A stretch of 64,000 bases of DNA from the NCBI RefSeq assembly GCF_034259325.1, contig NZ_JAXIVS010000012.1:124001-188000 (forward strand), written 5' to 3'. This document shows, in pieces, positions 1-64,000 of this stretch. Every line of letters begins with the position of its first letter. The stretch's first letter is position 1. The notes beneath the pieces were generated by a model. The model was given only the letters and a program-made list of their open reading frames with translations. It had not been told where the DNA came from and ran no database searches. Both the position numbers and the translations under genes were made by a program. The stretch is from Hyalangium ruber. GTDB taxonomy: Bacteria; Myxococcota; Myxococcia; Myxococcales; Myxococcaceae.

Positions 1-1176
1 ATCCGGCCGAGCAGGCGTGACGGGCACGCCCGCCGGGGAGATGACGTTGAAGAGGCTCTTGGAGCTCTTGGCCTCCAGCTCCTCGGCGATCTCCGCCTCC
101 ACCTTGCGCGACACCACGCTCTGGTACTTGGTGCGGGCGATCTCGTAGTCGCGGTTCATCACCGCCAGCTCGTGGGCCCACTTCGGGGTGTTGTCCAGGC
201 GCTTCTGGTACATCTCCGCGTCCTTCTGCAGGCCCTGGATCTCCGCCTGGATGTTCTCGATCAGGGTGCCCACGCGGGTGCGCTCGTTGCGCTCGGCCAC
301 CATGCGGCCCTCGGCGTCCTTGCGCTTGCCGGCCATGGTCTCCAGCTCGCTGTTGAGGCGCTTCACCTCGGGGTGGTCCTCCGTCCACGAGGTGCGGGCG
401 GCGACCAGGGCGCGGGTGAGCCCGTTCTCGGCGGCCTCGAGGCGACCGGCCTCGCTGTCCGCGGCGTTACGGGCACGGGCCAGGTCCGAACGGCGGGCCT
501 CGGCCACGCGCAGCTCCTCGGACTTGGTCTGCATCAGGTGGCTGATGCGCTCCAGGCCGCGCATGTTCATCTCGATCTGCTCGGGCAGCTCACCGCCGTG
601 GCGAATCTTGAACTCGGCGATGCTGCGCTCCCACTTGGACACGTCCTGGGCCAGCGCATCCATCTCGCCCTTGAAGAGCTCGGTGGCGCGCCGGGCCTGG
701 GCCTGACGCAGCTTGAGCGTCTCCTCCGCGAAGAGGGCCGGCAGCCGGTTGGCCACCTGCGAGGCCACGTTCGGATCGCGGTTCGCGTACGTCAGCTCGA
801 AGGCGTTCTCACCCTCGACGCGAATCGTGAGGTCCTTGCGCATCTGCGCCACCGCGTGCTCCATCCCCTTCTCGGAGACGATCTCCGGGTAGAGGTTCAT
901 CTCCTCGATGGCCTTCTGGAGCACCGGCCGCGCCATCAGCTCCTGGCGCACGGTGAGCAGGCGCTGTTCGATCAGCTCGCTCACGGTGCGCTGCACCATC
1001 TCCTCGCCGGGCCGCTGTGGCTCCACGCGGACCACCGAAGACGCCTCGTACATGCTCGGCCGGGTCATTACGACGGCCGCTCCCACCGCGAAAACCGCTG
1101 CTGCGATGGCCCCCACCAGTGCCTTGCGGCGCCACAGGGCCACGAGCACCTGGTCCGCCGTCATCCCACGCTCCAT
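1..1176 (-). CDS. Wzz/Wzc-type polysaccharide chain-length determinant (partial, 3' end outside window)
   Basis: Inner-membrane polysaccharide co-polymerase expected to control chain length in Wzx/Wzy-type export. About 392 residues are visible from an ATG at 1176 preceded by AGGAGGAG. A transmembrane helix lies at about residues 19-36 (ALVGAIAAAVFAVGAAVVM), followed by a Wzz domain and a long charged coiled coil (about 170-340). The visible part ends in VISPAGVPVTPARPD, the usual lead into the second transmembrane helix. The gene runs off the window, so a cytoplasmic tyrosine-kinase domain cannot be judged. It lies directly downstream of a barrel protein and an OPX lipoprotein on the same strand, which supports an export operon. 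Confidence 0.85.
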   Translation of the reverse strand, partial: MERGMTADQVLVALWRRKALVGAIAAAVFAVGAAVVMTRPSMYEASSVVRVEPQRPGEEMVQRTVSELIEQRLLTVRQELMARPVLQKAIEEMNLYPEIVSEKGMEHAVAQMRKDLTIRVEGENAFELTYANRDPNVASQVANRLPALFAEETLKLRQAQARRATELFKGEMDALAQDVSKWERSIAEFKIRHGGELPEQIEMNMRGLERISHLMQTKSEELRVAEARRSDLARARNAADSEAGRLEAAENGLTRALVAARTSWTEDHPEVKRLNSELETMAGKRKDAEGRMVAERNERTRVGTLIENIQAEIQGLQKDAEMYQKRLDNTPKWAHELAVMNRDYEIARTKYQSVVSRKVEAEIAEELEAKSSKSLFNVISPAGVPVTPARPD

Positions 1177-1205
1177 GATCCGCTCCTCCTCCTTACACAG
1201 GTGCA

Positions 1206-2348
1206 CTACCAAGCCGAGAGCATCAACCGAACCGCAGCGACGTTGCGTGCCAGGTCATCGACTCCGGCCGCTTCCTCGTCCGCGCCCACCTGGGCGATGC
1301 GGTCCACAGCCCCTTGCAGCGTCAGGTACCGGTTGAGCCGGTACTCGATGCCGCCTCCCACTGCATACCCTTGCGAAACGAACTCCGTGTTCTTCAGGCT
1401 GAAGGCGCCCTCCCCCGGCGCGCGGCCGTTTCGGAAGAAGCTGCCCCCGCCGTACACCGACCACCTGGCGTTGAAGCGCCGCGCGAGAACCAGCGAGGCG
1501 TAGTCCGCCCACAACGTGTTGGTGAAGCCGCTGGCGCCCACCAGGTCATGCCCCAGCGTGAACCCCACATCGAACAGCTCCCCCTCGCGCGCCAGCTCCA
1601 CCGCGATGCGAGGCAGCACTTCCACCTTCCCCGGCTCGGGGCGATAGAGGACGGGCCCACCGCGCAGCGTGAGCGTCGTCGGCCGCGTCAGCCGGTAGCG
1701 CAGGCCCGCGAAGGCACCGTGCGCGTCCGAGAAGGAGTCCCCGAAGAGGAAGCCCTGGTAGCGGTACTCGAGCCCCAGCGTGAGCCGCCGGGTGCTGCGG
1801 TACCAGGCCTCCAGCGTGGGCGTGTGAACGAAGCCCGGCTCACGGCCCTCCTCGTAGACCTTGGCGCCCTCGAAGGCATAGGTGGCGCGCACATCCAGCC
1901 GCTGCGTGACACGGCCCGACAGGCCGAGCCGCGCCTTGCCGTACACGATGGGCTCCAGCGAGCGCGCCAGGCCATCGCGAGGCAGGGACGTCGGATCCGT
2001 CACCCGGAAGATGCGGCCGGTGAAGTCCAGCCGCAGCCGCCGGGTCAGCGTGTGCCGCAGATCCAGCCCACCCCGGTGGTCCAGCGTCGCCTTGCCCGAG
2101 CCGTGCCGCATCAGCAGGTCCGCGGCGTAGAAGCCCTCGCCCGTGGAGCGTGGATCCTTCAGCTCCAGCCCCAGGCGAGGCGTCAGCTTGGTCATGAACT
2201 GACCTTCACCGCCCTCGGCCAGCCGCAGGTCATCGTCATAGCGCTCCTCGGCGGTGAGCCGCAGCGAGGAGTCCAGCACGCTTGCCGCCAGCGCCCCCGG
2301 CGCGACGAGCAGCACACATGCCATCAGGAGCTTTCGTACCCCACCCAT
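1206..2348 (-). CDS. outer-membrane beta-barrel protein of polysaccharide export (Wzp-like)
   Basis: Probable outer-membrane barrel of 380 aa. The ATG at 2348 is chosen because AAGGAGG lies about 9 bases upstream and a signal peptide follows at once (MGGVRKLLMACVLLVAPGA, cleavage near ALA-A). The mature part is a run of alternating amphipathic strands rich in Tyr, Arg and Gly (for example LTLGLEYRYQGFLFGDSFSD) and ends in a short strand, RLMLSAW. Published work on Myxococcus xanthus pairs short OPX proteins that lack their own membrane segment with a separate barrel porin; the order OPX, barrel, Wzc-type protein here matches that. The role is inferred from context and secondary-structure pattern, not from a catalytic motif. 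Confidence 0.75.
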   Translation of the reverse strand: MGGVRKLLMACVLLVAPGALAASVLDSSLRLTAEERYDDDLRLAEGGEGQFMTKLTPRLGLELKDPRSTGEGFYAADLLMRHGSGKATLDHRGGLDLRHTLTRRLRLDFTGRIFRVTDPTSLPRDGLARSLEPIVYGKARLGLSGRVTQRLDVRATYAFEGAKVYEEGREPGFVHTPTLEAWYRSTRRLTLGLEYRYQGFLFGDSFSDAHGAFAGLRYRLTRPTTLTLRGGPVLYRPEPGKVEVLPRIAVELAREGELFDVGFTLGHDLVGASGFTNTLWADYASLVLARRFNARWSVYGGGSFFRNGRAPGEGAFSLKNTEFVSQGYAVGGGIEYRLNRYLTLQGAVDRIAQVGADEEAAGVDDLARNVAAVRLMLSAW

Positions 2349-2398
2349 GTTCGCCACCCTCCTTCCCCGCTCCTCGACCCGCATTCCCTTCACTCGCC

Positions 2399-2971
2399 TC
2401 ACGGCACGACGATGGTGTCGCCCGGGCGCAGCACGACGTCCTGGCCCCCATCCGGCGAGATGAGATCGCTGTAGCGCACGGGGATCTGCCCACCGTTGCC
2501 GTCATTGCGGATGACGACGATGCGGTTGGCGTTGGCGAAGTCCGTGAAGCCGCCCGCCAGCGCGATGGCCTGCACCAGCGAGACGCGCCCTCGCAGCGGA
2601 TAGGCGCCCGGATTGGTCACCTCACCGGTGACGAAGATCCGCGTGCTGTTCACCTCGCGGACGATGACCGTCACGCGCGGCTCCTGAACGTACGGCTTGA
2701 GGCGCTCCTTGATCTCCTCGGCCAGCTCCGTGGGCGTCTTGCCCGCGGCCAGCACGTCGCCCGTCATCGGCATGGAGATGTAGCCGTCGGGGCGCACCGG
2801 CAGGGTGCGAGACAGGTCTCCATCCCGCCACACCGCGACATCCAGCACGTCCTCGCGACCAATCCGATACGGCTGATCCGAGTTGTCCACCTTCGCCACC
2901 GGCTTGTGAGCACACCCCGCCAGGAGCAGCACGCCCACCACCGCCCAGAACCTCGCCCGCGTCTTGCTCAT
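2399..2971 (-). CDS. short OPX-family polysaccharide export lipoprotein (Wza-like)
   Basis: Periplasmic, outer-membrane-anchored polysaccharide export protein of 190 aa. The start at 2971 follows GGAGGAG and gives a lipoprotein signal with lipobox LLAGC (residues 15-19). A Poly_export domain begins at YRIGREDVLDVAVWRDGDL and is followed by SLBB-like repeats (TRIFVTGEVTNPGAYPLRG; VVLRPGDTIVVP at the C-terminus). The protein stops right after the SLBB part, so it lacks the C-terminal helix with which E. coli Wza crosses the outer membrane. That fits the neighbouring barrel doing this job. The next gene starts 50 bp downstream; the three genes look like one operon under the sigma54-type promoter at 3062-3077. 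Confidence 0.85.
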   Translation of the reverse strand: MSKTRARFWAVVGVLLLAGCAHKPVAKVDNSDQPYRIGREDVLDVAVWRDGDLSRTLPVRPDGYISMPMTGDVLAAGKTPTELAEEIKERLKPYVQEPRVTVIVREVNSTRIFVTGEVTNPGAYPLRGRVSLVQAIALAGGFTDFANANRIVVIRNDGNGGQIPVRYSDLISPDGGQDVVLRPGDTIVVP

Positions 2972-3061
2972 CGTTCGCTTCTCCTCCATTTGGTGTGGCT
3001 TCCACTTGCTCCCTTGCTCTGCGAGCGCCTGGGAGCGACATGCCATTGGCGGGGTTGCCAT

Positions 3062-3077
3062 AGCAGCCGGCGTGCCA
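3062..3077 (-). promoter_or_regulatory. sigma54 (-24/-12) promoter of the export operon
   Basis: On the minus strand the sequence reads TGGCACGCCGGCTGCT. It has the invariant GG and GC separated by exactly 10 bases and one mismatch to the TGGCACG-N4-TTGCW consensus. It would start transcription near 3050, about 80 bases before the OPX start codon. The match is by eye. Confidence 0.6.
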
Positions 3078-3348
3078 CGCCTCCCGGAAGAGGAAAACCA
3101 TTGGATCGCGGTGGGTTGCGCGGTGCCCTGGGCAGTTCAGCCCCCGGGTTCAGGAAAAATTTCCGGCACGTGACGCCCGATCATTCCGGCGCTTTTTGCC
3201 GATCCGGCGTCAGCTTGGGAAAAGGTTTGCCCACGCGGAGCACCTCGGGTGCCCGCACCTCGTCCCTCGGCACGGCATGCGGATTGAAGAGGAGAGAGGC
3301 ACGATCAATGGCGGGCGAGGTGCCCGCATATAGAGGGGTGAGCGTTCG

Positions 3349-3543
3349 ATGAGGAAGGCGGCGGTGGCGATGGTGGCGGCGTTCATGACGGGCGGCGGAG
3401 CAATGGCGGTGCTGGGCACGGTGCTCGGCCCTCTCTCGGAGGCCGCGGTGCTGGGGCTGGTGGGCGTGAGCCTCTACGCGGGCAGCGCGGTGCTGCAGGG
3501 CAAGCTGTCGGCCCCGCCCAGCGGCCTCGCCAAGGAGGCGTGA
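3349..3543 (+). CDS. small hydrophobic membrane protein
   Basis: 64 residues, mostly Ala, Gly, Val and Leu, with two likely membrane segments (about 5-26 and 29-50) and a short polar tail ending SGLAKEA. A GAGGGG lies about 11 bases before the ATG, and third codon positions are almost all G or C, as in true genes here. It is divergent from the export operon across an AT-richer spacer. I recognise no family; it could be a small inner-membrane protein or a chance open frame. Confidence 0.5.
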   Translation: MRKAAVAMVAAFMTGGGAMAVLGTVLGPLSEAAVLGLVGVSLYAGSAVLQGKLSAPPSGLAKEA

Positions 3544-3838
3544 GTCACGCCCTCGCTGGAGAGGTAGGAAGTACAGGCCCCTGAGAGCAAATGTTACGGG
3601 CGGGCCGGGGCCTGGCGGCTGCCGGCCCCCCTTCGGAGGGCAGACAGCCTACCGAGCGGCCTTCCCGATGCTCCGGGGCCAGGGGAAGGACATGCGGCAG
3701 GTCCTCGGGTGGAACCCCGAGCCTGAACCGCACTCCCCCGGAACGAGCACGCGGCGCACCCCCAGTGCCCACCCGTCTCCCCCTTACAGCGAATGGGTGA
3801 CGGCACTGGAGTTGGCCGGGCTCAACGCCAAACGGCAA
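3544..3838. other. non-coding spacer
   Basis: About 295 bases between the small membrane protein and the terminator of the next gene. Open frames exist on both strands but lack start signals and family-like sequence. I see no RNA gene or repeat in it. Confidence 0.5.
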
Positions 3839-3866
3839 ACGGAGGTCTGGTGGACCAGACCTCCGT
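3839..3866 (-). terminator. terminator of the Tyr/Cys-rich lipoprotein gene
   Basis: Perfect 13-bp stem (acggaggtctggt / accagacctccgt) with a 2-base loop, ending 9 bases after the leftward stop codon. The minus strand continues GTTTGCCGTTTGG, a weak T tract. Confidence 0.65.
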
Positions 3867-3875
3867 CGATTCATC

Positions 3876-4445
3876 TCAGCCGCACGAGTAGGGGCCGTAG
3901 ATCGCCGAGCCCAGGTAGGTCATCAGGATGTACGAGTTATCGCACTGGTTGTAGAAGCCATCGTAGTAATCGACCACATCGTAATAGCTGCAGCTCGTCG
4001 GGGTGGTGTACACGTAGGTGTACCAGAGGCCGATGGTCCCGGGGATGAGGCAGGGATCGGCGTTCAACGTCCCCTCGCGAGCCGGAGCGGCCTCGAACTG
4101 CGCCTTGACGGAGATCTGGGGCTTCGCACCCTCGGCCGCCGGGAGCTTCCCCGCGTTGATCTCGCGCTGGATCCGCTCCTGGACGAGGCTCTGGATGGGC
4201 GCCGCACCGGTGCTCTTCTGGCCACCGCTCTTCATCTGATGGAGCGCCCCGAGCGCGCGCCGCGCCTCGGGCGAGACCTCGATGCTCGCGGTCTGGACCT
4301 TGTCATTCACCGAGAGCGCCAGTTCGAACGTCGCGCTGCGCGACGCCTCGACCGAGGTCTCCTCGGGCATCGGACCGCAGGCCTGGGCCAGCGAGACCAT
4401 GAAGACAGCCAGGGCCAGATTTCGACAACCACGGATGAATCCCAT
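3876..4445 (-). CDS. Tyr/Cys-rich secreted lipoprotein, function unknown
   Basis: 189 residues. An N-terminal signal peptide ends in a lipobox-like LAQACG (Cys at about residue 23), so it is probably an outer-membrane lipoprotein. The middle (about 40-125) is a polar helical region. The last 60 residues are unusual: four cysteines and about a dozen tyrosines in short repeats such as YTYVYTTPTSCSYYDVVDYY and NQCDNSYILMTYLG, ending YGPYSCG. This suggests a small disulfide-bonded module. AGAGAGG lies upstream of the ATG and a strong hairpin follows the stop. Not recognised as a named family. Confidence 0.7.
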   Translation of the reverse strand: MGFIRGCRNLALAVFMVSLAQACGPMPEETSVEASRSATFELALSVNDKVQTASIEVSPEARRALGALHQMKSGGQKSTGAAPIQSLVQERIQREINAGKLPAAEGAKPQISVKAQFEAAPAREGTLNADPCLIPGTIGLWYTYVYTTPTSCSYYDVVDYYDGFYNQCDNSYILMTYLGSAIYGPYSCG

Positions 4446-4713
4446 GTGAACAACCTCTCTTGCAGGATGGAACGGTCGTACCGCTTCACTGGAGGGGTGC
4501 TTTCGTGGGGTGCGGCAAAGTCCCCTCGAAATAAAGGGAGCCGGCGAGCGGGAAAATCATGCAGAGAAAATTCAGGAGAGGCGCCAGGACCGGTTTCCAG
4601 GAGGGAAGCAGGCAGTCCATCGAGCGGTCCGCGCGGCTGTCCCTCCATGCTTCACGTCAACCCCGGGCGCCCCCAAGTTCCTCACTGCCAGTCGTGACTC
4701 GGAGGGGTCTGCT

Positions 4714-6603
4714 TTGGCTTCCACGACACACTTCCAACTCACCCTGGGCGCCCAACCTCTCGCGGATGGGCGCAGCCACTTTCGAGTCTGGGCCCCTCGG
4801 CGCCGCACCGTAGACGTCTGCCTGCATGAGCCGGGAGGGCTGCGCTACCTGCCTCTCGAACGAACCGCGGGCGGTTACTTCGAGGGCACGCACCCCGTCC
4901 CCGCGGGAGCGCTCTACAAGTACCGGCTGGATGGGGGCGACACCTTCCCGGATCCCTGCTCGCGCTTCCAACCGGAGGGACCTCATGGGCCCTCGCGCGT
5001 CATCGATCCCGGGCGCTACGCCTGGGCGGACAAGGACTGGCGTGGCCTGTCCTCGATGAAGGGCCAGGTCTTCTACGAGCTGCACCTGGGCACCTTCACG
5101 CCGGAGGGGACCTACGCGGCCGCCGCGGCGAAGCTGCCCCTGCTCAAGGAGCTGGGCATCACCGTGCTGGAGCTGATGCCCCTGCACACCTTCCCCGGCC
5201 GCTACAACTGGGGCTACGACGGGACGACGCTCTTCGCCCCGTGCGCGGTGTACGGCGAGCCGGATGATCTGCGGCGCCTGGTGGACGCGGCCCACCGGCT
5301 GGGGCTCGGCATCATCCTGGACGTCGTCTACAACCACCTGGGCCCGGACGGGAACTACCTGGCCCAGTACTCCCAGGGCTACTTCAACCCGAAGTACCCC
5401 AACGAATGGGGCGACCCCACCAACTTCGATGATGGCGAGGCGGCGGGGCCCTCGCGGGACTTCTTCGCCCAGAACGCCTGTCTCTGGATCGCCGAGTACC
5501 ACTTCGACGGGCTGCGGCTGGACGCGACGCAGAGCCTCTACGACGCGTCGCCCACGAACATCGTGAAGGAGCTTGTGGAGAAGACCCGCGCGGCGGCCGG
5601 GCGCCGGAAGATCCTCCTCATCGCCGAGAACGAACCGCAAGACGTGCGCATGGTCACCCCGCCCGAGCGAGGCGGCAACGGAGCCGACGGGCTGTGGGTG
5701 GACGACTTCCACCACACGGCGCGGGTGGCGGCGGTGGGCCGCTCCGAGGCGTACCTGATGGACTACTGCGGCAGTGCGCAGGAGTTGCTGTCCTGCGCGC
5801 TGCGCAACTCGCTGTACCAAGGGCAGTATTACCAGTGGCAAAAGAAGCGCCGGGGCTCGCCGCTGCTGCGCACGCCGCCCGAGCAGGTCGTCTTCTACCT
5901 GCAGAACCACGATCAGCTCGCCAACATGCTCCGGGGCCAGCGGCTCCATCAGATTGCCGGGGCGGCCCGAGCGCGCGCGTTGACGACGCTGCTCCTGCTA
6001 CTGCCTCAGACGCCCATGCTCTTCATGGGGCAGGAGTTCTTCGCCTCCTCCCCCTTCCTCTACTTCGTGGACCACAAGTCGGAGCTGCAGAAGCTCGTCC
6101 AGAAGGGTCGCAACGACTTCCTTTGCCAGTTCCCGAGCGCCTGTCAGGCGCTCCAGCAGGAGGGCTACGAGGCGCCCATCGGGGAAGAGGCCTTCCGCGC
6201 CTCCAAGCTGAACTGGTCCGAGTGGGATGCGCATTCGGAAGCCCGGGCGCTGCACGCGGATCTGCTGCGGCTGCGCCGGGAGGATCCGGTGTTCGCGGCG
6301 CAGGAGCCGAGCAAGCTCGCTGGGGCGGTGCTCGGCCCGCACGCCCTGGTGCTGCGCTACTTCGGCAGCGGGCAGGGGGGCGACCGCCTGCTGCTCTTCA
6401 ACCTGGGCACGGGGTTGGACTTGGAGCCCTGCCCGGAACCCCTGCTGGCACCAGAGCCGGGAAAGATCTGGCGGCTCCTGCTGTCTTCAGAGCACTCCCG
6501 CTACGGCGGTATGGGCACACCCGCACTTCCCGGTGAGGGGCGGGTGCGCATTCCCGGACAGACAGCCCTCGTACTCACGAGCACCGAGGAGAAGACAGCG
6601 TGA
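4714..6603 (+). CDS. treZ: malto-oligosyltrehalose trehalohydrolase (GH13)
   Basis: Releases trehalose from the reducing end of maltooligosyl-trehalose in the TreY/TreZ route. The chosen start is the TTG at 4714, six bases after GGAGGGG; an upstream ATG at 4510 would add 68 residues of non-family sequence. The 629-aa product begins with the N-terminal beta-sandwich (FRVWAPRRRTVDV), followed by the TreZ hallmark YELHLGTFTPEGTY and a GH13 barrel with DVVYNHLGPDGNY, nucleophile Asp270 in DGLRLDATQ, acid/base Glu305 in IAENEPQDV and transition-state Asp400 in NHDQLAN. Length is normal for TreZ. It overlaps the next gene by 4 bases. No treY is in the window. Confidence 0.93.
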   Translation: MASTTHFQLTLGAQPLADGRSHFRVWAPRRRTVDVCLHEPGGLRYLPLERTAGGYFEGTHPVPAGALYKYRLDGGDTFPDPCSRFQPEGPHGPSRVIDPGRYAWADKDWRGLSSMKGQVFYELHLGTFTPEGTYAAAAAKLPLLKELGITVLELMPLHTFPGRYNWGYDGTTLFAPCAVYGEPDDLRRLVDAAHRLGLGIILDVVYNHLGPDGNYLAQYSQGYFNPKYPNEWGDPTNFDDGEAAGPSRDFFAQNACLWIAEYHFDGLRLDATQSLYDASPTNIVKELVEKTRAAAGRRKILLIAENEPQDVRMVTPPERGGNGADGLWVDDFHHTARVAAVGRSEAYLMDYCGSAQELLSCALRNSLYQGQYYQWQKKRRGSPLLRTPPEQVVFYLQNHDQLANMLRGQRLHQIAGAARARALTTLLLLLPQTPMLFMGQEFFASSPFLYFVDHKSELQKLVQKGRNDFLCQFPSACQALQQEGYEAPIGEEAFRASKLNWSEWDAHSEARALHADLLRLRREDPVFAAQEPSKLAGAVLGPHALVLRYFGSGQGGDRLLLFNLGTGLDLEPCPEPLLAPEPGKIWRLLLSSEHSRYGGMGTPALPGEGRVRIPGQTALVLTSTEEKTA

Positions 6604-8639
6604 CCTCAGTCGTGGATCCTTCCCCTACCCTGCCCCGCCTGGGCTTCGAGTGGCCTGGTGGCCCGGAGTTCTCCGAAGTCATCGGCCGGGAATGGCTGGT
6701 GACCAACGGGCGCGGGGGCTACGCCTCCGGCACCGTGGCCGGCTGCAACACCCGCCGCTACCACGGCCTCTTCATCCCGAGCCTTCCGAAGCGCGGGCGC
6801 ACCGTGCTGCTCGCCCGTCTGGTGGAAGAGGCCCGCGTGGCCGGCCAGACATACCTGCTGGGCGCCGAGGAGCACGCTGACGGCCAGAGCCACCAGGACG
6901 GCGTGGCGGTGCTGCGGAGCTTCTCCCTGGACGGGTTGATCCCCAGCTGGGAATACGAGCTGGGCCCCGCGCGGCTGCGCCGCAAGCTGATGATGGTGCA
7001 TGGGGAGAACACGCTCTTCGTGATGTGGGAGCACCTGTCGGGGCCGGAGGTCAGCCTGCGCCTGCGCCCCTTCCCCGTGGTGCGCCCGCATGATCTGCCC
7101 ATTCCCCAGGAGTCCCTCGAGCCCATCGTCCGAATCCAGGGCACGCGGCTGGAGATCCAGGCCTCGTCCGACGCGCCGCCAATGCGGATGCGCGTCCACT
7201 CGGCCTGCGCCGCGCCCTTCGTGGGCCTGAGCCAGACGTCGCAGGCGCAGCTCTACCGCACGGAGCGGGCGCGCGGGTACGACCACACCGAGATCCAGCA
7301 CAGCCCCGGCTACTTCGAGTGTACGGTGGGGCCCGAGCAGACCCTGGCGCTGGGCGTGACGACCGACGACTGGTGGCTGCTGGATCGGGATGTCGCGCAG
7401 ACCTTCGCGCTGGAGCGGGAGCGCGAGCGCAAGCTGCTCAACCGCGCGCCGGAGGAGGCGCACTGGGGAGTGCCGGCGCGGCTGGTGCTGGCGGCCGACC
7501 AGTTCATCATCGACCCGACGCGCCCCGCGGACGACGCCTGGGCGCGCTCCATCGGACAGGACGCGCGCAGCGTCATCGCCGGCTACCACTGGTTCACGGA
7601 CTGGGGCCGGGACACGATGATCTCCCACGAGGGCCTGGCGCTGTGTACCGGGCGCTACCGGGAGGCGGCGGCCATCCTGCGCACCTTCCAGCACTACGTG
7701 AAGAACGGGCTCATCCCCAACTACTTCCCGGACGGGGAGAACGAGGGCGTGTACCACACGGCCGACGCCACCATGTGGTTCTTCCACGCGGTGGACCGGT
7801 ACCTGGAGACGACGGGTGACGAGGAGCTGCTGCGGGACATGTTCCCCACGCTGGCGAGCATCGTGGAGCACCACCAGAAGGGCACACGCTTCAACATCGG
7901 CGTGGATCCGGCGGATGGGCTGCTGCGTCAGGGCCAGGAGGGCTACCAGCTCACCTGGATGGACGCCAAGGTGGACGGCTGGGTGGTGACGCCCCGGCGC
8001 GGCAAGGCGGTGGAGATCAACGCGCTGTGGTTCAACGCGCTGCGGCTGATGGCCACCTGGGCCGAGCGGCTGGGCAAGGATCCGAACCCGTACATGGGAG
8101 CCGCCGAGCGGGTGTACGGCAGCTTCAACAAGCGCTTCTGGAACCCAGCCACCCACTGCCTGTTCGACGTGGTGGATGGAGAGAACGGGCGAGACGATCC
8201 GGCCATCCGGCCCAACCAGGTCTTCGCCATCTCGCTGCGCTACCCGGTGCTGCGGCGGGAGCGGTGGGAGGCGGTGGTGGAGGTGGTGCGCCGGGATCTG
8301 CTGACGCCGGTGGGCCTGCGCAGCCTGGCGCCGGGGCAGCAGGACTACAAAGCCAACTATGATGGAGACCTGAGGGCGCGCGACGCGGCGTACCACCAGG
8401 GCACGGTGTGGGGCTGGCTGATCGGGCACTACATCGACGCGACGCTGAAGGTGAACCCGGACATCAAGGCGGCGCGCGCGCTGCTGCAGGGCCTGGAGCA
8501 CCACCTGGAGCACGCGGGCGTGGGGCAGATCAGCGAGATCTTCGACGCCACCGAGCCCTACCGGCCGCGCGGCTGCATCGCCCAGGCGTGGAGCGTGGCG
8601 GAGGCGCTGCGCGTCTTCCTGAAGACCCACGTCACCTGA
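6600..8639 (+). CDS. glycogen debranching enzyme, amylo-alpha-1,6-glucosidase type
   Basis: Removes alpha-1,6 branches of glycogen or limit dextrins; probably feeds linear glucans to the trehalose route of the preceding gene. The GTG start sits in GTGA, overlapping the treZ stop, so the pair is translationally coupled. The 679-aa protein has the N-terminal domain typical of archaeal/bacterial debranching enzymes (WLVTNGRGGYASGTVAGCNT, about 33-52) and the C-terminal (alpha/alpha)6 catalytic domain with WFTDWGRDTMISHEGLAL (Asp338 likely catalytic) and QVFAISLRYPVL. The length is typical. Specificity for glycogen over other glucans is inferred from family. Confidence 0.9.
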   Translation: MTSVVDPSPTLPRLGFEWPGGPEFSEVIGREWLVTNGRGGYASGTVAGCNTRRYHGLFIPSLPKRGRTVLLARLVEEARVAGQTYLLGAEEHADGQSHQDGVAVLRSFSLDGLIPSWEYELGPARLRRKLMMVHGENTLFVMWEHLSGPEVSLRLRPFPVVRPHDLPIPQESLEPIVRIQGTRLEIQASSDAPPMRMRVHSACAAPFVGLSQTSQAQLYRTERARGYDHTEIQHSPGYFECTVGPEQTLALGVTTDDWWLLDRDVAQTFALERERERKLLNRAPEEAHWGVPARLVLAADQFIIDPTRPADDAWARSIGQDARSVIAGYHWFTDWGRDTMISHEGLALCTGRYREAAAILRTFQHYVKNGLIPNYFPDGENEGVYHTADATMWFFHAVDRYLETTGDEELLRDMFPTLASIVEHHQKGTRFNIGVDPADGLLRQGQEGYQLTWMDAKVDGWVVTPRRGKAVEINALWFNALRLMATWAERLGKDPNPYMGAAERVYGSFNKRFWNPATHCLFDVVDGENGRDDPAIRPNQVFAISLRYPVLRRERWEAVVEVVRRDLLTPVGLRSLAPGQQDYKANYDGDLRARDAAYHQGTVWGWLIGHYIDATLKVNPDIKAARALLQGLEHHLEHAGVGQISEIFDATEPYRPRGCIAQAWSVAEALRVFLKTHVT

Positions 8640-8680
8640 GCCCCCCTCCCTGCGCTCGGCGCGGGGTTCCGGTAGACTTC

Positions 8681-8704
8681 GGGGACTCTCCCGCCGGAGT
8701 CCCC
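8681..8704 (+). promoter_or_regulatory. hairpin covering a ribosome-binding site
   Basis: An 8-bp stem (ggggactc / gagtcccc) ends 5 bases before the ATG at 8710. The only good Shine-Dalgarno match (GGAG, 8696-8699) lies in its 3' arm. It may damp translation of the next gene or act as a weak terminator for the debranching enzyme. Confidence 0.35.
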
Positions 8705-8709
8705 GCGCC

Positions 8710-9441
8710 ATGCAGCTGTCCTGTGAAGTCTGCCACTCCCCCTTGCGTGCGGAGGACGTGCGCCTGGACCTCGCGGTGGCCAAGTGCCACGCGTGCAACG
8801 CGGTCTATGACTTGTCCGGGCGCAAGGCGCGAGGGCTGAGCGCCCAGCGCCCGGAGAAGCTTCCACTGCGGCCCAAGGTCGCGCTCCCCTCGAACTTCCG
8901 GGTCGAAGAGGATGGCCCCACCACGCGGATTTCCTGGCGGTGGTTCAACCCCCTCACCCACCTCTTCCTGGCCTTCTTCTGCATCGCGTGGGACGGCTTC
9001 CTGGTGGTCTGGTACGGCATCGCGCTCAACATGGAGGACAAGCCGATCATCATGATCCTCTTCCCCATCGCGCACGTGGCCGTGGGCGTGGGGCTCACCT
9101 ACTCCACGCTGACGGGCTTCGTGAACCGCACCCGCATCGAGGTGAACCGCGACCAGCTCACCATCCGCCACGGCCCCCTGCCCTGGCGAGGCAACCAGGA
9201 TCTGCCGGGACGCCAGCTCACCCAGCTCTACGGGGAAGAGGTGGCCAGGACGAACAAGGGCTCCACGACGTACAGCTACGACCTGCTCGCGCTGGACCGT
9301 GAGGGCCGCAAGGTGAAGCTGCTCAGCGGCCTGACCGAGAAGGACCAGGTGCTCTACCTGGAGCAGACGCTGGAGCGAAAGCTGGGCATCGAGGACGCGG
9401 CGGTGGATGGCGAGCTCGCCCGACGCACCCACGCCGCCTGA
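8710..9441 (+). CDS. zinc-ribbon membrane protein, function unknown
   Basis: 243 residues. The N-terminus is a two-CxxC zinc ribbon (Cys5/Cys8 and Cys28/Cys31: CEVC and CHAC). A basic stretch follows, then two adjacent transmembrane segments at about residues 84-105 and 113-133. The C-terminal half is a soluble beta-rich region (RIEVNRDQLTIRHGPLPWRG) that resembles PH-like membrane-associated domains. Predicted topology is an inner-membrane hairpin with both ends in the cytoplasm. I cannot assign a function; high third-position GC and position in a collinear run support a real gene. Confidence 0.75.
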   Translation: MQLSCEVCHSPLRAEDVRLDLAVAKCHACNAVYDLSGRKARGLSAQRPEKLPLRPKVALPSNFRVEEDGPTTRISWRWFNPLTHLFLAFFCIAWDGFLVVWYGIALNMEDKPIIMILFPIAHVAVGVGLTYSTLTGFVNRTRIEVNRDQLTIRHGPLPWRGNQDLPGRQLTQLYGEEVARTNKGSTTYSYDLLALDREGRKVKLLSGLTEKDQVLYLEQTLERKLGIEDAAVDGELARRTHAA

Positions 9442-9491
9442 GGCGCACGCCGCGCTCGCCTCTGCCTACTGTATAGGTAGAGTGCGCCGCC

Positions 9492-9920
9492 ATGGCGAAG
9501 ACCCAGTACTGGCTGATCAAGAGCGAGCCCTCCGTCTATCCGTACTCCCAGCTCGAGAAGGATCGGAAGACGGAGTGGACGGGGGTGCGCAGCTTCGAGG
9601 CGCGCAACAACCTCCGGGCCATGAAGCCCGGAGACCTGTGCCTCTACTACCACTCGAACGTGGGCAAGGCCGTGGTGGGCGTGGCCCAGGTGCTCACCGC
9701 GCCGGGAGAGGACCCCACCGCGCCGGGAGAGGACTGGGCCGCGGTGAGCGTGGGGCCCGTGGTCGCCTTCCAGCAGCCCGTGGAGCTCGGGACGATCAAG
9801 AAGACCCCCGCGCTGAAGGACTTCCAGCTGCTCACCCGCAGCCGGCTCAGCGTGGCGTCCGTCACCGCCGAGCAATTCAAGCTCGTGCTCAAGATGGGGA
9901 AGACGGCGCTGCCGAAGTAG
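9492..9920 (+). CDS. EVE-domain protein
   Basis: 142 residues forming a single EVE domain: YWLIKSEPSVYPYSQLEKD at the start, W34-T-G-V-R-S-F-EARNNLRAMKPGD, and LYYHSNVGKAVVGVAQV. EVE folds belong to the PUA-like group and are thought to bind modified bases in DNA or RNA. A seven-residue internal duplication (TAPGEDP / TAPGEDW) comes from a 21-base tandem repeat at 9695-9734, in a loop where family members vary. The gene is followed tail-to-tail by the Spy-like gene at 6 bases. Confidence 0.9.
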   Translation: MAKTQYWLIKSEPSVYPYSQLEKDRKTEWTGVRSFEARNNLRAMKPGDLCLYYHSNVGKAVVGVAQVLTAPGEDPTAPGEDWAAVSVGPVVAFQQPVELGTIKKTPALKDFQLLTRSRLSVASVTAEQFKLVLKMGKTALPK

Positions 9921-9926
9921 CAGGCG

Positions 9927-10502
9927 CTACTTCTTCTCGCCGCGCGGGGGCGGCGGCGCCTCATCGGGCCCCTGGAAGTGCCGGATGTGGACCTCGCGCC
10001 GGACCTCGCCCAGCTCGGCCTCGAGCTTCTGCCAGTTGTCCGGGCCCAGCTGCTGCTTGATCTGCAGCATCAGCCCGATGCGGTTCCTGCGCACGGCCGT
10101 CTCCGCGCGCCCCACCGCCTCCACCTGCTGCATCACGGCGTTCTCGCTCGCGTTGGCCGAGCGCAGCAGCTTGTCCAGCTCGAGCTGGGCGCGCTTCAGA
10201 TCCGCCTCCAGGGTGATGAGCTGGTCGTTCGCCGCGAAGGTGAGATCCTGGATTCGCTGGTTGAGCTCCTTCGACAGCCCGAGCTTCTGCACCAGATGCG
10301 GAGGGATGCCATAGGCCGGTGGCGGCAGCGCCACCATCACGGGCGGTACGGGGGGCACGGGCGGCATCGGCGGCATCGGCGGAACCGGGGGGAGATGGCC
10401 CGAGTGGCGCTGGATGACGACGTCCTCACGCGGCTGGGCGGCGGCGGGGAGGGCGAACAGCGCCCCGGTGAGTCCGAGGGACAACATGGCTTTCAGGGTC
10501 AT
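9927..10502 (-). CDS. periplasmic Spy/CnrX-like protein of a sigma-factor operon
   Basis: 191 residues with a cleavable signal (LSLGLTGALFALPAAAQ), a Pro-rich linker of PPM/PPV repeats (about 37-55), then a long alpha-helical hairpin (about 72-165: LNQRIQDLTFAANDQLITLE) like Spy/CpxP/CnrX metal or stress sensors. The tail is charged and Pro-rich. The ATG overlaps the stop of the anti-sigma gene (ATGA), so it is the third gene of a coupled sigma / anti-sigma / periplasmic-protein operon. In Cupriavidus Cnr, a Spy-like sensor of this kind controls the anti-sigma factor. A sensor role here is inferred from that arrangement; a chaperone-like effector is also possible. Confidence 0.7.
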   Translation of the reverse strand: MTLKAMLSLGLTGALFALPAAAQPREDVVIQRHSGHLPPVPPMPPMPPVPPVPPVMVALPPPAYGIPPHLVQKLGLSKELNQRIQDLTFAANDQLITLEADLKRAQLELDKLLRSANASENAVMQQVEAVGRAETAVRRNRIGLMLQIKQQLGPDNWQKLEAELGEVRREVHIRHFQGPDEAPPPPRGEKK

Positions 10503-11041
10503 CGTGCGGGCTCCTGTGTGGGTGAAGCGTGAAGGGGGGCGATGGCCGTCCGGAAGGGGCGATCCTCCAGGGCGACGGTGTCTGGCGGGCGGACCCAGAG
10601 GGCGAGCGCTCCAAAGGGCGCGTAGGTCTCGTCCCGAACGCTCGGGTTGCGCCGCGTGTAGCTCTCGACCTCGTCGATCAGCAGGCCGATCGAGGCCGGC
10701 TCCACTTCGGAGACGAGCTCCGCCTGGGTGACCATCTCGGAGGCAGGTACCGGCTGCACTCGTGGAGGCATGACGAGCAGGGCCACGGCGGCGACCGCTC
10801 CCGTCACGGCGACGCCGGCGAGGGCACGGCGGCGGTGGTGTCGGCGCCGCACCTCGCCCAGCACGGCCTGGCGCGGGATGGGCGCCAGGGCGGGAGGGCT
10901 GGCCAGCCTCAGCTTCGAGGCGGAGGCATGCAGGCGTGCGAGCTCACGGCACCGCGGGCACTGGTCCAGGTGGGCCTGGAAGCCCACGGGACGCGGCAAC
11001 CCTTCGTCCACGATCGCCGCGGCGACATCGTGGCAGGTCAT
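10499..11041 (-). CDS. anti-sigma factor, zinc-finger (zf-HC2) membrane protein
   Basis: 180 residues. The ATG at 11041 overlaps the stop of the ECF sigma gene. The N-terminus has the ZAS-type zinc motif (MTCHDVAAAIVDEGL ... HLDQCPRCRELARLHA), which binds the sigma factor in the cytoplasm. A single transmembrane helix follows at about residues 83-100 (ALAGVAVTGAVAAVALLVM). The short periplasmic part (about 105-180) ends FRTAIAPLHASPTQEPAR. Its stop overlaps the ATG of the Spy-like gene. Expected role: holds the sigma factor inactive until a periplasmic signal. Confidence 0.88.
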   Translation of the reverse strand: MTCHDVAAAIVDEGLPRPVGFQAHLDQCPRCRELARLHASASKLRLASPPALAPIPRQAVLGEVRRRHHRRRALAGVAVTGAVAAVALLVMPPRVQPVPASEMVTQAELVSEVEPASIGLLIDEVESYTRRNPSVRDETYAPFGALALWVRPPDTVALEDRPFRTAIAPLHASPTQEPAR

Positions 11042-11580
11042 GGCATTTCTCCTTTCATCACCAGCGCATCGACAGCCTTGAGCTTCTGGAGCGCCCGGTG
11101 GAGGTGGACGCGAACGGTCCCCCGCCCGATGCCCATGGCCTCGGCGACGGCGTCGAGGTCGAGCCCCTCCAGGTAGCGGAGGGAGAAGGCAGCAGCCTGC
11201 TGCGGGGGGAGCTTCCGCAGTTCGCGCCCCAGGGCCCGCCAGCGCTCGGCCCCGGCGAAGGACTCCTCCGGCGAGGGCGGAGGCTCGGGGCCCAGGTCCA
11301 ACACCTCGCGCAACACATGCCACACCCGCCGGCGACGCAGCAGGCTCATGGCCCGGGACACGAGGATGCGCCGCAGCCAGGCAGGCCCCGCCTGGGGATC
11401 TCGCAGGGTGTGGCGCTTCTCGTAGGCATCCGCGAGAGAGGACTGGACGAGGTCCCTCGCCTCCTCCGGATCCCAGATGAGCCGCCGAGCGAGGCCCAGG
11501 AGCGCTGCCTGCTGGCCCTCGACGAGCGCGTCGAAGTCGAGCACGGCGCTAGCGCGTGTCCCGATTGACGTCTCGTTCAT
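11038..11580 (-). CDS. ECF-family RNA polymerase sigma factor
   Basis: 180 residues from the ATG at 11580; a TTG at 11598 with a better-spaced GGAGG is an alternative and would add six residues. Region 2 is visible as LLGLARRLIWDPEEARDLVQ (about 28-47) with AWLRRILVSRAMSLLRRRR as the basic region 2.4. Region 4 has ELRKLPPQQAAAFSLRYLEG and a helix-turn-helix GIGRGTVRVHLHRALQKLK. It is first of three genes linked by 4-base ATGA overlaps and probably autoregulates from the spacer shared with the divergent sugar-kinase gene. Confidence 0.92.
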   Translation of the reverse strand: MNETSIGTRASAVLDFDALVEGQQAALLGLARRLIWDPEEARDLVQSSLADAYEKRHTLRDPQAGPAWLRRILVSRAMSLLRRRRVWHVLREVLDLGPEPPPSPEESFAGAERWRALGRELRKLPPQQAAAFSLRYLEGLDLDAVAEAMGIGRGTVRVHLHRALQKLKAVDALVMKGEMP

Positions 11581-11664
11581 GGCGGCGGTTTCCCTCAACC
11601 CTTTCCTCCCGAGCTGCTTCTGGGAAATGAGGACGCAGGACTGCGAAAAACGGCATACACGCTC

Positions 11665-11703
11665 GTTTCAAAAGCGCCAAGCGGCTGAAACCTCTAGGGT
11701 TTC
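11665..11703. promoter_or_regulatory. GTTTC/GAAAC inverted repeats between divergent operons
   Basis: The spacer between the sigma-factor operon and the sugar kinase contains GTTTCA (11665), TGAAAC (11686) and GGGTTTC (11697). The latter two form the near palindrome gaaacctctagggtttc. GAAAC-like boxes are common in ECF -35 elements, but no -10 with correct spacing is evident. Operator or autoregulatory site is a guess. Confidence 0.3.
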
Positions 11704-11763
11704 CATCGGAATCCCAGGTGTACTGGGGTCCTCCGAGTGCGGAGAGGTCCGGAGGAGCACCCG

Positions 11764-12760
11764 ATGACGCAAGCGGCCCGGAGCAATGGAAGGCAGATCC
11801 TCGGAGGGCTGGATCTCGGCGGAACGAAGATCCAGGCGGTGCTGCTGGACGCGCGAGGCCAGGTGCTCAGCCAGGCTCGCCGCGTCACCCCGAAGGCGGG
11901 TGGGCCGCCGGCCATCGTCGCGGAGCTGTACGCCACATTAGAGGAGGCGGCGCGGCCGCTGAACGTGGAGCCCTCGGCGCTCACGGGCGTGGGGGTGGGC
12001 GCGCCGGGCGCGGTGGATGCGGCCTCGGGCACGCTGCTGCAGGCGGGGAACCTGCCCGGGTGGACGGGGCCCTACCCGCTGGCCGAGGCGCTCTCGAAGC
12101 GGACGAAGGTGCCGGTGTTCCTTGGCAATGACGTGCAGGTGGCGGTGGCGGCCGAGGCCCGCCTGGGCGCGGGGCGTGGGTACCGCTCGCTGCTGGGGGT
12201 GTGGTGGGGCACGGGTGGGCGGAGGAATCATCCTCGACGGGCGGCGATGGACGGGGCGCGGCGCGGCCGGGGAGATCGGCCACATCGTGGTGCGGCGCGG
12301 AGGGGCCCGCTGCTCGTGCGGGCGCAAGGGGTGCCTGGAGGCGTATGCCGGGCGCGGGGCCCTGGAGCGCAAGGCGCGCAGGGCCGTCGAGCTGGGACAG
12401 AAGACGCGCCTGTTCGAGCTGATGGAGGCCAAGGGCAAGGACCGGCTCACCAGCGGCGTGTGGGCCCGCGCGCTCAAGGAGGAGGACGCGCTGGCCGAGC
12501 GGCTCATCCATCGGGCGATCCGGATGCTGGGCGCGGGCATCGCGTCGGCGGTGAACCTGCTCGACGTGGAGGCGGTGATCATCGGAGGAGGACTGGGGAG
12601 TCGCCTGGGGCAGCCCTACCTCGAGCGCCTCAGCCACGCGATGCAGCCCCACCTCTTCGTCTCCCAGCGGCCTCCTGCCTTGCGCCTGCTGGAGCTGGGA
12701 GAGCTGTCCGGCGCCATCGGAGCGGCGCTGCTCGCCGAGCCCGTGGCCGCGCCGGACTGA
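11764..12760 (+). pseudogene. ROK-family sugar kinase (glucokinase-like) with a frameshift
   Basis: The ATG at 11764 follows GGAGGAGC. The first frame gives the ROK ATP-binding start LGGLDLGGTKIQAVLLDARG, GVGVGAPGAVD and FLGNDVQVAVAAEARLGAG up to LLGVWWGTG at about 12220. The protein continues in the next frame as VGGGIILDGRRW, EIGHIVVRRGG, the zinc motif CSCGRKGCLEAYAG and VEAVIIGGGLG, ending at 12760. The canonical join would be GTGVGGG, so two bases appear to be missing in the g/t-rich run around 12218-12226. Apart from this the gene is full length and undecayed. It is either a recent inactivating deletion or a sequencing error. In the first frame a junk tail runs to 12837. Confidence 0.85.
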
Positions 12761-12821
12761 GCCCATCCGACAGCCGGAGCGCTCGCCGGGAAGGTGACTT
12801 GAAAGAGAGGGCTGATCCGTA

Positions 12822-12838
12822 CCTACTCATGGAGTAGG
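12822..12838. repeat. palindromic element upstream of the first membrane kinase
   Basis: cctactcatggagtagg, an inverted repeat of CCTAC/GTAGG around TCATG. With flanking gctgatcc (12811-12818) and ggctg it recurs at 14399-14430 before the paralogous kinase. It lies 11 bases before the ATG at 12850, so it could be an operator or an mRNA hairpin affecting initiation. Confidence 0.55.
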
Positions 12839-12849
12839 CTGCGCGGGGG

Positions 12850-14340
12850 ATGGACCTTCCGAGCGCATGCGAGCTGCATCCGGCGTCTCTTCCCGCGGGC
12901 ACGCGGGTGGGCCACTGGCGCATTCTCGACTGGCGCGGCCGGGGCACTTCCGGCGCCGTCTACCGCGCAGTCCGCGCGGATCTGCCTCACGGCGAGCCCG
13001 TCGCTCTGAAGCTGGCTCTCACCCCGCTGGATCCTCGCTTCTCGCGCGAGGTAACCCTTCTGTCGCGTCTCAAACACCCCCACGTGCCGGCAGTGCTGGC
13101 GCATGGCCGGTGGGAACACGAGGGGCGCCTCTACCCTTACCTCGTCATGCAGTGGGTGGAGGGCTCGCCCCTCTACGATTGGGCCGCCACGCATAACCCC
13201 ACCTCGCGCCAGGCCATGCGGGTGCTGGCCCAGGTGGCGCGAGCGCTCCAGGCCACCCATGCGGTGGGGGGCGTTCACCGGGATGTGAAGGGAGACAACC
13301 TGCTGGTGCGGGCCGATGGCCAGGCCTGTCTCATGGACTTCGGCTCGGGTCACTACGCGGGGGCCTCGCTGCTCACCTTCGAGCCGCTGCCGCCGGGCAC
13401 TCCGACCTACCGCAGCCCTGAAGCGTGGCGATTCTCCATCGAGTCCAGCCACCTGCGCACCGCGCACTACCCGGCCAACCCGGCGGATGATCTGTTCGCC
13501 CTGGGCGTCACCGCCTATCGGCTCGTCACCGAGGAGTATCCCCCCACCACGGATCCGGGAGAGCACAGCGCCCGCCTCTGGTACCTGGACAGCGCCGGCC
13601 CCCGTGCGCCCTGGCGGCTCAACCCGAGGGTGGATCCCCAGCTGAGCACGCTCATCCTGCGCATGCTCGCGGTGCGCCCTGCGTTCCGAGGCACGGCCCG
13701 GGAGCTGGCGGGATTGTTGGAGCAGGAGGCTGAGTCCGCGGGTCCTCAAGCGGACCAGCCCCTGTTTGCCGGGCAGCCTTCCCCTCCGGTGCCACCCACG
13801 CAGAGGGAGAGCGAAACGCTCGTGTGGGCCGCAGCCGCCCCCGAGCAACACGAGCCACCTGCACCAGGGCTGGTGTGGCTACCGTGGCTGGGGGCTGGCA
13901 TCGCCATCGTGCTGCTGCTGGTGCTCTGCCTGTGGTGGCAGGCGCTTGCGCCGCGACTGGAGGACAGGCCCGCGATTGCGTACCCATCCGAGCGCCCCGG
14001 TCTCGCCGGAGAGTTGGAGGACGGAGGCACCGTGGAGCTGGCACCCGCGGCGCTCACCGCTCCCATCAAGGAGTTCTCCATCCCTCGAGATTGGCCCGGA
14101 CTCACCCTGGACATCCCCCGAGGGCCGCTACCTGGGCAGCGTCGGCCGGACATGACAGGCAAGTGCCGTCGGCAACGAGAGATCGCCATCAATGGCGGAT
14201 GTTGGGTCGAGCTCGCCAATGAGAAGCCTCCTTGCGAGGAAGATGGCTATGCCTGGGGGGGAGCTTGCTACTACCCCGTGGTGGACAGTCCCAGGCAGCC
14301 CCTGTCCGACAACCCAGCACCGCTCCATGGCGAACACTGA
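12850..14340 (+). CDS. membrane Ser/Thr protein kinase with Cys-containing C-terminal tail (copy 1)
   Basis: 496 residues. A Hanks-type kinase domain spans about 22-310: Gly loop GRGTSGAVYRA, Lys54 in VALKLAL, Glu67, catalytic HRDVKGDN (143-150), DFG at 163-165 and SPEAW (189-193). A Pro-rich juxtamembrane linker follows, then one transmembrane helix at about 339-358. The outside tail of about 130 residues ends in a conserved motif with four Cys: GKCRR, INGGCW, KPPCEED, GACYYP. It is 60-70 percent alike by eye to the next gene. All catalytic residues are present, so it is probably active; the substrate and signal are unknown. Confidence 0.88.
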   Translation: MDLPSACELHPASLPAGTRVGHWRILDWRGRGTSGAVYRAVRADLPHGEPVALKLALTPLDPRFSREVTLLSRLKHPHVPAVLAHGRWEHEGRLYPYLVMQWVEGSPLYDWAATHNPTSRQAMRVLAQVARALQATHAVGGVHRDVKGDNLLVRADGQACLMDFGSGHYAGASLLTFEPLPPGTPTYRSPEAWRFSIESSHLRTAHYPANPADDLFALGVTAYRLVTEEYPPTTDPGEHSARLWYLDSAGPRAPWRLNPRVDPQLSTLILRMLAVRPAFRGTARELAGLLEQEAESAGPQADQPLFAGQPSPPVPPTQRESETLVWAAAAPEQHEPPAPGLVWLPWLGAGIAIVLLLVLCLWWQALAPRLEDRPAIAYPSERPGLAGELEDGGTVELAPAALTAPIKEFSIPRDWPGLTLDIPRGPLPGQRRPDMTGKCRRQREIAINGGCWVELANEKPPCEEDGYAWGGACYYPVVDSPRQPLSDNPAPLHGEH

Positions 14341-14409
14341 GACGAACTGCCCCTGAAGCCAGCGCATTGGCTGGCAGACAGGCAACCTCATGGATGGTGC
14401 TGATCCCTG

Positions 14410-14426
14410 CCTACTCATGAGGTAGG
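14410..14426. repeat. palindromic element upstream of the second membrane kinase
   Basis: cctactcatgaggtagg, nearly identical to the element at 12822-12838 and preceded by the same gctgatcc. Here it lies 45 bases before the chosen ATG at 14472, so a transcriptional role fits both sites better than a fixed translational one. Confidence 0.5.
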
Positions 14427-14471
14427 CTGTGCGCGGCCGAGGTGGCCACTCCCCTCACCGCGAGGCATCGG

Positions 14472-16013
14472 ATGGACCTTTCGCGCGCACCTGAGCTGCA
14501 TCCGGCTTCCCTGCCTCCGGGCACCCGAGTGAATAACTGGCGCATCCTCAAGTGGCGCGGCCGGGGCACCTATGGCGCCGTCTACCGCGCCGTCCGCATC
14601 GACTCGCCCCAGTCCGAGCCCGTAGCCCTCAAGCTGGCGCTCACCCCACTGGATCCCCGCTTCGAGCGAGAGGTGACGCTGCTGTCGCGCCTCGAGCACC
14701 CTCACGTGCCGGCATTGCTGGCGCACGGCCAGTGGGAGCATACGGGACACATCTACCCCTACCTCGTCATGCAATGGGTAGAGGGCTCATCGCTCTACGA
14801 CTGGGCCGCCACCAGCAACCCCTCCTCGCGCCAGGCCATGCGGGTGCTGGCCCAGGTGGCTCGCGCGCTCCAGGCCACCCATGCGGCCGGCGGAGTCCAC
14901 CGCGACGTAAAGGGAGACAACCTGCTGGTGCGGGCCGATGGCCAGGCCTGCCTCATGGACTTCGGCTCCAGCCACCACACGGGAGCATCACTGCTCACCT
15001 TCGAGCCGCTGCCTCCGGGGACTGCCGCATACCGCAGTCCCGAGGCCTGGCGCTTCGCCATCGAGTTCAACCATCTGCGCACCGCGCACTACCCGGCCAA
15101 CCCAGCGGATGACCTCTTTGCTCTGGGCGTCACCGCTTATCGACTCGTCACCAACGAGTACCCGCCCGCCACGGATCCAGGCGATACCCACTCTCGCCTC
15201 TGGTACGTGGACGGAGCCAGCCCCCGTACTCCTTGGACACTCAACTCGAGAGTGGATCCCCAGCTGAGCGCCCTCATCCTGCGCATGCTCTCGGTGCGTC
15301 CCGAGGCCCGAGGCACGGCTCGGGAGCTGGCTGGATTGTTGGAGGAGGAAGTCGAGTGCGCGGGTCCCAACGCGGACCAGCCGCTGTTTCTCCGGCAGCC
15401 GCAACTGTCCGCTCACGTGCCGCGCCCAGAGGAGAGAGTCGTGGCCCAGCAGCAAGTCGCTGCCGAAAAGGCAGCGGCGGCGCGACGAGAGGCAGAGGAG
15501 CTTGCACAGGCTCTGGCTTCCTCCCAGCGTGCCCATCCGCCGGCTCATGGCTGGATGTGGATGCCCTGGCTGGGCGCGGGCATTGCCGTGCTGGTGCTCA
15601 TGCTGGGAACGCGACAGGAAGCGCCTGGGCCACTCCCTGAGGAGGAAGCGCCCGCCGTTGCACAGACCGAAAGACCAGACGGAGGTAGTAGTGATGGCGG
15701 CACCGTGGAGTTAGCCCAGGAGGTCCTCACCTCGCACATGAAGGAGACCGAGCTTCCTCAAGAATGGTTCGGCATCAGCCTGGACGTACCTCCCAAGCCT
15801 CTTCCCGGGCAGCGTCGACCCGATAGCACCGGCCAATGTCGGCGGAGGGGTGAAATGACCATCAACGATGGGTGCTGGGTTCAGGTCGCAGGCGTGAGCC
15901 CTCCGTGCGATGAAGGTCAGTACGAATGGATGGGTCGTTGCTACAGCCCGGTCTATGCCCCACTCAGGCAGCCCACCTCGAAACAGCCGAAACCAAGCCA
16001 TGGCACGCAATGA
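14472..16013 (+). CDS. membrane Ser/Thr protein kinase with Cys-containing C-terminal tail (copy 2)
   Basis: 513 residues from the ATG at 14472, chosen because MDLSRAPELHPASLP aligns with the start of copy 1; a GTG at 14442 is possible. The kinase core is intact (GRGTYGAVYRA, VALKLAL, GGVHRDVKGDN, LMDFGSS, SPEAW). A helical Ala/Glu-rich linker (VAQQQVAAEKAAAARREAE) precedes the transmembrane helix (WLGAGIAVLVLMLG). The tail repeats the Cys motif of copy 1: GQCRR, INDGCW, SPPCDEGQYEW, GRCYSP. The two genes and the orphan tail downstream look like tandem duplication products. Confidence 0.87.
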   Translation: MDLSRAPELHPASLPPGTRVNNWRILKWRGRGTYGAVYRAVRIDSPQSEPVALKLALTPLDPRFEREVTLLSRLEHPHVPALLAHGQWEHTGHIYPYLVMQWVEGSSLYDWAATSNPSSRQAMRVLAQVARALQATHAAGGVHRDVKGDNLLVRADGQACLMDFGSSHHTGASLLTFEPLPPGTAAYRSPEAWRFAIEFNHLRTAHYPANPADDLFALGVTAYRLVTNEYPPATDPGDTHSRLWYVDGASPRTPWTLNSRVDPQLSALILRMLSVRPEARGTARELAGLLEEEVECAGPNADQPLFLRQPQLSAHVPRPEERVVAQQQVAAEKAAAARREAEELAQALASSQRAHPPAHGWMWMPWLGAGIAVLVLMLGTRQEAPGPLPEEEAPAVAQTERPDGGSSDGGTVELAQEVLTSHMKETELPQEWFGISLDVPPKPLPGQRRPDSTGQCRRRGEMTINDGCWVQVAGVSPPCDEGQYEWMGRCYSPVYAPLRQPTSKQPKPSHGTQ

Positions 16014-16362
16014 ACGTCCGCAGAGACAGGCAATGGTGTGGACGCCCCGGCTGAGCGCGGGCATCGCCGTGTTGGTGCTGACGCTGGAAACGCGCCCTGT
16101 GAAGGAGAGCGCGCCCCTACAAGGCTGGTCCAGCATTGCTCTGGACCTGCCCCCCAAGCCTTTGCCTGGGCAACGCCGACCAAACAGCGCTGGGAAATGT
16201 CAATCCAGGGAGGTGGCCATCAATGGTGGATGTTGGAAACGACTCGCATCCGATGTGCAGCCTCCGTGTAACGATGATGAATACGCGTGGAGAGGCTCTT
16301 GCTATTACCCTGCCTACGACACAGTCCGGCAGCCCACCTCGGAACCGCCGACAGCGCGATGA
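16000..16362 (+). CDS. orphan copy of the kinase C-terminal tail (no kinase domain)
   Basis: Up to 120 residues starting in the last codons of copy 2 (ATG 16000; ATG 16033 also possible). It consists only of a membrane segment (RLSAGIAVLVLTL) and the Cys-containing outer tail: LPGQRRPNSAGKC, INGGCW, QPPCNDDEYAW, GSCYYP. It is clearly homologous to the ends of the two kinases, including PPKPLPGQRRP. There is no good ribosome-binding site. It may be a duplication remnant, or a small protein that mimics the kinase sensor tail. Confidence 0.5.
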   Translation: MARNERPQRQAMVWTPRLSAGIAVLVLTLETRPVKESAPLQGWSSIALDLPPKPLPGQRRPNSAGKCQSREVAINGGCWKRLASDVQPPCNDDEYAWRGSCYYPAYDTVRQPTSEPPTAR

Positions 16363-16392
16363 CTCTCCCGTGGCTATAGTAAGGCTCCCCTT

Positions 16393-17532
16393 ATGGCGGA
16401 CCTTCCGGACCTCGAAACCCTCCGAAAAGCCATCGAGCGTATCGATGATGAGATCCTCGACGCCCTCCGGCGGCGGATGGATCTCGCGGACGACATCGCC
16501 AAGACCAAGCTAGCTGCGGCCTCCCCTCTCCGGGACCCTCGCCGCGAGGACCTCGTGCTCCGCAAGGTGCGCGAGGCCGCCGCGTCCCGGGGCCTGGATC
16601 CCCATGAGCTCGAGCGCATCTACCGGCTCATCATGGACATGTCCGTCGCCCGGCAGCAGGCGCTCATCCACCGGCTCGACACCACCCCCCTCCGGGTGGG
16701 CTACCCCGGCATCGAGGGCTCTTACAGCCACCTCGCCGCGCGCCAGCGCTACGCGGGCCGTCCCGGCGGCGTGCTCCTCTCCGGCTTCGAGACGGGCCGC
16801 GAGGTGTTGGAGGCCCTGCGCCGAGGCGAACTCGACCTCGCCCTGCTCCCCATCGAGAACACCTCCGCGGGCAGCATGAACGAAACCTACGACCTGCTCG
16901 CCGAGGGCCGCGCCGTCATTACTGGCGAGCTGGTGAGCCAGGTGGACCATCGGTTGCTCGGCCTGCCTGGAGCGAAGCTCGAAGACCTGCGCACCGTGCT
17001 GTCCCACCCGCAGGCCATCGCGCAGTGCGACACCTTCCTGCGCAAGATGCCGTGGATCCGCCCCCTGCCCGAGTTCGACACCAGCGGCGCGGCCCTCAAG
17101 GTGCGCGAGCTGAACGATCCCACCGTAGCCGCCATCGCCAGCGAGTCAGCCGCCCAGCGCTTCGGGCTGGTGGTGCTGGCGCGCGACATCCAGACCGCCT
17201 CCGGCGACTACACGCGCTTCGTGGAGATTGCCCGCGAGGCCGCGCCCGTTCCTCCGGACGTGCCCTGCAAGACGTCGCTGATGGTGGTGCTGGAGCACCG
17301 CCCCGGCACGCTCGGGCAGGTGCTGATGCAACTGGCCCATCGCGGAGTGAACCTCGCCAAGCTGGAGTCCCGCCCCGTCCCGGGCGAGCCCTGGCGCTAC
17401 CGCTTTTATCTGGACGTGGAGGGCCACGCGGCCTCCGCCCCTCTCGTCGCGGCGCTCAAGGACCTCGAGCCCCTTACCTCCTCCATGCTCCTGCTCGGCA
17501 CCTATCCACGCGCGGAGTCTCCTCGTGAGTAG
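16393..17532 (+). CDS. pheA: bifunctional chorismate mutase / prephenate dehydratase (P-protein)
   Basis: Converts chorismate to prephenate and then phenylpyruvate for phenylalanine synthesis. 379 residues: an AroQ chorismate mutase domain at about 5-90 (LRKAIERIDDEILDALRRRM; Arg/Lys active-site residues visible), a prephenate dehydratase domain at about 98-275 (GYPGIEGSYSHLAA, LPIENTSAGSMNETYDLL, catalytic DYTRFVEI) and a C-terminal ACT domain with HRPGTLGQVL and the Phe-binding LESRPVPG. This is the normal length and order for PheA. It overlaps the next gene by 8 bases. Confidence 0.94.
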   Translation: MADLPDLETLRKAIERIDDEILDALRRRMDLADDIAKTKLAAASPLRDPRREDLVLRKVREAAASRGLDPHELERIYRLIMDMSVARQQALIHRLDTTPLRVGYPGIEGSYSHLAARQRYAGRPGGVLLSGFETGREVLEALRRGELDLALLPIENTSAGSMNETYDLLAEGRAVITGELVSQVDHRLLGLPGAKLEDLRTVLSHPQAIAQCDTFLRKMPWIRPLPEFDTSGAALKVRELNDPTVAAIASESAAQRFGLVVLARDIQTASGDYTRFVEIAREAAPVPPDVPCKTSLMVVLEHRPGTLGQVLMQLAHRGVNLAKLESRPVPGEPWRYRFYLDVEGHAASAPLVAALKDLEPLTSSMLLLGTYPRAESPRE

Positions 17533-18343
17533 GCTCCGGATCGCCTTCCAGGGCGAGCGTGGCGCCTACGGCGAGGAGGCCACCAACGCCCTCTTCGGCC
17601 CCACGGGGGAAGCCGTCCCCCTCTCCTCCTTCCGCGCCGTCTTCGAAGCCGTGGCCCAGGGCCGGGTGGATGGCGGCGTGGTGCCGGTGGAGAACTCCAT
17701 CGCCGGCTCGGTCACGGAGAACGTGGACCTGCTGCTGGAGTTCCCGCTGTCCATCACCGGCGAGCTCTCGCTGCCCATCCACCACTGCCTCCTCGCGCCG
17801 GCGGGGACGGCGCTGGCGGACGTCGAACGCGCCCTCTCACACCCCCAGGCCCTGGCCCAGTGCGCTGGCTTCCTGCGCCAGCGCGGCATCACCCCCGTGG
17901 CGGAGGCGGACACGGCGGGCAGCGCGAGGCGGGTGGCGGAGCAGCGCCCTCCCCGCACCGCCGCCATCGCCAGCCGGACCGCGGCGGGGCTCTATGGCCT
18001 CACGGTGCTCCAGGAGGGCATCGAGGACGCGCCGGACAACCACACCCGCTTCGTCGCGATGTCCGCCGTTCCCGCGCAACAGGGCCCTCGAAGCAAGACA
18101 GCGCTGGCGCTCACCATGGAGAACGTCCCCGGGGCGCTCTACCGCGTCCTGGGCGCGTTCGCCACGCGAGGCCTCGGCGTGCAGCGGCTGGAGCCCCGCC
18201 CCCTGAAGCGCCCAGGCGAGTACGTCTTCTGTCTGGACGTCGCGGGTTCCCGCGAGGAACCCGCCATGGCCGAAGCCCTCGACGAGGCGGCGCGCTCCTG
18301 CCGCTCGTTCCGGGTGCTGGGCAGCTACCGCGTCGCCGGCTGA
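17525..18343 (+). CDS. second, monofunctional prephenate dehydratase
   Basis: 272 residues starting with GTG at 17525 inside the end of pheA. It has the dehydratase domain (IAFQGERGAYGEEATNALFG, VPVENSIAGSVTENVDLLLE, catalytic NHTRFVAM) and an ACT domain (ENVPGALYRVLGAF, RLEPRPLKRPGEYVFCLDV), but no chorismate mutase. The ACT motif is EPRP instead of the usual ESRP, so allosteric behaviour may differ from the first copy. A dehydratase acting on prephenate or arogenate is expected. It overlaps the convergent DAHP-synthase-like gene by 19 bases. Confidence 0.9.
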   Translation: MSRLRIAFQGERGAYGEEATNALFGPTGEAVPLSSFRAVFEAVAQGRVDGGVVPVENSIAGSVTENVDLLLEFPLSITGELSLPIHHCLLAPAGTALADVERALSHPQALAQCAGFLRQRGITPVAEADTAGSARRVAEQRPPRTAAIASRTAAGLYGLTVLQEGIEDAPDNHTRFVAMSAVPAQQGPRSKTALALTMENVPGALYRVLGAFATRGLGVQRLEPRPLKRPGEYVFCLDVAGSREEPAMAEALDEAARSCRSFRVLGSYRVAG

Positions 18344-19452
18344 GCGCGCAGCCCGTCCCCGTTGCGCACGGCCTGCTCGTACGCCTCGCGGATGATGCGC
18401 GCGTAGCTCTGCAGCGCGGGCAGCTGCTCCAACCGCAGCGCCTGAGGCCCGTCGCACAGCGCCTGCTCCGGGTACGGGTGGAAGTCCACCAACACCATGG
18501 ACGCGCCAGCGATCAACCCCTGGCCGATGGCGTGGAAGATGTCCGGCAGCCCATCCGGCCCCGCCTCCGCGCGACCGATGGCGTGAGAAGGGTCCACGCA
18601 CACCGGCAGCCGCGTGAGCCGGCGCACCACGGACACATGCGCGAAGTCCACCATGTTCCGGTGCGGGTCCCCCAGGTGCGTCTTTACCCCGCGCAGGCAG
18701 AAGACGATCTTCGGGTTGCCCTCGCTCGCCACGTACTCACAGGCGTTGAGCGACTCCTCCAGGGTAATGCCCATGCCGCGCTTGAACAGCACCGGGAACA
18801 CCCGCTGCTGGCCCACCTGCTTGAGCAGCTCGAAGTTCTGCGCGTTGCGCGTGCCCACCTGCAGCATGACCCCGGTGGCGTTTCCGGACGCCTCCAGCGC
18901 CTCGCGGATCTCATCGATGTGGCGGGCGTTGGTCACCTCCATCGCCACGACCTTGATGCCGTGTTTGCCGGCCAGCTCAAACACCCACGGCAGGCACGCC
19001 GCGCCGAGCCCCTGGAACTCATAGGGGCTGGTGCGCGGCTTGTACGCGCCCATGCGCGTGGTGCGGATGCCACAGCGGGCCAGCGCCCCCATCATCGCGT
19101 CCACGCTCTCGCGGGTGTCCACCGCGCACAGGCCCGCGAACAGGTTCACGCTCCGCTCATCGAAGGTGACGCCGTTGTACTCGAAGCCCACCTGCGTCTG
19201 CCGCTTGCCGCCGTGGCGGCCGATGACGCGGTACTTCTCGGACACGCGCACCACCTGGCGCACGCCCGGAATCTGCTCGAAGGGCTCGGAGGGAACCTGG
19301 GCCGTGGGCCCCAGCAGGTAGATCTCGGTGACCGTGTACTCGGCCCCCTCGATGCGGTGCGTGCGCGGGGTGAGCCCCTTGTACTGCGCGGCGACCTGCA
19401 GAACCGCGTTCACCGCGGACTCGGAGGAGTCCGGCTCCAGCATCACGATCAT
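18325..19452 (-). CDS. divergent type I-beta DAHP synthase-like protein
   Basis: 375 residues. The N-terminal ferredoxin-like domain (about 1-75) and a barrel with GAYKPRTSPYEFQGLG (135-150) place it in the AroF/KDSA-type I-beta DAHP synthases, which condense PEP and erythrose 4-phosphate at the start of aromatic synthesis. The metal-ligand positions are Cys109 (FAGLCAVD), His290 (VDPSHAIG) and Asp334 (CDGPQAL), but the fourth, usually Glu in VEVHP, is Asp323 (VDFHP). The CERGIRT motif reads CLRGVKT. It may still be active, or may use a related substrate. The next gene on the strand starts after 60 bases of spacer and is unrelated. Confidence 0.8.
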   Translation of the reverse strand: MIVMLEPDSSESAVNAVLQVAAQYKGLTPRTHRIEGAEYTVTEIYLLGPTAQVPSEPFEQIPGVRQVVRVSEKYRVIGRHGGKRQTQVGFEYNGVTFDERSVNLFAGLCAVDTRESVDAMMGALARCGIRTTRMGAYKPRTSPYEFQGLGAACLPWVFELAGKHGIKVVAMEVTNARHIDEIREALEASGNATGVMLQVGTRNAQNFELLKQVGQQRVFPVLFKRGMGITLEESLNACEYVASEGNPKIVFCLRGVKTHLGDPHRNMVDFAHVSVVRRLTRLPVCVDPSHAIGRAEAGPDGLPDIFHAIGQGLIAGASMVLVDFHPYPEQALCDGPQALRLEQLPALQSYARIIREAYEQAVRNGDGLRAQPATR

Positions 19453-19511
19453 TCACAGGCTCCGGGCGGGAGAAGGGTCACCCAGAGGGTAACCACCGCC
19501 TCCCGCGCCGC

Positions 19512-20075
19512 TCAGCCCGCGGGGCGCAGCCGGGCAGCCAGGTGCGCGTAGTGGCTGCTGCGCTCGGCATCCCCGAGGTGCGACCAGACGTCCGCCAGCG
19601 CCCTCGCCGCCTCGATGAAGCCAGGGTGGTACTCGAGCGCCAGCTCGAAGGCATGGCGGGCGTGCCGGTAGCGCGCCTTGTCCGCCCGGCGCGAGCCCCG
19701 CGCCAGCAGCGCCTGCCCGAGGGTGAAGATCTCGACCGCCGCGGCCTCCCGGTACGGGGGCTCGGGGTTGAGCTGGAAGGCGCGCTCCAGCAGCGTGGAG
19801 GCCGCCTCGGGCTCGTCCAGGTCGAGCTGGCAGAGCGCGGCGTTGCGGTAGTTGTCCGCGAGGGTCGGGTCCAGCTCGATGGCGCGCTCGAAGCACCGCA
19901 GCGCCTCCGCCGGCCGCCCCAGCCGGGCCAGGGAGAACCCCTTGGCGCTCAGCGCCGGAGAGTGACGAGGATCCTCGCCCAGCACCTTGTCGAAGGCCTG
20001 GATGGCGGAGGGGTGATCCCCGGACATGGAGCGGTTGACGCCCTCGTTGAACGCCGCGAGCAGCTTGTGTGACAT
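19512..20075 (-). CDS. TPR-repeat protein
   Basis: 187 residues from the ATG at 20075 (GAGAGG upstream). At least four tetratricopeptide repeats cover almost the whole protein, for example NEGVNRSMSGDHPSAIQAFDKVLGEDP written in two parts (NEGVNRSMSGDHPSAIQ; AFDKVLGEDP), FSLARLGRPAEALRCFERAI and RHARHAFELALEYHPG. No signal peptide, so a cytoplasmic scaffold or adaptor. It is a single-gene unit with its own upstream spacer. A specific partner cannot be named. Confidence 0.85.
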   Translation of the reverse strand: MSHKLLAAFNEGVNRSMSGDHPSAIQAFDKVLGEDPRHSPALSAKGFSLARLGRPAEALRCFERAIELDPTLADNYRNAALCQLDLDEPEAASTLLERAFQLNPEPPYREAAAVEIFTLGQALLARGSRRADKARYRHARHAFELALEYHPGFIEAARALADVWSHLGDAERSSHYAHLAARLRPAG

Positions 20076-20227
20076 CCGTTGCCTCTCATCGAGGGGCCGC
20101 GCGCCCGACCCACAGCGCGGCCACACGAATAGCCTGACAGGCAAGAGACGGGCTGAAAAGCCAGCCCCCCTTGGGAGCTGGCCTCCGCCGCAAGTCTCGC
20201 TAATAAGTGTTCACACCGCAGCGCGGG

Positions 20228-20246
20228 GCTGAGGGATTCCCTCAGC
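20228..20246 (-). terminator. possible terminator after the NtrC-type regulator gene
   Basis: Perfect 8-bp stem gctgaggg / ccctcagc with a 3-base loop, 61 bases beyond the leftward stop. There is no T tract, so the assignment is tentative. Confidence 0.35.
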
Positions 20247-20306
20247 TTCGCGCACGAGGAAAGGTCCCCTCGAAAAGTCCGGGTATCTGGGGACCCAGCC
20301 CAGGGC

Positions 20307-21938
<1,632 letters not shown>

Positions 21939-22002
21939 CCCCACGTCTCCCCTCGCCCGTACCGAAGAAGGTGTCACCGCGACTCGCCGCGTGCCACCCC
22001 AC

Positions 22003-22956
22003 TCACACCGATATCCGACTCACGCCGAAGTCCGGCCGGCGCACCTCGCGCGACCGGCGCATCTCCTCGAGCGCCGCCTTCAACAGCACCGTCGGCGCCC
22101 CCACCACATCCGGAAAACTCACCGCTCCCAGCATCAGCGAGGTGCGCAGCACCTTGCCCTCCACCTGGAAGCGCGCCAGCTCGAAGCGCGCCGAGACGCG
22201 CTCCAACACCGTCGGCATCGCCTCGGCCGCCGTGCCCGGCAACATCATGGCGAACTCGCCATCCGACACTCGCGCCACCACGTCCGACTCCCGCACCGTC
22301 TGTCCCAGCACGACCGCGGTGTAGACCAGCAGCCGGTCCGCCATGGCCGCCCCGTGCTGCTTTCGCACGGCCCGGAAGTTTTGCGGCGCGCACGTCACCA
22401 CGGAGAAGCCTCCGCCATAGCGCTCCGCCCGCCGCGTCTCCTGGCCGATCATCGCCATGAAGAACGCCTTGTTGTAGAGGCCCGTGAGCGGATCATGCAG
22501 CACCAGCGCGGTGCCCGTGTCCGCGCCCTCGGCGGCGCGCAGCACCGCGGCGCGCAGCCGCAGCTGCGAATGCAGCTTGAGCGCCAGCTCCGCCCCCGAG
22601 ACCGAGCGCGACACCATGTCCACGCACTGCCCCTTCTCCAGGCAGTGGCGCCAGGCCTCCGGCTCGTTCGGATCCACCATATAGAGCAGCGGCACCGTGC
22701 TGCCGCCGAGCTGGCGCAGCCTGCGCACCGTCGCCACCGCCGCGAAGTCCGGGCCCTGGGCGGCGAGCACCACCGCATCGGGCCGGATGACCTCGAACAG
22801 CGGCGCGGCCGCGTCGAAGCGCGTGAGCGGCACCACCCGGAACCCGCCCTCGGCCAGCAGTGCCCGCGTCCGCTCCAACTCGTCGGCCCGCGGCTCCACC
22901 AGAAGGACGGTCGGCTGAAGCCCCGCTTTCCCACCGTGCTTGCGCTTCAACCCCAC
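22003..22956 (-). CDS. pseudo-receiver / degenerate GGDEF protein
   Basis: 317 residues, GTG start at 22956 with GGAGGAGG upstream. The first 125 residues look like a receiver domain, but the phosphoacceptor position after the third strand (PDAVVLAAQ) is Ala rather than Asp. The C-terminal half has the GGDEF-domain opening HDPLTGLYN (154-162), but the active-site loop reads SDGEF (231-235) instead of GG(D/E)EF. Diguanylate cyclase activity is therefore doubtful; it could bind nucleotide or a protein partner. The neighbouring NtrC-type gene, same strand, may be co-transcribed. Confidence 0.82.
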   Translation of the reverse strand: MGLKRKHGGKAGLQPTVLLVEPRADELERTRALLAEGGFRVVPLTRFDAAAPLFEVIRPDAVVLAAQGPDFAAVATVRRLRQLGGSTVPLLYMVDPNEPEAWRHCLEKGQCVDMVSRSVSGAELALKLHSQLRLRAAVLRAAEGADTGTALVLHDPLTGLYNKAFFMAMIGQETRRAERYGGGFSVVTCAPQNFRAVRKQHGAAMADRLLVYTAVVLGQTVRESDVVARVSDGEFAMMLPGTAAEAMPTVLERVSARFELARFQVEGKVLRTSLMLGAVSFPDVVGAPTVLLKAALEEMRRSREVRRPDFGVSRISV

Positions 22957-23087
22957 TGCTCCGTCCTCCTCCCCTGGTTCAGAACTTTCTTCCCCACCCT
23001 GGCCCCCGCCGGCTCCCCCAGATTTACAGCCCTACCCGCCGCCCCACCCTGTCCATCCCCTTGAAGTTCCAGGAGAAGGGTACTGCT

Positions 23088-23366
23088 TTACTCTTCTCGG
23101 GAGCCTTGAGGAGCAACCCCTGTGCCATCCTTGCCCCTCAGCAGCCAGGCCTCCACGGCGGCCTCCTCCACCCGGTGTTTGAAGGCCAGCTCGTCATTGA
23201 TGAAGACCACGGGGATGTCGTAGCGCCACGCCTGCAGGGCCGCTGGATCCTCCAGAATGCTGATGATCCTCAGCTCGAAGGGGATACGAGCACGTACACG
23301 CTCCACCACGGCGATCGCCTCGTCGCACAGGGAGCAGGCGGGTTTCGAGTAGATATCGACCTTCAT
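23088..23366 (-). CDS. glutaredoxin-like (DUF836-type) thiol protein
   Basis: 92 residues, a compact thioredoxin fold with MKVDIYSKPACSLCDEA (Cys11-x-x-Cys14) and the cis-Pro strand DIPVVFINDELAFKHRV. This is the YruB/DUF836 type rather than classical Grx. It probably handles small redox substrates in the cytoplasm. The ATG lies 21 bases from the ATG of the divergent DUF4388 gene, so the two share a very short promoter space. Confidence 0.85.
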   Translation of the reverse strand: MKVDIYSKPACSLCDEAIAVVERVRARIPFELRIISILEDPAALQAWRYDIPVVFINDELAFKHRVEEAAVEAWLLRGKDGTGVAPQGSREE

Positions 23367-23387
23367 GGCGTTGCAGGATGCTCAGCG

Positions 23388-24545
23388 ATGCACGGCCTGT
23401 CAGGAGACTTCGCGACGATGCCCCTCAAGGACGTCGTCAGCTACCTTGGGAACCGTCGGATATCCGGCATCCTCAGGGTCCAGCGGGGCGGCGTCTTCAA
23501 GGAGATGACGGTTGGAGAGGGGTGCGTCATCAGCGCCAGCTCCAACCAGCCGCGCGAGTTCCTGGGCCAGTTCCTCATCAACATGGGGCACCTGACCGAG
23601 GATCAGCTCGGCAAGGCGTTCGAGACGCAGCGCGCCACGGACATCCTGCTGGGCAAGGTGTTGGTGATGAAGGGGCTGGTGCCGGAGCCCACCGTCCACA
23701 ACATGCTCAGCCTCAAGTTCCGGGAGATGCTGCTGGATGCCTTCCAGTGGTCGGACGGTGAGTTCCAGTTCGACACGGTGGAGGCGCCGCCCAGCGTCGA
23801 GGGCTTGGACATCCGGGTGGACCTGCTGGACGTCCACCGCGAGGGCGAGTTCCGGGAGACGGCGTGGCAGGCCATCCGGGCGGTGTTCCCCTCGGGGCAG
23901 GCGCGGCTGACGGTGGATGAGCGCCGGCTGCCCGAGCAGCGTCAGTCCGGAGGCCTGGACGATCGGATCGTCGCCCACATCAAGGAGGGCATGACGATCG
24001 ACGAGATGGCCCTGGCGCTGCACGCCTCGGACTTCTACCTCTACCAGCGGCTCTATGCGCTCTACCGCCAGGACGCGGTGAAGGTGCGCGAGGAGCCCGT
24101 CGCGCCGCCCGAGCCAGTGCGCGCGCCTCCGAAGTCGGAGCCGCAGATCATCGGCTCGGAGTCGCCCGCGGACGAGGTGATTCAGGCGGCGCGCATGTTC
24201 CTGGACATGAGCAACTACCGGGACGGCGAGGCGCTGGCGCGCCGGGCGCACGAGCTGGCCCCCTCGCCGGAGACGGCGGCGCTGCTGAAGCAGGCGGAGA
24301 CGGGCCTGTTGGACTCGCTGCGCTGGGTGCTGATGGATCCGCCGCAGGTGCCCTCGCTGCAGGTGCCCTCGGCGAAGCTCAAGACGATGCAGCTCACCGC
24401 GCCGGAGCGCTATCTGCTGTCGCGCATCGACGGCAAGCGGGACGTGGCCGCCATCGTGCGTGTGTCGCCGCTGCACGAGCTGGACGCGCTGAAGTACTTC
24501 CAGGGCTTCGTGGACAGCGGCTTCGTGAAGCTCACCCCGCGCTGA
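23388..24545 (+). CDS. DUF4388 (PATAN-type) protein
   Basis: 385 residues. The ATG at 23388 is preferred because the DUF4388 domain starts there: MHGLSGDFATMPLKDVVSYL, RRISGILRVQRGGVFKEMTV, GCVISASSNQPREFLGQ (about 1-115). A second helical region with YALYRQDAVKV and a Pro-rich break (about 222-250) precede a TPR-like segment (ARMFLDMSNYRDGEALARRA) and a C-terminal domain ending LKYFQGFVDSGFVKLTPR. Such proteins are abundant in Deltaproteobacteria and often linked to gliding or two-component signalling, but the biochemical role is not established. Confidence 0.82.
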   Translation: MHGLSGDFATMPLKDVVSYLGNRRISGILRVQRGGVFKEMTVGEGCVISASSNQPREFLGQFLINMGHLTEDQLGKAFETQRATDILLGKVLVMKGLVPEPTVHNMLSLKFREMLLDAFQWSDGEFQFDTVEAPPSVEGLDIRVDLLDVHREGEFRETAWQAIRAVFPSGQARLTVDERRLPEQRQSGGLDDRIVAHIKEGMTIDEMALALHASDFYLYQRLYALYRQDAVKVREEPVAPPEPVRAPPKSEPQIIGSESPADEVIQAARMFLDMSNYRDGEALARRAHELAPSPETAALLKQAETGLLDSLRWVLMDPPQVPSLQVPSAKLKTMQLTAPERYLLSRIDGKRDVAAIVRVSPLHELDALKYFQGFVDSGFVKLTPR

Positions 24546-24554
24546 GCTGCCCCT

Positions 24555-26027
24555 TCACGGAGGCGCGGGGAGCCCCGTGGCCGTCGCCGGCAGGCTCAGC
24601 GGGGCATCCTCGAGCGTCGGCTCCTCCACCCCACCCTCCTCCCCTGACACCTGCTGGGTGGGAGGCGGCGCGTCCGTGGGCGCGGGGGACGGCGGGCTGG
24701 CCGTCTCGGCCACGGCGGCCGGGATCGGGAACGGCACGGGCACCCGCTCCAGGGCCAGACGCATGGCCTCGCGCCCGAGCCACGTGGCACGGATGCGCCA
24801 GAGCGGATCATTGACGATGAGGGCCGCCACCGCCACGCGGGGGTTGTCCTTGGGCGCGTAGCCCACGAACCACGAGTAGTCGCGGAAGGGGTTCTTGTCG
24901 GCCAGCGTGCCGGTCTTCCCCACGGCACCCTCCACGCGGAAGGCCCGCTCCCGGAAGATGCGGCGCGCGGTGCCCCGGGTGACGGTCTCCTCGAGCATGT
25001 TGGCCATGGCGCGCTTCACCTCGGGCGACAGCACCTGCTCGGGAGCGGGTGGAGTCACCTCGGGCGTGAACTCGGCGACGGGCGAGGGCTCGAAGAGGAC
25101 GGGATCGCGCCACACCCCGGTGGCGGAGGCGGCGGCGAGCGCGGCGCCATGCAGCGGCGAGAGGAACACGTCCCCGAAGCCCGCGCCGGTGTTGGCCAGC
25201 TCGAAGCTCTCCTCGGGGATGGAGGCCAGGGAGATGTCCGTGGGGATGGGGAACGGGATGGGCCGGTTGAAGCGCATGCGCGCGGCCATGCGGCGCAGCG
25301 CGTCGGCGGACAGGTACTTCTGGGTGAGCTTGGCGAAGACGACGTTGGCGCTCTTCCCCATGGCGGACGACAGCGAGTAGCAGTCCCCATCGCGCTCGCT
25401 GTCCTCCAGGAGCCGCTCGGTGAGCCGCCGCTTGCCGCCGTGGAAGCAGGCCTCCTCGTCCGGAGACACCCCAGCCTCCAGGAGCGCGCCGCCGGTGACG
25501 ATCTTGAAGATGCTGGCGGCCGGGAACACCGCGCGCGTCGTCAGCCCGCGCATGCCGGGCTGGGCCTGGGAGTGCTCCGCCAGCGCCAGCACCCGCCCCG
25601 AGGAAGGCTCGATGACCACGGCGGCGCCATAGGGCACCTGGTAGTCCTGCATGATGCGGGTCAACTGCCCCTGGAGCAGCGGATCCACCGTAAGCGTCTG
25701 CTCGCCCTGCTTGCTCGACACGACGAGGCGCCCCTGCTTGTTCACCCGGGCCTGGGCCAGCAAGTCCTCCTTGCGGGTCAGGGTCCGCATGCGAGTGATG
25801 GGGGGCGCGTCCTGGCGCGAGGGGACCGGCACGGGCGGCAGCAGCCCCAGCAGCTCGGTCCCAGCGTCCGGGGCTTCGGTCCCCGCGTCCGCCCCGGTTC
25901 CAGCGTCTGACAGCCCCGCATCGGTGGCGTCGAGGACCTGGGAAGAGTCCGAGGCGGTGCCCATCGCTCCGAGCAGGAGAGCGAGGGGAAGGAGCAGCGC
26001 GGCGAGGAGGTGGCGGGCGTGAGGCAT
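24555..26027 (-). CDS. penicillin-binding transpeptidase-domain protein
   Basis: 490 residues with an N-terminal signal or anchor (LLAALLLPLALLLGAMG) followed by a low-complexity Asp/Ala/Gly stretch (about 34-58). The transpeptidase domain spans about 125-425 and has all three serine-acyltransferase motifs: SIFK (in PAASIFKIVTG), SAN (in GKSANVVFAK) and KTGT. It lacks the large N-terminal dimer domain of class B PBPs. The C-terminus is a Pro/Thr-rich tail of about 60 residues. It probably acts on peptidoglycan in the periplasm; a beta-lactam-responsive or endopeptidase role cannot be excluded. Confidence 0.85.
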   Translation of the reverse strand: MPHARHLLAALLLPLALLLGAMGTASDSSQVLDATDAGLSDAGTGADAGTEAPDAGTELLGLLPPVPVPSRQDAPPITRMRTLTRKEDLLAQARVNKQGRLVVSSKQGEQTLTVDPLLQGQLTRIMQDYQVPYGAAVVIEPSSGRVLALAEHSQAQPGMRGLTTRAVFPAASIFKIVTGGALLEAGVSPDEEACFHGGKRRLTERLLEDSERDGDCYSLSSAMGKSANVVFAKLTQKYLSADALRRMAARMRFNRPIPFPIPTDISLASIPEESFELANTGAGFGDVFLSPLHGAALAAASATGVWRDPVLFEPSPVAEFTPEVTPPAPEQVLSPEVKRAMANMLEETVTRGTARRIFRERAFRVEGAVGKTGTLADKNPFRDYSWFVGYAPKDNPRVAVAALIVNDPLWRIRATWLGREAMRLALERVPVPFPIPAAVAETASPPSPAPTDAPPPTQQVSGEEGGVEEPTLEDAPLSLPATATGLPAPP

Positions 26028-26144
26028 CAGGCAAGGCCGATACTAGAGACTTGGCGGAGCCTGTCCACGTCCGCTCCCTCGACTGCTCTCCAAGCGGTGG
26101 AAACTGGCTCGCCCCCCCGGGATTTGACTAGGGTGCGCCGCACT

Positions 26145-26924
26145 TTGAACGTCTTGAAAGAAATCGCGGTGATCTGGGGCGCCGAGACGCGCCGATCCGT
26201 GCGCAGCGGGCGCGCGGTGGTGCTCCTGGGCCTCTACACCCTGTTCGCCGCGTTCGTCCTCGTGGTGGTGGGCGCCTTCTTCTCCCAGGTGACCCAGGGA
26301 AACCCGGACCTGCAGGGGCTGACGGACATGCCCCCCATCGTCCTGGTGGTCTTCAAGGTCAACCTCTTCTTCCTGCCGGCGTACGTGGCGCTGATGGGGT
26401 TCGATCAGATCAGCGGAGAGGTGGGCACGCGCTCCATCCGCTACCTCACCCTGCGCGCGCGCCTGTCCGCGCTGCTGATCGGCAAGTTCCTGGTGCAGGC
26501 CACGCTGCTGCTGGGGCTGGTGCTCATCATCGACCTCGGCATCTTCGTCTACGCGAAGATCACCACTCCGGGCTTCACCTTCTCCTCGCTGCTGCTCAAC
26601 CTGCTGAAGGTGTGGGGAGCCACCACCGTGTTCTCGCTGGCGTACGTGGCGCTGACCACGTTCTGCTCCAGCGTCGAGCGCAGCTCGGCGGTGAGCCTGG
26701 TCTTCAACTTCATCCTGCTGTTCATCTTCTGGTTGATGGACTTCGCGGGCGGCTTCGCCACCAGCGCCGTGCGCTACATCCGCTACCTGAGCCCCTCCTT
26801 CTATTCGTCGAACCTGCTGAGCTCCGATCCGAGCGAGTTCGGCGTCAGCGGGCTGGCCTACGCGGTCTTCACGCTGGTCTTCCTGGGCGGCGCCTACGCC
26901 ATCCTGCGCGCGAGGGACCTGTGA
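26145..26924 (+). CDS. ABC-2 type transporter permease
   Basis: About 259 residues with six hydrophobic helices (for example VVLLGLYTLFAAFVLVVVGAFF near the start and LAYAVFTLVFLGGAYAILRA at the end, each an ABC-2 core element). The start is uncertain: TTG 26145 or GTG 26133, both downstream of a short AGGG; upstream in-frame sequence is not protein-like. The stop overlaps the start of the ATPase gene by 4 bases. The motif EVGTRSIRYLTLRARLSALL is typical of ABC-2 permeases. Substrate unknown. Confidence 0.85.
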   Translation: MNVLKEIAVIWGAETRRSVRSGRAVVLLGLYTLFAAFVLVVVGAFFSQVTQGNPDLQGLTDMPPIVLVVFKVNLFFLPAYVALMGFDQISGEVGTRSIRYLTLRARLSALLIGKFLVQATLLLGLVLIIDLGIFVYAKITTPGFTFSSLLLNLLKVWGATTVFSLAYVALTTFCSSVERSSAVSLVFNFILLFIFWLMDFAGGFATSAVRYIRYLSPSFYSSNLLSSDPSEFGVSGLAYAVFTLVFLGGAYAILRARDL

Positions 26925-27832
26925 GCCAGCCCGCGATCGAACTGTTCCAGGTGACCAAGCGCTTCGGCCAGAAGGTGGCCGTCAACGCCGTCTCCTTCTC
27001 CGTCCAGCAGGGCGAGGTGTACGGCCTCATCGGCCCCAACGGCGCCGGCAAGACGACCACCTTCTCGATGATGTGCGGCTTCCTCTACCCCAGCGACGGC
27101 ACGCTCAAGGTGATGGGCGTGGAGCCCACGGCGCCAGGGGCGCTGAAGGGCAAGCTGGGCGCCCTGCCCCAGGACGCCATCCTCCCGCCGGGCTGGCAGG
27201 TGGGAACGCTGCTGACCTACTGGGCGAGGCTCTCCGGGCTCCCCCAGCCCGAGAAAGAGGCCCGCGAGGCGCTCGACAAGGTGGGGCTCACCGAGGCGTG
27301 GGCCGTGCAGACCACCGCGCTGTCCCACGGCATGGCCAAGCGCACCGCCATGGCGCAGGCGCTCATGGGCCAGCCGCCGCTGGTGCTCCTGGACGAGCCC
27401 ACCGCCGGGTTGGATCCACGCGTGGCCGCCCAGGTGAGGCAGATCATCCGCGACATGAAGGGCAAGCAGACGGTGGTCGTCTCCAGCCACAACCTCCAGG
27501 AACTGGAGGAGCTGTGCGACGCGGCGGCCATCCTCGACCGGGGCACGCTCGCTCAGGCCGGGGCCATGTCGGAGCTCACCGGCCAGCAGGCCGAGTTCCG
27601 CGTGCAGATCGCCCGGGGCGAGGTGCTCCCTCCGGAGCTGACCCAGCTACCGGGCGTCAAGGACGCGAAGATGGAGGCCCCCGGCGTGCTGTTGGTGCGC
27701 TTCGACGGCCAGAACCACAAGCCCGAGGAGGTCATCAGCCGCACCGTGGGGCACCTGCTCCAGACGGGGGTGCTGATCCTCGGGGTGAGCCGGGGCCGCT
27801 CGCTGGAAAACCGGGTGCTGCAGATTCTTTGA
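26921..27832 (+). CDS. ABC transporter ATP-binding protein
   Basis: 303 residues from GTG 26921 (GTGA overlap with the permease). Walker A GPNGAGKTTT, Q-loop PQDAILPPG, signature LSHGM in place of LSGGQ, Walker B LVLLDEPTAGLDP and His switch VVSSHN are present. A C-terminal extension of about 85 residues follows (RVQIARGEVLPPEL), as in many ABC-2 exporters. It forms the exporter with the preceding permease. The His-Gly-Met variant of the signature motif is unusual but occurs in this subfamily. Confidence 0.92.
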   Translation: MSQPAIELFQVTKRFGQKVAVNAVSFSVQQGEVYGLIGPNGAGKTTTFSMMCGFLYPSDGTLKVMGVEPTAPGALKGKLGALPQDAILPPGWQVGTLLTYWARLSGLPQPEKEAREALDKVGLTEAWAVQTTALSHGMAKRTAMAQALMGQPPLVLLDEPTAGLDPRVAAQVRQIIRDMKGKQTVVVSSHNLQELEELCDAAAILDRGTLAQAGAMSELTGQQAEFRVQIARGEVLPPELTQLPGVKDAKMEAPGVLLVRFDGQNHKPEEVISRTVGHLLQTGVLILGVSRGRSLENRVLQIL

Positions 27833-27838
27833 AACTCG

Positions 27839-27864
27839 CGGGGCGCTCGCGTCACTACGCCCCG
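27839..27864. terminator. possible bidirectional terminator
   Basis: 7-bp stem cggggcg / cgccccg between the convergent ABC and TusA genes, overlapping the tusA stop. There is no T tract on either side. Confidence 0.3.
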
Positions 27865-28106
27865 TGACCCTGCTGCTCACCGGCCTTGCGCACCCAGCCC
27901 ACGTAGCTCGCCCCCCTCCGCTCCATGCGGACGAGGGTGTGGCCGGTGGCCTCGCACCAGGCCGGCAGATCGGCCTCCAGGCCGCGATCGGTGGAGATCA
28001 GCTCCACCAGCGTTCCTATCCGCAGCCGCCGGATCGCCTTGGCGATCTCCAAGATGGGAACGGGGCAGGCGGCTCCCGAGGTGTCCACGCGCACGGCCGC
28101 TTCCAT
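27855..28106 (-). CDS. tusA: TusA/SirA-family sulfur-carrier protein
   Basis: 83 residues with the hallmark CPVPILEIAKAIRRL (Cys14), followed by the compact beta-alpha-beta fold (GTLVELISTDRGLEADLPAW; VRMERRGASYVGWVRK). It carries persulfide sulfur to acceptor proteins, for example in tRNA thiolation. Classical TusA has CPxP and about 80 residues, as here. It stands alone, so the acceptor is not indicated by context. Confidence 0.85.
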   Translation of the reverse strand: MEAAVRVDTSGAACPVPILEIAKAIRRLRIGTLVELISTDRGLEADLPAWCEATGHTLVRMERRGASYVGWVRKAGEQQGHGA

Positions 28107-28325
28107 GCTGCCGAGTCTGGCACGCGGAGGGCGACCGCGCAGGAGGAATTTTCGAGGAAAGTGCCCTGTTTCCGGGCATCTGGAGAAGGCAGAGAGGCCG
28201 CTGATGAAGCGGCGGCTCGGCTTGCGTGGCCGGATTTCACTCTGTTATCTAGCCCGCCTTCTTTCCCCCGCCAGGGGCCGCCACGCACAGTACGGATCTG
28301 AGACGCAAGGAGCAGAACAGAGACT

Positions 28326-30317
28326 ATGAAAGCAAACGTCATCGTTGCCCTGGTAGTGGGCATTGTGCTCGGGTTCGCGGTGGGCAATGCCCGCAGCGCC
28401 TCCAAGAGCACTGAGAGCGGTACCCCTTCGGTTGCCGCTGCCGCGGGCAAGGTCGCGGATGCGGCTCCTTCGGCTCCCGCGCCCTCGCGTCAGGGTGGCC
28501 GCGCGGTCGACCCGACCGTCTTCAAGGTTCCCGTCGAGGACTCGCCCGTCAAGGGCAGCGCCGACGCGCTCATCACCATCGTCGAGTTCTCCGACTACCA
28601 GTGCCCGTTCTGCTCGCGCGCCCACAACACCGTGCAGAAGCTCCAGGAGGAGTACGGCAACAAGGTCCGCGTGGTGATGAAGCAGAACCCGCTCTCCTTC
28701 CACCCGCGCGCCAAGCCCGCGGCCGTCGCCGCCATGGCGGCCGGTGAGCAGGGCAAGTACTGGGAGTACCACGACAAGCTCTTCGCCAACGCCAAGCAGC
28801 TCGAGGACAAGGATCTCGAGAAGTACGCCGAGGAGATCGGCCTCGACATGGGCCGCTGGAAGAAGGACCTGACGAACGCGAAGTTCAACCAGATCATCGA
28901 CCGTGACCAGGCCCTGGCCGGCCAGCTGGGCGCCAACGGCACCCCGGCCTTCTTCATCAACGGCCGCCTGCTGTCGGGCGCGCAGCCCATCGACAACTTC
29001 AAGGCGATCATCAACGAGGAGCTGCCCAAGGCCCAGAAGCTGGTGGACGGCGGCATCAAGCCCTCGCAGGTCTACGCCTCCATCATCGAGAAGGGCTCCA
29101 CGCGCGCCGCGCCGCCCCCGTCCGCCCAGCCGCAGCAGGCCGCCTACCGCAAGGTGGACTTCCCCGCGGACGCGCCCTCCTTCGGCCCGAAGCACGCCAA
29201 GGTGACGATCGTCGAGTGGTCCGACTTCGAGTGCCCCTTCTGCGGCCGCGTCATGCCGACGCTGCAGAAGATCAAGGAGAACTACGGTAAGGACGTGAAG
29301 GTGGTGTTCCGTCACCAGCCGCTGCCCTTCCACGCCAACGCGAAGCTGGCCGCCGAGGCCTCGATGGCCGCGCACGAGCAGGGCAAGTTCTGGGAGTACC
29401 ACGACAAGCTCTTCTCCAACCAGAAGGCCCTGGATCGCGCCTCGCTCGAGAAGTACGCCCAGGAGCTGAAGCTGGACATGGGCAAGTTCAAGTCCGCCCT
29501 GGACAGCGGCAAGTTCCGCGCTCAGGTGGAGGCCGACTCCAGCGCCGGTAGCGCGGTGGGCGCCAACGGCACCCCGACGTTCTTCATCAACGGCCGTCAG
29601 TTCGTGGGCGCGCAGCCCTTCGAGAACTTCAAGCAGGCGATCGACGAGGAGATCGGCAAGGCCGACAAGCTGCTGGCCAGCGGCGTGAAGATCGAGAACC
29701 TCTACGCGAAGGTGATGGAGAACGCGGCCAACGCGCCTCCTCCGGCCGCGGAGCAGGCTCCGGCCGAGCCGGCGGTGCAGAAGATCGAGGTGGGCAAGGC
29801 TCCGGTGAAGGGCCCCGCCAACGCCCCGGTCACCATCGTGGCCTTCTCCGACTTCGAGTGCCCGTTCTGCGGTCGCGTGGTGCCCACGCTCAAGGCGCTC
29901 GAGGAGCAGTACGGCAACAAGATCCGGGTGGCCTTCAAGCACCAGCCCCTGCCCTTCCACGCGAACGCCAAGCCGGCCGCCGCCGCCGCCATGGCCGCGC
30001 ACGAGCAGGGCAAGTTCTGGGAGTACCACGACAAGCTGTTCGCCAATCAGCGCGCCCTGGATCGCGCCTCGCTCGAGAAGTACGCCGAGGAGCTGAAGCT
30101 GGACATGGGCAAGTTCAAGGCGGCCCTGGACAGCGGCAAGTTCAACGCGCAGATCGAGGCGGACTCCGCCGAGGGCTCGCGCGTGGGCGCCAACGGCACC
30201 CCGACGTTCTTCATCAACGGCCGCACCCTGGTGGGCGCTCAGCCGGTGGACGCCTTCAAGCGCGTCATCGATGAGGAGCTGAAGAAGGGCGGCTCGGTGG
30301 CCAAGGACGCGAAGTAG
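28326..30317 (+). CDS. triple DsbA-domain thiol-disulfide oxidoreductase
   Basis: 663 residues. A hydrophobic N-terminus (VIVALVVGIVLGFAVG) anchors or exports the protein, then an Ala/Pro-rich linker. Three DsbA-like domains follow, each with the active site CPFC (Cys93, Cys303, Cys512) in EFSDYQCPFC, EWSDFECPFC and AFSDFECPFC, and the cis-Pro strand GANGTP(A/T)FFINGR. The second and third domains are nearly identical in long stretches (QGKFWEYHDKLF in both). Likely periplasmic oxidant or isomerase. Three fused DsbA units in one chain is not the usual layout; the extra copies may widen capacity or substrate range. A strong terminator follows. Confidence 0.9.
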   Translation: MKANVIVALVVGIVLGFAVGNARSASKSTESGTPSVAAAAGKVADAAPSAPAPSRQGGRAVDPTVFKVPVEDSPVKGSADALITIVEFSDYQCPFCSRAHNTVQKLQEEYGNKVRVVMKQNPLSFHPRAKPAAVAAMAAGEQGKYWEYHDKLFANAKQLEDKDLEKYAEEIGLDMGRWKKDLTNAKFNQIIDRDQALAGQLGANGTPAFFINGRLLSGAQPIDNFKAIINEELPKAQKLVDGGIKPSQVYASIIEKGSTRAAPPPSAQPQQAAYRKVDFPADAPSFGPKHAKVTIVEWSDFECPFCGRVMPTLQKIKENYGKDVKVVFRHQPLPFHANAKLAAEASMAAHEQGKFWEYHDKLFSNQKALDRASLEKYAQELKLDMGKFKSALDSGKFRAQVEADSSAGSAVGANGTPTFFINGRQFVGAQPFENFKQAIDEEIGKADKLLASGVKIENLYAKVMENAANAPPPAAEQAPAEPAVQKIEVGKAPVKGPANAPVTIVAFSDFECPFCGRVVPTLKALEEQYGNKIRVAFKHQPLPFHANAKPAAAAAMAAHEQGKFWEYHDKLFANQRALDRASLEKYAEELKLDMGKFKAALDSGKFNAQIEADSAEGSRVGANGTPTFFINGRTLVGAQPVDAFKRVIDEELKKGGSVAKDAK

Positions 30318-30342
30318 TCCTTCCCCCACCCCTGAAACACCT

Positions 30343-30384
30343 GAGGCCGTCGGACCGAAGCGGGTCCGGCGGCCTCTGTGTTTT
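30343..30384 (+). terminator. rho-independent terminator after the triple-DsbA gene
   Basis: 14-bp stem GAGGCCGTCGGACC / GGTCCGGCGGCCTC with one G-T pair, a 6-base loop and a following TGTGTTTT tract. It starts 26 bases after the stop. Confidence 0.85.
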
Positions 30385-30407
30385 CAGCGCCTGAGCGCCT
30401 CGGTACT

Positions 30408-30794
30408 TCAGGACACGGCGATGGCGTCGATCTCCACCTTGGCGCCACGGGGGAGCGCGGCCACCTGCACGGTGGCGCGCGAGGGGGGCGCGCCGGTGAA
30501 GTGGCGGCCGTACACCTCATTGACCTTGGCGAAGTCGCCCAGGTCGGTGAGGAAGATGGTGCAGCGCACCACGTGGGAGAAGTCGAGCCCGCCGGCGGCG
30601 AGCACGGCCTTGAGGTTGAGCATCACCCGCTCGGCCTGGGCCACCACGTCGCCCTGGACCATCTCCATCGTCTTGGGGTCCAGCGGAATCTGGCCGGACA
30701 GGAAAGTCATCTTCCCGGCCTCGACCTGGATGGCCTGCGAGTAGGGGCCGATGGCCTTGGGGGCGTCGTCGGAGTGAACGGCTTTGCGCGCCAT
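30408..30794 (-). CDS. ridA: RidA-family enamine/imine deaminase
   Basis: 128 residues from the ATG at 30794 (GAGG eight bases upstream; GTG at 30803 is an alternative). Motifs: KAIGPYSQAIQ near the N-terminus, LSGQIPLDP, and the catalytic-Arg strand VVRCTIFLTDLGDFAKVN, then GAPPSRATVQVAALP and VEIDAIAV at the end. It hydrolyses reactive enamine/imine by-products of PLP enzymes as a trimer. It lies 85 bases downstream of relA on the same strand, probably co-transcribed. Confidence 0.93.
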   Translation of the reverse strand: MARKAVHSDDAPKAIGPYSQAIQVEAGKMTFLSGQIPLDPKTMEMVQGDVVAQAERVMLNLKAVLAAGGLDFSHVVRCTIFLTDLGDFAKVNEVYGRHFTGAPPSRATVQVAALPRGAKVEIDAIAVS

Positions 30795-30879
30795 GAGGGG
30801 CACCTCGGGGGTTGGGCGACCCCGGAGGTGGGGCCGCGGTTGGCCCCGGTGCCTCTAGCACGAATCCCCGGCCGGGCGC

Positions 30880-33087
30880 TCAGATGCGCTCGACGGATTG
30901 AACACCTTTGATCCCTTCGATGGCGCGGATCAGATCGTTGAGCTGCTTGAGATCCGAGATCGTCACCTCGAAGGTGTTCACCGCGCGGTCATCCCCGGTG
31001 GCGCGGCAGTTCGCCTGGGAGATGTTGACGCCCTTCTTGGAGAAGGTGTTGGAGATGTCCGACAACATGCCGGGCCGGTCCGCGGTGAGCACGCGCAGGG
31101 TGACGGGGCGCTTGAAGTCGCCGCGCACGTCCCAGGTGACGTCCACGCGCCGCTCGGGATCGGTGGCGAGCGCCTTCTCGCAGTTGTCCGTATGCACGGT
31201 GACGCCGTGCCCACGGGTGATGAAGCCGGCGATCTTGTCGCCCGGGACAGGGTTGCAACAGCGCCCGAAGCGGACCAGCACGTCATCCACGCCGCCGATC
31301 TGCACGCCGCTGCGGCTCTGGCGCCCCACCAGACGCTTGGCCAGGTCCGTCACCTTGGACAGGCCGGGCAGCATGGAGGAGCCGTTGCCGTCACTCACGG
31401 TGGCCCCGGCGGGGACGGGACGCTCCTCGGAGCCCAGCTTGTCCTGCGGGACGAAGTGCTGAATGAGCTGCTGCGGCATCACCTTGCCGTAGCCGATGGC
31501 CACCAGCAGGTCGTCTTCGATCCGGTAGCCGAACTCCTCGGCCGCCTTCTTCATCTGACCGCTCTTCATCAGGCGGTTGAGGTTGAGCTGGAAGCGCTTG
31601 AGCTCGCGCTCGGCCAACTCGCGCCCCAGCAGCAGGCTCTTGTCGCGCTGCTGCTGCTTGATGAAGTTGCGGATGCGCTGCTGCGCGCGGCTCGTCTTGA
31701 CGAAGGTGAGCCAGTCCTTGGAGGGGTGCGCCTGGGGGCTGGTGAGCACCTCCACCATGTCCCCGTTCTTCAGCTTGTAGCGCAGCGGGACGATCTTCCC
31801 GTTCACCTTGGCGCCCACGCACCGGCCGCCCACGTCCGAGTGGATGGCGTAGGCGAAGTCCACCGGCGTGGCCCCGCGCGGCAGGCTCTTCACGTCACCC
31901 TTCGGCGTGAAGACGAAGACCTCGTCGGTGAAGAGGTCCACCTTCACCGTCTCGAGGAACTCCTTGGGGTCCTTGAGGTCCTGCTGCCACTCCATGAGCT
32001 GGCGCAGCCAGGCGAACTTCTCGTCGTCCTTGGAGATGAGGGCCTTGCCCTCTTTGTACGCCCAGTGCGCCGCGATGCCTTCCTCGGCGATCTTGTGCAT
32101 CTCCGGGGTGCGGATCTGCACCTCCACGCGCTCGCTCAGCGGGCCGATCACCGTGGTGTGCAGCGACTGGTACATGTTCGGCTTGGGGATCGCGATGAAG
32201 TCCTTGAAGCGCCCCGGCACCGGCTTCCACAGCTGATGCACCAGCCCCAGCGCCTCGTAGCAGGCGGGCATGGTGGGCATGAGCATGCGGAAGGCGATGA
32301 TGTCGTGGATCTGGTCGAACTCGATGCCCTGCGACTTGATCTTCTTGTAGATGCTGTAGACGTGCTTGAAGCGGCCGCTGACATCGCCCTTCAGCCCACG
32401 CTCCTCCATCTTGGAGCGGATGAGGGTGCTGGTGTCCTCGATGTACTTCTCCCGCTCCTTCTTGCGCTTGTCGAGCTTCTCCAGGAGCGCGAAGTACTCC
32501 TGCGGCTTGACGTAGCGGAAGGACAGGTCCTCCAGCTCGGTCTTGATCCAGCTGATGCCCAGGCGGTTGGCCAGCGGGGCGTAGATGTCCAGGGTCTCCT
32601 GGGCAATGCGCGCCTGCTTCTCCTCGGACATGTGGTCCAGCGTCCGCATGTTGTGCGTGCGGTCGGCCAGCTTCACCAGGATGACGCGGATGTCCTGCGC
32701 CATCGCGATGATCATCTTCCGGAAGTTCTCCGCCTGCTTCTCCTCCTGGGAGAGCGTGGCGGAGGCCGAGAACTTGGACAGCTTGGTGACACCGTCGACG
32801 AGCTGAGCCACCTCGGCGCCGAACAGCTCGGTGAGCTCCTCGGAGGTGGCCAGGGTGTCTTCGATGGTGTCGTGGAGAAGGCCCGTGACGATGGAAGCCT
32901 CGTCGAGCTTGAGCTCGGCGAGGATGCCGGCGACCTCGAGCGGATGGATCAGGTAGGGCTCCCCAGACTTGCGGAGCTGGCCCTGATGCACCTTGGCCGA
33001 GTAGACGTACGCCTTCTTGATGATGTCCAGATCAGGGTCCGGGTGATACGAGGCGACCCGCTGGAGGATGTCGTTGAGGCGAATCAT
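30880..33087 (-). CDS. relA: bifunctional (p)ppGpp synthetase/hydrolase RelA/SpoT
   Basis: 735 residues from ATG 33087 (MIRLNDILQR); a GTG at 33168 would add 27 residues that do not match the family. The hydrolase HD motif is intact (LLHDTIEDT, His72/Asp73). The synthetase has RFKDFIAIPKPNMYQSLHTT; RFKD is the version seen in bifunctional Rel/SpoT enzymes. The TGS domain (VFVFTPKGDVKSLPRGATPV), the conserved Cys/zinc-finger-type region (RCCNPVPGDKIAGFI) and the C-terminal ACT domain (RPGMLSDISNTF) follow in the normal order. It both makes and degrades the stringent-response alarmone. ridA is downstream and an FHA gene diverges upstream. Confidence 0.95.
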   Translation of the reverse strand: MIRLNDILQRVASYHPDPDLDIIKKAYVYSAKVHQGQLRKSGEPYLIHPLEVAGILAELKLDEASIVTGLLHDTIEDTLATSEELTELFGAEVAQLVDGVTKLSKFSASATLSQEEKQAENFRKMIIAMAQDIRVILVKLADRTHNMRTLDHMSEEKQARIAQETLDIYAPLANRLGISWIKTELEDLSFRYVKPQEYFALLEKLDKRKKEREKYIEDTSTLIRSKMEERGLKGDVSGRFKHVYSIYKKIKSQGIEFDQIHDIIAFRMLMPTMPACYEALGLVHQLWKPVPGRFKDFIAIPKPNMYQSLHTTVIGPLSERVEVQIRTPEMHKIAEEGIAAHWAYKEGKALISKDDEKFAWLRQLMEWQQDLKDPKEFLETVKVDLFTDEVFVFTPKGDVKSLPRGATPVDFAYAIHSDVGGRCVGAKVNGKIVPLRYKLKNGDMVEVLTSPQAHPSKDWLTFVKTSRAQQRIRNFIKQQQRDKSLLLGRELAERELKRFQLNLNRLMKSGQMKKAAEEFGYRIEDDLLVAIGYGKVMPQQLIQHFVPQDKLGSEERPVPAGATVSDGNGSSMLPGLSKVTDLAKRLVGRQSRSGVQIGGVDDVLVRFGRCCNPVPGDKIAGFITRGHGVTVHTDNCEKALATDPERRVDVTWDVRGDFKRPVTLRVLTADRPGMLSDISNTFSKKGVNISQANCRATGDDRAVNTFEVTISDLKQLNDLIRAIEGIKGVQSVERI

Positions 33088-33189
33088 GAAGAGGGAGACG
33101 CAATCGTAACTGTCGCCTCCAGAGGGGGCAACGCCATGCGTCGTCTCTGTTGAAACCAGCGCTGTCACACCCCTAAAGTCACTTTGCTC

Positions 33190-34368
33190 ATGTCACAGCT
33201 CCTGCTGTCCGCCCTAGCCGTGGTCTGCCCGAACTGTGACGGCCACAATCCGCCCCGCGCGCCCACCTGCGCGCTGTGTGGGACGGCCCTGGGCGAGGCA
33301 GCGCCCCCTCGGACGGCTGCCCCCCGGGCGACTACCGGCTCCCGCCCCGCCGCTCCCGGAGTGGCCGCCCCCAGACCCGCCCCCGGAGGTCCCCGCCCCG
33401 TCGAGGCCGGCCCTGCCGCTCCCCGGGCCGTGGAGAACGTCCCCCCCGGCCTGAAGCCCTCCTCGGCCCGGACCCCGCCTCCCTCGGCCACCGGCGGCAT
33501 CCCCGTGGAGCCCGCGGCTCGGCCCCCGCCCGCGGCGCCCGCCGTGGCACCCGTTCGAGCTCCAACGACCGGCACCGCCCAGGCCGCGAAGCCCGCGCCC
33601 GCCGCCCGGCCGCCGCCACCGCCGCCCGTGCCCACCGAGCGCCCGGCGCCTCCCGTTCCGGATGCGCCCGCCGTCGCTCGCCCCGCTGCTCCGGCGGCGG
33701 CCACTCGCCCCGCTCCGGCCGCCTCGCGCTTCGGGCTCACCGTGGTCGCGGGAGCCACCCGAGGCCAGCGCTACAAGCTGCCCGTCACCGGGTGCGTGGT
33801 GGGCCGCAGCCGTGGCGCCATCCTGCTGCAGGAGGACGCCTTCGTCTCCGCGCTCCACGCCACCTTCCTGGTGAAGGAGGGCGCGCTCTTCATCCGGGAC
33901 GAGTCCAGCGCCTCGGGCGTCTACGTCACCATCCCGGGCACGGAGGCCATCGCGCCTCGGACCCTCTTCAGCGCGGGCTCGCGGCTGTTCCGCTTCAGTG
34001 GCCGCCTGGAGATCCCCATCGCCCAGCCCGGGCAGCCGGTCATCTACGGCGCTCCGGTGCCACTCGGCCAGGCCATCTACGTGGTGGAAGAGGTCCTCAT
34101 GGGCGGACGGGCGGGCCGCGCCGTGGTGTCGGCCGCCGCGCTGCTCACCATCGGCCAGGCCCACTGCGATCTCAGCTACCCGCAGGACGAGGGGTTGGCC
34201 AGCCGCCACTGCGAGCTGAGCCCCACCGCCACCGGCGCCATGCTGAGGGACCTGTCGGGCGGCCTGGGGACGTACGTGCGGATCGCCCCGGCCACCGAGC
34301 GGGCGCTAAGGGCCGGAGACCGCGTCCGCATCGGTCAGACCATCTTCCAGATCGAAGCGCTGGGCTGA
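33190..34368 (+). CDS. FHA-domain protein with zinc ribbon and Pro/Ala-rich linker
   Basis: 392 residues. The N-terminus has a CxxC zinc ribbon (VVCPNCDGHNPPRAPTCALCG), then about 150 residues of Pro/Ala repeats without fold. A full FHA domain follows (GCVVGRSRGAILLQEDAFVS, LHATFLVKEGALFIRDESSA, GVYVTIPGTEAI). A second, weaker FHA-like unit ends the protein (LTIGQAHCDLSYPQDEG, SRHCELSPT). FHA domains bind phosphothreonine, so it is probably a partner of the convergent zinc-ribbon kinase 16 bases away. The short zinc ribbon is shared by three proteins in a row. Confidence 0.87.
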   Translation: MSQLLLSALAVVCPNCDGHNPPRAPTCALCGTALGEAAPPRTAAPRATTGSRPAAPGVAAPRPAPGGPRPVEAGPAAPRAVENVPPGLKPSSARTPPPSATGGIPVEPAARPPPAAPAVAPVRAPTTGTAQAAKPAPAARPPPPPPVPTERPAPPVPDAPAVARPAAPAAATRPAPAASRFGLTVVAGATRGQRYKLPVTGCVVGRSRGAILLQEDAFVSALHATFLVKEGALFIRDESSASGVYVTIPGTEAIAPRTLFSAGSRLFRFSGRLEIPIAQPGQPVIYGAPVPLGQAIYVVEEVLMGGRAGRAVVSAAALLTIGQAHCDLSYPQDEGLASRHCELSPTATGAMLRDLSGGLGTYVRIAPATERALRAGDRVRIGQTIFQIEALG

Positions 34369-34383
34369 GCGGCGCCCTGCCCC

Positions 34384-36132
34384 TCAGGGGGTGGGGATCG
34401 CCGCGGTGATGCTCTTGAGGCTCTGCTCGATGTAGCCACGGGCGCGCGAGTCCGGCGCGTCCTTGAGGTGCCGGGCCCACCACGCGCGCGCCTCGTCCAA
34501 CTGTGGGCGCTGCTTGTCGGTGTGGTACCGCTGCCAGTACACCTCGCCCAGCTTGAGGGCGATCTCCGGCTTGGGGTTGAGCCGGAAGGCGCTGCGGTAC
34601 TGGGAGGCCGCCTGGTCCAGGGTCCCCTTCTGGTACACGCGGTCGCCCTCGAGCTCCGCCTTGCGAGACTCGTCCACGTTGCGCTTCTGGACGGGGATCT
34701 CCTGGTCGTAGAGCGGCGTGTTGGCGTCCGGGTTGGCGCTCGTCTCGCCGGGCACGGGGGCGTTGCTGGGCCGGGTGTACGGCTCTTCCGGGGGCGGGCC
34801 CTGGTAGACGTTGAAGTAGTAGTACGCGGCGATCGCCAGCGCGGCGAGGAACAGGGTGATGGTGAGCGCCTTGAAGAAGCCGAACCCGCCCTCGGCGTCC
34901 GAGACGGTGGGCACGACGGCCTCCGTCCTGTCGCTGGTGGGCATGGGGTTGAGCGCCGTCTGCATCAACTCCGGCACCGCGCGCACGGTGGCCTCGACGG
35001 TGGGCTCGGCCCAGCCGGGATCGGTGCCGGGCTGCGTGGAGAGGTGGTTGCCTCCCGTGGCCCGGCGCGGCAGCGGCGCCAGCACCGGCGAGGACACCGG
35101 CGGCGAGACGGGAGGCAGCGAGGCGCCCCGGCGCGCCGTGGACTCCTGGCGGCGCCGCTCCCGTTCCACCGCGGCCAGCTCGGCCTTGAACGCCTCGGCG
35201 TTGGCGGGCCGGTCATCCGGGTTCTTGGACAGGGCGCGGAGGATCAGCCGCTCCAGGCCCGTGGAGATGCGCGCCTCGGGACGGCGCCGCGACGGCGGGG
35301 GCGGCTCCTCGGTGAGGTGCTTGGTGGCGAAGCCCACCGCCGAGTCCGACTCGAAGGGCAGGAGTCCCGTCGTGAGCTGGTAGAGGATGACGCCCACCGC
35401 GTACAGGTCCGAGCGGTGATCCAACGCCGCGCCCCGGGCCTGCTCGGGGGACATGTACTCGGGCGTGCCGCACACGAAGCCCGCGCGGGTGAGCGCCGGC
35501 CCGTCCTCGCCCGTGGAGTCGGTGATCTTCGCGATGCCGAAGTCGAGCACCTTCACGAAGTCCGCGTCGTTGCGGCGCTGCTCCACCATGATGTTCTCGG
35601 GCTTCAAGTCCCGGTGGATGACGCCAGCGCCGTGCGCGTCGGCCAGGGCGGAGAGCACCTGGCTGACGATCCGCACCACGCGAGACTCCTGCAGCGGCCA
35701 CTCCCGGCTGAGGATCTGGTGGAGATCCTGACCGGGCACGAACTCCATGGCGATGAAGAGCGCGCCGTCCTCGGCCTGACCGAAGTCGAGGATGCTGATG
35801 GAGTTGGGGTGGTTGAGGCGGCTGGCGGCCTTGGCCTCACGCTGGAAGCGAGCCACCGTGCGCTCGTCCGACAGCAGGGACTGGCGCAGCACCTTGAGCA
35901 CCACCGGCTTGTCCAGGGCGAGCTGGCGCGCGCGGAACACCTTGCCCATGCCGCCCTCGCCGATGAGGGCCTCCACGCGGTACTTCCTCGCCAGCGTCTT
36001 GCCGATGTACTCATCGGCCTCGTTCGCCGACTGGGAGCGCACGAGGGTGGAGCCGCAGGAGGGGCAGTACTTCGAGGACTCTCCGGCGTCAGCGCCGCAA
36101 GTGGGGCAGAGCAAAGGGTGTTCCGTCTTCAA
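34384..36132 (-). CDS. zinc-ribbon Ser/Thr protein kinase with transmembrane segment
   Basis: 582 residues. An N-terminal zinc ribbon (Cys9, Cys12, Cys23, Cys26) precedes the kinase domain at about 48-320: GEGGMGKVFRAR, Lys80 in VVLKVL, catalytic HRDLKPEN (173-180) and DFG at 197-199, GTPEYMSPEQARG. A Ser/Pro-rich linker, a transmembrane helix (ALTITLFLAALAIAAYYYF, about 423-441) and an outer domain with TPR-like repeats (QAASQYRSAFRLNPKPEIAL) follow. All catalytic residues are present. It is flanked by two FHA proteins that also begin with zinc ribbons, one convergent and one divergent, so the three probably form a phosphosignalling unit. Confidence 0.92.
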   Translation of the reverse strand: MKTEHPLLCPTCGADAGESSKYCPSCGSTLVRSQSANEADEYIGKTLARKYRVEALIGEGGMGKVFRARQLALDKPVVLKVLRQSLLSDERTVARFQREAKAASRLNHPNSISILDFGQAEDGALFIAMEFVPGQDLHQILSREWPLQESRVVRIVSQVLSALADAHGAGVIHRDLKPENIMVEQRRNDADFVKVLDFGIAKITDSTGEDGPALTRAGFVCGTPEYMSPEQARGAALDHRSDLYAVGVILYQLTTGLLPFESDSAVGFATKHLTEEPPPPSRRRPEARISTGLERLILRALSKNPDDRPANAEAFKAELAAVERERRRQESTARRGASLPPVSPPVSSPVLAPLPRRATGGNHLSTQPGTDPGWAEPTVEATVRAVPELMQTALNPMPTSDRTEAVVPTVSDAEGGFGFFKALTITLFLAALAIAAYYYFNVYQGPPPEEPYTRPSNAPVPGETSANPDANTPLYDQEIPVQKRNVDESRKAELEGDRVYQKGTLDQAASQYRSAFRLNPKPEIALKLGEVYWQRYHTDKQRPQLDEARAWWARHLKDAPDSRARGYIEQSLKSITAAIPTP

Positions 36133-36256
36133 GGTCGTGCAGGGTGATGAGAACCCGACTTCAACACGTTGCTTGGGTCTGCATCAAGCCGTGCGAGCCA
36201 TGCTCGCGAAGCGAGCAACCCTTCTTCGGGCTTGATATGACGCGGAGTGCATTGCC

Positions 36257-37012
36257 ATGACCTTCTGCTCTCGCTGTGACGCCGAGAACCCCGACGACGC
36301 CTCCTTCTGCCAGGCGTGCAACGCCCCCATGCGTTCGGGCACCCTCGTGATGGCGGTTTCGCAGATCGCCCCCCGCCCCCAGGTATCGCTGCGCGTGGTC
36401 CGCGCCGATGGTGGCCCGGAGTCCGTGGTGCGCATGCAGCGTGACACCCTGACCTGCGGAGGCCAGGCGGACCTGTCGCTGCCGGATGACCCCTTCGTCA
36501 TGCCGCAACAGGCGCGCTTCTTCTTCTCGGGAATCCGCCTGGCCGTGGAGGACGTGGGGGGCGCCAACGGCGTCTTCGTCCGCCTGCGCCAGGAGCGGGA
36601 ATTGCCCACCGGCGGTGAGCTGCGGCTGGGCCGGCAGCGGCTGGTGCTCGAGCCGATTCCAACGGCCTCCACCGGGCCGGGGGGCGCGCAGATCTGGGGC
36701 TCTCCGGATGCGGGCTACCGGCTGCGTCTCGTGCAGCTCCTCGAAGGGGGCATGCGCGGCGCCGCCTACCCCCTCAAGGAGGGGGACAACATGCTGGGCC
36801 GCGAGGTGGGGGACATCACCTTCCCCACCGACGGCTTCGTCTCCGGGCGCCACGCCGTCCTCACGGTCCGCAAGGATCAGCTGTCGGTCCGGGATGTGGG
36901 CTCCTCCAACGGCACGTTCATGCGCCTGGCGGGCCCCACCTTCGTGGACAACGGCGACCACTTCCTCATCGGTCGCCAGCTGCTCCGGGTGGAGATCCAG
37001 GCGCCGGTCTGA
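36257..37012 (+). CDS. zinc-ribbon protein with two FHA domains
   Basis: 251 residues. A zinc ribbon (CSRCDAENPDDASFCQACN) is followed by a first FHA-like domain (about 42-135: TCGGQADLSLPDDPFVMPQQ, VEDVGGANGVFVRL), which is degenerate, and a second complete FHA domain (about 155-251: NMLGREVGDITFPTDGFVSG, RHAVLTVRKDQLSVRDVGSS, NGTFMRL). The second keeps the phosphothreonine-binding Gly-Arg, Ser-x-x-His and Asn-Gly pattern. Divergent from the kinase by 124 bases of shared upstream DNA. A likely phospho-reader of the neighbouring kinase. Confidence 0.88.
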   Translation: MTFCSRCDAENPDDASFCQACNAPMRSGTLVMAVSQIAPRPQVSLRVVRADGGPESVVRMQRDTLTCGGQADLSLPDDPFVMPQQARFFFSGIRLAVEDVGGANGVFVRLRQERELPTGGELRLGRQRLVLEPIPTASTGPGGAQIWGSPDAGYRLRLVQLLEGGMRGAAYPLKEGDNMLGREVGDITFPTDGFVSGRHAVLTVRKDQLSVRDVGSSNGTFMRLAGPTFVDNGDHFLIGRQLLRVEIQAPV

Positions 37013-37024
37013 GCGCACCGGGGC

Positions 37025-37044
37025 CGCGCAAGCAACCTTGCGCG
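37025..37044. terminator. terminator between convergent FHA and DksA-type genes
   Basis: Perfect 8-bp stem cgcgcaag / cttgcgcg with a 4-base loop in the 50-base gap between the two convergent stops. It could serve both genes; no T tract on either side. Confidence 0.45.
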
Positions 37045-37062
37045 ACCCTGGACGGCCTTCGC

Positions 37063-37425
37063 TCAGCCGTAGGAGCGCTCCTTCTTCTCCTGCTCCTCCT
37101 TGCAGCGGATGCAGAGCGTGGTGACGGGGCGGGCCTCCAGGCGCTTGGGAGAGATGTCCTCCTCGCAGCGCTCGCAGATGCCGAACGAGCCGTCCTCGAT
37201 GCGCTGCAGCGCCTTCTCGATCTTCTGCAGGAGGAACTTCTCCCGATCCCGCAGACGGAAGACCATGGACTGGGCGTACTCGGAAGAGGCCTGATCGATC
37301 TCGTCCGGGAGGTCGTCAGTATCGAAACTGGACTCCTCCACCAGGGTCTTCTTGGCGCTCTCGAGCAGCGCGGTCTTGCTGTCCTCGAGCATCTTCTTGT
37401 ACCGCTTGAGATCTTTCTGGTTCAC
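37063..37425 (-). CDS. dksA: DksA/TraR-family zinc-finger protein
   Basis: 120 residues, GTG start with GGAG eight bases upstream. The coiled coil (about 1-75) carries the tip motif DEIDQAS, which fits D-x-x-D-x-A, the residues DksA uses at the RNA polymerase secondary channel. The zinc finger is a complete C4 set (ICERCEEDI ... LCIRCKEE). It therefore may work with (p)ppGpp made by the nearby RelA in controlling stringent promoters. The length (about 120) is at the short end of DksA proteins, so a close paralogue rather than canonical DksA cannot be excluded. Confidence 0.88.
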   Translation of the reverse strand: MNQKDLKRYKKMLEDSKTALLESAKKTLVEESSFDTDDLPDEIDQASSEYAQSMVFRLRDREKFLLQKIEKALQRIEDGSFGICERCEEDISPKRLEARPVTTLCIRCKEEQEKKERSYG

Positions 37426-37558
37426 GGCCTTCGCTCCGATGGGCGAGAAAGAAAACGGACCCCGTCCCCCTAAAAAAAAGGCCCGAAAGCTTTATTCACA
37501 TGGACCGTAGTGTCAAGGTGCGCATGCCCAAGGCTGAGTGGGAGAGAGGGGAAGTGTA

Positions 37559-38440
37559 ATGAGCGAAGGTACGAAATTCGACCGGGAGTTCCTGCGCTCG
37601 GCCCTCTCTCTGGCAGCCAGGAACGAAGTAGACCACTTCTTGTACATCTGTGACACGCCCATCGCACCGGAGGACCTGCGAGGTAGGCCGGCGCGCAAGA
37701 AAATCATCTACGCGGTGACACTGGACAAGATCGCCCAGGACTACATGGCCCGGCAGCTTCGGGCCCTGGTCATTCCCGCCTATGACTACTCGCGTACGGA
37801 GCGGGTCAAGGTAGCCCTCGTCTCGGCGCTCTCCCAGGGGGCGATCAAGGAGGGGGACCTGGTGCTGTGCATGACCGGGAAGGTTGGGCGAGCGCCGGAC
37901 ACGCTGATGCACATGCGCATCGGGGGTTCGCTGGACGACCGGGTCGCCATCGAGGGTGTAAAGCTGGGCGAGGAGTTCAACTCGCAGGTGGTGGACGCGC
38001 TCATCCAGCTGGCGCTGCAGATCGGCCAGGAGGGCTTCGAGGGTCACCCCATCGGGACGATCATGACGATCGGGGACCACACGAGCGTGCTGGAGAAGAG
38101 CCGGCAGATGACCATCAACCCGTTCCAGGGCATCTCCGAGGCGGAGCGGAACGTGTTGGACCCGAAGATCCGCGAGGCCATCAAGAACTTCTCGGTGCTG
38201 GACGGGGCGTTCGTCATCCGCGAGGACGGGGTGGTGCTGGCGGCGGGCCGCTACCTGTCCTCGGCGGACGAGGCGGTGAAGATTCCGCTGGGCCTGGGCG
38301 CGCGGCACGCGGCGGCGGCGGGCATCACCTCCTCCACGCACTGCATCGCGCTGGTGGTGAGTCAGACTTCGGGAGCGGTGCGGCTCTTCAAGGGCGGCAA
38401 CATCGTCCTGGAGCTGCACCAGACGGCGCGCCGGACCTGA
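37559..38440 (+). CDS. diadenylate cyclase (DisA_N domain, DacZ-like)
   Basis: Predicted to make c-di-AMP from ATP. 293 residues from the ATG at 37559 (GAGGGG upstream). The N-terminal half (about 1-170) is an alpha/beta domain resembling the pyruvate-kinase C-terminal fold (LRALVIPAYDYSRTERVKVAL; TMTIGDHTSV), as in archaeal DacZ-type cyclases. The C-terminal DAC domain has DGA (215-217, in LDGAFVIREDG) and the second motif region GARHAAAAG, where the usual RHR is RHA (249-251). The remaining core (SGAVRLFKGG) is conserved. Activity is likely but the missing second Arg deserves a test. Convergent with the coiled-coil gene by 1 base. Confidence 0.8.
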   Translation: MSEGTKFDREFLRSALSLAARNEVDHFLYICDTPIAPEDLRGRPARKKIIYAVTLDKIAQDYMARQLRALVIPAYDYSRTERVKVALVSALSQGAIKEGDLVLCMTGKVGRAPDTLMHMRIGGSLDDRVAIEGVKLGEEFNSQVVDALIQLALQIGQEGFEGHPIGTIMTIGDHTSVLEKSRQMTINPFQGISEAERNVLDPKIREAIKNFSVLDGAFVIREDGVVLAAGRYLSSADEAVKIPLGLGARHAAAAGITSSTHCIALVVSQTSGAVRLFKGGNIVLELHQTARRT

Positions 38441-38441
38441 G

Positions 38442-39005
38442 CTACTCCTCCTTCTCCCCTGCCCCGCGCTCCTCGCGGTAGATGTCCGCGAGCGCGTGCG
38501 CCCGCTCGATCTCATCGCGGGCAGCGTCCACGGCGAGCACCTTCTCGATGCGGTCCACGCGCTCGCGCATGGCGCCGGTGACGAGCCCACCGGCGACGAG
38601 CCGGGCCGAGGCGCTCTGGCGCTCGGTGCGCAGCTCCACGACGCGCCGGCCTACCTCGTTGGCGGCCTCCAGCAGCAACCGGGCATCCTCCTCGGCGCGC
38701 TCCAGGGCCTCTCGGGTGGACTTGAGCAGACTCTCGGTCTGCTCCTGGTCGCGGGCGAGCACGGACATGCTCTTCACGTCTCCCCGGGAGTCGGCCACCG
38801 AGAGGCGCTGGGCGATGTCCGCGAGCTGGCGCGTGTAGCGCTCCTTCGCGCGAGACAGCTCTCCCTTGAGGGCCAGCAGCGTGGCGGCGGACTTGCGTAC
38901 CTCGGCCGCCTGGCGCTCCAGGTCCTCGATGAGCTGATCGAAGGCCGCGAGCGGGTCCGCGGGCTTCTGCTTCTTGTCCTTCTTGCGAAAGAGGCCGAAC
39001 AGCAT
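38442..39005 (-). CDS. PspA-like coiled-coil protein
   Basis: 187 residues, almost entirely helical coiled coil, with a basic hydrophobic N-terminus (MLFGLFRKKDKK) that could bind membranes. It resembles the PspA/ESCRT-III-like fold in length and composition (QLIEDLERQAAEVRKSAATL; LLKSTREALERAEEDARLLL), but I see no diagnostic motif. It is the third gene of an operon with the VWA and MoxR-type genes, starting 15 bases after the VWA stop, which suggests a shared membrane or envelope stress function. Confidence 0.7.
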   Translation of the reverse strand: MLFGLFRKKDKKQKPADPLAAFDQLIEDLERQAAEVRKSAATLLALKGELSRAKERYTRQLADIAQRLSVADSRGDVKSMSVLARDQEQTESLLKSTREALERAEEDARLLLEAANEVGRRVVELRTERQSASARLVAGGLVTGAMRERVDRIEKVLAVDAARDEIERAHALADIYREERGAGEKEE

Positions 39006-39020
39006 GTCCAGGGCGAGAGC

Positions 39021-41318
39021 CTACCCGAACGGACGGCAGAGGAGGCGCACGCGCGCGAGGTTGTCCTGGATGGGCTTTCCGCCCACCGCCAGCGCCGCCA
39101 GGTAGCGCGGGGGCGTCATCTGGTAGACACCGAGCAGGTGCTGGAGCAGCGCCACGCTCTCGGTGGCCCGGCGGTCGGCGGGCGCCAGGGAGGCTGCCTC
39201 GGCCAGGGCATCCAGGATGTCCGCCACGCGCGCCGTCACGTCGGCCCCGGGAGCCTCACGCTGCGGCGCCGCCGGGGGCTGCTCCGGAAAGAGCGCATCG
39301 AAGGAGACCTCCACCGCCACGGTCGCCGTGGAGGCCGCGCGTTTGGCCGCCACGGCCTCGAGCGCCTCCAGGTGGGGAAAGAGCGCGTCGAGCATCTCCG
39401 GCGTCTCGTGGATGTCCGGGGGCAGCAGCGTGCGCCAGGGCGCGTCGAACTCGGTGCGGGCCCACTGGATCTCCTCGTCGGAGAGGTGGTGGTAGAAGGC
39501 GCGGCCGCCCTGGGAGCGCTGCTCCTGCACCAGGGCCTTGAGGTCCATGTTCTCCTCGCCGAGCGAGATGAAGCTCAGGGCGATGTTGAGCGAGTCCACC
39601 GGGGCGCGGGTGCGGCGGATGAGCTCCATGTCCACCCGGTCCTCACCATCGGTGATGAGCACCACGGTGGCGCGGGCGAGGTAGGGGTCCCTGCCCTGCG
39701 CCGCCCGGATGGAGTCGAAGGCCGCCATCAGCGCCAGGGTGATGTCCGTCTGCCCCTCGGCGGGCGAGTGGCGGAAGAGCTTTTCGATCTGCCGGGTAGC
39801 CTCGGAGGCTGTGTCCACCCGGGCCAGCTCCGTGGGCGAGTCGTTGAAGAAGGAGAAGTACAGCGGATCGAAGGGCTGATCCCTGCGGGCCTTGGCGCGC
39901 AGGTTGTTGAGCTCGGCGATGACGATGGCGTCGCGGAAGCGGGCACGGGCGCCGTGCATGGAGCCGGAGGCGTCACACACGTAGACGCGCACGGCGGTGC
40001 GCTTCATCTTCTTGGGCTTGGGAGGCGGCTCCTCCTCCATATAGGCGCGCACGAGCTGCCGGTTCGCGGCCATGTCGTAGACGAGGAGCCGAGGGTCGGT
40101 GACGACGAAGTCGTGAACCTCGTGGAGGCTGCCCGTCGTCTCGAAGTGCATCTTCTGCGTGGGGTACGGCACCCGCTTGGGGATGGGCCGCAGCGCCCGG
40201 GTGTCCACCTGGACGATCTCCTCGGAGAGCGAGTCCTCCACGTCGAAGTAGCGCGCGCAGCCGGCCGCCAGCTCGAAGGCGGCGAGCTGCTCGGGATCGA
40301 GCGAGAAGGCCAGGTCCGCCAGCAGATCGTCCGCGCGAGACTTCCGGCCGTCTTCCTCTTGGAGCCCCTCGTCCACCTCCCCGCCTTGCGTGCGGGGCGT
40401 CTCGCCGAACCAGCGCGCCATCTCCTGCTGCTCGGCCTTCTCCATCAGCGAGCGCATCCTGCCGGTGGCGGGCAGCATGGGCTCCAGGGCGGCGTGGGCC
40501 GCGGCGGCCAGTTGGGACTCTCCAGCCTCCACGGCGCGCTCGTAGAGCCCTCGGAGCGAGCAGTAGGCCTCCCCCGGGGAGCGCCGGGCGGTGCTGCGCA
40601 CCTGCTTCACCAGCTCATCCAACGAGCGTACGGGCGAGCTGGCGCGGGTGCGCTCACGCGCCTCGGCCACCTCGCGGCGCAGCACCACGCCCCGGTCACG
40701 ATCGTGGTCCGCGCCCAGGCGCAGCAGCATCTCGTGGGCGAGATCCAGGTCGCGGCGCTTCTGGAGCACGTCCTCCACGTTGTCCCGCGCCCGCTCGGCG
40801 AGGAACTCGGCGATGGCCATGCGAGCGCTGGCGGGCGCTCTCCCCTCCCAGACATGGCCGGTGCGCGGGAGGATCTCGAACGGCGGCGGCGCGGCGGCGG
40901 GGGCGGAGCCGAAGACATCCGCCACCTTCACCACGCGCGCCAGCTGCACGAAGGCGCGCTCCAGCGTCGTCCTGGCGCCCGGGGGCATCTCTCCCGCGCG
41001 GCGGGCCCGCTCCACCCGGCGCAAGCGCTCCTCGAACTCCTCGAGCGCCTCGCTGGCCCGCGCGCCCAGGGCCTCCGCGAGCTTTCCGGCCCTGCCCTTG
41101 CGCACCCCGAGGCTGCGCAGCAGGTGCGCGTCCGCCAGGGTGTGTACGCCCACCCGATCCAGCTCCCGGTCCAGCGCCGCGATCGTCGGGAACGCCAGGT
41201 CCACCTCGCCGGGCGCCATGAGCCCGAGCGCCCAGCCGACCACGCCGGACGGACGCTCGGCGGCCTGCTGGAGCGCGTCGAGCCGCTGGCGCAGCCCCGT
41301 GAGCTGGGGGGCGAGCAT
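39021..41318 (-). CDS. VWA-domain protein (ViaA-like)
   Basis: 765 residues from the ATG at 41318 (GGGAGGG upstream). The N-terminal two thirds are helical and carry ALGLMAPGEVDLAFPTIAAL and long charged helices (about 200-420). The von Willebrand A domain is at about 440-640 and keeps the MIDAS metal site: DASGSMHG with Asp449, a Thr in GQTDITLAL, and VVLITDGED. The C-terminal part (about 660-765) is another helical region. It overlaps or abuts the MoxR-type gene upstream, the same order as E. coli ravA-viaA. Expected role: substrate adaptor for the AAA+ partner. Confidence 0.85.
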   Translation of the reverse strand: MLAPQLTGLRQRLDALQQAAERPSGVVGWALGLMAPGEVDLAFPTIAALDRELDRVGVHTLADAHLLRSLGVRKGRAGKLAEALGARASEALEEFEERLRRVERARRAGEMPPGARTTLERAFVQLARVVKVADVFGSAPAAAPPPFEILPRTGHVWEGRAPASARMAIAEFLAERARDNVEDVLQKRRDLDLAHEMLLRLGADHDRDRGVVLRREVAEARERTRASSPVRSLDELVKQVRSTARRSPGEAYCSLRGLYERAVEAGESQLAAAAHAALEPMLPATGRMRSLMEKAEQQEMARWFGETPRTQGGEVDEGLQEEDGRKSRADDLLADLAFSLDPEQLAAFELAAGCARYFDVEDSLSEEIVQVDTRALRPIPKRVPYPTQKMHFETTGSLHEVHDFVVTDPRLLVYDMAANRQLVRAYMEEEPPPKPKKMKRTAVRVYVCDASGSMHGARARFRDAIVIAELNNLRAKARRDQPFDPLYFSFFNDSPTELARVDTASEATRQIEKLFRHSPAEGQTDITLALMAAFDSIRAAQGRDPYLARATVVLITDGEDRVDMELIRRTRAPVDSLNIALSFISLGEENMDLKALVQEQRSQGGRAFYHHLSDEEIQWARTEFDAPWRTLLPPDIHETPEMLDALFPHLEALEAVAAKRAASTATVAVEVSFDALFPEQPPAAPQREAPGADVTARVADILDALAEAASLAPADRRATESVALLQHLLGVYQMTPPRYLAALAVGGKPIQDNLARVRLLCRPFG

Positions 41319-41376
41319 GCTCAAGCCCTCCCGAGGGCCGCCTCACGCGGCACGCGAATGTGGCGGGACCCGGAGC

Positions 41377-43941
41377 TCACGAGGCCGACCGCAGCTCCAG
41401 CACGCGCTTGCTGAAGCGCCCGAAGTCCTCGTCGATGCCGCGCAGCTGCTGCGCGAGCTTGCGCGCGGCCTCGCCCAGCTCTCCCTGCATCGCTCCCAGC
41501 GTGCCCAGCACGCCCCGGAGCCGCACCAACTCTCCCTCCTTCAGCGCCAGCAGCGGGAAGCGGCTCTTTACCAGCCGCTCGAAGGCGCGCTCCGCCTCGG
41601 TGCGCCCCTTGAGCGCCTCCAGCTCCGGCAGCAGCGCGGTGAGCAACTGCGTGAGCCAGCTGCGCAGGTACTTGATGCGGGTGTGGGCGAAGGCCAGCTC
41701 GGCCTGGGCCACCGCCTGCCGGACGTTGTCCGAGAGGAATGAGGCCGCCGACGCCTGCCGCGCGAAGGCCAGCTGGCTGTCCAGGCCGAGCAGCGCGGCC
41801 AGCTCCCCATCGGGGGCCCGGACCGAGAAGGTGTTGCGATAGAACGCGTAGGCGTCACCGTTGACCACCGCCGAGGGCGCGGGCGGAGGGCTCGCCACGT
41901 CTCGCGACATCGAGCGGGCGTGCTCGATGAGGCGGTTCTCCATGGCCTCCCGGCACTCGTGGAGCACGGACTCGGGGGAAAGGCCCTCCTGCCGCAGGTT
42001 CTCCGCCACCGTCTGCACGGCCCGAGCGTACTGTTCGATGCGCTCGAAGGGCGTGGTGCTCAGCACCTGCCGGGCATAGGCCATGCCCAGCGGCTGCAAC
42101 AGCTCCTGCTTCAACCCGGGCTGCGAAGGATCCAGCGACTGCAGCGACTGCTCCAGCTGGGTCAGGCGCCGTGAGTCGGCGGCGAGCGCCTCGAAGGGGT
42201 CTCGCCGTGCGGGCCGGGGCGCCTGGAAGGCCGCGGCCGCGCGCCGGCGCAGCGAGGCGACCACGCGGCGGCGCACCGCCATGTCCGCCACCCGCAGCCG
42301 CTCCATGGCCGAGGGCGCACCCTCGGAGAGCAACCCCGACAGCGAGGAGACCTGGGAGATCTCCTCCTCCAGGTTGTCGGCCAGGCCCACCAGCCCTTCG
42401 ATCTTGAGCCCGTCCTCGAACTCCACGCCCTCTGCCGACAGGGCGATCATCTCGAGCATCTGCTCCAGCAGGCGCGCGGTGGCCTCGCACATGGGCGCCA
42501 GCTGGGAGCGCAGCTCAGGGACACTCCGGCACAGCTCCAGCACGTCCTTGAAGGCCGACAGCAGCTGGAGCCCGCCGCGTTCCTGGCCACCGACACCCGC
42601 GGGCGCCCCGGAGGCGTCCCCCTGCAGGGGAACCATGCCGCGCGCCAGCCGCTGCTCCACCGCCGTGACCAGGCCGCGCGCCGCCCCCAACAGGGGCGCC
42701 CGGTTGTCCTGGTGCCGAGGGCCAGGCACGAGCTTCACCAGCAACCGCTGCGCGGTGACGGAGGCCATGCCGGGCTGGAAGTTGCGGGACAGCGCCTCGG
42801 CGGCCCCCACATCCTCCGCCGCGTTCAGCGAGCCGGCCTCGCGCTCCACGCCGGAAACGAGCTCGTTGCGCACCTTGGCCAGCGCTTCATCGAAGGTCCG
42901 CTGCTCCAGCCGGACGATCTCCAGCTGGGCCCGCTCGCGCGGATCCACCGCCACCTTGAGGAGCGCCTCGGCCTCGGCCGCCGGAGGTCCACCGAGCAGG
43001 AAGAACCACCGCAGCGACTCCAGGTCGTCGATCGTCGCCTCGAGCTGGCGATCCGGGCGATGGTAGATCTGGTCGCGCACCACGGCGGCCTTGAGCGCCC
43101 ACATCGCCTTCACCACCGAGCGCTGGGAGAAGTACTTGGTAGGAACGTAGTCAGGCAGCTTGGCCACCTGGGCCGACAGCGAGCGCTCCAGCCCGTCCGC
43201 CAGCAACTCCACGCCCTCGAGGATCTGGCTGGAGACCTTCACCTTGGTGACGGACTCCTGGAGCAGATCGAGCTGCTGCAGGGTGAGCGCGGCGCGAAGA
43301 TCCGGCCGGGAGCCATGCATGAAGCGGTGGAGCATGGCGGCGCGGCTGGCGCGCCGGGCGAACGACTTGGGCACGAAGGCGATGAAGCTGAGCCGATCCG
43401 CGAAGGCCAGCAACAGCTCCGGCGAGCGCGCCAGCACCTCGGAGAGGTAGCGGTTGCTCGTCATGATGGCGCACTCGATCCGCCCGCTCGTCACCCGCCG
43501 TCCGTGCTTGAGCTCGCGCTCATGCAGGACGTTGAGGATGGAGCGCAGCAGCATGTCGCGCCCGTCGAACACCTCGTCCAGGAAGGCGTGGACGGCGCCC
43601 AGCATGCCGTCATCGGTGATGTACTCGGTGCGCCCCGTCTCGGTGAGCACCTTGAAGTCCACCGGGCCGATGAGGTCCGTCTGCACCGTGGACTCGGCGA
43701 TCTGCTTGGAGAAGAGCGACGGGCCGCCGGTCTTCTCATCGAGGATGCGCCCCAGCACGGAGCTGGCGATGGCGCTCTTGGCGGTGCCGGGCGGCCCCAC
43801 CACGAGCACGTGCTCCCGGCACAGCAGGGCCAGCTCGATCTGGGTGAAGAGCGTCTCGCGCTCGAGGTACGTGTCGCGCAGCTCTCCAAAGAAGCGTCGG
43901 AAGGCCTGCGCGGCCTGGGGATAGGTCGAGGGCTGGGTCAC
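41377..43941 (-). CDS. MoxR-family AAA+ ATPase with long helical extension (RavA-like)
   Basis: 854 residues, GTG start. The AAA+ module (about 15-310) has Walker A GPPGTAKS (49-56), an insertion typical of MoxR proteins (IAESTVQTDLIGPVDFKVL), Walker B with HAFLDEVFDGRDMLL, sensor 1 (CAIMTSNRYL) and an arginine finger region (LAFADRLSFIAFVPK). Beyond it are about 540 residues of helices with no catalytic motif; this is much longer than RavA (about 500 aa). It pairs with the VWA gene 58 bases downstream and the PspA-like gene. Probably a chaperone that remodels a membrane or redox complex. Confidence 0.88.
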   Translation of the reverse strand: MTQPSTYPQAAQAFRRFFGELRDTYLERETLFTQIELALLCREHVLVVGPPGTAKSAIASSVLGRILDEKTGGPSLFSKQIAESTVQTDLIGPVDFKVLTETGRTEYITDDGMLGAVHAFLDEVFDGRDMLLRSILNVLHERELKHGRRVTSGRIECAIMTSNRYLSEVLARSPELLLAFADRLSFIAFVPKSFARRASRAAMLHRFMHGSRPDLRAALTLQQLDLLQESVTKVKVSSQILEGVELLADGLERSLSAQVAKLPDYVPTKYFSQRSVVKAMWALKAAVVRDQIYHRPDRQLEATIDDLESLRWFFLLGGPPAAEAEALLKVAVDPRERAQLEIVRLEQRTFDEALAKVRNELVSGVEREAGSLNAAEDVGAAEALSRNFQPGMASVTAQRLLVKLVPGPRHQDNRAPLLGAARGLVTAVEQRLARGMVPLQGDASGAPAGVGGQERGGLQLLSAFKDVLELCRSVPELRSQLAPMCEATARLLEQMLEMIALSAEGVEFEDGLKIEGLVGLADNLEEEISQVSSLSGLLSEGAPSAMERLRVADMAVRRRVVASLRRRAAAAFQAPRPARRDPFEALAADSRRLTQLEQSLQSLDPSQPGLKQELLQPLGMAYARQVLSTTPFERIEQYARAVQTVAENLRQEGLSPESVLHECREAMENRLIEHARSMSRDVASPPPAPSAVVNGDAYAFYRNTFSVRAPDGELAALLGLDSQLAFARQASAASFLSDNVRQAVAQAELAFAHTRIKYLRSWLTQLLTALLPELEALKGRTEAERAFERLVKSRFPLLALKEGELVRLRGVLGTLGAMQGELGEAARKLAQQLRGIDEDFGRFSKRVLELRSAS

Positions 43942-43992
43942 GGGTAGACGGGCGGAAGCGGGAGGGCGGTCATGTTAGCCCCCCCGTGCCGT

Positions 43993-44400
43993 CTATTTGA
44001 AGTGGACCGCACACGCCCCATCCGGACAGTTGCGCCCAGCGATGCGGAAGCGGTAGCGCGCCACCATCCCATACATGGCGTCCGCGAGCTGCCGCAGCCC
44101 CGGCACGTAGTAGATGTATAGGACCTTACCCAGCACTCTGCGTCCGAGTCCCCGGACGATGGCCTCGGCACCCTCGACGACCCGGCCGTCGGCCTGCACG
44201 AGCTGCATGGCCGCCTCGCACCGCTCGGGAGAGACCCCGGGAAAGGCGGCGAGCGCCCCCTCCTCCCGGAAGTTGCGCAACTCGGTCCCATGCCCGCCCA
44301 GCAGGCGCTTGAGCTCCTTCGAGGCCCCGACACAGATGCGGCAGTGCCCGTCATAGAGGATCACGTCATGCCCCGGGGGCGTGGTCATCAGCACCGTCAC
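43993..44400 (-). CDS. DCC-family (DUF393) thiol-disulfide protein
   Basis: 135 residues, GTG start at 44400 with GAGGTGAC upstream (ATG at 44388 has no RBS). Motif ILYDGHCRICVGAS gives the DxxCxxC that names the family, in a thioredoxin-like fold (AAMQLVQADGRVVEGAEAI). The C-terminal region is helical and moderately hydrophobic (LYIYYVPGLRQLADAMYGMV). The function of DCC proteins is poorly known. It sits alone between the MoxR-type gene and the dnaK terminator. Confidence 0.85.
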   Translation of the reverse strand: MTVLMTTPPGHDVILYDGHCRICVGASKELKRLLGGHGTELRNFREEGALAAFPGVSPERCEAAMQLVQADGRVVEGAEAIVRGLGRRVLGKVLYIYYVPGLRQLADAMYGMVARYRFRIAGRNCPDGACAVHFK

Positions 44401-44470
44401 GCGTCACCTCGCACCCCCAGTATGTCACCTGCGCGCGCGCTTCTCACGGCAAAGGCACGGGCCCTCCAAA

Positions 44471-44510
44471 GAGAAAGGGCCGGCGCCCCAGGGGAGCACC
44501 GGCCCTTCTC
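44471..44510 (-). terminator. rho-independent terminator of dnaK
   Basis: Stem GAGAAAGGGCCGG / CCGGCCCTTCTC, 12 pairs with one bulged A and a 15-base loop, 27 bases beyond the dnaK stop. The minus strand continues CTCTTTGGAGGG after the hairpin. Confidence 0.75.
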
Positions 44511-44536
44511 ACGCCATCGGCCTCAGGCCGGGCGGA

Positions 44537-46447
44537 CTACGACTGGCGGAACTCGGCGTCCACCACGTCGTCCTTCTTCGGCGTGGCCTGGCTGCCAGGA
44601 GCCGCGGACGGACCACCCGCGCCCGGAGGCGGCGGGCCGCCAGCCTGGCCCGTGGCGCGGTACATCTCCTCCGCGATCTTGTAGCTGGCCGCCTGCAGCT
44701 TATCGAGCGCGGCCTTGATGGCGTCCTTGTCCTGGCCATCGCGCACCTTGTTGAGCTCGGCCAGGGCCTCCTCGAGCGGCTTGACGTTCTCCGCGGAGAG
44801 CTTGTCCTTGTTCTCCTTGAGCATCTTGTCCGCGGCGTACGACTGGCTCTCGGCCTGGTTCTTCAGCTCCACCAGCTCGCGGCGAGCCTTGTCGGCCGCC
44901 TCGTTGTCGCGGGCCTGGGCGACCATCTTCTCCACCTCGTCCTTGGCGAGGCCGGACGAGTGGGTGATGGTGACCTTCTGCTCCTTGCTGGTGGCCTTGT
45001 CCTTGGCGCTGACGTTGAGGATGCCGTTGGCGTCGATGTCGAACGTCACCTCGATCTGCGGCACGCCGCGCGGCGCCGGCGGCAGGCCCGTCAGGTGGAA
45101 GCGGCCCAGGCTGCGGTTGTCGCCGGCCATGTCGCGCTCACCCTGCAGCACGTGGATCTCCACCTGCGTCTGGCCATCGGCGGCCGTGGAGAACGTCTCC
45201 GACTTGCGGGTGGGGATGGTGGTGTTGCGCTCGATGAGCTTGGTCATCACGCCGCCCAGCGTCTCCACGCCCAGCGACAGCGGGGTGACGTCCAGCAGCA
45301 GGATGTCCTTCACCTCGCCGGAGAGCACGCCGGCCTGAACCGCCGCGCCCACCGCCACCACCTCGTCCGGGTTCACGCTCTCGTTGGGCTTCTTGCCGAA
45401 CAGGCGCTGCACGGCCTCCTTCACCTTCGGGATGCGCGTGCTGCCACCGACGAGGACCACCTCGTTGAGGTCCTTCACGTCCACGCCCGAGTCCTTCAGG
45501 CACTTGCGGCACGGCTCCAGCGAGCGCTCGATGAGGTCGTCGATCATCGCCTCGAACTTGGCGCGCGAGAGCTTGACGTTGAGGTGCTTGGGGCCCGAGG
45601 CATCCGCGGTGAGGAACGGGAGGTTGATCTCCGTCTCCATCGCGCTGGACAGCTCGATCTTCGCCTTCTCCGCCGCCTCCTTCAGGCGCTGGAGCACCAT
45701 CTTGTCCTTGCTGATGTCGAGCCCGGTGTCCTTCTTGAACTCGGTGATCAGCCAATCCATGATCCGGATGTCGATGTTGTCGCCACCCAGGTGCGTGTCG
45801 CCGTTGGTGGCGAGCACGTCCACGACGTTCTCACCCACCTCGAGGATGGAGATATCGAAGGTGCCGCCGCCGAAGTCGTAGACGGCGATCTTCTCGTCCT
45901 TCTTCTTGTCCAGGCCGTACGCCAGCGCGGCCGCGGTCGGCTCGTTGACGATGCGGCGCACCGTGAGGCCGGCGATCTCACCGGCATCCTTGGTGGCCTG
46001 GCGCTGGGCGTCGTTGAAGTACGCCGGAACGGTAATGACCGCCTCGGTCACCTTCTCGCCCAGGTAGTTCTCCGCGGCGCGCTTGAGCTTGAGCAGCACC
46101 TGCGCGGAAATCTCCGGCGGGCTGTACTGCTTGCCGTCGATCTCCACGCGCGCGTCGCCGTGCGGCCCACGCACCACCTTATAAGGAACCAGCTTGGCCT
46201 CGTCGGTGGTCTCCTCGTGACGACGGCCCATGAAGCGCTTGATGGAGTAGACGGTGCGCTCGGGGTTGGTGATCGACTGGCGCTTGGCGACCTGACCTAC
46301 CAGCCGCTCTCCGTCCTTGGTGAACGCAACGACCGAAGGCGTGATGCGGCTGCCTTCCTCGTTGACGATGACCTTGGGCTCGCGACCCTCCATGATCGCC
46401 ACCACGCTGTTGGTGGTGCCCAGGTCGATTCCGATGATCTTGCCCAC
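44537..46447 (-). CDS. dnaK: molecular chaperone DnaK (Hsp70)
   Basis: 636 residues, GTG start with GGAGG six bases upstream. It has the full Hsp70 set: [18 protein letters not shown], the [14 protein letters not shown] phosphate loop, [31 protein letters not shown], the hydrophobic linker [13 protein letters not shown], the substrate domain ([20 protein letters not shown]) and a C-terminal lid ending in a Gly/Pro-rich tail and DDVVDAEF. Neither grpE nor dnaJ is adjacent, so it is a stand-alone unit; the Myxococcales carry several dnaK paralogues. Promoter and terminator are both visible. Confidence 0.97.
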
Positions 46448-46500
46448 GGTATCCTCCGGAAACTACTGTGTTTTTCCTGCGAAATCCTGATGTACGACCA

Positions 46501-46527
46501 ACGTAACCACCCAAGGGGGGGTGTCAA
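46501..46527 (-). promoter_or_regulatory. possible sigma70-type promoter of dnaK
   Basis: On the minus strand TTGACA (46527-46522) precedes a weak -10 TACGTT (about 46505-46500) with a 16-base spacer, roughly 55 bases before the start codon. The -10 is poor; no sigma32-type -10 (CCCCAT) or CIRCE element is seen. Confidence 0.35.
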
Positions 46528-46816
46528 ACGTGGACACTGGAACCCGAGGCGTCCTGGGTCGCCTGGTCGACGGCCAGGCGCGTCACAGGTTCGCCACCGG
46601 ACCGTCGAAAGTGCGTAACGCGCTCTACACCGCCGTCACCGTCGGGTAGCAATCAGCAGGGGGGCTGATCGCCATCGAACTCTCTAACTTCTTGAGAAGA
46701 CTGGAGTCACACCTCCACTGACGCCGCGCGTCAAGGGTTGGCGAGGAAACTGCACTGGGGGGAATGCGGCGCTGCATCGCGTAACGACGCGTTCCGACAC
46801 CCAGGAGCCCTACCCC
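46528..46816. other. intergenic DNA between dnaK and the lipid kinase
   Basis: About 290 bases with the upstream region of both divergent genes. A small hairpin (atcagc / gctgat, 46652-46669) is the only structure I see. The open frames here lack gene-like start signals. Confidence 0.4.
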
Positions 46817-47908
46817 ATGCTGGTACAGCCTCTTCGCTCCCCGGATCTCCGCCAGGTTCCGACGAGCCCGGCCGCCGAGCCCAAGGTCGCCGTGCTGCTC
46901 AATGCCAATGCCCGCAAGGTGGATGCGCGGGTGGTGAAGTCCCTGTCCCACGCCGTGCCGAGTGAGGACCTGTTCCTCTCGCGCTCCGAGCTGGACGCGC
47001 GCCGGATCGTCCAGTCGGTGCTGGAGCGGCGCTACCCGGTGGTCTTCACGGGCGGTGGCGACGGGACGTTCATGGGCTTCATCAACGAGTTCCTCCGCCA
47101 GACGGAGCCCCGGGGCCGCTTCGCGGGCCACGCCCTGCCGCGCTTCGGCGTGCTGAAGCTGGGCACGCGCAACGCGCTGGCCAACTTCGTCAACGCCTCG
47201 AGCACCCGCGGTGACGGCATCCTCCAGGACGTGGTGCGCGCCCGGGCGGGAGACGTGACGGGCTACCGCTCGATGGATCTGGTGATGGTGGACGGGCAGC
47301 GCACGCCGTTTGCCGGCCTGGGCGTCGACGGCAAGCTGCTCAACGACTACATCTGGGTGAAGGAGAACCTGGGCAAGGGCTTCTTCAAGCGGATGATGAC
47401 GGGCAGCGGCGGGTACTTCTCGGCGGTGGCCTTCAAGACGGTGCCGCACTACCTGACGAACTCCACCTGGGTGGAGTGCGAGGTGAAGAACAGCGCCACG
47501 CACGCGGCGTACCGCCTGGGCCCCAATGGCAAGCCGGTGGGCGAGCCGCTGGCGCCGGGCGAGGTGCTCTTCCGGGGCAAGCTGATGATGGCCGGCGCGG
47601 CCACCATGCCCTACTACGGCTACGGCTTCCGGATGTTCCCGTTCGCCGGGCAGCGGCGCGGGATGATGCACGTGCGGCTGGGCCAGGTTCAGGCCGCCAA
47701 CGTGCTGGCGAACCTGCCCAAGCTCTGGGAGGGCCGCTGGTTCCCCGAGGGCATCCACGACTTCCACGCGAAGGAAGTGACGATCCGCTTCGAGCGGCCG
47801 ATGCCCTTCCAGGTGGGTGGCGACGCGGCGGGCTACCGCGAAGAGGTGAAGCTGTCCGTGGCGCCCGAGACCGTGGAGCTGGTGGACTTCCAGGGCTCGG
47901 TGAACTGA
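46817..47908 (+). CDS. diacylglycerol kinase-family lipid kinase
   Basis: 363 residues. The catalytic domain has the nucleotide-binding motif GGGDGT (79-84, in VVFTGGGDGTFMGFINEF), preceded by KVAVLLNANARKVD and followed by VLKLGTRNALANFVNA, as in YegS/DgkB-type enzymes. The C-terminal region has FAGLGVDGKLLNDY and MAGAATMPYYGYGFRMFPFA, another conserved feature of the family. It probably phosphorylates a lipid such as diacylglycerol at the inner membrane. The 5' end is plausible at 46817, with TCGTAACGAC upstream and no strong RBS, so a nearby alternative start is possible. Confidence 0.82.
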   Translation: MLVQPLRSPDLRQVPTSPAAEPKVAVLLNANARKVDARVVKSLSHAVPSEDLFLSRSELDARRIVQSVLERRYPVVFTGGGDGTFMGFINEFLRQTEPRGRFAGHALPRFGVLKLGTRNALANFVNASSTRGDGILQDVVRARAGDVTGYRSMDLVMVDGQRTPFAGLGVDGKLLNDYIWVKENLGKGFFKRMMTGSGGYFSAVAFKTVPHYLTNSTWVECEVKNSATHAAYRLGPNGKPVGEPLAPGEVLFRGKLMMAGAATMPYYGYGFRMFPFAGQRRGMMHVRLGQVQAANVLANLPKLWEGRWFPEGIHDFHAKEVTIRFERPMPFQVGGDAAGYREEVKLSVAPETVELVDFQGSVN

Positions 47909-47921
47909 GCCGGGCGGCGGA

Positions 47922-47946
47922 AGCGCCCCGCTCTGCCTGGGGCGCT
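47922..47946. terminator. terminator between convergent lipid kinase and methyltransferase
   Basis: 8-bp stem agcgcccc / ggggcgct with a 9-base loop, 13 bases after the lipid-kinase stop and touching the stop of the convergent methyltransferase. T tract absent. Confidence 0.4.
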
Positions 47947-48703
47947 ACCCGCGGTCGCGCGAGGCCGGCGGCTTCTCTCCCGGCTCCTTGCGGCGGCCGA
48001 TGATGAAGGCGTAGCTCACGCCGGCCTTGCCGTTCTGCTCGCGGTGGATGGCGATCTCCTCGCGCACCACCTTGGCCTGCTCCGGAGGAGCGGCGTCCAG
48101 GCGCCCTTCGATCTCCCGATACAGGTTGTCCAGCTCGAGATCCGTGAGCGACTCCGCGGACTCGGGCTCGTAGCCTTGCGCCTCCAGCTCCAGCAGCAGC
48201 TCGCGCGGCAGCAGGGGCGGCGCACCGAGGCGCTTCTCCCAGAACTCCAGGGCGGCCTTGGCCGTGTAGCGCCCTACCCTCGCCGGGTACGTCATCCCGA
48301 TGCGCCCTCGCTTCGCCAGCAGCCGGCGCAGCGCGCCCAGGGTCGCGGTCAGGGGGTAGAACACCCGGCCCTGGATGAGGATGGCGTCGAACTCGCTCTC
48401 GGGGAGCCCCAGCCGCTCCAGGTCCACGCGCCGTGTCTCCACGCGGTCTCCCAGGCCCAGCGCCCGCACCCGCTCGCGCACCTGGGCGAGCAACGCGTCC
48501 TCGGTGTCAGCGGCAACCACCGAGCAGCCCATGTCGCGGGCGAGCAGCACCGCCGCGTTGTTCGGGCCGCAGCCGAGCACCAGCACCCGCGAGCCGGGCT
48601 CGAGCTGAGCCACCCGGGCAAAGCGGCGTGTCGCCTCATCGGAGCCGAAGGCCCGCCGGGCATCACCAGGGTAATAGAGCGGGAAGGGCCCGGCCGAACT
48701 CAT
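47945..48703 (-). CDS. class I SAM-dependent methyltransferase
   Basis: 252 residues from the ATG at 48703 (a TTG at 48724 would add seven). Motif I VLVLGCGPNNAAVLLA, acidic residue in VVAADTEDALL and FDAILIQGRVFYPLTA give the Rossmann methyltransferase fold. The C-terminal half is helical (LELDNLYREIEGRLD) and differs from common small-molecule methyltransferases. Substrate not evident. Same strand and close to DUF493 and phoH, so possibly one operon. Confidence 0.82.
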   Translation of the reverse strand: MSSAGPFPLYYPGDARRAFGSDEATRRFARVAQLEPGSRVLVLGCGPNNAAVLLARDMGCSVVAADTEDALLAQVRERVRALGLGDRVETRRVDLERLGLPESEFDAILIQGRVFYPLTATLGALRRLLAKRGRIGMTYPARVGRYTAKAALEFWEKRLGAPPLLPRELLLELEAQGYEPESAESLTDLELDNLYREIEGRLDAAPPEQAKVVREEIAIHREQNGKAGVSYAFIIGRRKEPGEKPPASRDRG

Positions 48704-48784
48704 GCAGTCTCGTCTTATACCCAACCCCGGAGGACTTCCAGCACGAGGCCAGGAACTGCCTCCCGCCAGGGCGCCTGGCCTCCC

Positions 48785-49090
48785 CTAGAGGTAGTAGATG
48801 ACCCGCTTGTCCTGGTGGAGCTCGGCGTAGATGGCGCGGCGGTGCTCCTCGGACAGCAGGTACACCGAGACGCTCACCGACACGTACTTGCCCTTGCTGC
48901 TGGGCTGCTCGCGGATGGAGTCCGGAGAGATCTCCGTGCCCATGAGCCGCTTGAAGAGCGTGCGTACATACTCGGGGAAGTCGTGATCCTTCAGGCCCAT
49001 CACCTTGAAGGTGTAGACGGCCGGGTACTCGATGAGGGGCTTCTTCTCCTCGCCTTCTGCCGGGGGTGTCCCCCCGCCATCCTTCTTCAT
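48785..49090 (-). CDS. DUF493 (YbeD-like) protein
   Basis: 101 residues; a small ferredoxin-like ACT-type fold: LIEYPAVYTFKVMGLKDHDF, YVSVSVSVYLLSEEHRRAIY and ending KRVIYYL. E. coli YbeD is a structural member of this family with unknown function. The first 20 residues are polar and extra. It starts 30 bases after the phoH stop in the same direction, so it is probably co-transcribed with it. Confidence 0.85.
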   Translation of the reverse strand: MKKDGGGTPPAEGEEKKPLIEYPAVYTFKVMGLKDHDFPEYVRTLFKRLMGTEISPDSIREQPSSKGKYVSVSVSVYLLSEEHRRAIYAELHQDKRVIYYL

Positions 49091-49120
49091 GACACGTCTC
49101 GTCCGTCTGGCGCGCAGGCT

Positions 49121-50446
49121 CTAGAGCAGGTTCGCCGCGAGCTCGGCCAGGGCGCTGCGCTCACCCTTGGCCATGGTGATGTGGCCCGCGATCTTCTCGT
49201 TCTTGAAGCGGTTGACCACGTGAACGAGGCCATTGTTCGTCGCGTCCACGTAGGGGTTGTCGATCTGGAACGGGTCCCCGGTGAGAACGATCTTCGTGTT
49301 GTCGCCCACGCGGGTGATGATCGTCTTCACCTCGTGGGGAGTGAGATTCTGCGCCTCGTCCACGATGATGAACTGGTTGGGGATGCTGCGGCCGCGGATA
49401 TACGTCAGCGGCTCGATCTCGATGAGCCCCAGGTCCACCAGCTCGTGGTAGCCGCGACCGGCCTTCTTGTCGGCGCGGCTGAGGTTCATCAGGAACTCCA
49501 CGTTGTCGAAGATGGGCTGCATCCAGGGGTTGAGCTTCTCCTCGACGCTGCCCGGCAGGTAGCCGATGTCCCGGCCGAGCGGGAAGATGGGCCGGCTCAC
49601 CAGCAGCTTGTGGTACAGGCTCTCCTCCGTCACCTTGTGGAGCCCCGCGGCGATCGCCATCAGCGTCTTGCCGGTGCCCGCCTTGCCCACGATGGTGACG
49701 AGCTTGATGTCGTCATTGAGCAGCAGGTCCAGCACGAAGGCCTGCTCCATGTTGCGCGGCCGGACGCCCCAGATGCCCTCCTTGATGGTGCGCAGCAGCG
49801 GCACCACCCGGCCCTTGCTCGCGTTGTAGCGGCCCATGGCCGTGTGCGAGGGGTTGATCTCGTCCTTGAGCAGCACGCACTGGTTGGGGAAGAGCGTCTC
49901 CTGGACCGAGACCTCCACCTCCGCGCCCGGCTTGTACATCTGGTCCACGGCCTCCCGGGGGACCAGCAGCTCGGTGAAGCCGGTGTACAGCTCGGTGATC
50001 TCGACGCGCTCGGTGTCGTAGTCCTCGGCGATGAGGCCCAGCGCGTCGGCGCGGATGCGCAGGTTGGTGTCCTTGGTGATGAAGACGGCCTGGGTGTCCG
50101 GCTCCTTCTTCATCAGGCCGATGGCGACCGCGAGGATGCGGTTGTCCATCAGGTTGCCGTCCACCAGGGGCGGCGGCAGCTCATTGGCCGCGTCGGCGAA
50201 GCTCACCCGGAGGAAGCCGCCGTTGGGCAGGGGCACGCCCTCCTTCAGCGAGCCCTCGGTGCGGAACGAGTCCAGGTAGCGGGTCACCAGGCGCGCGTTG
50301 CGCCCCAGCTCCGACAAGTCCCGCTTGAACTGGTCGATCTCCTCGATCACGTAGATCGGGATGATGACGTTGTGGTCCTTGAAGCTGTAGATGCTGCGCG
50401 GATCGTGGAGGAGGACGTTGGTGTCGAGGATGAAGTTCTTCGGCAT
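49121..50446 (-). CDS. phoH: PhoH-like ATPase with N-terminal PIN domain
   Basis: 441 residues. PIN domain at about 1-135 with MPKNFILDTNVLLHDPRS (Asp8 in a metal site) and VFITKDTNLRIRADALG, typical of an RNase fold. The C-terminal PhoH ATPase (about 200-441) has Walker A IVGKAGTGKTLM and Walker B IIVDEAQNLTPHE, and GDPFQIDNPYVD. PIN-PhoH fusions of this layout are predicted RNA-directed nucleases/helicases in stress or RNA turnover. No good ribosome-binding site precedes the ATG, so the start is by family length. Confidence 0.93.
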   Translation of the reverse strand: MPKNFILDTNVLLHDPRSIYSFKDHNVIIPIYVIEEIDQFKRDLSELGRNARLVTRYLDSFRTEGSLKEGVPLPNGGFLRVSFADAANELPPPLVDGNLMDNRILAVAIGLMKKEPDTQAVFITKDTNLRIRADALGLIAEDYDTERVEITELYTGFTELLVPREAVDQMYKPGAEVEVSVQETLFPNQCVLLKDEINPSHTAMGRYNASKGRVVPLLRTIKEGIWGVRPRNMEQAFVLDLLLNDDIKLVTIVGKAGTGKTLMAIAAGLHKVTEESLYHKLLVSRPIFPLGRDIGYLPGSVEEKLNPWMQPIFDNVEFLMNLSRADKKAGRGYHELVDLGLIEIEPLTYIRGRSIPNQFIIVDEAQNLTPHEVKTIITRVGDNTKIVLTGDPFQIDNPYVDATNNGLVHVVNRFKNEKIAGHITMAKGERSALAELAANLL

Positions 50447-50633
50447 CGTGGTGGTTGCGACCTCGAATACGGGTGCGACCGCTTGGACGCTGCAGGGACG
50501 ACCGTCTAACCGACAATATAGACACCCACTCCCAAGGAAACAGCCGCTTTGCGACCGAGGTACAACGCCCGGTGCTGATTTTGGGGTGTCCTGGGTTGAA
50601 CCTCCCGACGGTGGTTTCGAGTCCCACCCACCC

Positions 50634-51575
50634 TCAGCCGGCGGCGAGGGGATCGTAGGCCAGCACCTCGGCCACGGCGTCGGGCGGCGGGCCTGGGGGC
50701 ATGCGCGCCCAGGGGAAACGGTCCTGGAGCGCCTCGAAGTCGATGGTCAGGGCGGGCTGGGAGTGCTCCTTCACGGCGGCCCGCCAGGGCTTGCCCTCGA
50801 AGAAGCGCTCGAGGCGGCGTGAGCCGGCCGCCAGCATGGGGGTGGGCGTGAAGCGAACGGGGACGCCCTCCGCTGCGCGCAGACACTCCAATTCCACGGC
50901 CCAGGCATGGAACCAGCGGGGCCAGCGATGCCCCGCTCTCCGGAGCGCCAGGAAGCGCCCGTGCGCGGCGCCATCCACGAAGTGGAAGCGGCGGGCGTAG
51001 ACCCAGGCGGCGGCGAAGGTGGCGGGCGTGAGCGCCATGCCCTCGGCACCCACGCGGCGGGCCATGAGCAGGAGGATCTCGAGGATCTCCGCCGAGAGCG
51101 CCAGCCCGGGGTGGTTCTGGTCGGGCATCGGCGGGCGGTTCCAGTCGAAGGAGCGCCCCGGGTGCTGGAGGACGAAGGAGTCCAGATAGAGCAAGGAGCG
51201 GGAATCCAGGGGCGGAGGCAACCCTACCTCGGCGCCGGTGACCTTCCGCAGGCAGATGTCCATCGCCGGCGCGTCGTAGCGCAGGCTCCAGAGCACGATT
51301 CGGGGTCGGAACGGGTCCTCGAACGTCAGACGAAACTCGAGCGGCCCTACCCCGCGCTCCTGGATGCGCTGGATCACCCCATACTGGCGCAGGGCGTTCT
51401 CCAGCCCGTGGCGGCTGTAGACACCAAAGGCGAGCGCCACCCGCTCGTCGCGCGAGTCCAGCCCCAGCTCCTCGAGGCTCAGCGCGTTGTCCTGTCCGGA
51501 CGCGGACAGATTCTCCGCGCTCAGGCTCTCGTAGATGCGGCGGAATCGCGAGCCTGTCTGCTGCGTCCGCGCCAT
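50634..51575 (-). CDS. hypothetical protein downstream of greB
   Basis: 313 residues, ATG at 51575 after a clear GGGAGGG. It begins just 12 bases after the greB stop, so they are co-transcribed. The sequence has no signal peptide and mixes alpha and beta (GLENALRQYGVIQRIQERGV; EFRLTFEDPFRPRIVLWSLR; FDWNRPPMPDQNHPGLALSA). The pattern Met-Pro-Asp-Gln-Asn-His-Pro-Gly-Leu is conserved-looking but I cannot link it to a family. Strong third-position GC supports a true gene. Confidence 0.7.
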   Translation of the reverse strand: MARTQQTGSRFRRIYESLSAENLSASGQDNALSLEELGLDSRDERVALAFGVYSRHGLENALRQYGVIQRIQERGVGPLEFRLTFEDPFRPRIVLWSLRYDAPAMDICLRKVTGAEVGLPPPLDSRSLLYLDSFVLQHPGRSFDWNRPPMPDQNHPGLALSAEILEILLLMARRVGAEGMALTPATFAAAWVYARRFHFVDGAAHGRFLALRRAGHRWPRWFHAWAVELECLRAAEGVPVRFTPTPMLAAGSRRLERFFEGKPWRAAVKEHSQPALTIDFEALQDRFPWARMPPGPPPDAVAEVLAYDPLAAG

Positions 51576-51587
51576 CGGCCGCCCTCC

Positions 51588-52124
51588 CTACACGTACTTG
51601 ATGGAGACGATGGTGAGCTCGATTTCACCCCGGGGCCGCATCACCTCCACGGTGTCTCCGACGGCCTTGCGCAGCAGCGCCTTGCCAATGGGCGACTCGA
51701 CGCTGATGCGCCCGCCCTGGGTGTCGATCTCGTCCGAGCCGACGATCTGATAGGTGGTGCGTGCGCCGTCCTCGTCCTCGAGCAGGACGGTGGCGCCGAA
51801 GTAGACCCGGCCCTGGTCGGTCTGCTCGGCGGGGGTGACGATGGTGGCGGTGTCCAGGCGCTTGGACAGGAAGCGGATGCGGCGGTCGATCTCGCGCAGG
51901 CGCTTCTTGCCGTAGATGTACTCGGCGTTCTCGGAGCGGTCGCCCTGGGCGGCGGCGGCGGAGACCTCGGCGGTGACCTTGGGGCGCTCTTCGTTGAGCA
52001 GCCGCAAGAGTTCGCGGTGCATGCGCTCGGCGCCGGCCCGGGTGAGGTAGCGGCGGTGGGCTCCCCCCTGCTCCTCGGCATCCTCTTCCTGCTCTTCCTG
52101 CTCTGGGGGTACGTCCTGACGCAT
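51588..52124 (-). CDS. greB: GreB-type transcription elongation factor
   Basis: 178 residues from the ATG at 52124; GGAGG lies immediately before it, so a GTG at 52163 cannot be excluded. The N-terminal coiled coil (LTRAGAERMHRELLRLLNEE; AAAQGDRSENAEYIYGKKRL; REIDRRIRFLSKRL) has the acidic tip that enters the RNA polymerase channel and the GreB-like GDRSENAEYIYGKK sequence. The C-terminal FKBP-like domain ends VMRPRGEIELTIVSIKYV. It rescues backtracked RNA polymerase. The acidic start (PPEQEEQEEDAEEQGG) is an extra 25 residues. Confidence 0.92.
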   Translation of the reverse strand: MRQDVPPEQEEQEEDAEEQGGAHRRYLTRAGAERMHRELLRLLNEERPKVTAEVSAAAAQGDRSENAEYIYGKKRLREIDRRIRFLSKRLDTATIVTPAEQTDQGRVYFGATVLLEDEDGARTTYQIVGSDEIDTQGGRISVESPIGKALLRKAVGDTVEVMRPRGEIELTIVSIKYV

Positions 52125-52306
52125 GCCTCCTGTATAGCGTCCCGGGGGGACAATGGGAGCCACCCGGGCGGGCAGACGTTCACCGGCGAGCGGGACAGCG
52201 CTGTCAGGAAGCCGGGCATGCGCGCGCCAGTGGAAGTCCAGAGAGACTGCTGGTAGACAGCCGGCGGTTGTTGCCTGTACGGCCCTTCGCGAAAAAAGAA
52301 TAGTGC

Positions 52307-52379
<73 letters not shown>

Positions 52380-52388
52380 TTCATAGCC

Positions 52389-52461
52389 GTCCCCGTCGTC
52401 TAGAGGCCCAGGACGCTGGCCTTTCAAGCCGGTAACACGGGTTCGAATCCCGTCGGGGACA
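52389..52461 (+). tRNA. tRNA-Glu (TTC)
   Basis: 73 nt, acceptor stem GTCCCCG / CGGGGAC, anticodon loop CTTTCAA with anticodon TTC, T-arm ACGGG-TTCGAAT-CCCGT, discriminator A, no encoded CCA. Only 9 bases separate it from tRNA-Lys. Its 3' end is the left edge of a genomic island; a copy of its last 26 bases lies at 58674. Confidence 0.96.
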
Positions 52462-52479
52462 CTGCAAGCCGGGGCCGGA
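52436..52479 (+). repeat. attL-like direct repeat (3' end of tRNA-Glu plus flank)
   Basis: 44 bases from the T-arm of tRNA-Glu through the terminator's first arm. It recurs with a single mismatch (C54/T) at 58674-58717. This is the pattern left by tyrosine-recombinase integration at tRNA 3' ends. Confidence 0.8.
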
Positions 52480-52512
52480 AGCTGCTGAAATCTCAGCGGC
52501 TTCCGGCCCCGG
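52469..52512 (+). terminator. terminator of the tRNA-Lys/tRNA-Glu unit (copy 1 of a dispersed stem-loop)
   Basis: 20-bp-class stem CCGGGGCCGGAAGC / GCTTCCGGCCCCGG with inner GCTGA/TCAGC and one mismatch, 4-base loop, followed by TGCTTTCAGG. Nearly the same stem-loop occurs at 58709-58750 and 62595-62632. Confidence 0.75.
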
Positions 52513-52559
52513 TGCTTTCAGGCTCCTTCTCGTCTCCAGCATGTCTCCAAAACCGGACG

Positions 52560-52834
52560 CATAGGAAGAACGGAAGGCCTACTGAGGGGTTGCGGGCTGA
52601 AGCGGAGGGGCCGAGGAAGAACTCCGACAGGGCCGATCAAGCAGTGCGCCAGGCCGGTGCATAGTCCGGGCAGCCCTTGGGGTACACGCCTGCCCAGGCC
52701 GCGCTCCCATGAGGTGCATGGCACGCGCCTAACTCTCTTGGCTAGGGCGGCTTGAGCCTCAACACCACGCGGTCTGAAGGGGGCTCGCACGCCGAGGCCA
52801 AGCTCGCACCTGCCGTGGGCAATCCCAGTTGCTC
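52560..52834. repeat. left direct repeat: 3' end of an IS91-like element
   Basis: About 275 bases repeated in the same orientation at 58082-58354, roughly 88 percent identical by eye. It includes the last codons of an IS91-like transposase on the minus strand and its downstream end. The two copies frame the two-gene cassette. Confidence 0.75.
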
Positions 52835-52985
52835 CACAATCGCTCGCCCCTCTCCCGCTTCCTTCACGGCCCCCAAGACCCGCTGCCTGCCTCCACAGGC
52901 AGAGCAGGCGAACACGTCGAACGCGAACGTCCCGCGCAGTAGCTTGGCCCAATCCAAGCGGGGCGGCGCTCCATCCTCGGCTTCT
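52742..52985 (-). pseudogene. C-terminal remnant of an IS91-like transposase
   Basis: The minus strand reads RLDWAKLLRGTFAFDVFACS, then ACGGRQRVLGAVKEA and [12 protein letters not shown], followed by ...VVLRLKPP and stop at 52742. This is the typical end of IS91-family transposases (WAxLLxRxFxxDVLxCPxCGG...LGLP), including the CxxCGG motif. Only about 80 residues are left; upstream codons are lost. Confidence 0.7.
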
Positions 52986-53046
52986 CTAACTTCGCCGCAA
53001 AGGCCGAGCTCTCCTACTCCAGCCCCGGCTCCTCCCGCGCTTGATG

Positions 53047-53127
53047 GACAACCCGCACTGGCGCCACTCTGCCCTCGACTACGAGTCGCCCGCCAATTAC
53101 GAAGAGAAATACCGGGCTGCTGCCTGA
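53047..53127 (+). pseudogene. C-terminal remnant of an IS3-family OrfB transposase
   Basis: The plus strand encodes DNPHWRHSALDYESPANYEE, then KYRAAA and a stop. RHSALxYxSPxxYE is the hallmark end of IS3-family OrfB integrase cores. Only 26 codons survive, between the IS91-like remnant and the STAND gene. Confidence 0.65.
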
Positions 53128-53252
53128 TCACGAAAGCCCAGAACGCTCTGTGGAGCAGGGGCAACTTCACCTTCGCGTGCGCGGGCTGGAGGACGGGCAT
53201 CGCGACTACTTGCCTTGGCACCACAACCGGGTGTTCAAGCACGGAGACCATC
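53128..53252 (+). other. unexplained spacer before the STAND gene
   Basis: A short open frame here (GQLHLRVRGLEDGHRDYLPW, then HHNRVFKHGDHHG) runs to the STAND gene start and looks like a truncated coding remnant of unknown origin. It carries the probable promoter and the GGAG ribosome-binding site (53242-53245). Confidence 0.35.
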
Positions 53253-56200
53253 ATGGCTGAGCGCAAGTGGGGTGCGATTGCGAGCGGAGCCACATTCGAG
53301 GCCCTCGCGACAACCGTCGTGTTCTTTGAGGATCCAAAGGCCTCGCTGTTCGGCCGACGCGGAAAGGACGGAGGACAGGACGCCCGCTCGGGCGACGGGA
53401 TCCGAGTCTTTCAAGCAAAGCACCATGAGAGCGGCTCAGCCGCTTCAGCCATTCGCGACGCCAAGAGAGAAGCGGAGAAGATCGAGAAATACCGGCAGCC
53501 CGGCCACAGCCGATACGGCCAGTGGAAGGGAGTGAGTCACTGGCGCTTGGTCACGAACGCAACCTTCAATCCCACTGACAAGCAGACCTGGGACGCGGAG
53601 GTGGTTCCGCTCTTCGCTAAGCAGGGGCTCGTCGCTGACTACTGGGAGCGCGAGAACCTCAACGCTCTCCTCGACAAGCATCCCGAGATTCACCGCTCCT
53701 TCTTCGAGAACGAGGCCCGCGCGTTCCTCTCTGTTCCCGAGATCAAGGAGCGCCTCCCCAACCAGGAGCCGTTCCTTCGCCGCGACGAACTGGGCCCGTT
53801 CTGTGGCAGGCAATCGGAGGTGGCTAAGCTACGAGACTTCTTGTTGTCACAGCAGCTCTTCCTAGTCGTTCATGGTGCCGGAGGCATGGGGAAGACCCGG
53901 CTTCTCGTCGAAGCTGGCGAAACGATCGCGAGCGAGGGGAAGTGGCAAGTGCTCTGGGCGAACGTCGCGAGCATGGCCGCTTCGGGCGCATGGTTTGACG
54001 CCATCGTTCCCGAACGGTCCACTCTTCTCCTCCTCGATGAACCGACGAACGAACTCCTCTTGCAGCAGCTTGCCGAGCAGCTTGGAGGACGACTTGGGCG
54101 GGCTGCTCAGTGGAAAGTCGCTGTCGCAGTTCGTTCTCCGAAGGACCCTGTACTCCGGTTCCTGAGAAGTGCCCGGATGAAGTCACGGGTTCAAGAGCTA
54201 CCGATCGCAGCGCTCCGCTCAGCGGATGCCGAGGCGATGTGTGAAGAACTCCTCAAGGCCGGCCCGCTCGGCAAACTGCCGGAGGAGGATCGCAGAGATG
54301 CAGCACGTGAGATCAGCAAGCGATTCTCTCGTCACCCCGTGTGGCTGACCCTTGCGGTGCAACACCTTGAGGACCACGGCAACCTCAAGCAGATTCCCGC
54401 TAACGCCACGGATCTCGCTGAGGAGTACCTGCTCGAGATCGAGCGAAGTCAGTCAGATGTGTCACCAGAATCAGTTCGTGACCTGCTGCGATGGGTGGCC
54501 CTCGTTGGTACCGTCACCCGAGAAGACGATGCGACCATCAAGATGATCGGAGAGGGCAGCGGGATTGGCTCGGTTGTCGATGTGCGGCAACGACTGGCCT
54601 CTCTCGTAGGCCGGCGCGTACTGATCGAGCGCGGGGCACGCAATCGCTTCGTCGAACTGAAGCCTGATGTGCTCCGAGACCATGTGCTTCTTCGGTGGCT
54701 ATCGACGGTGGTAGGCGGGGCTCAGCCCATCGTAGCATCGGACGATGCGAAAGCACTGCTTGAGTTCGTGCGCAATGCAACGCTTTCCGGATCGCTGAGT
54801 GGACTTGGTCGCGCCATCCTCGTCTCTCTTGCTCGGACAGAGTTTCTCCTTCGCCTCTCCGAGTACGACCTGCAGTTCCTTGCCGACTTCTTCACTTCAA
54901 TTGAGGCATCGGTTTCGTCAATGACCGCAAGTCAGCGCATGAGCCTTGCCGACATCCTCGAAGCAGTCGCGCCGTTTCAACCACGTGCTGCAGCGTCTCT
55001 CGTAAAGACGATGCGTGAGACACATGCTGACGACGAGACCGTCGAAGGCATCTTCAGTGCGAAGGTAATTGGGCAGAGTGATGTTGTTCTCTCGCTCGCG
55101 TGGCCGTTGTTCCACGGGGCCATGGGCGCGGAGTCCGTTGACGAACGTGAGTCGGTCCTCCGAGAGCTATGCGCCCTTACTGAGGCCGAAGCCGAGTTGG
55201 CGCATACTCTGCCGCGCGGTCTCCCCAACGACGGGAAACGTGCTGCTGCACTGGTTGAGAGAGTCCTTGAAGGTGGTCCGCAGTTCTGGAGCGACTACGA
55301 CGAGACCGCGAAGGCGATTGGCATCGAACTACTGGCTACGCTGACGCAGCATCCGCCGACACGGGGACAAACAGCGTTGCTCAAGGCGCTCATCCAGCCG
55401 GTTCTCTCGCTCGAACGGAGACAGACATGGATCGACGAATACACCGTTCACATCCAGACCTTCGCGATCGGGCCTGATCATACAGCGTGGGCTGTAAGGA
55501 ATGACCTGTTAAACCGGCTGAAGGCGGCATTGTCTTCGGATGGGACACCGGTGGAGAGCCGCATCCAGCTCTGGCACGTGTTCGCCGAGGCGCATCGCGA
55601 CATCAATCAACTCTGCCGCCGTGGGAAGAGCGACCAGTACTACGCCCTGTTGCTCGACGATCTAATGTGGACGCACGGGCTAATGGCGAGGCGCCGGGCA
55701 TCCGTGGAGGAGCTCTCTGCTGCGCGTGAGGTCTGGAACTGGCACTATCGGTTTGAGTCGGACCTGAAGCTCAAAGATGCAAGTGTTGAGCTGGAGCGAC
55801 TGTACGAGGCAAACGATCTCGCAAAGGAGTTTGAGCCTCTTCTGAGCCGCGACGAGTGGGAGCAGAAAGGTCCGCGCGCCTCTCAGAAAGCGACCGCGCT
55901 CGCGTCGACCACACGACCCGACGAGATCACGAGGTTCGTTAAGCGCGCGGTGTCCTTTCTTGGCGAGGAGCACAAGCTTTATTCTCTGATGGGAGTTGCT
56001 TGGTCCCTGGGTGAGCACGCGGAGTCTCGCGACGTCGTGCGGACTTTCGTGAAGAGCTGCCTCCATCAGTCGGCCGTGTCACCTCAATCAGACTTCGGCG
56101 TCACGACGGCCGTGAGCTGGGTCGCGACGGTACGGAAAGGGCTTCATCCTGAGCGGGCGCACATCCTCGTAAACGAACTCTTGGCTGAGTGCGGTAGCGA

Positions 56201-57260
56201 CGACCAGCGTGCGAACCTGCTGCAGCACATCTACGGGCGCGTCCCGAAACTGCGTGACGTCGGAGAGTTCACAGCCGACGAGCACACCCTTCTTAGGGGA
56301 TCCCGCCTTCTGTTCACGAGCACGGGGCGCGACGTGGCGTTCATCGCTGCTCTCGCGCTCACCCTGAATCACGATTGGCCCCGGCTTCAGCCCCTGCTTG
56401 AGGACGTCCTCCGCTCGATTCCTCCCGAACGACAGCCCCAGGCGGTGCGTGCCCTCGTGGATGCGGTCTACTGGGCTGTGCGAGAAGACGACCCATCGAG
56501 GCGTCCAAGTGGCCTCGCCGAGTGGCTGCTGGATCAGCTCCTCACCCTTCCAGATTTCGACGACCTCCGTGGCGACGGAGAATGGAACCTCGCGGAGATC
56601 CTTAAGCGTGTCGGATACGTCCGCGTAAGTTGGCTGCCCGAAGCACTCGCACGTCGGCGTGATCAAGAGGCATCGCGAGCCGACGACCACAAAGCGCGGG
56701 CGGTCAGCTACCACGCGCGCATCAGCAAGTACGTTCGTAGGGTAACGGTCGCCGACGTCAACGACGCTGCAGTAAAGAAGACGGTAGACGACTTGCTTAC
56801 CTTCGTGAACGACAACAGCAGCGTGGGCTATCACCTGCCTGAAGTGCTGAGGGACATAGACCCTGAAGGATTTCTCGTGCCCGAAGCCGTGGCAGCCCAG
56901 TGCCAAGCTGGTGGTGACTCCGAGTTCGCCCGGCGCCTTGCGCGCATCGGCGGTGCATATGCAGTCAACAGTGCTCCATGGAGAACGATCGCCGCAGCGA
57001 CGATCCGTGCAGGCACGTTCCACGGCGCAGATGCTCTCCGTCCGATCTACGGCGCACTCGGTGTACGAGGAGTTCGTTCGTGGTCGGGGACCCCAGGCGA
57101 GGTGCCTCCAATCTTCGTGGAGGCGGTCGATGAGGCTCAAGCTGCCCTCAACGCCGAAGCCGACGAATATCTTCGGCCGTACTGGCAATTCCGCCTTTCC
57201 ATCGCGGAGGCGGATTTGCGTGAGCAGGAGCAGGACGCGAAAGAGGAGCGCGGCGAATGA
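53253..57260 (+). CDS. nuclease-STAND NTPase, candidate anti-phage sensor (Avs-like)
   Basis: 1335 residues from the ATG at 53253, seven bases after GGAG; in-frame upstream sequence belongs to the IS remnants. Residues 1-165 look like a PD-(D/E)xK restriction-type nuclease of the Mrr/Cap4 kind: GATFEALAT (Glu16), GKDGGQDAR (Asp43), FQAKHH (Gln54-Ala-Lys56), HWRLVTNA. The NTPase (about 180-480) starts FCGRQSEVAKLRDFL with Walker A HGAGGMGKTR (Lys214) and Walker B LLLLDEP (Asp262), then VAVAVRSPKDPVL as sensor. The remaining 850 residues are helical repeats, as in sensor domains of STAND proteins. The order effector, STAND, repeat is that of Avs anti-phage proteins; no phage target can be read from sequence. 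The stop overlaps the next ATG. Confidence 0.8.
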   Translation: MAERKWGAIASGATFEALATTVVFFEDPKASLFGRRGKDGGQDARSGDGIRVFQAKHHESGSAASAIRDAKREAEKIEKYRQPGHSRYGQWKGVSHWRLVTNATFNPTDKQTWDAEVVPLFAKQGLVADYWERENLNALLDKHPEIHRSFFENEARAFLSVPEIKERLPNQEPFLRRDELGPFCGRQSEVAKLRDFLLSQQLFLVVHGAGGMGKTRLLVEAGETIASEGKWQVLWANVASMAASGAWFDAIVPERSTLLLLDEPTNELLLQQLAEQLGGRLGRAAQWKVAVAVRSPKDPVLRFLRSARMKSRVQELPIAALRSADAEAMCEELLKAGPLGKLPEEDRRDAAREISKRFSRHPVWLTLAVQHLEDHGNLKQIPANATDLAEEYLLEIERSQSDVSPESVRDLLRWVALVGTVTREDDATIKMIGEGSGIGSVVDVRQRLASLVGRRVLIERGARNRFVELKPDVLRDHVLLRWLSTVVGGAQPIVASDDAKALLEFVRNATLSGSLSGLGRAILVSLARTEFLLRLSEYDLQFLADFFTSIEASVSSMTASQRMSLADILEAVAPFQPRAAASLVKTMRETHADDETVEGIFSAKVIGQSDVVLSLAWPLFHGAMGAESVDERESVLRELCALTEAEAELAHTLPRGLPNDGKRAAALVERVLEGGPQFWSDYDETAKAIGIELLATLTQHPPTRGQTALLKALIQPVLSLERRQTWIDEYTVHIQTFAIGPDHTAWAVRNDLLNRLKAALSSDGTPVESRIQLWHVFAEAHRDINQLCRRGKSDQYYALLLDDLMWTHGLMARRRASVEELSAAREVWNWHYRFESDLKLKDASVELERLYEANDLAKEFEPLLSRDEWEQKGPRASQKATALASTTRPDEITRFVKRAVSFLGEEHKLYSLMGVAWSLGEHAESRDVVRTFVKSCLHQSAVSPQSDFGVTTAVSWVATVRKGLHPERAHILVNELLAECGSDDQRANLLQHIYGRVPKLRDVGEFTADEHTLLRGSRLLFTSTGRDVAFIAALALTLNHDWPRLQPLLEDVLRSIPPERQPQAVRALVDAVYWAVREDDPSRRPSGLAEWLLDQLLTLPDFDDLRGDGEWNLAEILKRVGYVRVSWLPEALARRRDQEASRADDHKARAVSYHARISKYVRRVTVADVNDAAVKKTVDDLLTFVNDNSSVGYHLPEVLRDIDPEGFLVPEAVAAQCQAGGDSEFARRLARIGGAYAVNSAPWRTIAAATIRAGTFHGADALRPIYGALGVRGVRSWSGTPGEVPPIFVEAVDEAQAALNAEADEYLRPYWQFRLSIAEADLREQEQDAKEERGE

Positions 57261-58066
57261 GCAAGTCACTTGAGCAGCGTCTTCGAGACGCGAAGGCGGT
57301 GCTTGACAAGGTCGATGGAGCGACAACCCGCCATGTCGGCAAGTTGGCTCCCGATGTCGAAAAGCAGTTCAAGACAATTGCAGCGTTCGCCTCCGACGTC
57401 GATCATTGGATTGGCATGCTCGCCGCACGATCGGCTGCGCATGCACTGCTGACGGGCCTCGAAGGACACGCCGATGCCAACGATGACGTCCCTCTCGGCG
57501 CAGCGCGGGCGAAGTACCAGCATGTTCGCTTGATCGGTGTGCAGGCTTACCTTGCAACAAAATGGGCGTTGGCCGACCGTCTCGTCGGCATGGCTGGGCA
57601 TGTTCTCTGCGTCCGTAATTCATTGCAGGATCCCAAGAATCTCCCTCAGCTCGTATCGCACTTCATTGGGAGTAAGGGACCGGATTCCAAGACTGCCGCC
57701 GTCGCGTTCTATTCGCTCCGGCAATCATTCGGTTGGCCTATCGCAGTCTCCTACGCTCTTCGGAACCACTTCGTTCACGACGGGGGTCAGCTCAATGGGG
57801 TGGACTTCTTCGACGGGCCCACAGCCGGAGCGGGCTTCAAGATTTCAACGGATGGATGGGCGCGAATCGAGGAGAGGGCGAAGTCCTACGGCGTCGAGCC
57901 CACTCATCACCGGGTAGGGGCTGCATGGAAACCATCGGCTGGCGACGACCTGAGGGCGGTCTTGGATGTATGCGAGCGAGAGACGGATGACGCGCTTGGG
58001 GTACTTGTTGGTTCGGCCTGCCATTCGATCATGGCGCACGTCGGCTTCGTGCTCGGAGAGGATTGA
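57257..58066 (+). CDS. HEPN-like protein coupled to the STAND gene
   Basis: 269 residues; ATG overlaps the stop of the STAND gene (ATGA). All-alpha by appearance: two long N-terminal helices (about 1-65), a middle helical bundle (LIGVQAYLATKWALADRLVG) and SFGWPIAVSYALRNHFVHDGG with Arg169-x4-His174, which fits the R-x(4-6)-H active-site pattern of HEPN RNases. The C-terminal part (GVDFFDGPTAGAGFKISTDG) is mixed. It may be the RNase effector, an antitoxin-like control, or a structural subunit of the system. The HEPN assignment rests on the motif and helical character only. Third-position GC is low like its partner. Confidence 0.65.
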   Translation: MSKSLEQRLRDAKAVLDKVDGATTRHVGKLAPDVEKQFKTIAAFASDVDHWIGMLAARSAAHALLTGLEGHADANDDVPLGAARAKYQHVRLIGVQAYLATKWALADRLVGMAGHVLCVRNSLQDPKNLPQLVSHFIGSKGPDSKTAAVAFYSLRQSFGWPIAVSYALRNHFVHDGGQLNGVDFFDGPTAGAGFKISTDGWARIEERAKSYGVEPTHHRVGAAWKPSAGDDLRAVLDVCERETDDALGVLVGSACHSIMAHVGFVLGED

Positions 58067-58081
58067 CCTTCATTGAGCATA

Positions 58082-58354
58082 CATAGGAAGGATGGAAGGC
58101 CTATTGAGGGTGGCGGGCTGAAGAGGAGGGGCCGAGGAGGGCCTCTGACAGGGGCAGCCCAAGCAGTGCGCCAGGCCGGTGCATAGGCCGGACAGCCCTT
58201 GGGGTACACGCCTGCCCAGGCCGCGCTCCCATAGGGTGCATGGCACGCGCCTAGCTCTCTTGGCTAAGGCGGCTTGAGCCTCAACACCGCGCGGTCTGAG
58301 GGGGCTCGCGCGCCGGGGCTAGGCTCGCACCTGCCGTGGGCAATCCCAGTTGCT
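58082..58354. repeat. right direct repeat: 3' end of an IS91-like element
   Basis: Second copy of the repeat at 52560-52834 in direct orientation. It lacks one base in the stretch matching TCTGAAGGGGG, which breaks the minus-strand transposase end, here [18 protein letters not shown] followed by a wrong frame. Confidence 0.75.
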
Positions 58355-58673
58355 GCAGCGTGGCCAAGTTCTCCCGCACCGCCTCGTACAATACCGTCCC
58401 CTCCGACTGCCGCCGCCGGTACTCCCTCCCGCGCTCCTCCACCTGCCCCTCCCCAGCCACACCTCGCCAGGGCACGCGCTACAGTTGGGCTCACACGAAC
58501 TTTCCTGGAGGACCGTGCTCCCCTGGTCCCGTCTCCAAAATGTCTCCAAAACTGGAGGGAACTCCGGGTGGCAGGTGGGACTGCCGGAGACTCCCCGTGG
58601 ACTCGAAGTGCCCGGATTCATTCACGATTGGGCGAAAGGCGTGCGCCGTCGCGGGTTTAGGACACCCCTCCTC
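58355..58673. other. island right end with integrase-type remnant sequence
   Basis: About 320 bases with no intact gene. The minus strand encodes [10 protein letters not shown] near 58543, a match to PVLETCWRRE near 52540 at the left end. Such paired tails probably come from one ancestral mobile element gene. Nothing else is recognised. Confidence 0.45.
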
Positions 58674-58717
58674 CACGGGTTCGAATCCCGTTGGGGACAC
58701 TGCAAGCCGGGGCCGGA
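58674..58717 (+). repeat. attR-like direct repeat (partial tRNA-Glu 3' end)
   Basis: 44 bases matching 52436-52479 with one mismatch. It holds only the T-arm and acceptor end of tRNA-Glu, so it is not a functional tRNA. The following stem-loop (58709-58750) also matches the left flank, with several changes. Confidence 0.8.
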
Positions 58718-58750
58718 GGCCGCTGAGAAATCAGTGGTTTTCGGCCCCGG
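58709..58750 (+). terminator. second copy of the dispersed stem-loop
   Basis: GGGGCCGGAGGCCGCTGA / TCAGTGGTTTTCGGCCCC, the arms partly mismatched, followed by GGTGCTTTCCGG. It probably arrived with the duplicated tRNA end and has diverged from copy 1. Confidence 0.5.
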
Positions 58751-58876
58751 TGCTTTCCGGCTCCCGCTTGTCTCCAGACACACCCCTGCCCTGCGCAGGC
58801 GACCGGTCGGCTTGGGCTCTTGCCCACACGATTCGTCAGGGGCGGAGCGTGCGCTTCAGTGTTAGGCCATGCGGCC

Positions 58877-61800
58877 ATGTCCGGCGACTCACCCGTCCCC
58901 AACCCCGGCGGCTTGCCCACCCTGCACTTCCCCCCCGAGCTCCCCATCTCGAGCCGGGTGGAGGACATCACTGCGGCCATCACCGCCCATCAGGTGGTCA
59001 TTGTCGCGGGGGCCACCGGCTCGGGGAAGACGACGCAGCTGCCGAAAGTCCTGCTCGCCATGGGGCGCGGCCGCCCGCGCCAGATTGGCGTCACCCAGCC
59101 CCGGCGTATCGCCGCGACGAGCGTGGCGGCGCGCGTGGCACGCGAACTCGGCACGGAGCTGGGCACGGACGTCGGCTACCAGATTCGCTTCGAGGACCGC
59201 TCGTCCCGGCAGACGGCCGTGAAGTTCATGACCGACGGGGTCCTGCTCGCGCAGATTCACAGTGACCCGCTCCTGAGCCGCTATGACACGGTCGTGCTCG
59301 ACGAGGCCCACGAGCGCAGCCTCACCATCGACTTCCTGCTCGGGTGGCTCAAGCGCATCCTCCCCAGGCGCCCCGACCTCAAGGTGGTGGTGAGCTCGGC
59401 CACCATCGAGACCGAGCGCTTCTCGCAGTTCTTCGGGGGGGCTCCGGTCATCCAGGTGGAGGGCCGTACCTTTCCGGTGGACGTCCTCTACGAGCCGCCC
59501 CCCGAGGACGCCGAGCTCGCCGACTCCGTCGCCGATGCGGTGGCGAACGTGCTCTCGCTCGACCCGGACGGGGACGTCCTCGCGTTCCTCCCCGGGGAGC
59601 GGGAGATCCGCGAGGCCGAGAATGCCCTGAACGCGCGCGAGCTCCGCGGCACGGTGGTGCAGCCCCTGTATGCGCGCCTGTCGGCCGCCGAGCAGTCGCG
59701 CGTCTTCGCCACCATCCCCGAGCGCCGGGTCATCCTCGCCACCAACGTCGCGGAGACGTCGGTCACCATCCCGGGGATCGTGTACGTCGTGGACACGGGG
59801 GTGGCGCGCCTGTCGCGCTACGACCCACGCTCGGGCACCACGCGCCTGCACATCGAGCCAATCTCCCAGGCCAGCGCCGACCAGCGCAAAGGGCGCTGCG
59901 GACGCGTGCGCGAGGGGATCTGCGTGCGCCTCTACGACGAGGCGAGCTTCACCACGCGGCCCGCCTTTACCGACCCGGAAATCAAGCGCACCGGGCTCGC
60001 GGGGGTCATCCTGCGGATGAAGTCCCTCGGCCTCGGTGACGTCGAGGACTTCCCCTTCCTCGACCCGCCCCAGCCGAGGGCCATCGCCGAAGGCTGGCGG
60101 GTGCTCGAGGAGCTCGGGGCCATCGAGGGCAAGGATCGCACCTTGACGCCGCTCGGGCACCAGCTCGCGCGCTTCCCGGTGGACCCGCGCATCGCGCGGA
60201 TGATTCTCGCCGGCGCCGAGTACGGGTGCCTGGACGAGGTGCTCATCGTCGCCGCGGCGCTCAACCTGCAGGACCCGCGCGAGCGGCCACGGGAGCTCGC
60301 GCAGAAGGCGGACGAGTTGCACCGGCGCTTCCGTGACGAGCACTCGGACTTCACGGGGCTCCTCAAGCTGTGGGCGTTCGTGCGCGAGGCCGAGGGCCGG
60401 GGGACGTCCCATCTGCGGCGCGTGTGCCGGGACAACTTCCTGTCCTTCCTGCGGGTGCGCGAGTGGCGAGACGTCCAGCGCCAGCTCGAGGAGACCGTCC
60501 GCGAGCTGCGCCTGCCACGCAAGGGCCAAGGCGCCCCGGCGCGCGGGGACGTCCTGCACCAGGCGCTCCTCACCGGGCTGCTGTCCCGCATCGGCCAGTG
60601 GAATCCGGAGCAGCGCCACTATACGGGCGCGAAGCAGACGCGCTTCATGGTTCACCCCTCGTCGGCGCTCGCGAAAAAGCCCCCTGCCTGGGTGATGGCG
60701 TTCGAGCTCGTGGAGACGTCCCAGCTGTTCGCGCGCACCGTGGCGAAGCTCGACCCGGAGTGGCTCGCGGCGGCGGCCCCCCACCTGCTCAAGCGCAGCT
60801 ACTCCGAACCGCACTGGTCGGAGAAGTCCGCGCGCGCCGTGGTGAAGGAGAACGCGACCCTCTTCGGGCTTCAGGTCTTCAAGGAGCGCCCCGTGGCCCT
60901 GGCTAGCATGGACCCCGCCCGGGCACGGCTGATGTTCCTCGAGCATGCCCTGGTGCGCGGCGAGTACCGCACCCGGGGGGCGTTCCAGGAGAAGAACCGC
61001 CAGGTGCTCGAGCGCGTGGCGCGCCTGCGGGACAAGGCCCGGCGCAGCGAGCTGCTCGACAACGAGGCGCTGCTGACGTTCTTCGACCAGCGCCTCCCGG
61101 CGGACGTGACGGACGGAGCGAGCTTCGAGACCTGGCGCCGCAAGGCCGAGGCGACCGACCGCGACGTGCTCGTCCTCTCGATGGAGGATGCCCTCTCGCA
61201 CGACCCGGGCCTGTCCCCGGCGCACTACCCGGACGCCATCACCCTGCACGACGCGTCCGTGCCGGTGACGTACACCTTCGACCCCGCGGCCGAGGACGAC
61301 GGCATCACCCTGAGCGTGCCGCTGCTGCTGCTCGCCCAGCTGGTCCCGGGTGAACTCGACTGGACCATCCCCGGGTGGCAGCGGGAGAAACTCACCGCCC
61401 TGATCGAGCAGCTCCCCCGCGCCCAACGCAAGCAGCTGGGGCCGGTGCCGGACCTGGTCGCCCGTCTCGAGAAGGAACTTGTGCCCTTCCGTGGGCCGAT
61501 GATTCCAGCGCTCGCGCGTGCGGTGTCCCGGTTGTGCGGCGTGGACGTGCCCGAGGAGTCCCTCCGGGCGGATGCCGTGGCGCCGTACCTGCGCACCACG
61601 ATCCGGGTGCTCGACGAACGGGGAAAGGAGCTCGCGCGGAGCCGCGACGCCGACGCGCTGCTCGATGAGTACGGGGGACGAGCACGGGCGGCGCTGCGCA
61701 GCGCGGCACCGGCTTCGGACTGGGAGCGCAAGGGGCTGACGGCCTGGACCTTCGGCGAGCTGCCCCCCGTGGTCACCCGGCGGGTCGGCGGGCTCGCGCT

Positions 61801-62587
61801 CCGCAGCTACCCCGCGCTCGTAGACCGGGGCGCTACCGTGGACCTGGTGCTGCTCGAGACATCCTCCGCGGCCGACGCGGCCACGCGCACGGGAGTCCGC
61901 CGGCTCTTGATGCTCGCCGCGCGCGGACACGTGGCCGTCAGCGCCGCGCGCATGCCACTGCCCTTCCCGTCCCTGGACAGTGCGCCGCCCGCGCGGGGCC
62001 AAGCCGACGCCTTCCGGGCGCTCGTCCTCGCACGCAGCGTCGATGATGCGTTCAAGCTCGCACCGGGTGCGCCGCTGCCCCGCACGCAGGCGGCCTTCGA
62101 GGCGCTGGTCCGTGAGGGCTCACCGCGCATCGAGCGTGCGGCCCGGGACTGGGCGGGCGCCGTCGTTGCCACCTCCTCGGAGCTCGCTGCGACGCTCGCT
62201 GCACTCAAGGCAGCCTCAAAGGGGCCAAGCGGCGCGGCGGCCGTGCGGGACATCCGCTCGCAGCTCGGGCACCTGTTCCCCGCGAACCTCATCGAGTGGA
62301 TTCCCTTCGTGCGCCTGCTGAACTACCCGCGCTACCTCCGCGCGGCCCAGGCACGGCTGTCGCGTGCGGTGGCGAACCCTGGCAAGGACGCAGGGAAGGC
62401 CGCGCCCTTCACCCCCCTGTGGGAGACCTTCCTCGCCAGGCGCGCCACCGTGCGTAACCAGGAGGCGGCGCAGGATCTGCGGTGGGCCTTCGAAGAGCTC
62501 CGCGTGGCCATCTTCGCTCCGGAGGTGACGACGCCCGTGTCTGTGACGGTGGCGAATGTCGGCGCGGCCCTCGCGGCGCTGCGCTAG
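58877..62587 (+). CDS. hrpA: ATP-dependent RNA helicase HrpA (DEAH box)
   Basis: 1236 residues from the ATG at 58877. Helicase motifs: Walker [10 protein letters not shown] (45-53), DEAH at about 142 (VLDEAHERS), SAT ([10 protein letters not shown]), QRKGRCGR at about 336 and the DEAH-specific beta-hairpin region. Beyond the helicase core (about 590 on) come the ratchet/OB fold and the long C-terminal DUF3418-type domain, as in E. coli HrpA (about 1300 aa). HrpA unwinds structured mRNA and rescues collided ribosomes. It resumes the core genome after the island. A stem-loop terminator follows the stop by 8 bases. Confidence 0.94.
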
Positions 62588-62594
62588 AAAAAAC

Positions 62595-62632
62595 TGGGGC
62601 CGGAAGCCGCTGAACACTCAGCGGTTTCCGGC
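62595..62632 (+). terminator. terminator of hrpA (third copy of the dispersed stem-loop)
   Basis: GGGGCCGGAAGCCGCTGA / TCAGCGGTTTCCGGCCCC, 17 pairs with one mismatch and a 4-base loop, followed by GGTGCATTTCAGG. The same inner sequence CCGCTGA/TCAGCGG and trailing TTTCAGGCT occurs after tRNA-Glu. Confidence 0.7.
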
Positions 62633-62663
62633 CCCGGTGCATTTCAGGCTTCAGCGCGTCGAA

Positions 62664-63425
62664 CTACTCCGAGTAGTCATACCGGGCGACGAGCTTCCAG
62701 TTGCGGTTGTAGGTGTGCCGCATGGAGAACCAGCCGCTGTGGCAGCTGCCGCTGTTGCTGGCGATGTAGCCGTAGACGAAGCCGTTGTGGACGCGGGCTT
62801 CGAGGCGAGGCGTGCCGGGGTTCTCGCAGGTCTGGGTGATGCGGACGGCCTGGTAGGCGGCCTCGGCGAGCACTTCCTCCTGGCCCTCGAAGTCGTAGAG
62901 CGAGTGGACGATGTTGCCGGTAAAGGTGGCGAGCTGGCTGGCCTGCTGGGCGTCGCTCTGCGTGAGGAAGGACTGCAGGTGGGCCAGCGTGGTGGCCTCG
63001 GAGGTGATCGAGCCGACGAGGCGGTGAACCGCGCCGTCATTGTCGGAGAGCGCGGCACGGATGGCGGTGATGCCGGCCGAGCCCTGGTACACGGAGGTGT
63101 CGCCCCAGGTGAAGCTCAAGGCGCTGCCAGCGGTGTAGGCGCTGAGCGCGCAAGAGCCGCCGGCGCCGGCGGGCACGACGAGGATGATCTTACGGAGGCG
63201 GTGCTCGGGGTTCAGGAGGGCAATGCACTCGTTGCCGGCGACGCCGTCGTAGTTAGCGGCCGGGCGCACGGCCTCTACGATGTTGTGAACGCGGAACGCG
63301 GGATCCGTGGCCTGCTGCTCGATGGCCTGGAGGGTGTCCGTGTCCGTGTCCGTCTCTGGGCCGAGACAGCCGGCAGCGAGGGAGGACGCGAGGAGGAGGG
63401 AAGAGAGGCGGAGAGAGGTGTGCAT
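62664..63425 (-). CDS. lipoprotein with Thr-Asp repeat, function unknown
   Basis: 253 residues from the ATG at 63425 (MHTSLRLSSLLLASSLAAGC). Lipobox LAAGC (Cys20) directs it to the envelope. A short TDTDTDT run follows. The rest appears to be one globular domain of about 210 residues with paired Cys (GSCALSAY; TCENPGTP; NSGSCHSG). No family recognised. It has no visible ribosome-binding site and is followed tail-to-tail by hrpA's terminator. Confidence 0.7.
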   Translation of the reverse strand: MHTSLRLSSLLLASSLAAGCLGPETDTDTDTLQAIEQQATDPAFRVHNIVEAVRPAANYDGVAGNECIALLNPEHRLRKIILVVPAGAGGSCALSAYTAGSALSFTWGDTSVYQGSAGITAIRAALSDNDGAVHRLVGSITSEATTLAHLQSFLTQSDAQQASQLATFTGNIVHSLYDFEGQEEVLAEAAYQAVRITQTCENPGTPRLEARVHNGFVYGYIASNSGSCHSGWFSMRHTYNRNWKLVARYDYSE

Positions 63426-63520
63426 GGCCGCGGAAGGTAACACGCGTAATTCGATTGATCCCGCACATTCATTCATAACGGGAGAACCCCTTCGGCGCCG
63501 CGGAGAGCGTTACACAAGCG

Positions 63521-63877
63521 TCACACAGAGGGGGGTTCGTCCACGGTGGGCACTGGAATTTCCGTGCCGCGCAGGCGACCTCTGAACACCGCGGCGCGCA
63601 TCAGGAACACGGTGGTGACCGGTCCGGTGAGTCCCATGAACACCGCGATGAGCAGCGCATGGACGTAGAGCTGCCCGTTCTCGAAGGAGACCTGCACCAC
63701 TGTCGCGAGGGTGAGGCACCAGGTTCCCAGGGTCGCGCCCAAGGTAGGCGCGTGGACGCGCTGGAAGAAGCTCCGCAGGCGCAGAACCCCGAACGATCCG
63801 ATCAGCGCCGCCAGCCCGCCGAGCGCCGCGAGCAGCCCCGTCACCGCATCCACCCACAGAGACGCCGACGCGCTCAT
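63521..63877 (-). CDS. mrpG: Mrp/Mnh Na+/H+ antiporter subunit G
   Basis: 118 residues with three transmembrane helices (VTGLLAALGGLAALIGSFGV; LYVHALLIAVFMGLTGPVTT and one between), and the MnhG signature LRLRSFFQRVHAPTLGATLG. It is one of the small membrane subunits of multi-subunit Mrp antiporters that use proton motive force for sodium export. Its start overlaps the stop of MrpF (ATGA), as in mrp operons. Confidence 0.92.
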   Translation of the reverse strand: MSASASLWVDAVTGLLAALGGLAALIGSFGVLRLRSFFQRVHAPTLGATLGTWCLTLATVVQVSFENGQLYVHALLIAVFMGLTGPVTTVFLMRAAVFRGRLRGTEIPVPTVDEPPSV

Positions 63878-64000
63878 TCGATGACCTCTCCGCGCAGGAG
63901 GAACTTGGACATCGCCGTGGAGCCCACGAACCCGAACAGGGCGATCAGGAGGGCCGCCTCGAAGTAGGAGCTGCTGCGGTAGATGAGCCCCAGCGAAAGG
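63874..64000 (-). CDS. mrpF: Mrp/Mnh antiporter subunit F (partial, 5' part outside window)
   Basis: Only the last 41 residues are visible: LSLGLIYRSSSYFEAALLIA, then LFGFVGSTAMSKFLLRGEVIE, ending in TGA. The sequence has the final membrane helix and ending typical of MrpF. The ATGA overlap with MrpG supports the same operon. Confidence 0.85.
   Translation of the reverse strand, partial: LSLGLIYRSSSYFEAALLIALFGFVGSTAMSKFLLRGEVIE

Follow-up and report, generated by a model that had tools for sequence, protein, structure and literature searches.

A DacZ-like diadenylate cyclase gene in Hyalangium ruber and its divergent DksA-like neighbor

The dacZ-like gene and its predicted fold

The window, a stretch of 64,000 nucleotides from a Hyalangium ruber contig, carries on its forward strand, at positions 37559 to 38440, a dacZ-like gene for a protein of 293 residues, recognized from its open frame, from matches to Pfam DAC and DacZ_P and to NCBIfam NF041371, and from homologues in other genomes. 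The frame starts with ATG, with AGGGGA seen by eye just 5' of it, and an alternative version of 300 residues would start from a GTG 21 bases upstream. The original prediction had spoken of a proteobacterial-type genome, which has to be corrected: the host, with a genome of 10.8 Mb, belongs to the Myxococcota, near Hyalangium, Myxococcus, and Corallococcus, and the named records nearest to the protein are from Hyalangium (93%), followed by Myxococcus, Pyxidicoccus, Corallococcus, and Archangium, in a comparison that may omit the records most similar to the window.

Pfam DAC (PF02457) matched residues 156 to 281 (positions 38024 to 38401) with 72.7 bits against a cutoff of 27, and DacZ_P matched residues 10 to 122 with 27.4 bits, which is also its cutoff (27.4). 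DACZ_N gave 21.3 bits, under its cutoff of 24, and a subthreshold Pfam match to PUA (22.6 versus 24.8 bits) falls inside the DAC region, where we take it as chance. The best NCBIfam model was DacZ NF041371, haloarchaeal by name, with 160.1 bits and an E value of 6.4e-47 for a cutoff of 430, compared to at most 39.2 bits for the CdaM, CdaA, and CdaS models on the same protein. The CdaA model TIGR00159 missed its cutoff of 188.8 with 38.3 bits, and the DisA model NF010009 did not list the full-length protein at an E value of 0.01 and scored an 89-residue piece of it at 18.0 bits versus 201. In PADLOC, a diadenylate cyclase model gave the single match listed, a weak one (28.7 bits; E value of 2.6e-7). 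Since the cutoffs of both NF041371 and DACZ_N were missed, the protein is not haloarchaeal DacZ itself.

We obtained an AlphaFold model built on an alignment of 47 proteins, with a mean pLDDT of 79.2 and a pTM of 0.53. Blocks of pLDDT range from 89 to 94 over residues 11 to 70 and from 77 to 87 over residues 71 to 120, and values fall below 50 at the linker (residues 123 to 134) and to ∼61 to 64 over residues 231 to 250, the stretch containing R249 and H250, so that the model is a tentative guide to how the two domains are placed and to the detailed geometry around R249. The predicted N-terminal domain (residues 1 to 126; positions 37559 to 37936, forward strand) assumes the pyruvate kinase C-terminal fold, with 122 residues aligned to pyruvate kinase 6k0k_D (Z of 13.6 and rmsd of 3.5 in VIA-align, the comparison being taken within Foldseek's best 1000) and a Foldseek match to 5ws9_A (E value of 8.2e-5). 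The C-terminal DAC domain, which spans residues ∼130 to 289 in the structural matches (positions 37946 to 38425, forward strand), compares with DisA, CdaA, and DacM chains at Z values of 11.3 to 12.1 in VIA-align and has 8c4n_B as its best Foldseek match (E value of 4.0e-6). Pfam, NCBIfam, Foldseek, and VIA-align agree on the DacZ-like layout first proposed from the sequence, an N-terminal alpha/beta domain followed by a C-terminal DAC domain. The model thus supports a PK_C-like domain preceding a DAC domain, which is the layout of archaeal DacZ and DacY/CdaZ.

The closest likeness is to archaeal DacZ, exemplified by HVO_1660 of Haloferax volcanii, with which the protein shares the PK_C-like plus DAC layout, a similar length, and hydrophobic residues after DGA; the N-terminal fold of the H. 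volcanii protein is itself predicted to be PK_C-like (excerpts of PMC6741144 and PMC8646023), and three mostly hydrophobic residues following DGA have been described for DacZ. In both, the third residue of the RH-x motif is not fixed as Arg, and the DAC domain is ∼40 to 42% identical to those of two Haladaptatus DacZ proteins. Unlike archaeal DacZ, the window protein is bacterial and stays under the NF041371 and DACZ_N cutoffs. The resemblance to DacY/CdaZ of Methanocaldococcus jannaschii is by description only and concerns the PK_C-DAC layout, described jointly with that of DacZ in an excerpt of PMC6741144. With CdaA and DisA it has in common the DAC fold, the DGA motif, and the first Arg of RHR. 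It differs from CdaA in having an N-terminal alpha/beta domain in the model rather than membrane helices, and from DisA in having few residues after the DAC domain and hence no counterpart to the C-terminal part of DisA.

The third residue of the RH-x motif

The DGA motif is intact at residues 215 to 217 (positions 38201 to 38209, forward strand), as had been stated from the sequence, and R249, H250, and A251, the equivalent of the RHR motif, are encoded at positions 38303 to 38311 on the same strand. The original prediction had read these three residues correctly and had singled out Ala251, where many cyclases have Arg, as peculiar; the residues stand, and the peculiarity does not. We aligned the window protein with 103 distinct Myxococcota proteins (121 homologous proteins minus identical ones, with 66 of the 103 from near relatives) and two Haladaptatus DacZ proteins. 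D215, G216, and R249 are invariant in all 106 sequences, and position 217 is Ala in 102, Ser in 3, and Gly in 1. Position 250 is His in 100 and Asn in 6. Position 251 is far more variable, with Ala in 86, Thr in 7, Ser in 7, His in 2, and Met, Arg, Asn, and Val in one sequence each. Ala occupies it in 64 of the 66 near-relative rows, and the 37 rows from other families have Ala in 21, Ser in 7, Thr in 5, and Met, Arg, Asn, or Val in one each. The two Haladaptatus proteins, which are plasmid borne and annotated as DacZ, read RHH.

We also scored an 89-residue piece of the protein with 10 of the 20 residues placed at position 251. The haloarchaeal DacZ model was neutral between Ala and Arg (91.1 bits each) and scored Met best (93.9 bits), whereas Arg was favored over Ala by 4.2 bits in the CdaM model, 4.5 in CdaA, 4.1 in CdaS, and 3.8 in DisA. 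These scores and the residue counts indicate that an Arg in third place marks CdaA, CdaM, CdaS, and DisA and not the DacZ-like class, in which it would be dispensable at this position. In this the window protein, with its Ala, differs from CdaA and DisA.

Loss of the third Arg could be taken to mean that the protein is a degenerate, inactive cyclase that persists as a regulator binding c-di-AMP or ATP, and both the preference of the CdaA, CdaM, CdaS, and DisA models for Arg and the finding that an RHR-to-AAA substitution abolished the activity of mycobacterial DisA (excerpt of PMC3328451) could be cited for it. That substitution altered all three residues and therefore says nothing specific about the third. 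In the window protein the third residue alone differs, R249 and D215 being present throughout the alignment; two archaeal DacZ proteins have His there, the haloarchaeal model favors Met, and H. volcanii DacZ, considered irrespective of its own residue at the equivalent of 251, produces c-di-AMP (excerpts of PMC6741144 and PMC8646023). The residue variation across the class speaks against a dead enzyme as the main account of A251, and we hold the degenerate-cyclase reading to be highly improbable. This disposes of a false lead: the RHA motif does not mark a cyclase as dead.

In known DACs, the motif to which position 251 belongs makes contact with the ligand (excerpts of PMC3328451 and PMC8573169), and six rows of one family, f11, also have Asn for H250. 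An active nucleotidyl cyclase in which the motif shifts substrate handling might yield another main product, a mixed or a linear dinucleotide. We judge this unlikely, as nothing in the data points to it and the trio after DGA is mostly hydrophobic, as in DacZ (of the 106 sequences, 65 have FVI and 26 have FII).

Departures from the motifs also occur elsewhere. Six homologues of f11, a family outside the class to which the window belongs, have RN for RH at positions 249 and 250 (L141 to L145 and L148), a larger change than the Ala of the window protein. The DGA motif is altered in four homologues, to DGS in L055 and L057 (Archangium) and in L142 and to DGG in L124. In family f6, three CdaA-like DACs (L095, L100, and L109) have GTRHL for GTRHR, so that the third Arg is lost there too; the genomes of these three are without a DacZ-like match.

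Spread, relatives, and candidate partners

A homologue match at E ≤ 0.001 was found in 165 of 195 Myxococcota genomes and, by our own count, a strong DacZ-like match (E ≤ 7.7e-52) in 155 of the 195, a figure that excludes 10 genomes with weak matches (E values of 1.7e-4 to 2.2e-7). In these 10 genomes the Pfam DAC matches scored 118 to 139 bits, compared to ∼70 to 82 bits for the DacZ-like ones listed. For such other Myxococcota DACs we use a label of our own, CdaA-like, based on HDGA and GTRHR/GTRHL motifs and on Pfam DAC scores that exceed those of the DacZ-like proteins. Among the strong matches listed, nearly all extend over almost the whole length of the protein, the exceptions being in genomes G024 and G182, and matching this wide among Myxococcota argues that the gene is not a chance open frame. 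Some Myxococcota genomes carry DacZ-like and CdaA-like DACs together, and 166 of 193 have a Pfam DAC match of any kind.

In the family of the window, the DacZ-like protein is the sole Pfam DAC match in 84 of 91 DAC-positive genomes (our own count; DACNV proteins, present in 33 genomes of that family, may hold DAC domains that score below listing). This also speaks against a degenerate cyclase, and it would make the gene a convenient handle on the role of c-di-AMP in Gram-negative bacteria whose life cycle is complex.

The enzyme type is already known from archaea and from some bacteria, myxobacteria included. The DAC tree of Braun et al. 2019 includes proteins of Myxococcus virescens, M. stipitatus, Stigmatella erecta, and S. 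aurantiaca, and its DacZ and DacY/CdaZ branch also contains bacterial proteins (excerpts of PMC6741144); reviews likewise attribute DAC genes to Deltaproteobacteria (excerpts of PMC10745434 and PMC7288161). Among the papers listed by a search of mostly open-access literature, none measures c-di-AMP in a myxobacterium, which fits the earlier remark that the nucleotide is little studied in these bacteria.

We built a tree of 32 hand-chosen DAC domains, of which 17 were DacZ-like (2 archaeal), 14 CdaA-like, and 1 DACNV. The CdaA-like domains, all 14 from Myxococcota, split from the rest at 98/95, placing the window protein on a branch distinct from theirs. The archaeal DacZ domains fall, tentatively, in one group with the myxobacterial DacZ-like ones at 84/86, on long branches, in poorly supported inner order, and with archaea represented by two Haladaptatus sequences. 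The very diverged DACNV domain from the same genome as the window joins the DacZ side with a branch length of 3.3. Local scores of the window DAC domain were 264 and 279 against the two Haladaptatus DacZ proteins (53 of 133 and 56 of 134 residues identical) and 73 to 100 against 4 CdaA-like domains out of the 14 from Myxococcota.

The original prediction had also called for a search for phosphodiesterases and receptors, and candidates for both were found in the same genome. A PgpH-type protein (7TM-7TMR_HD, 108.7 bits; 7TMR-HDED, 97.4 bits; HD, 52.3 bits) and a DHH-DHHA1 protein are, by family, candidate phosphodiesterases. Eleven TrkA_C matches point, likewise by family, to candidate receptors, one of which is an ion channel where TrkA_C and TrkA_N each occur twice. 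No ydaO-type c-di-AMP riboswitch (RF00379) was detected in this genome by a search whose control was positive in 2 of 14 genomes. PgpH is present in 173 of 193 Myxococcota genomes, in 157 of 166 DAC-positive ones versus 16 of 27 DAC-negative ones (Fisher P value of 4e-6, with 7 of the 27 assigned by absence among the positives), a co-occurrence that is weak because the genomes are related and some are incomplete. Two arrangements of neighboring genes were considered and set aside. A pgpH gene lies near dacZ in 1 of 92 loci (L138; 3 of the 92 are repeats), with two open frames between them that look ybeY- and fmt-like by eye, and we take this adjacency as chance. In H. volcanii, dacZ shares an operon with mscS2 (excerpt of PMC6741144), and a scan of eight proteins of the window brought up no mscS.

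We consider it very likely that the gene encodes a soluble PK_C-DAC diadenylate cyclase of the DacZ or DacY/CdaZ kind that makes c-di-AMP, with removal by PgpH and read-out by TrkA_C proteins. The motifs, their conservation, and the partner genes are observed directly and the fold is by prediction; activity, dimer, ligand, and regulation are inferred from other DACs. By this analogy, two DAC domains would come face to face with one ATP in each, D215 of DGA and R249 would touch the nucleotides, and c-di-AMP would be released. The pyruvate kinase-like N-terminal domain would probably serve in metabolite sensing or oligomerization. Breakdown of the product would fall to the PgpH-type HD phosphodiesterase, whose gene lies elsewhere in the genome, and TrkA_C (RCK_C) proteins, K+ channels for instance, would act as its readers.

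The same genome encodes a second DAC protein, of the DACNV type, which is very different from the dacZ-like one (locus L185, positions 8286 to 9926, reverse strand; near 1254354 of contig C1 of genome G000, with neighbors at L185 positions 9811 to 11712, forward, and 4991 to 7435, reverse). It scores 53.6 bits with Pfam DACNV (cutoff of 27) and 24.8 bits with DAC, under the cutoff of 27, and its motif reads RHR. It adjoins an OLD/GajA-like ATPase (PADLOC Old, 82.9 bits; GajA, 71.2 bits), and a UvrD helicase, matched best in PADLOC by GajB (110 bits), lies nearby, as does a PD-(D/E)XK protein. With DACNV present in just 34 of the 193 Myxococcota genomes, the locus may belong to a patchy, possibly defense-related island.

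The divergent DksA-like gene

Upstream of the dacZ-like gene and divergent from it lies a DksA-like gene (positions 37063 to 37425, reverse strand), assigned from Pfam DksA_N (53.5 bits), zf-dskA_traR (47.6 bits), and synteny; with the NCBIfam dksA model its protein scores 110.2 bits, slightly below the cutoff of 115.5. Further left are genes for an FHA protein, a Ser/Thr kinase, a second FHA protein, and a relA/spoT-type protein. The divergent pair recurs in 51 of 52 loci from close relatives, with gaps of 97 to 170 bases (exception, L084). Other families of the same order or class retain it in 20 of 21 loci, where the two genes are 116 to 392 bases apart (exception, L124). With the DksA-like protein of the window as query, tblastn (E value of 1e-4) found no match near dacZ in the 16 loci from outside the class, two of which extend only ∼2 kb upstream. 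The difference between 20 of 21 and 0 of 16 has a Fisher P value of 1e-9, uncorrected for kinship. Clustering of open frames in the distant neighborhoods was mostly spoilt by spurious frames in GC-rich DNA.

The intergenic stretch between the two genes (positions 37426 to 37558), delimited and compared through gap lengths and alignment, contains TGTCAA at positions 37511 to 37516, which reads TTGACA toward dksA. Of 71 distinct intergenic stretches, 55 have the same hexamer, and of the 20 among them that come from other families, 12 do. Single-base shuffles would give ∼1.6 of 71, and relatedness inflates the observed count. A scan for a full sigma-70 promoter between dksA and dacZ returned none.

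The locus thus holds a well-conserved diadenylate cyclase that is, by analogy with other DACs, very probably active, with an ordinary motif and a moderately interesting genomic partner. The pairing with dksA is the less expected point, and it suggests, without showing it, that c-di-AMP is tied to the stringent response. We tentatively propose, as a possibility we would not rate high, that in the class of Myxococcus the dacZ gene and a DksA-like regulator, divergent from one conserved region and often with a relA/spoT-type gene nearby, allow (p)ppGpp/DksA and c-di-AMP to be set jointly in response to starvation, osmotic state, or fruiting, and that PgpH would provide a second contact between the two. 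A link between the two messengers is not far-fetched, given that ppGpp inhibits PgpH in Listeria according to an excerpt of a review (PMC7288161); here it is a hypothesis. If the pairing does reflect joint control, two nucleotide messengers would be tied together where starvation drives multicellular development. Among the papers listed by the search of mostly open-access literature, none describes the dksA-dacZ pair.

Downstream of the dacZ-like gene, positions 38442 to 43941 carry three genes on the opposite strand, one whose product belongs to no Pfam family, one for a VWA protein, and one for a MoxR-type AAA protein. All three have matches beside dacZ in closer relatives, and none was found in the loci from other families. 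Among the records compared, one titled Comamonas sp. KCTC 72670 (L046; BNCN01000010.1) has the full myxobacterial gene order and an 88% identical protein, so that either the name of the record looks wrong or the assembly is mixed.
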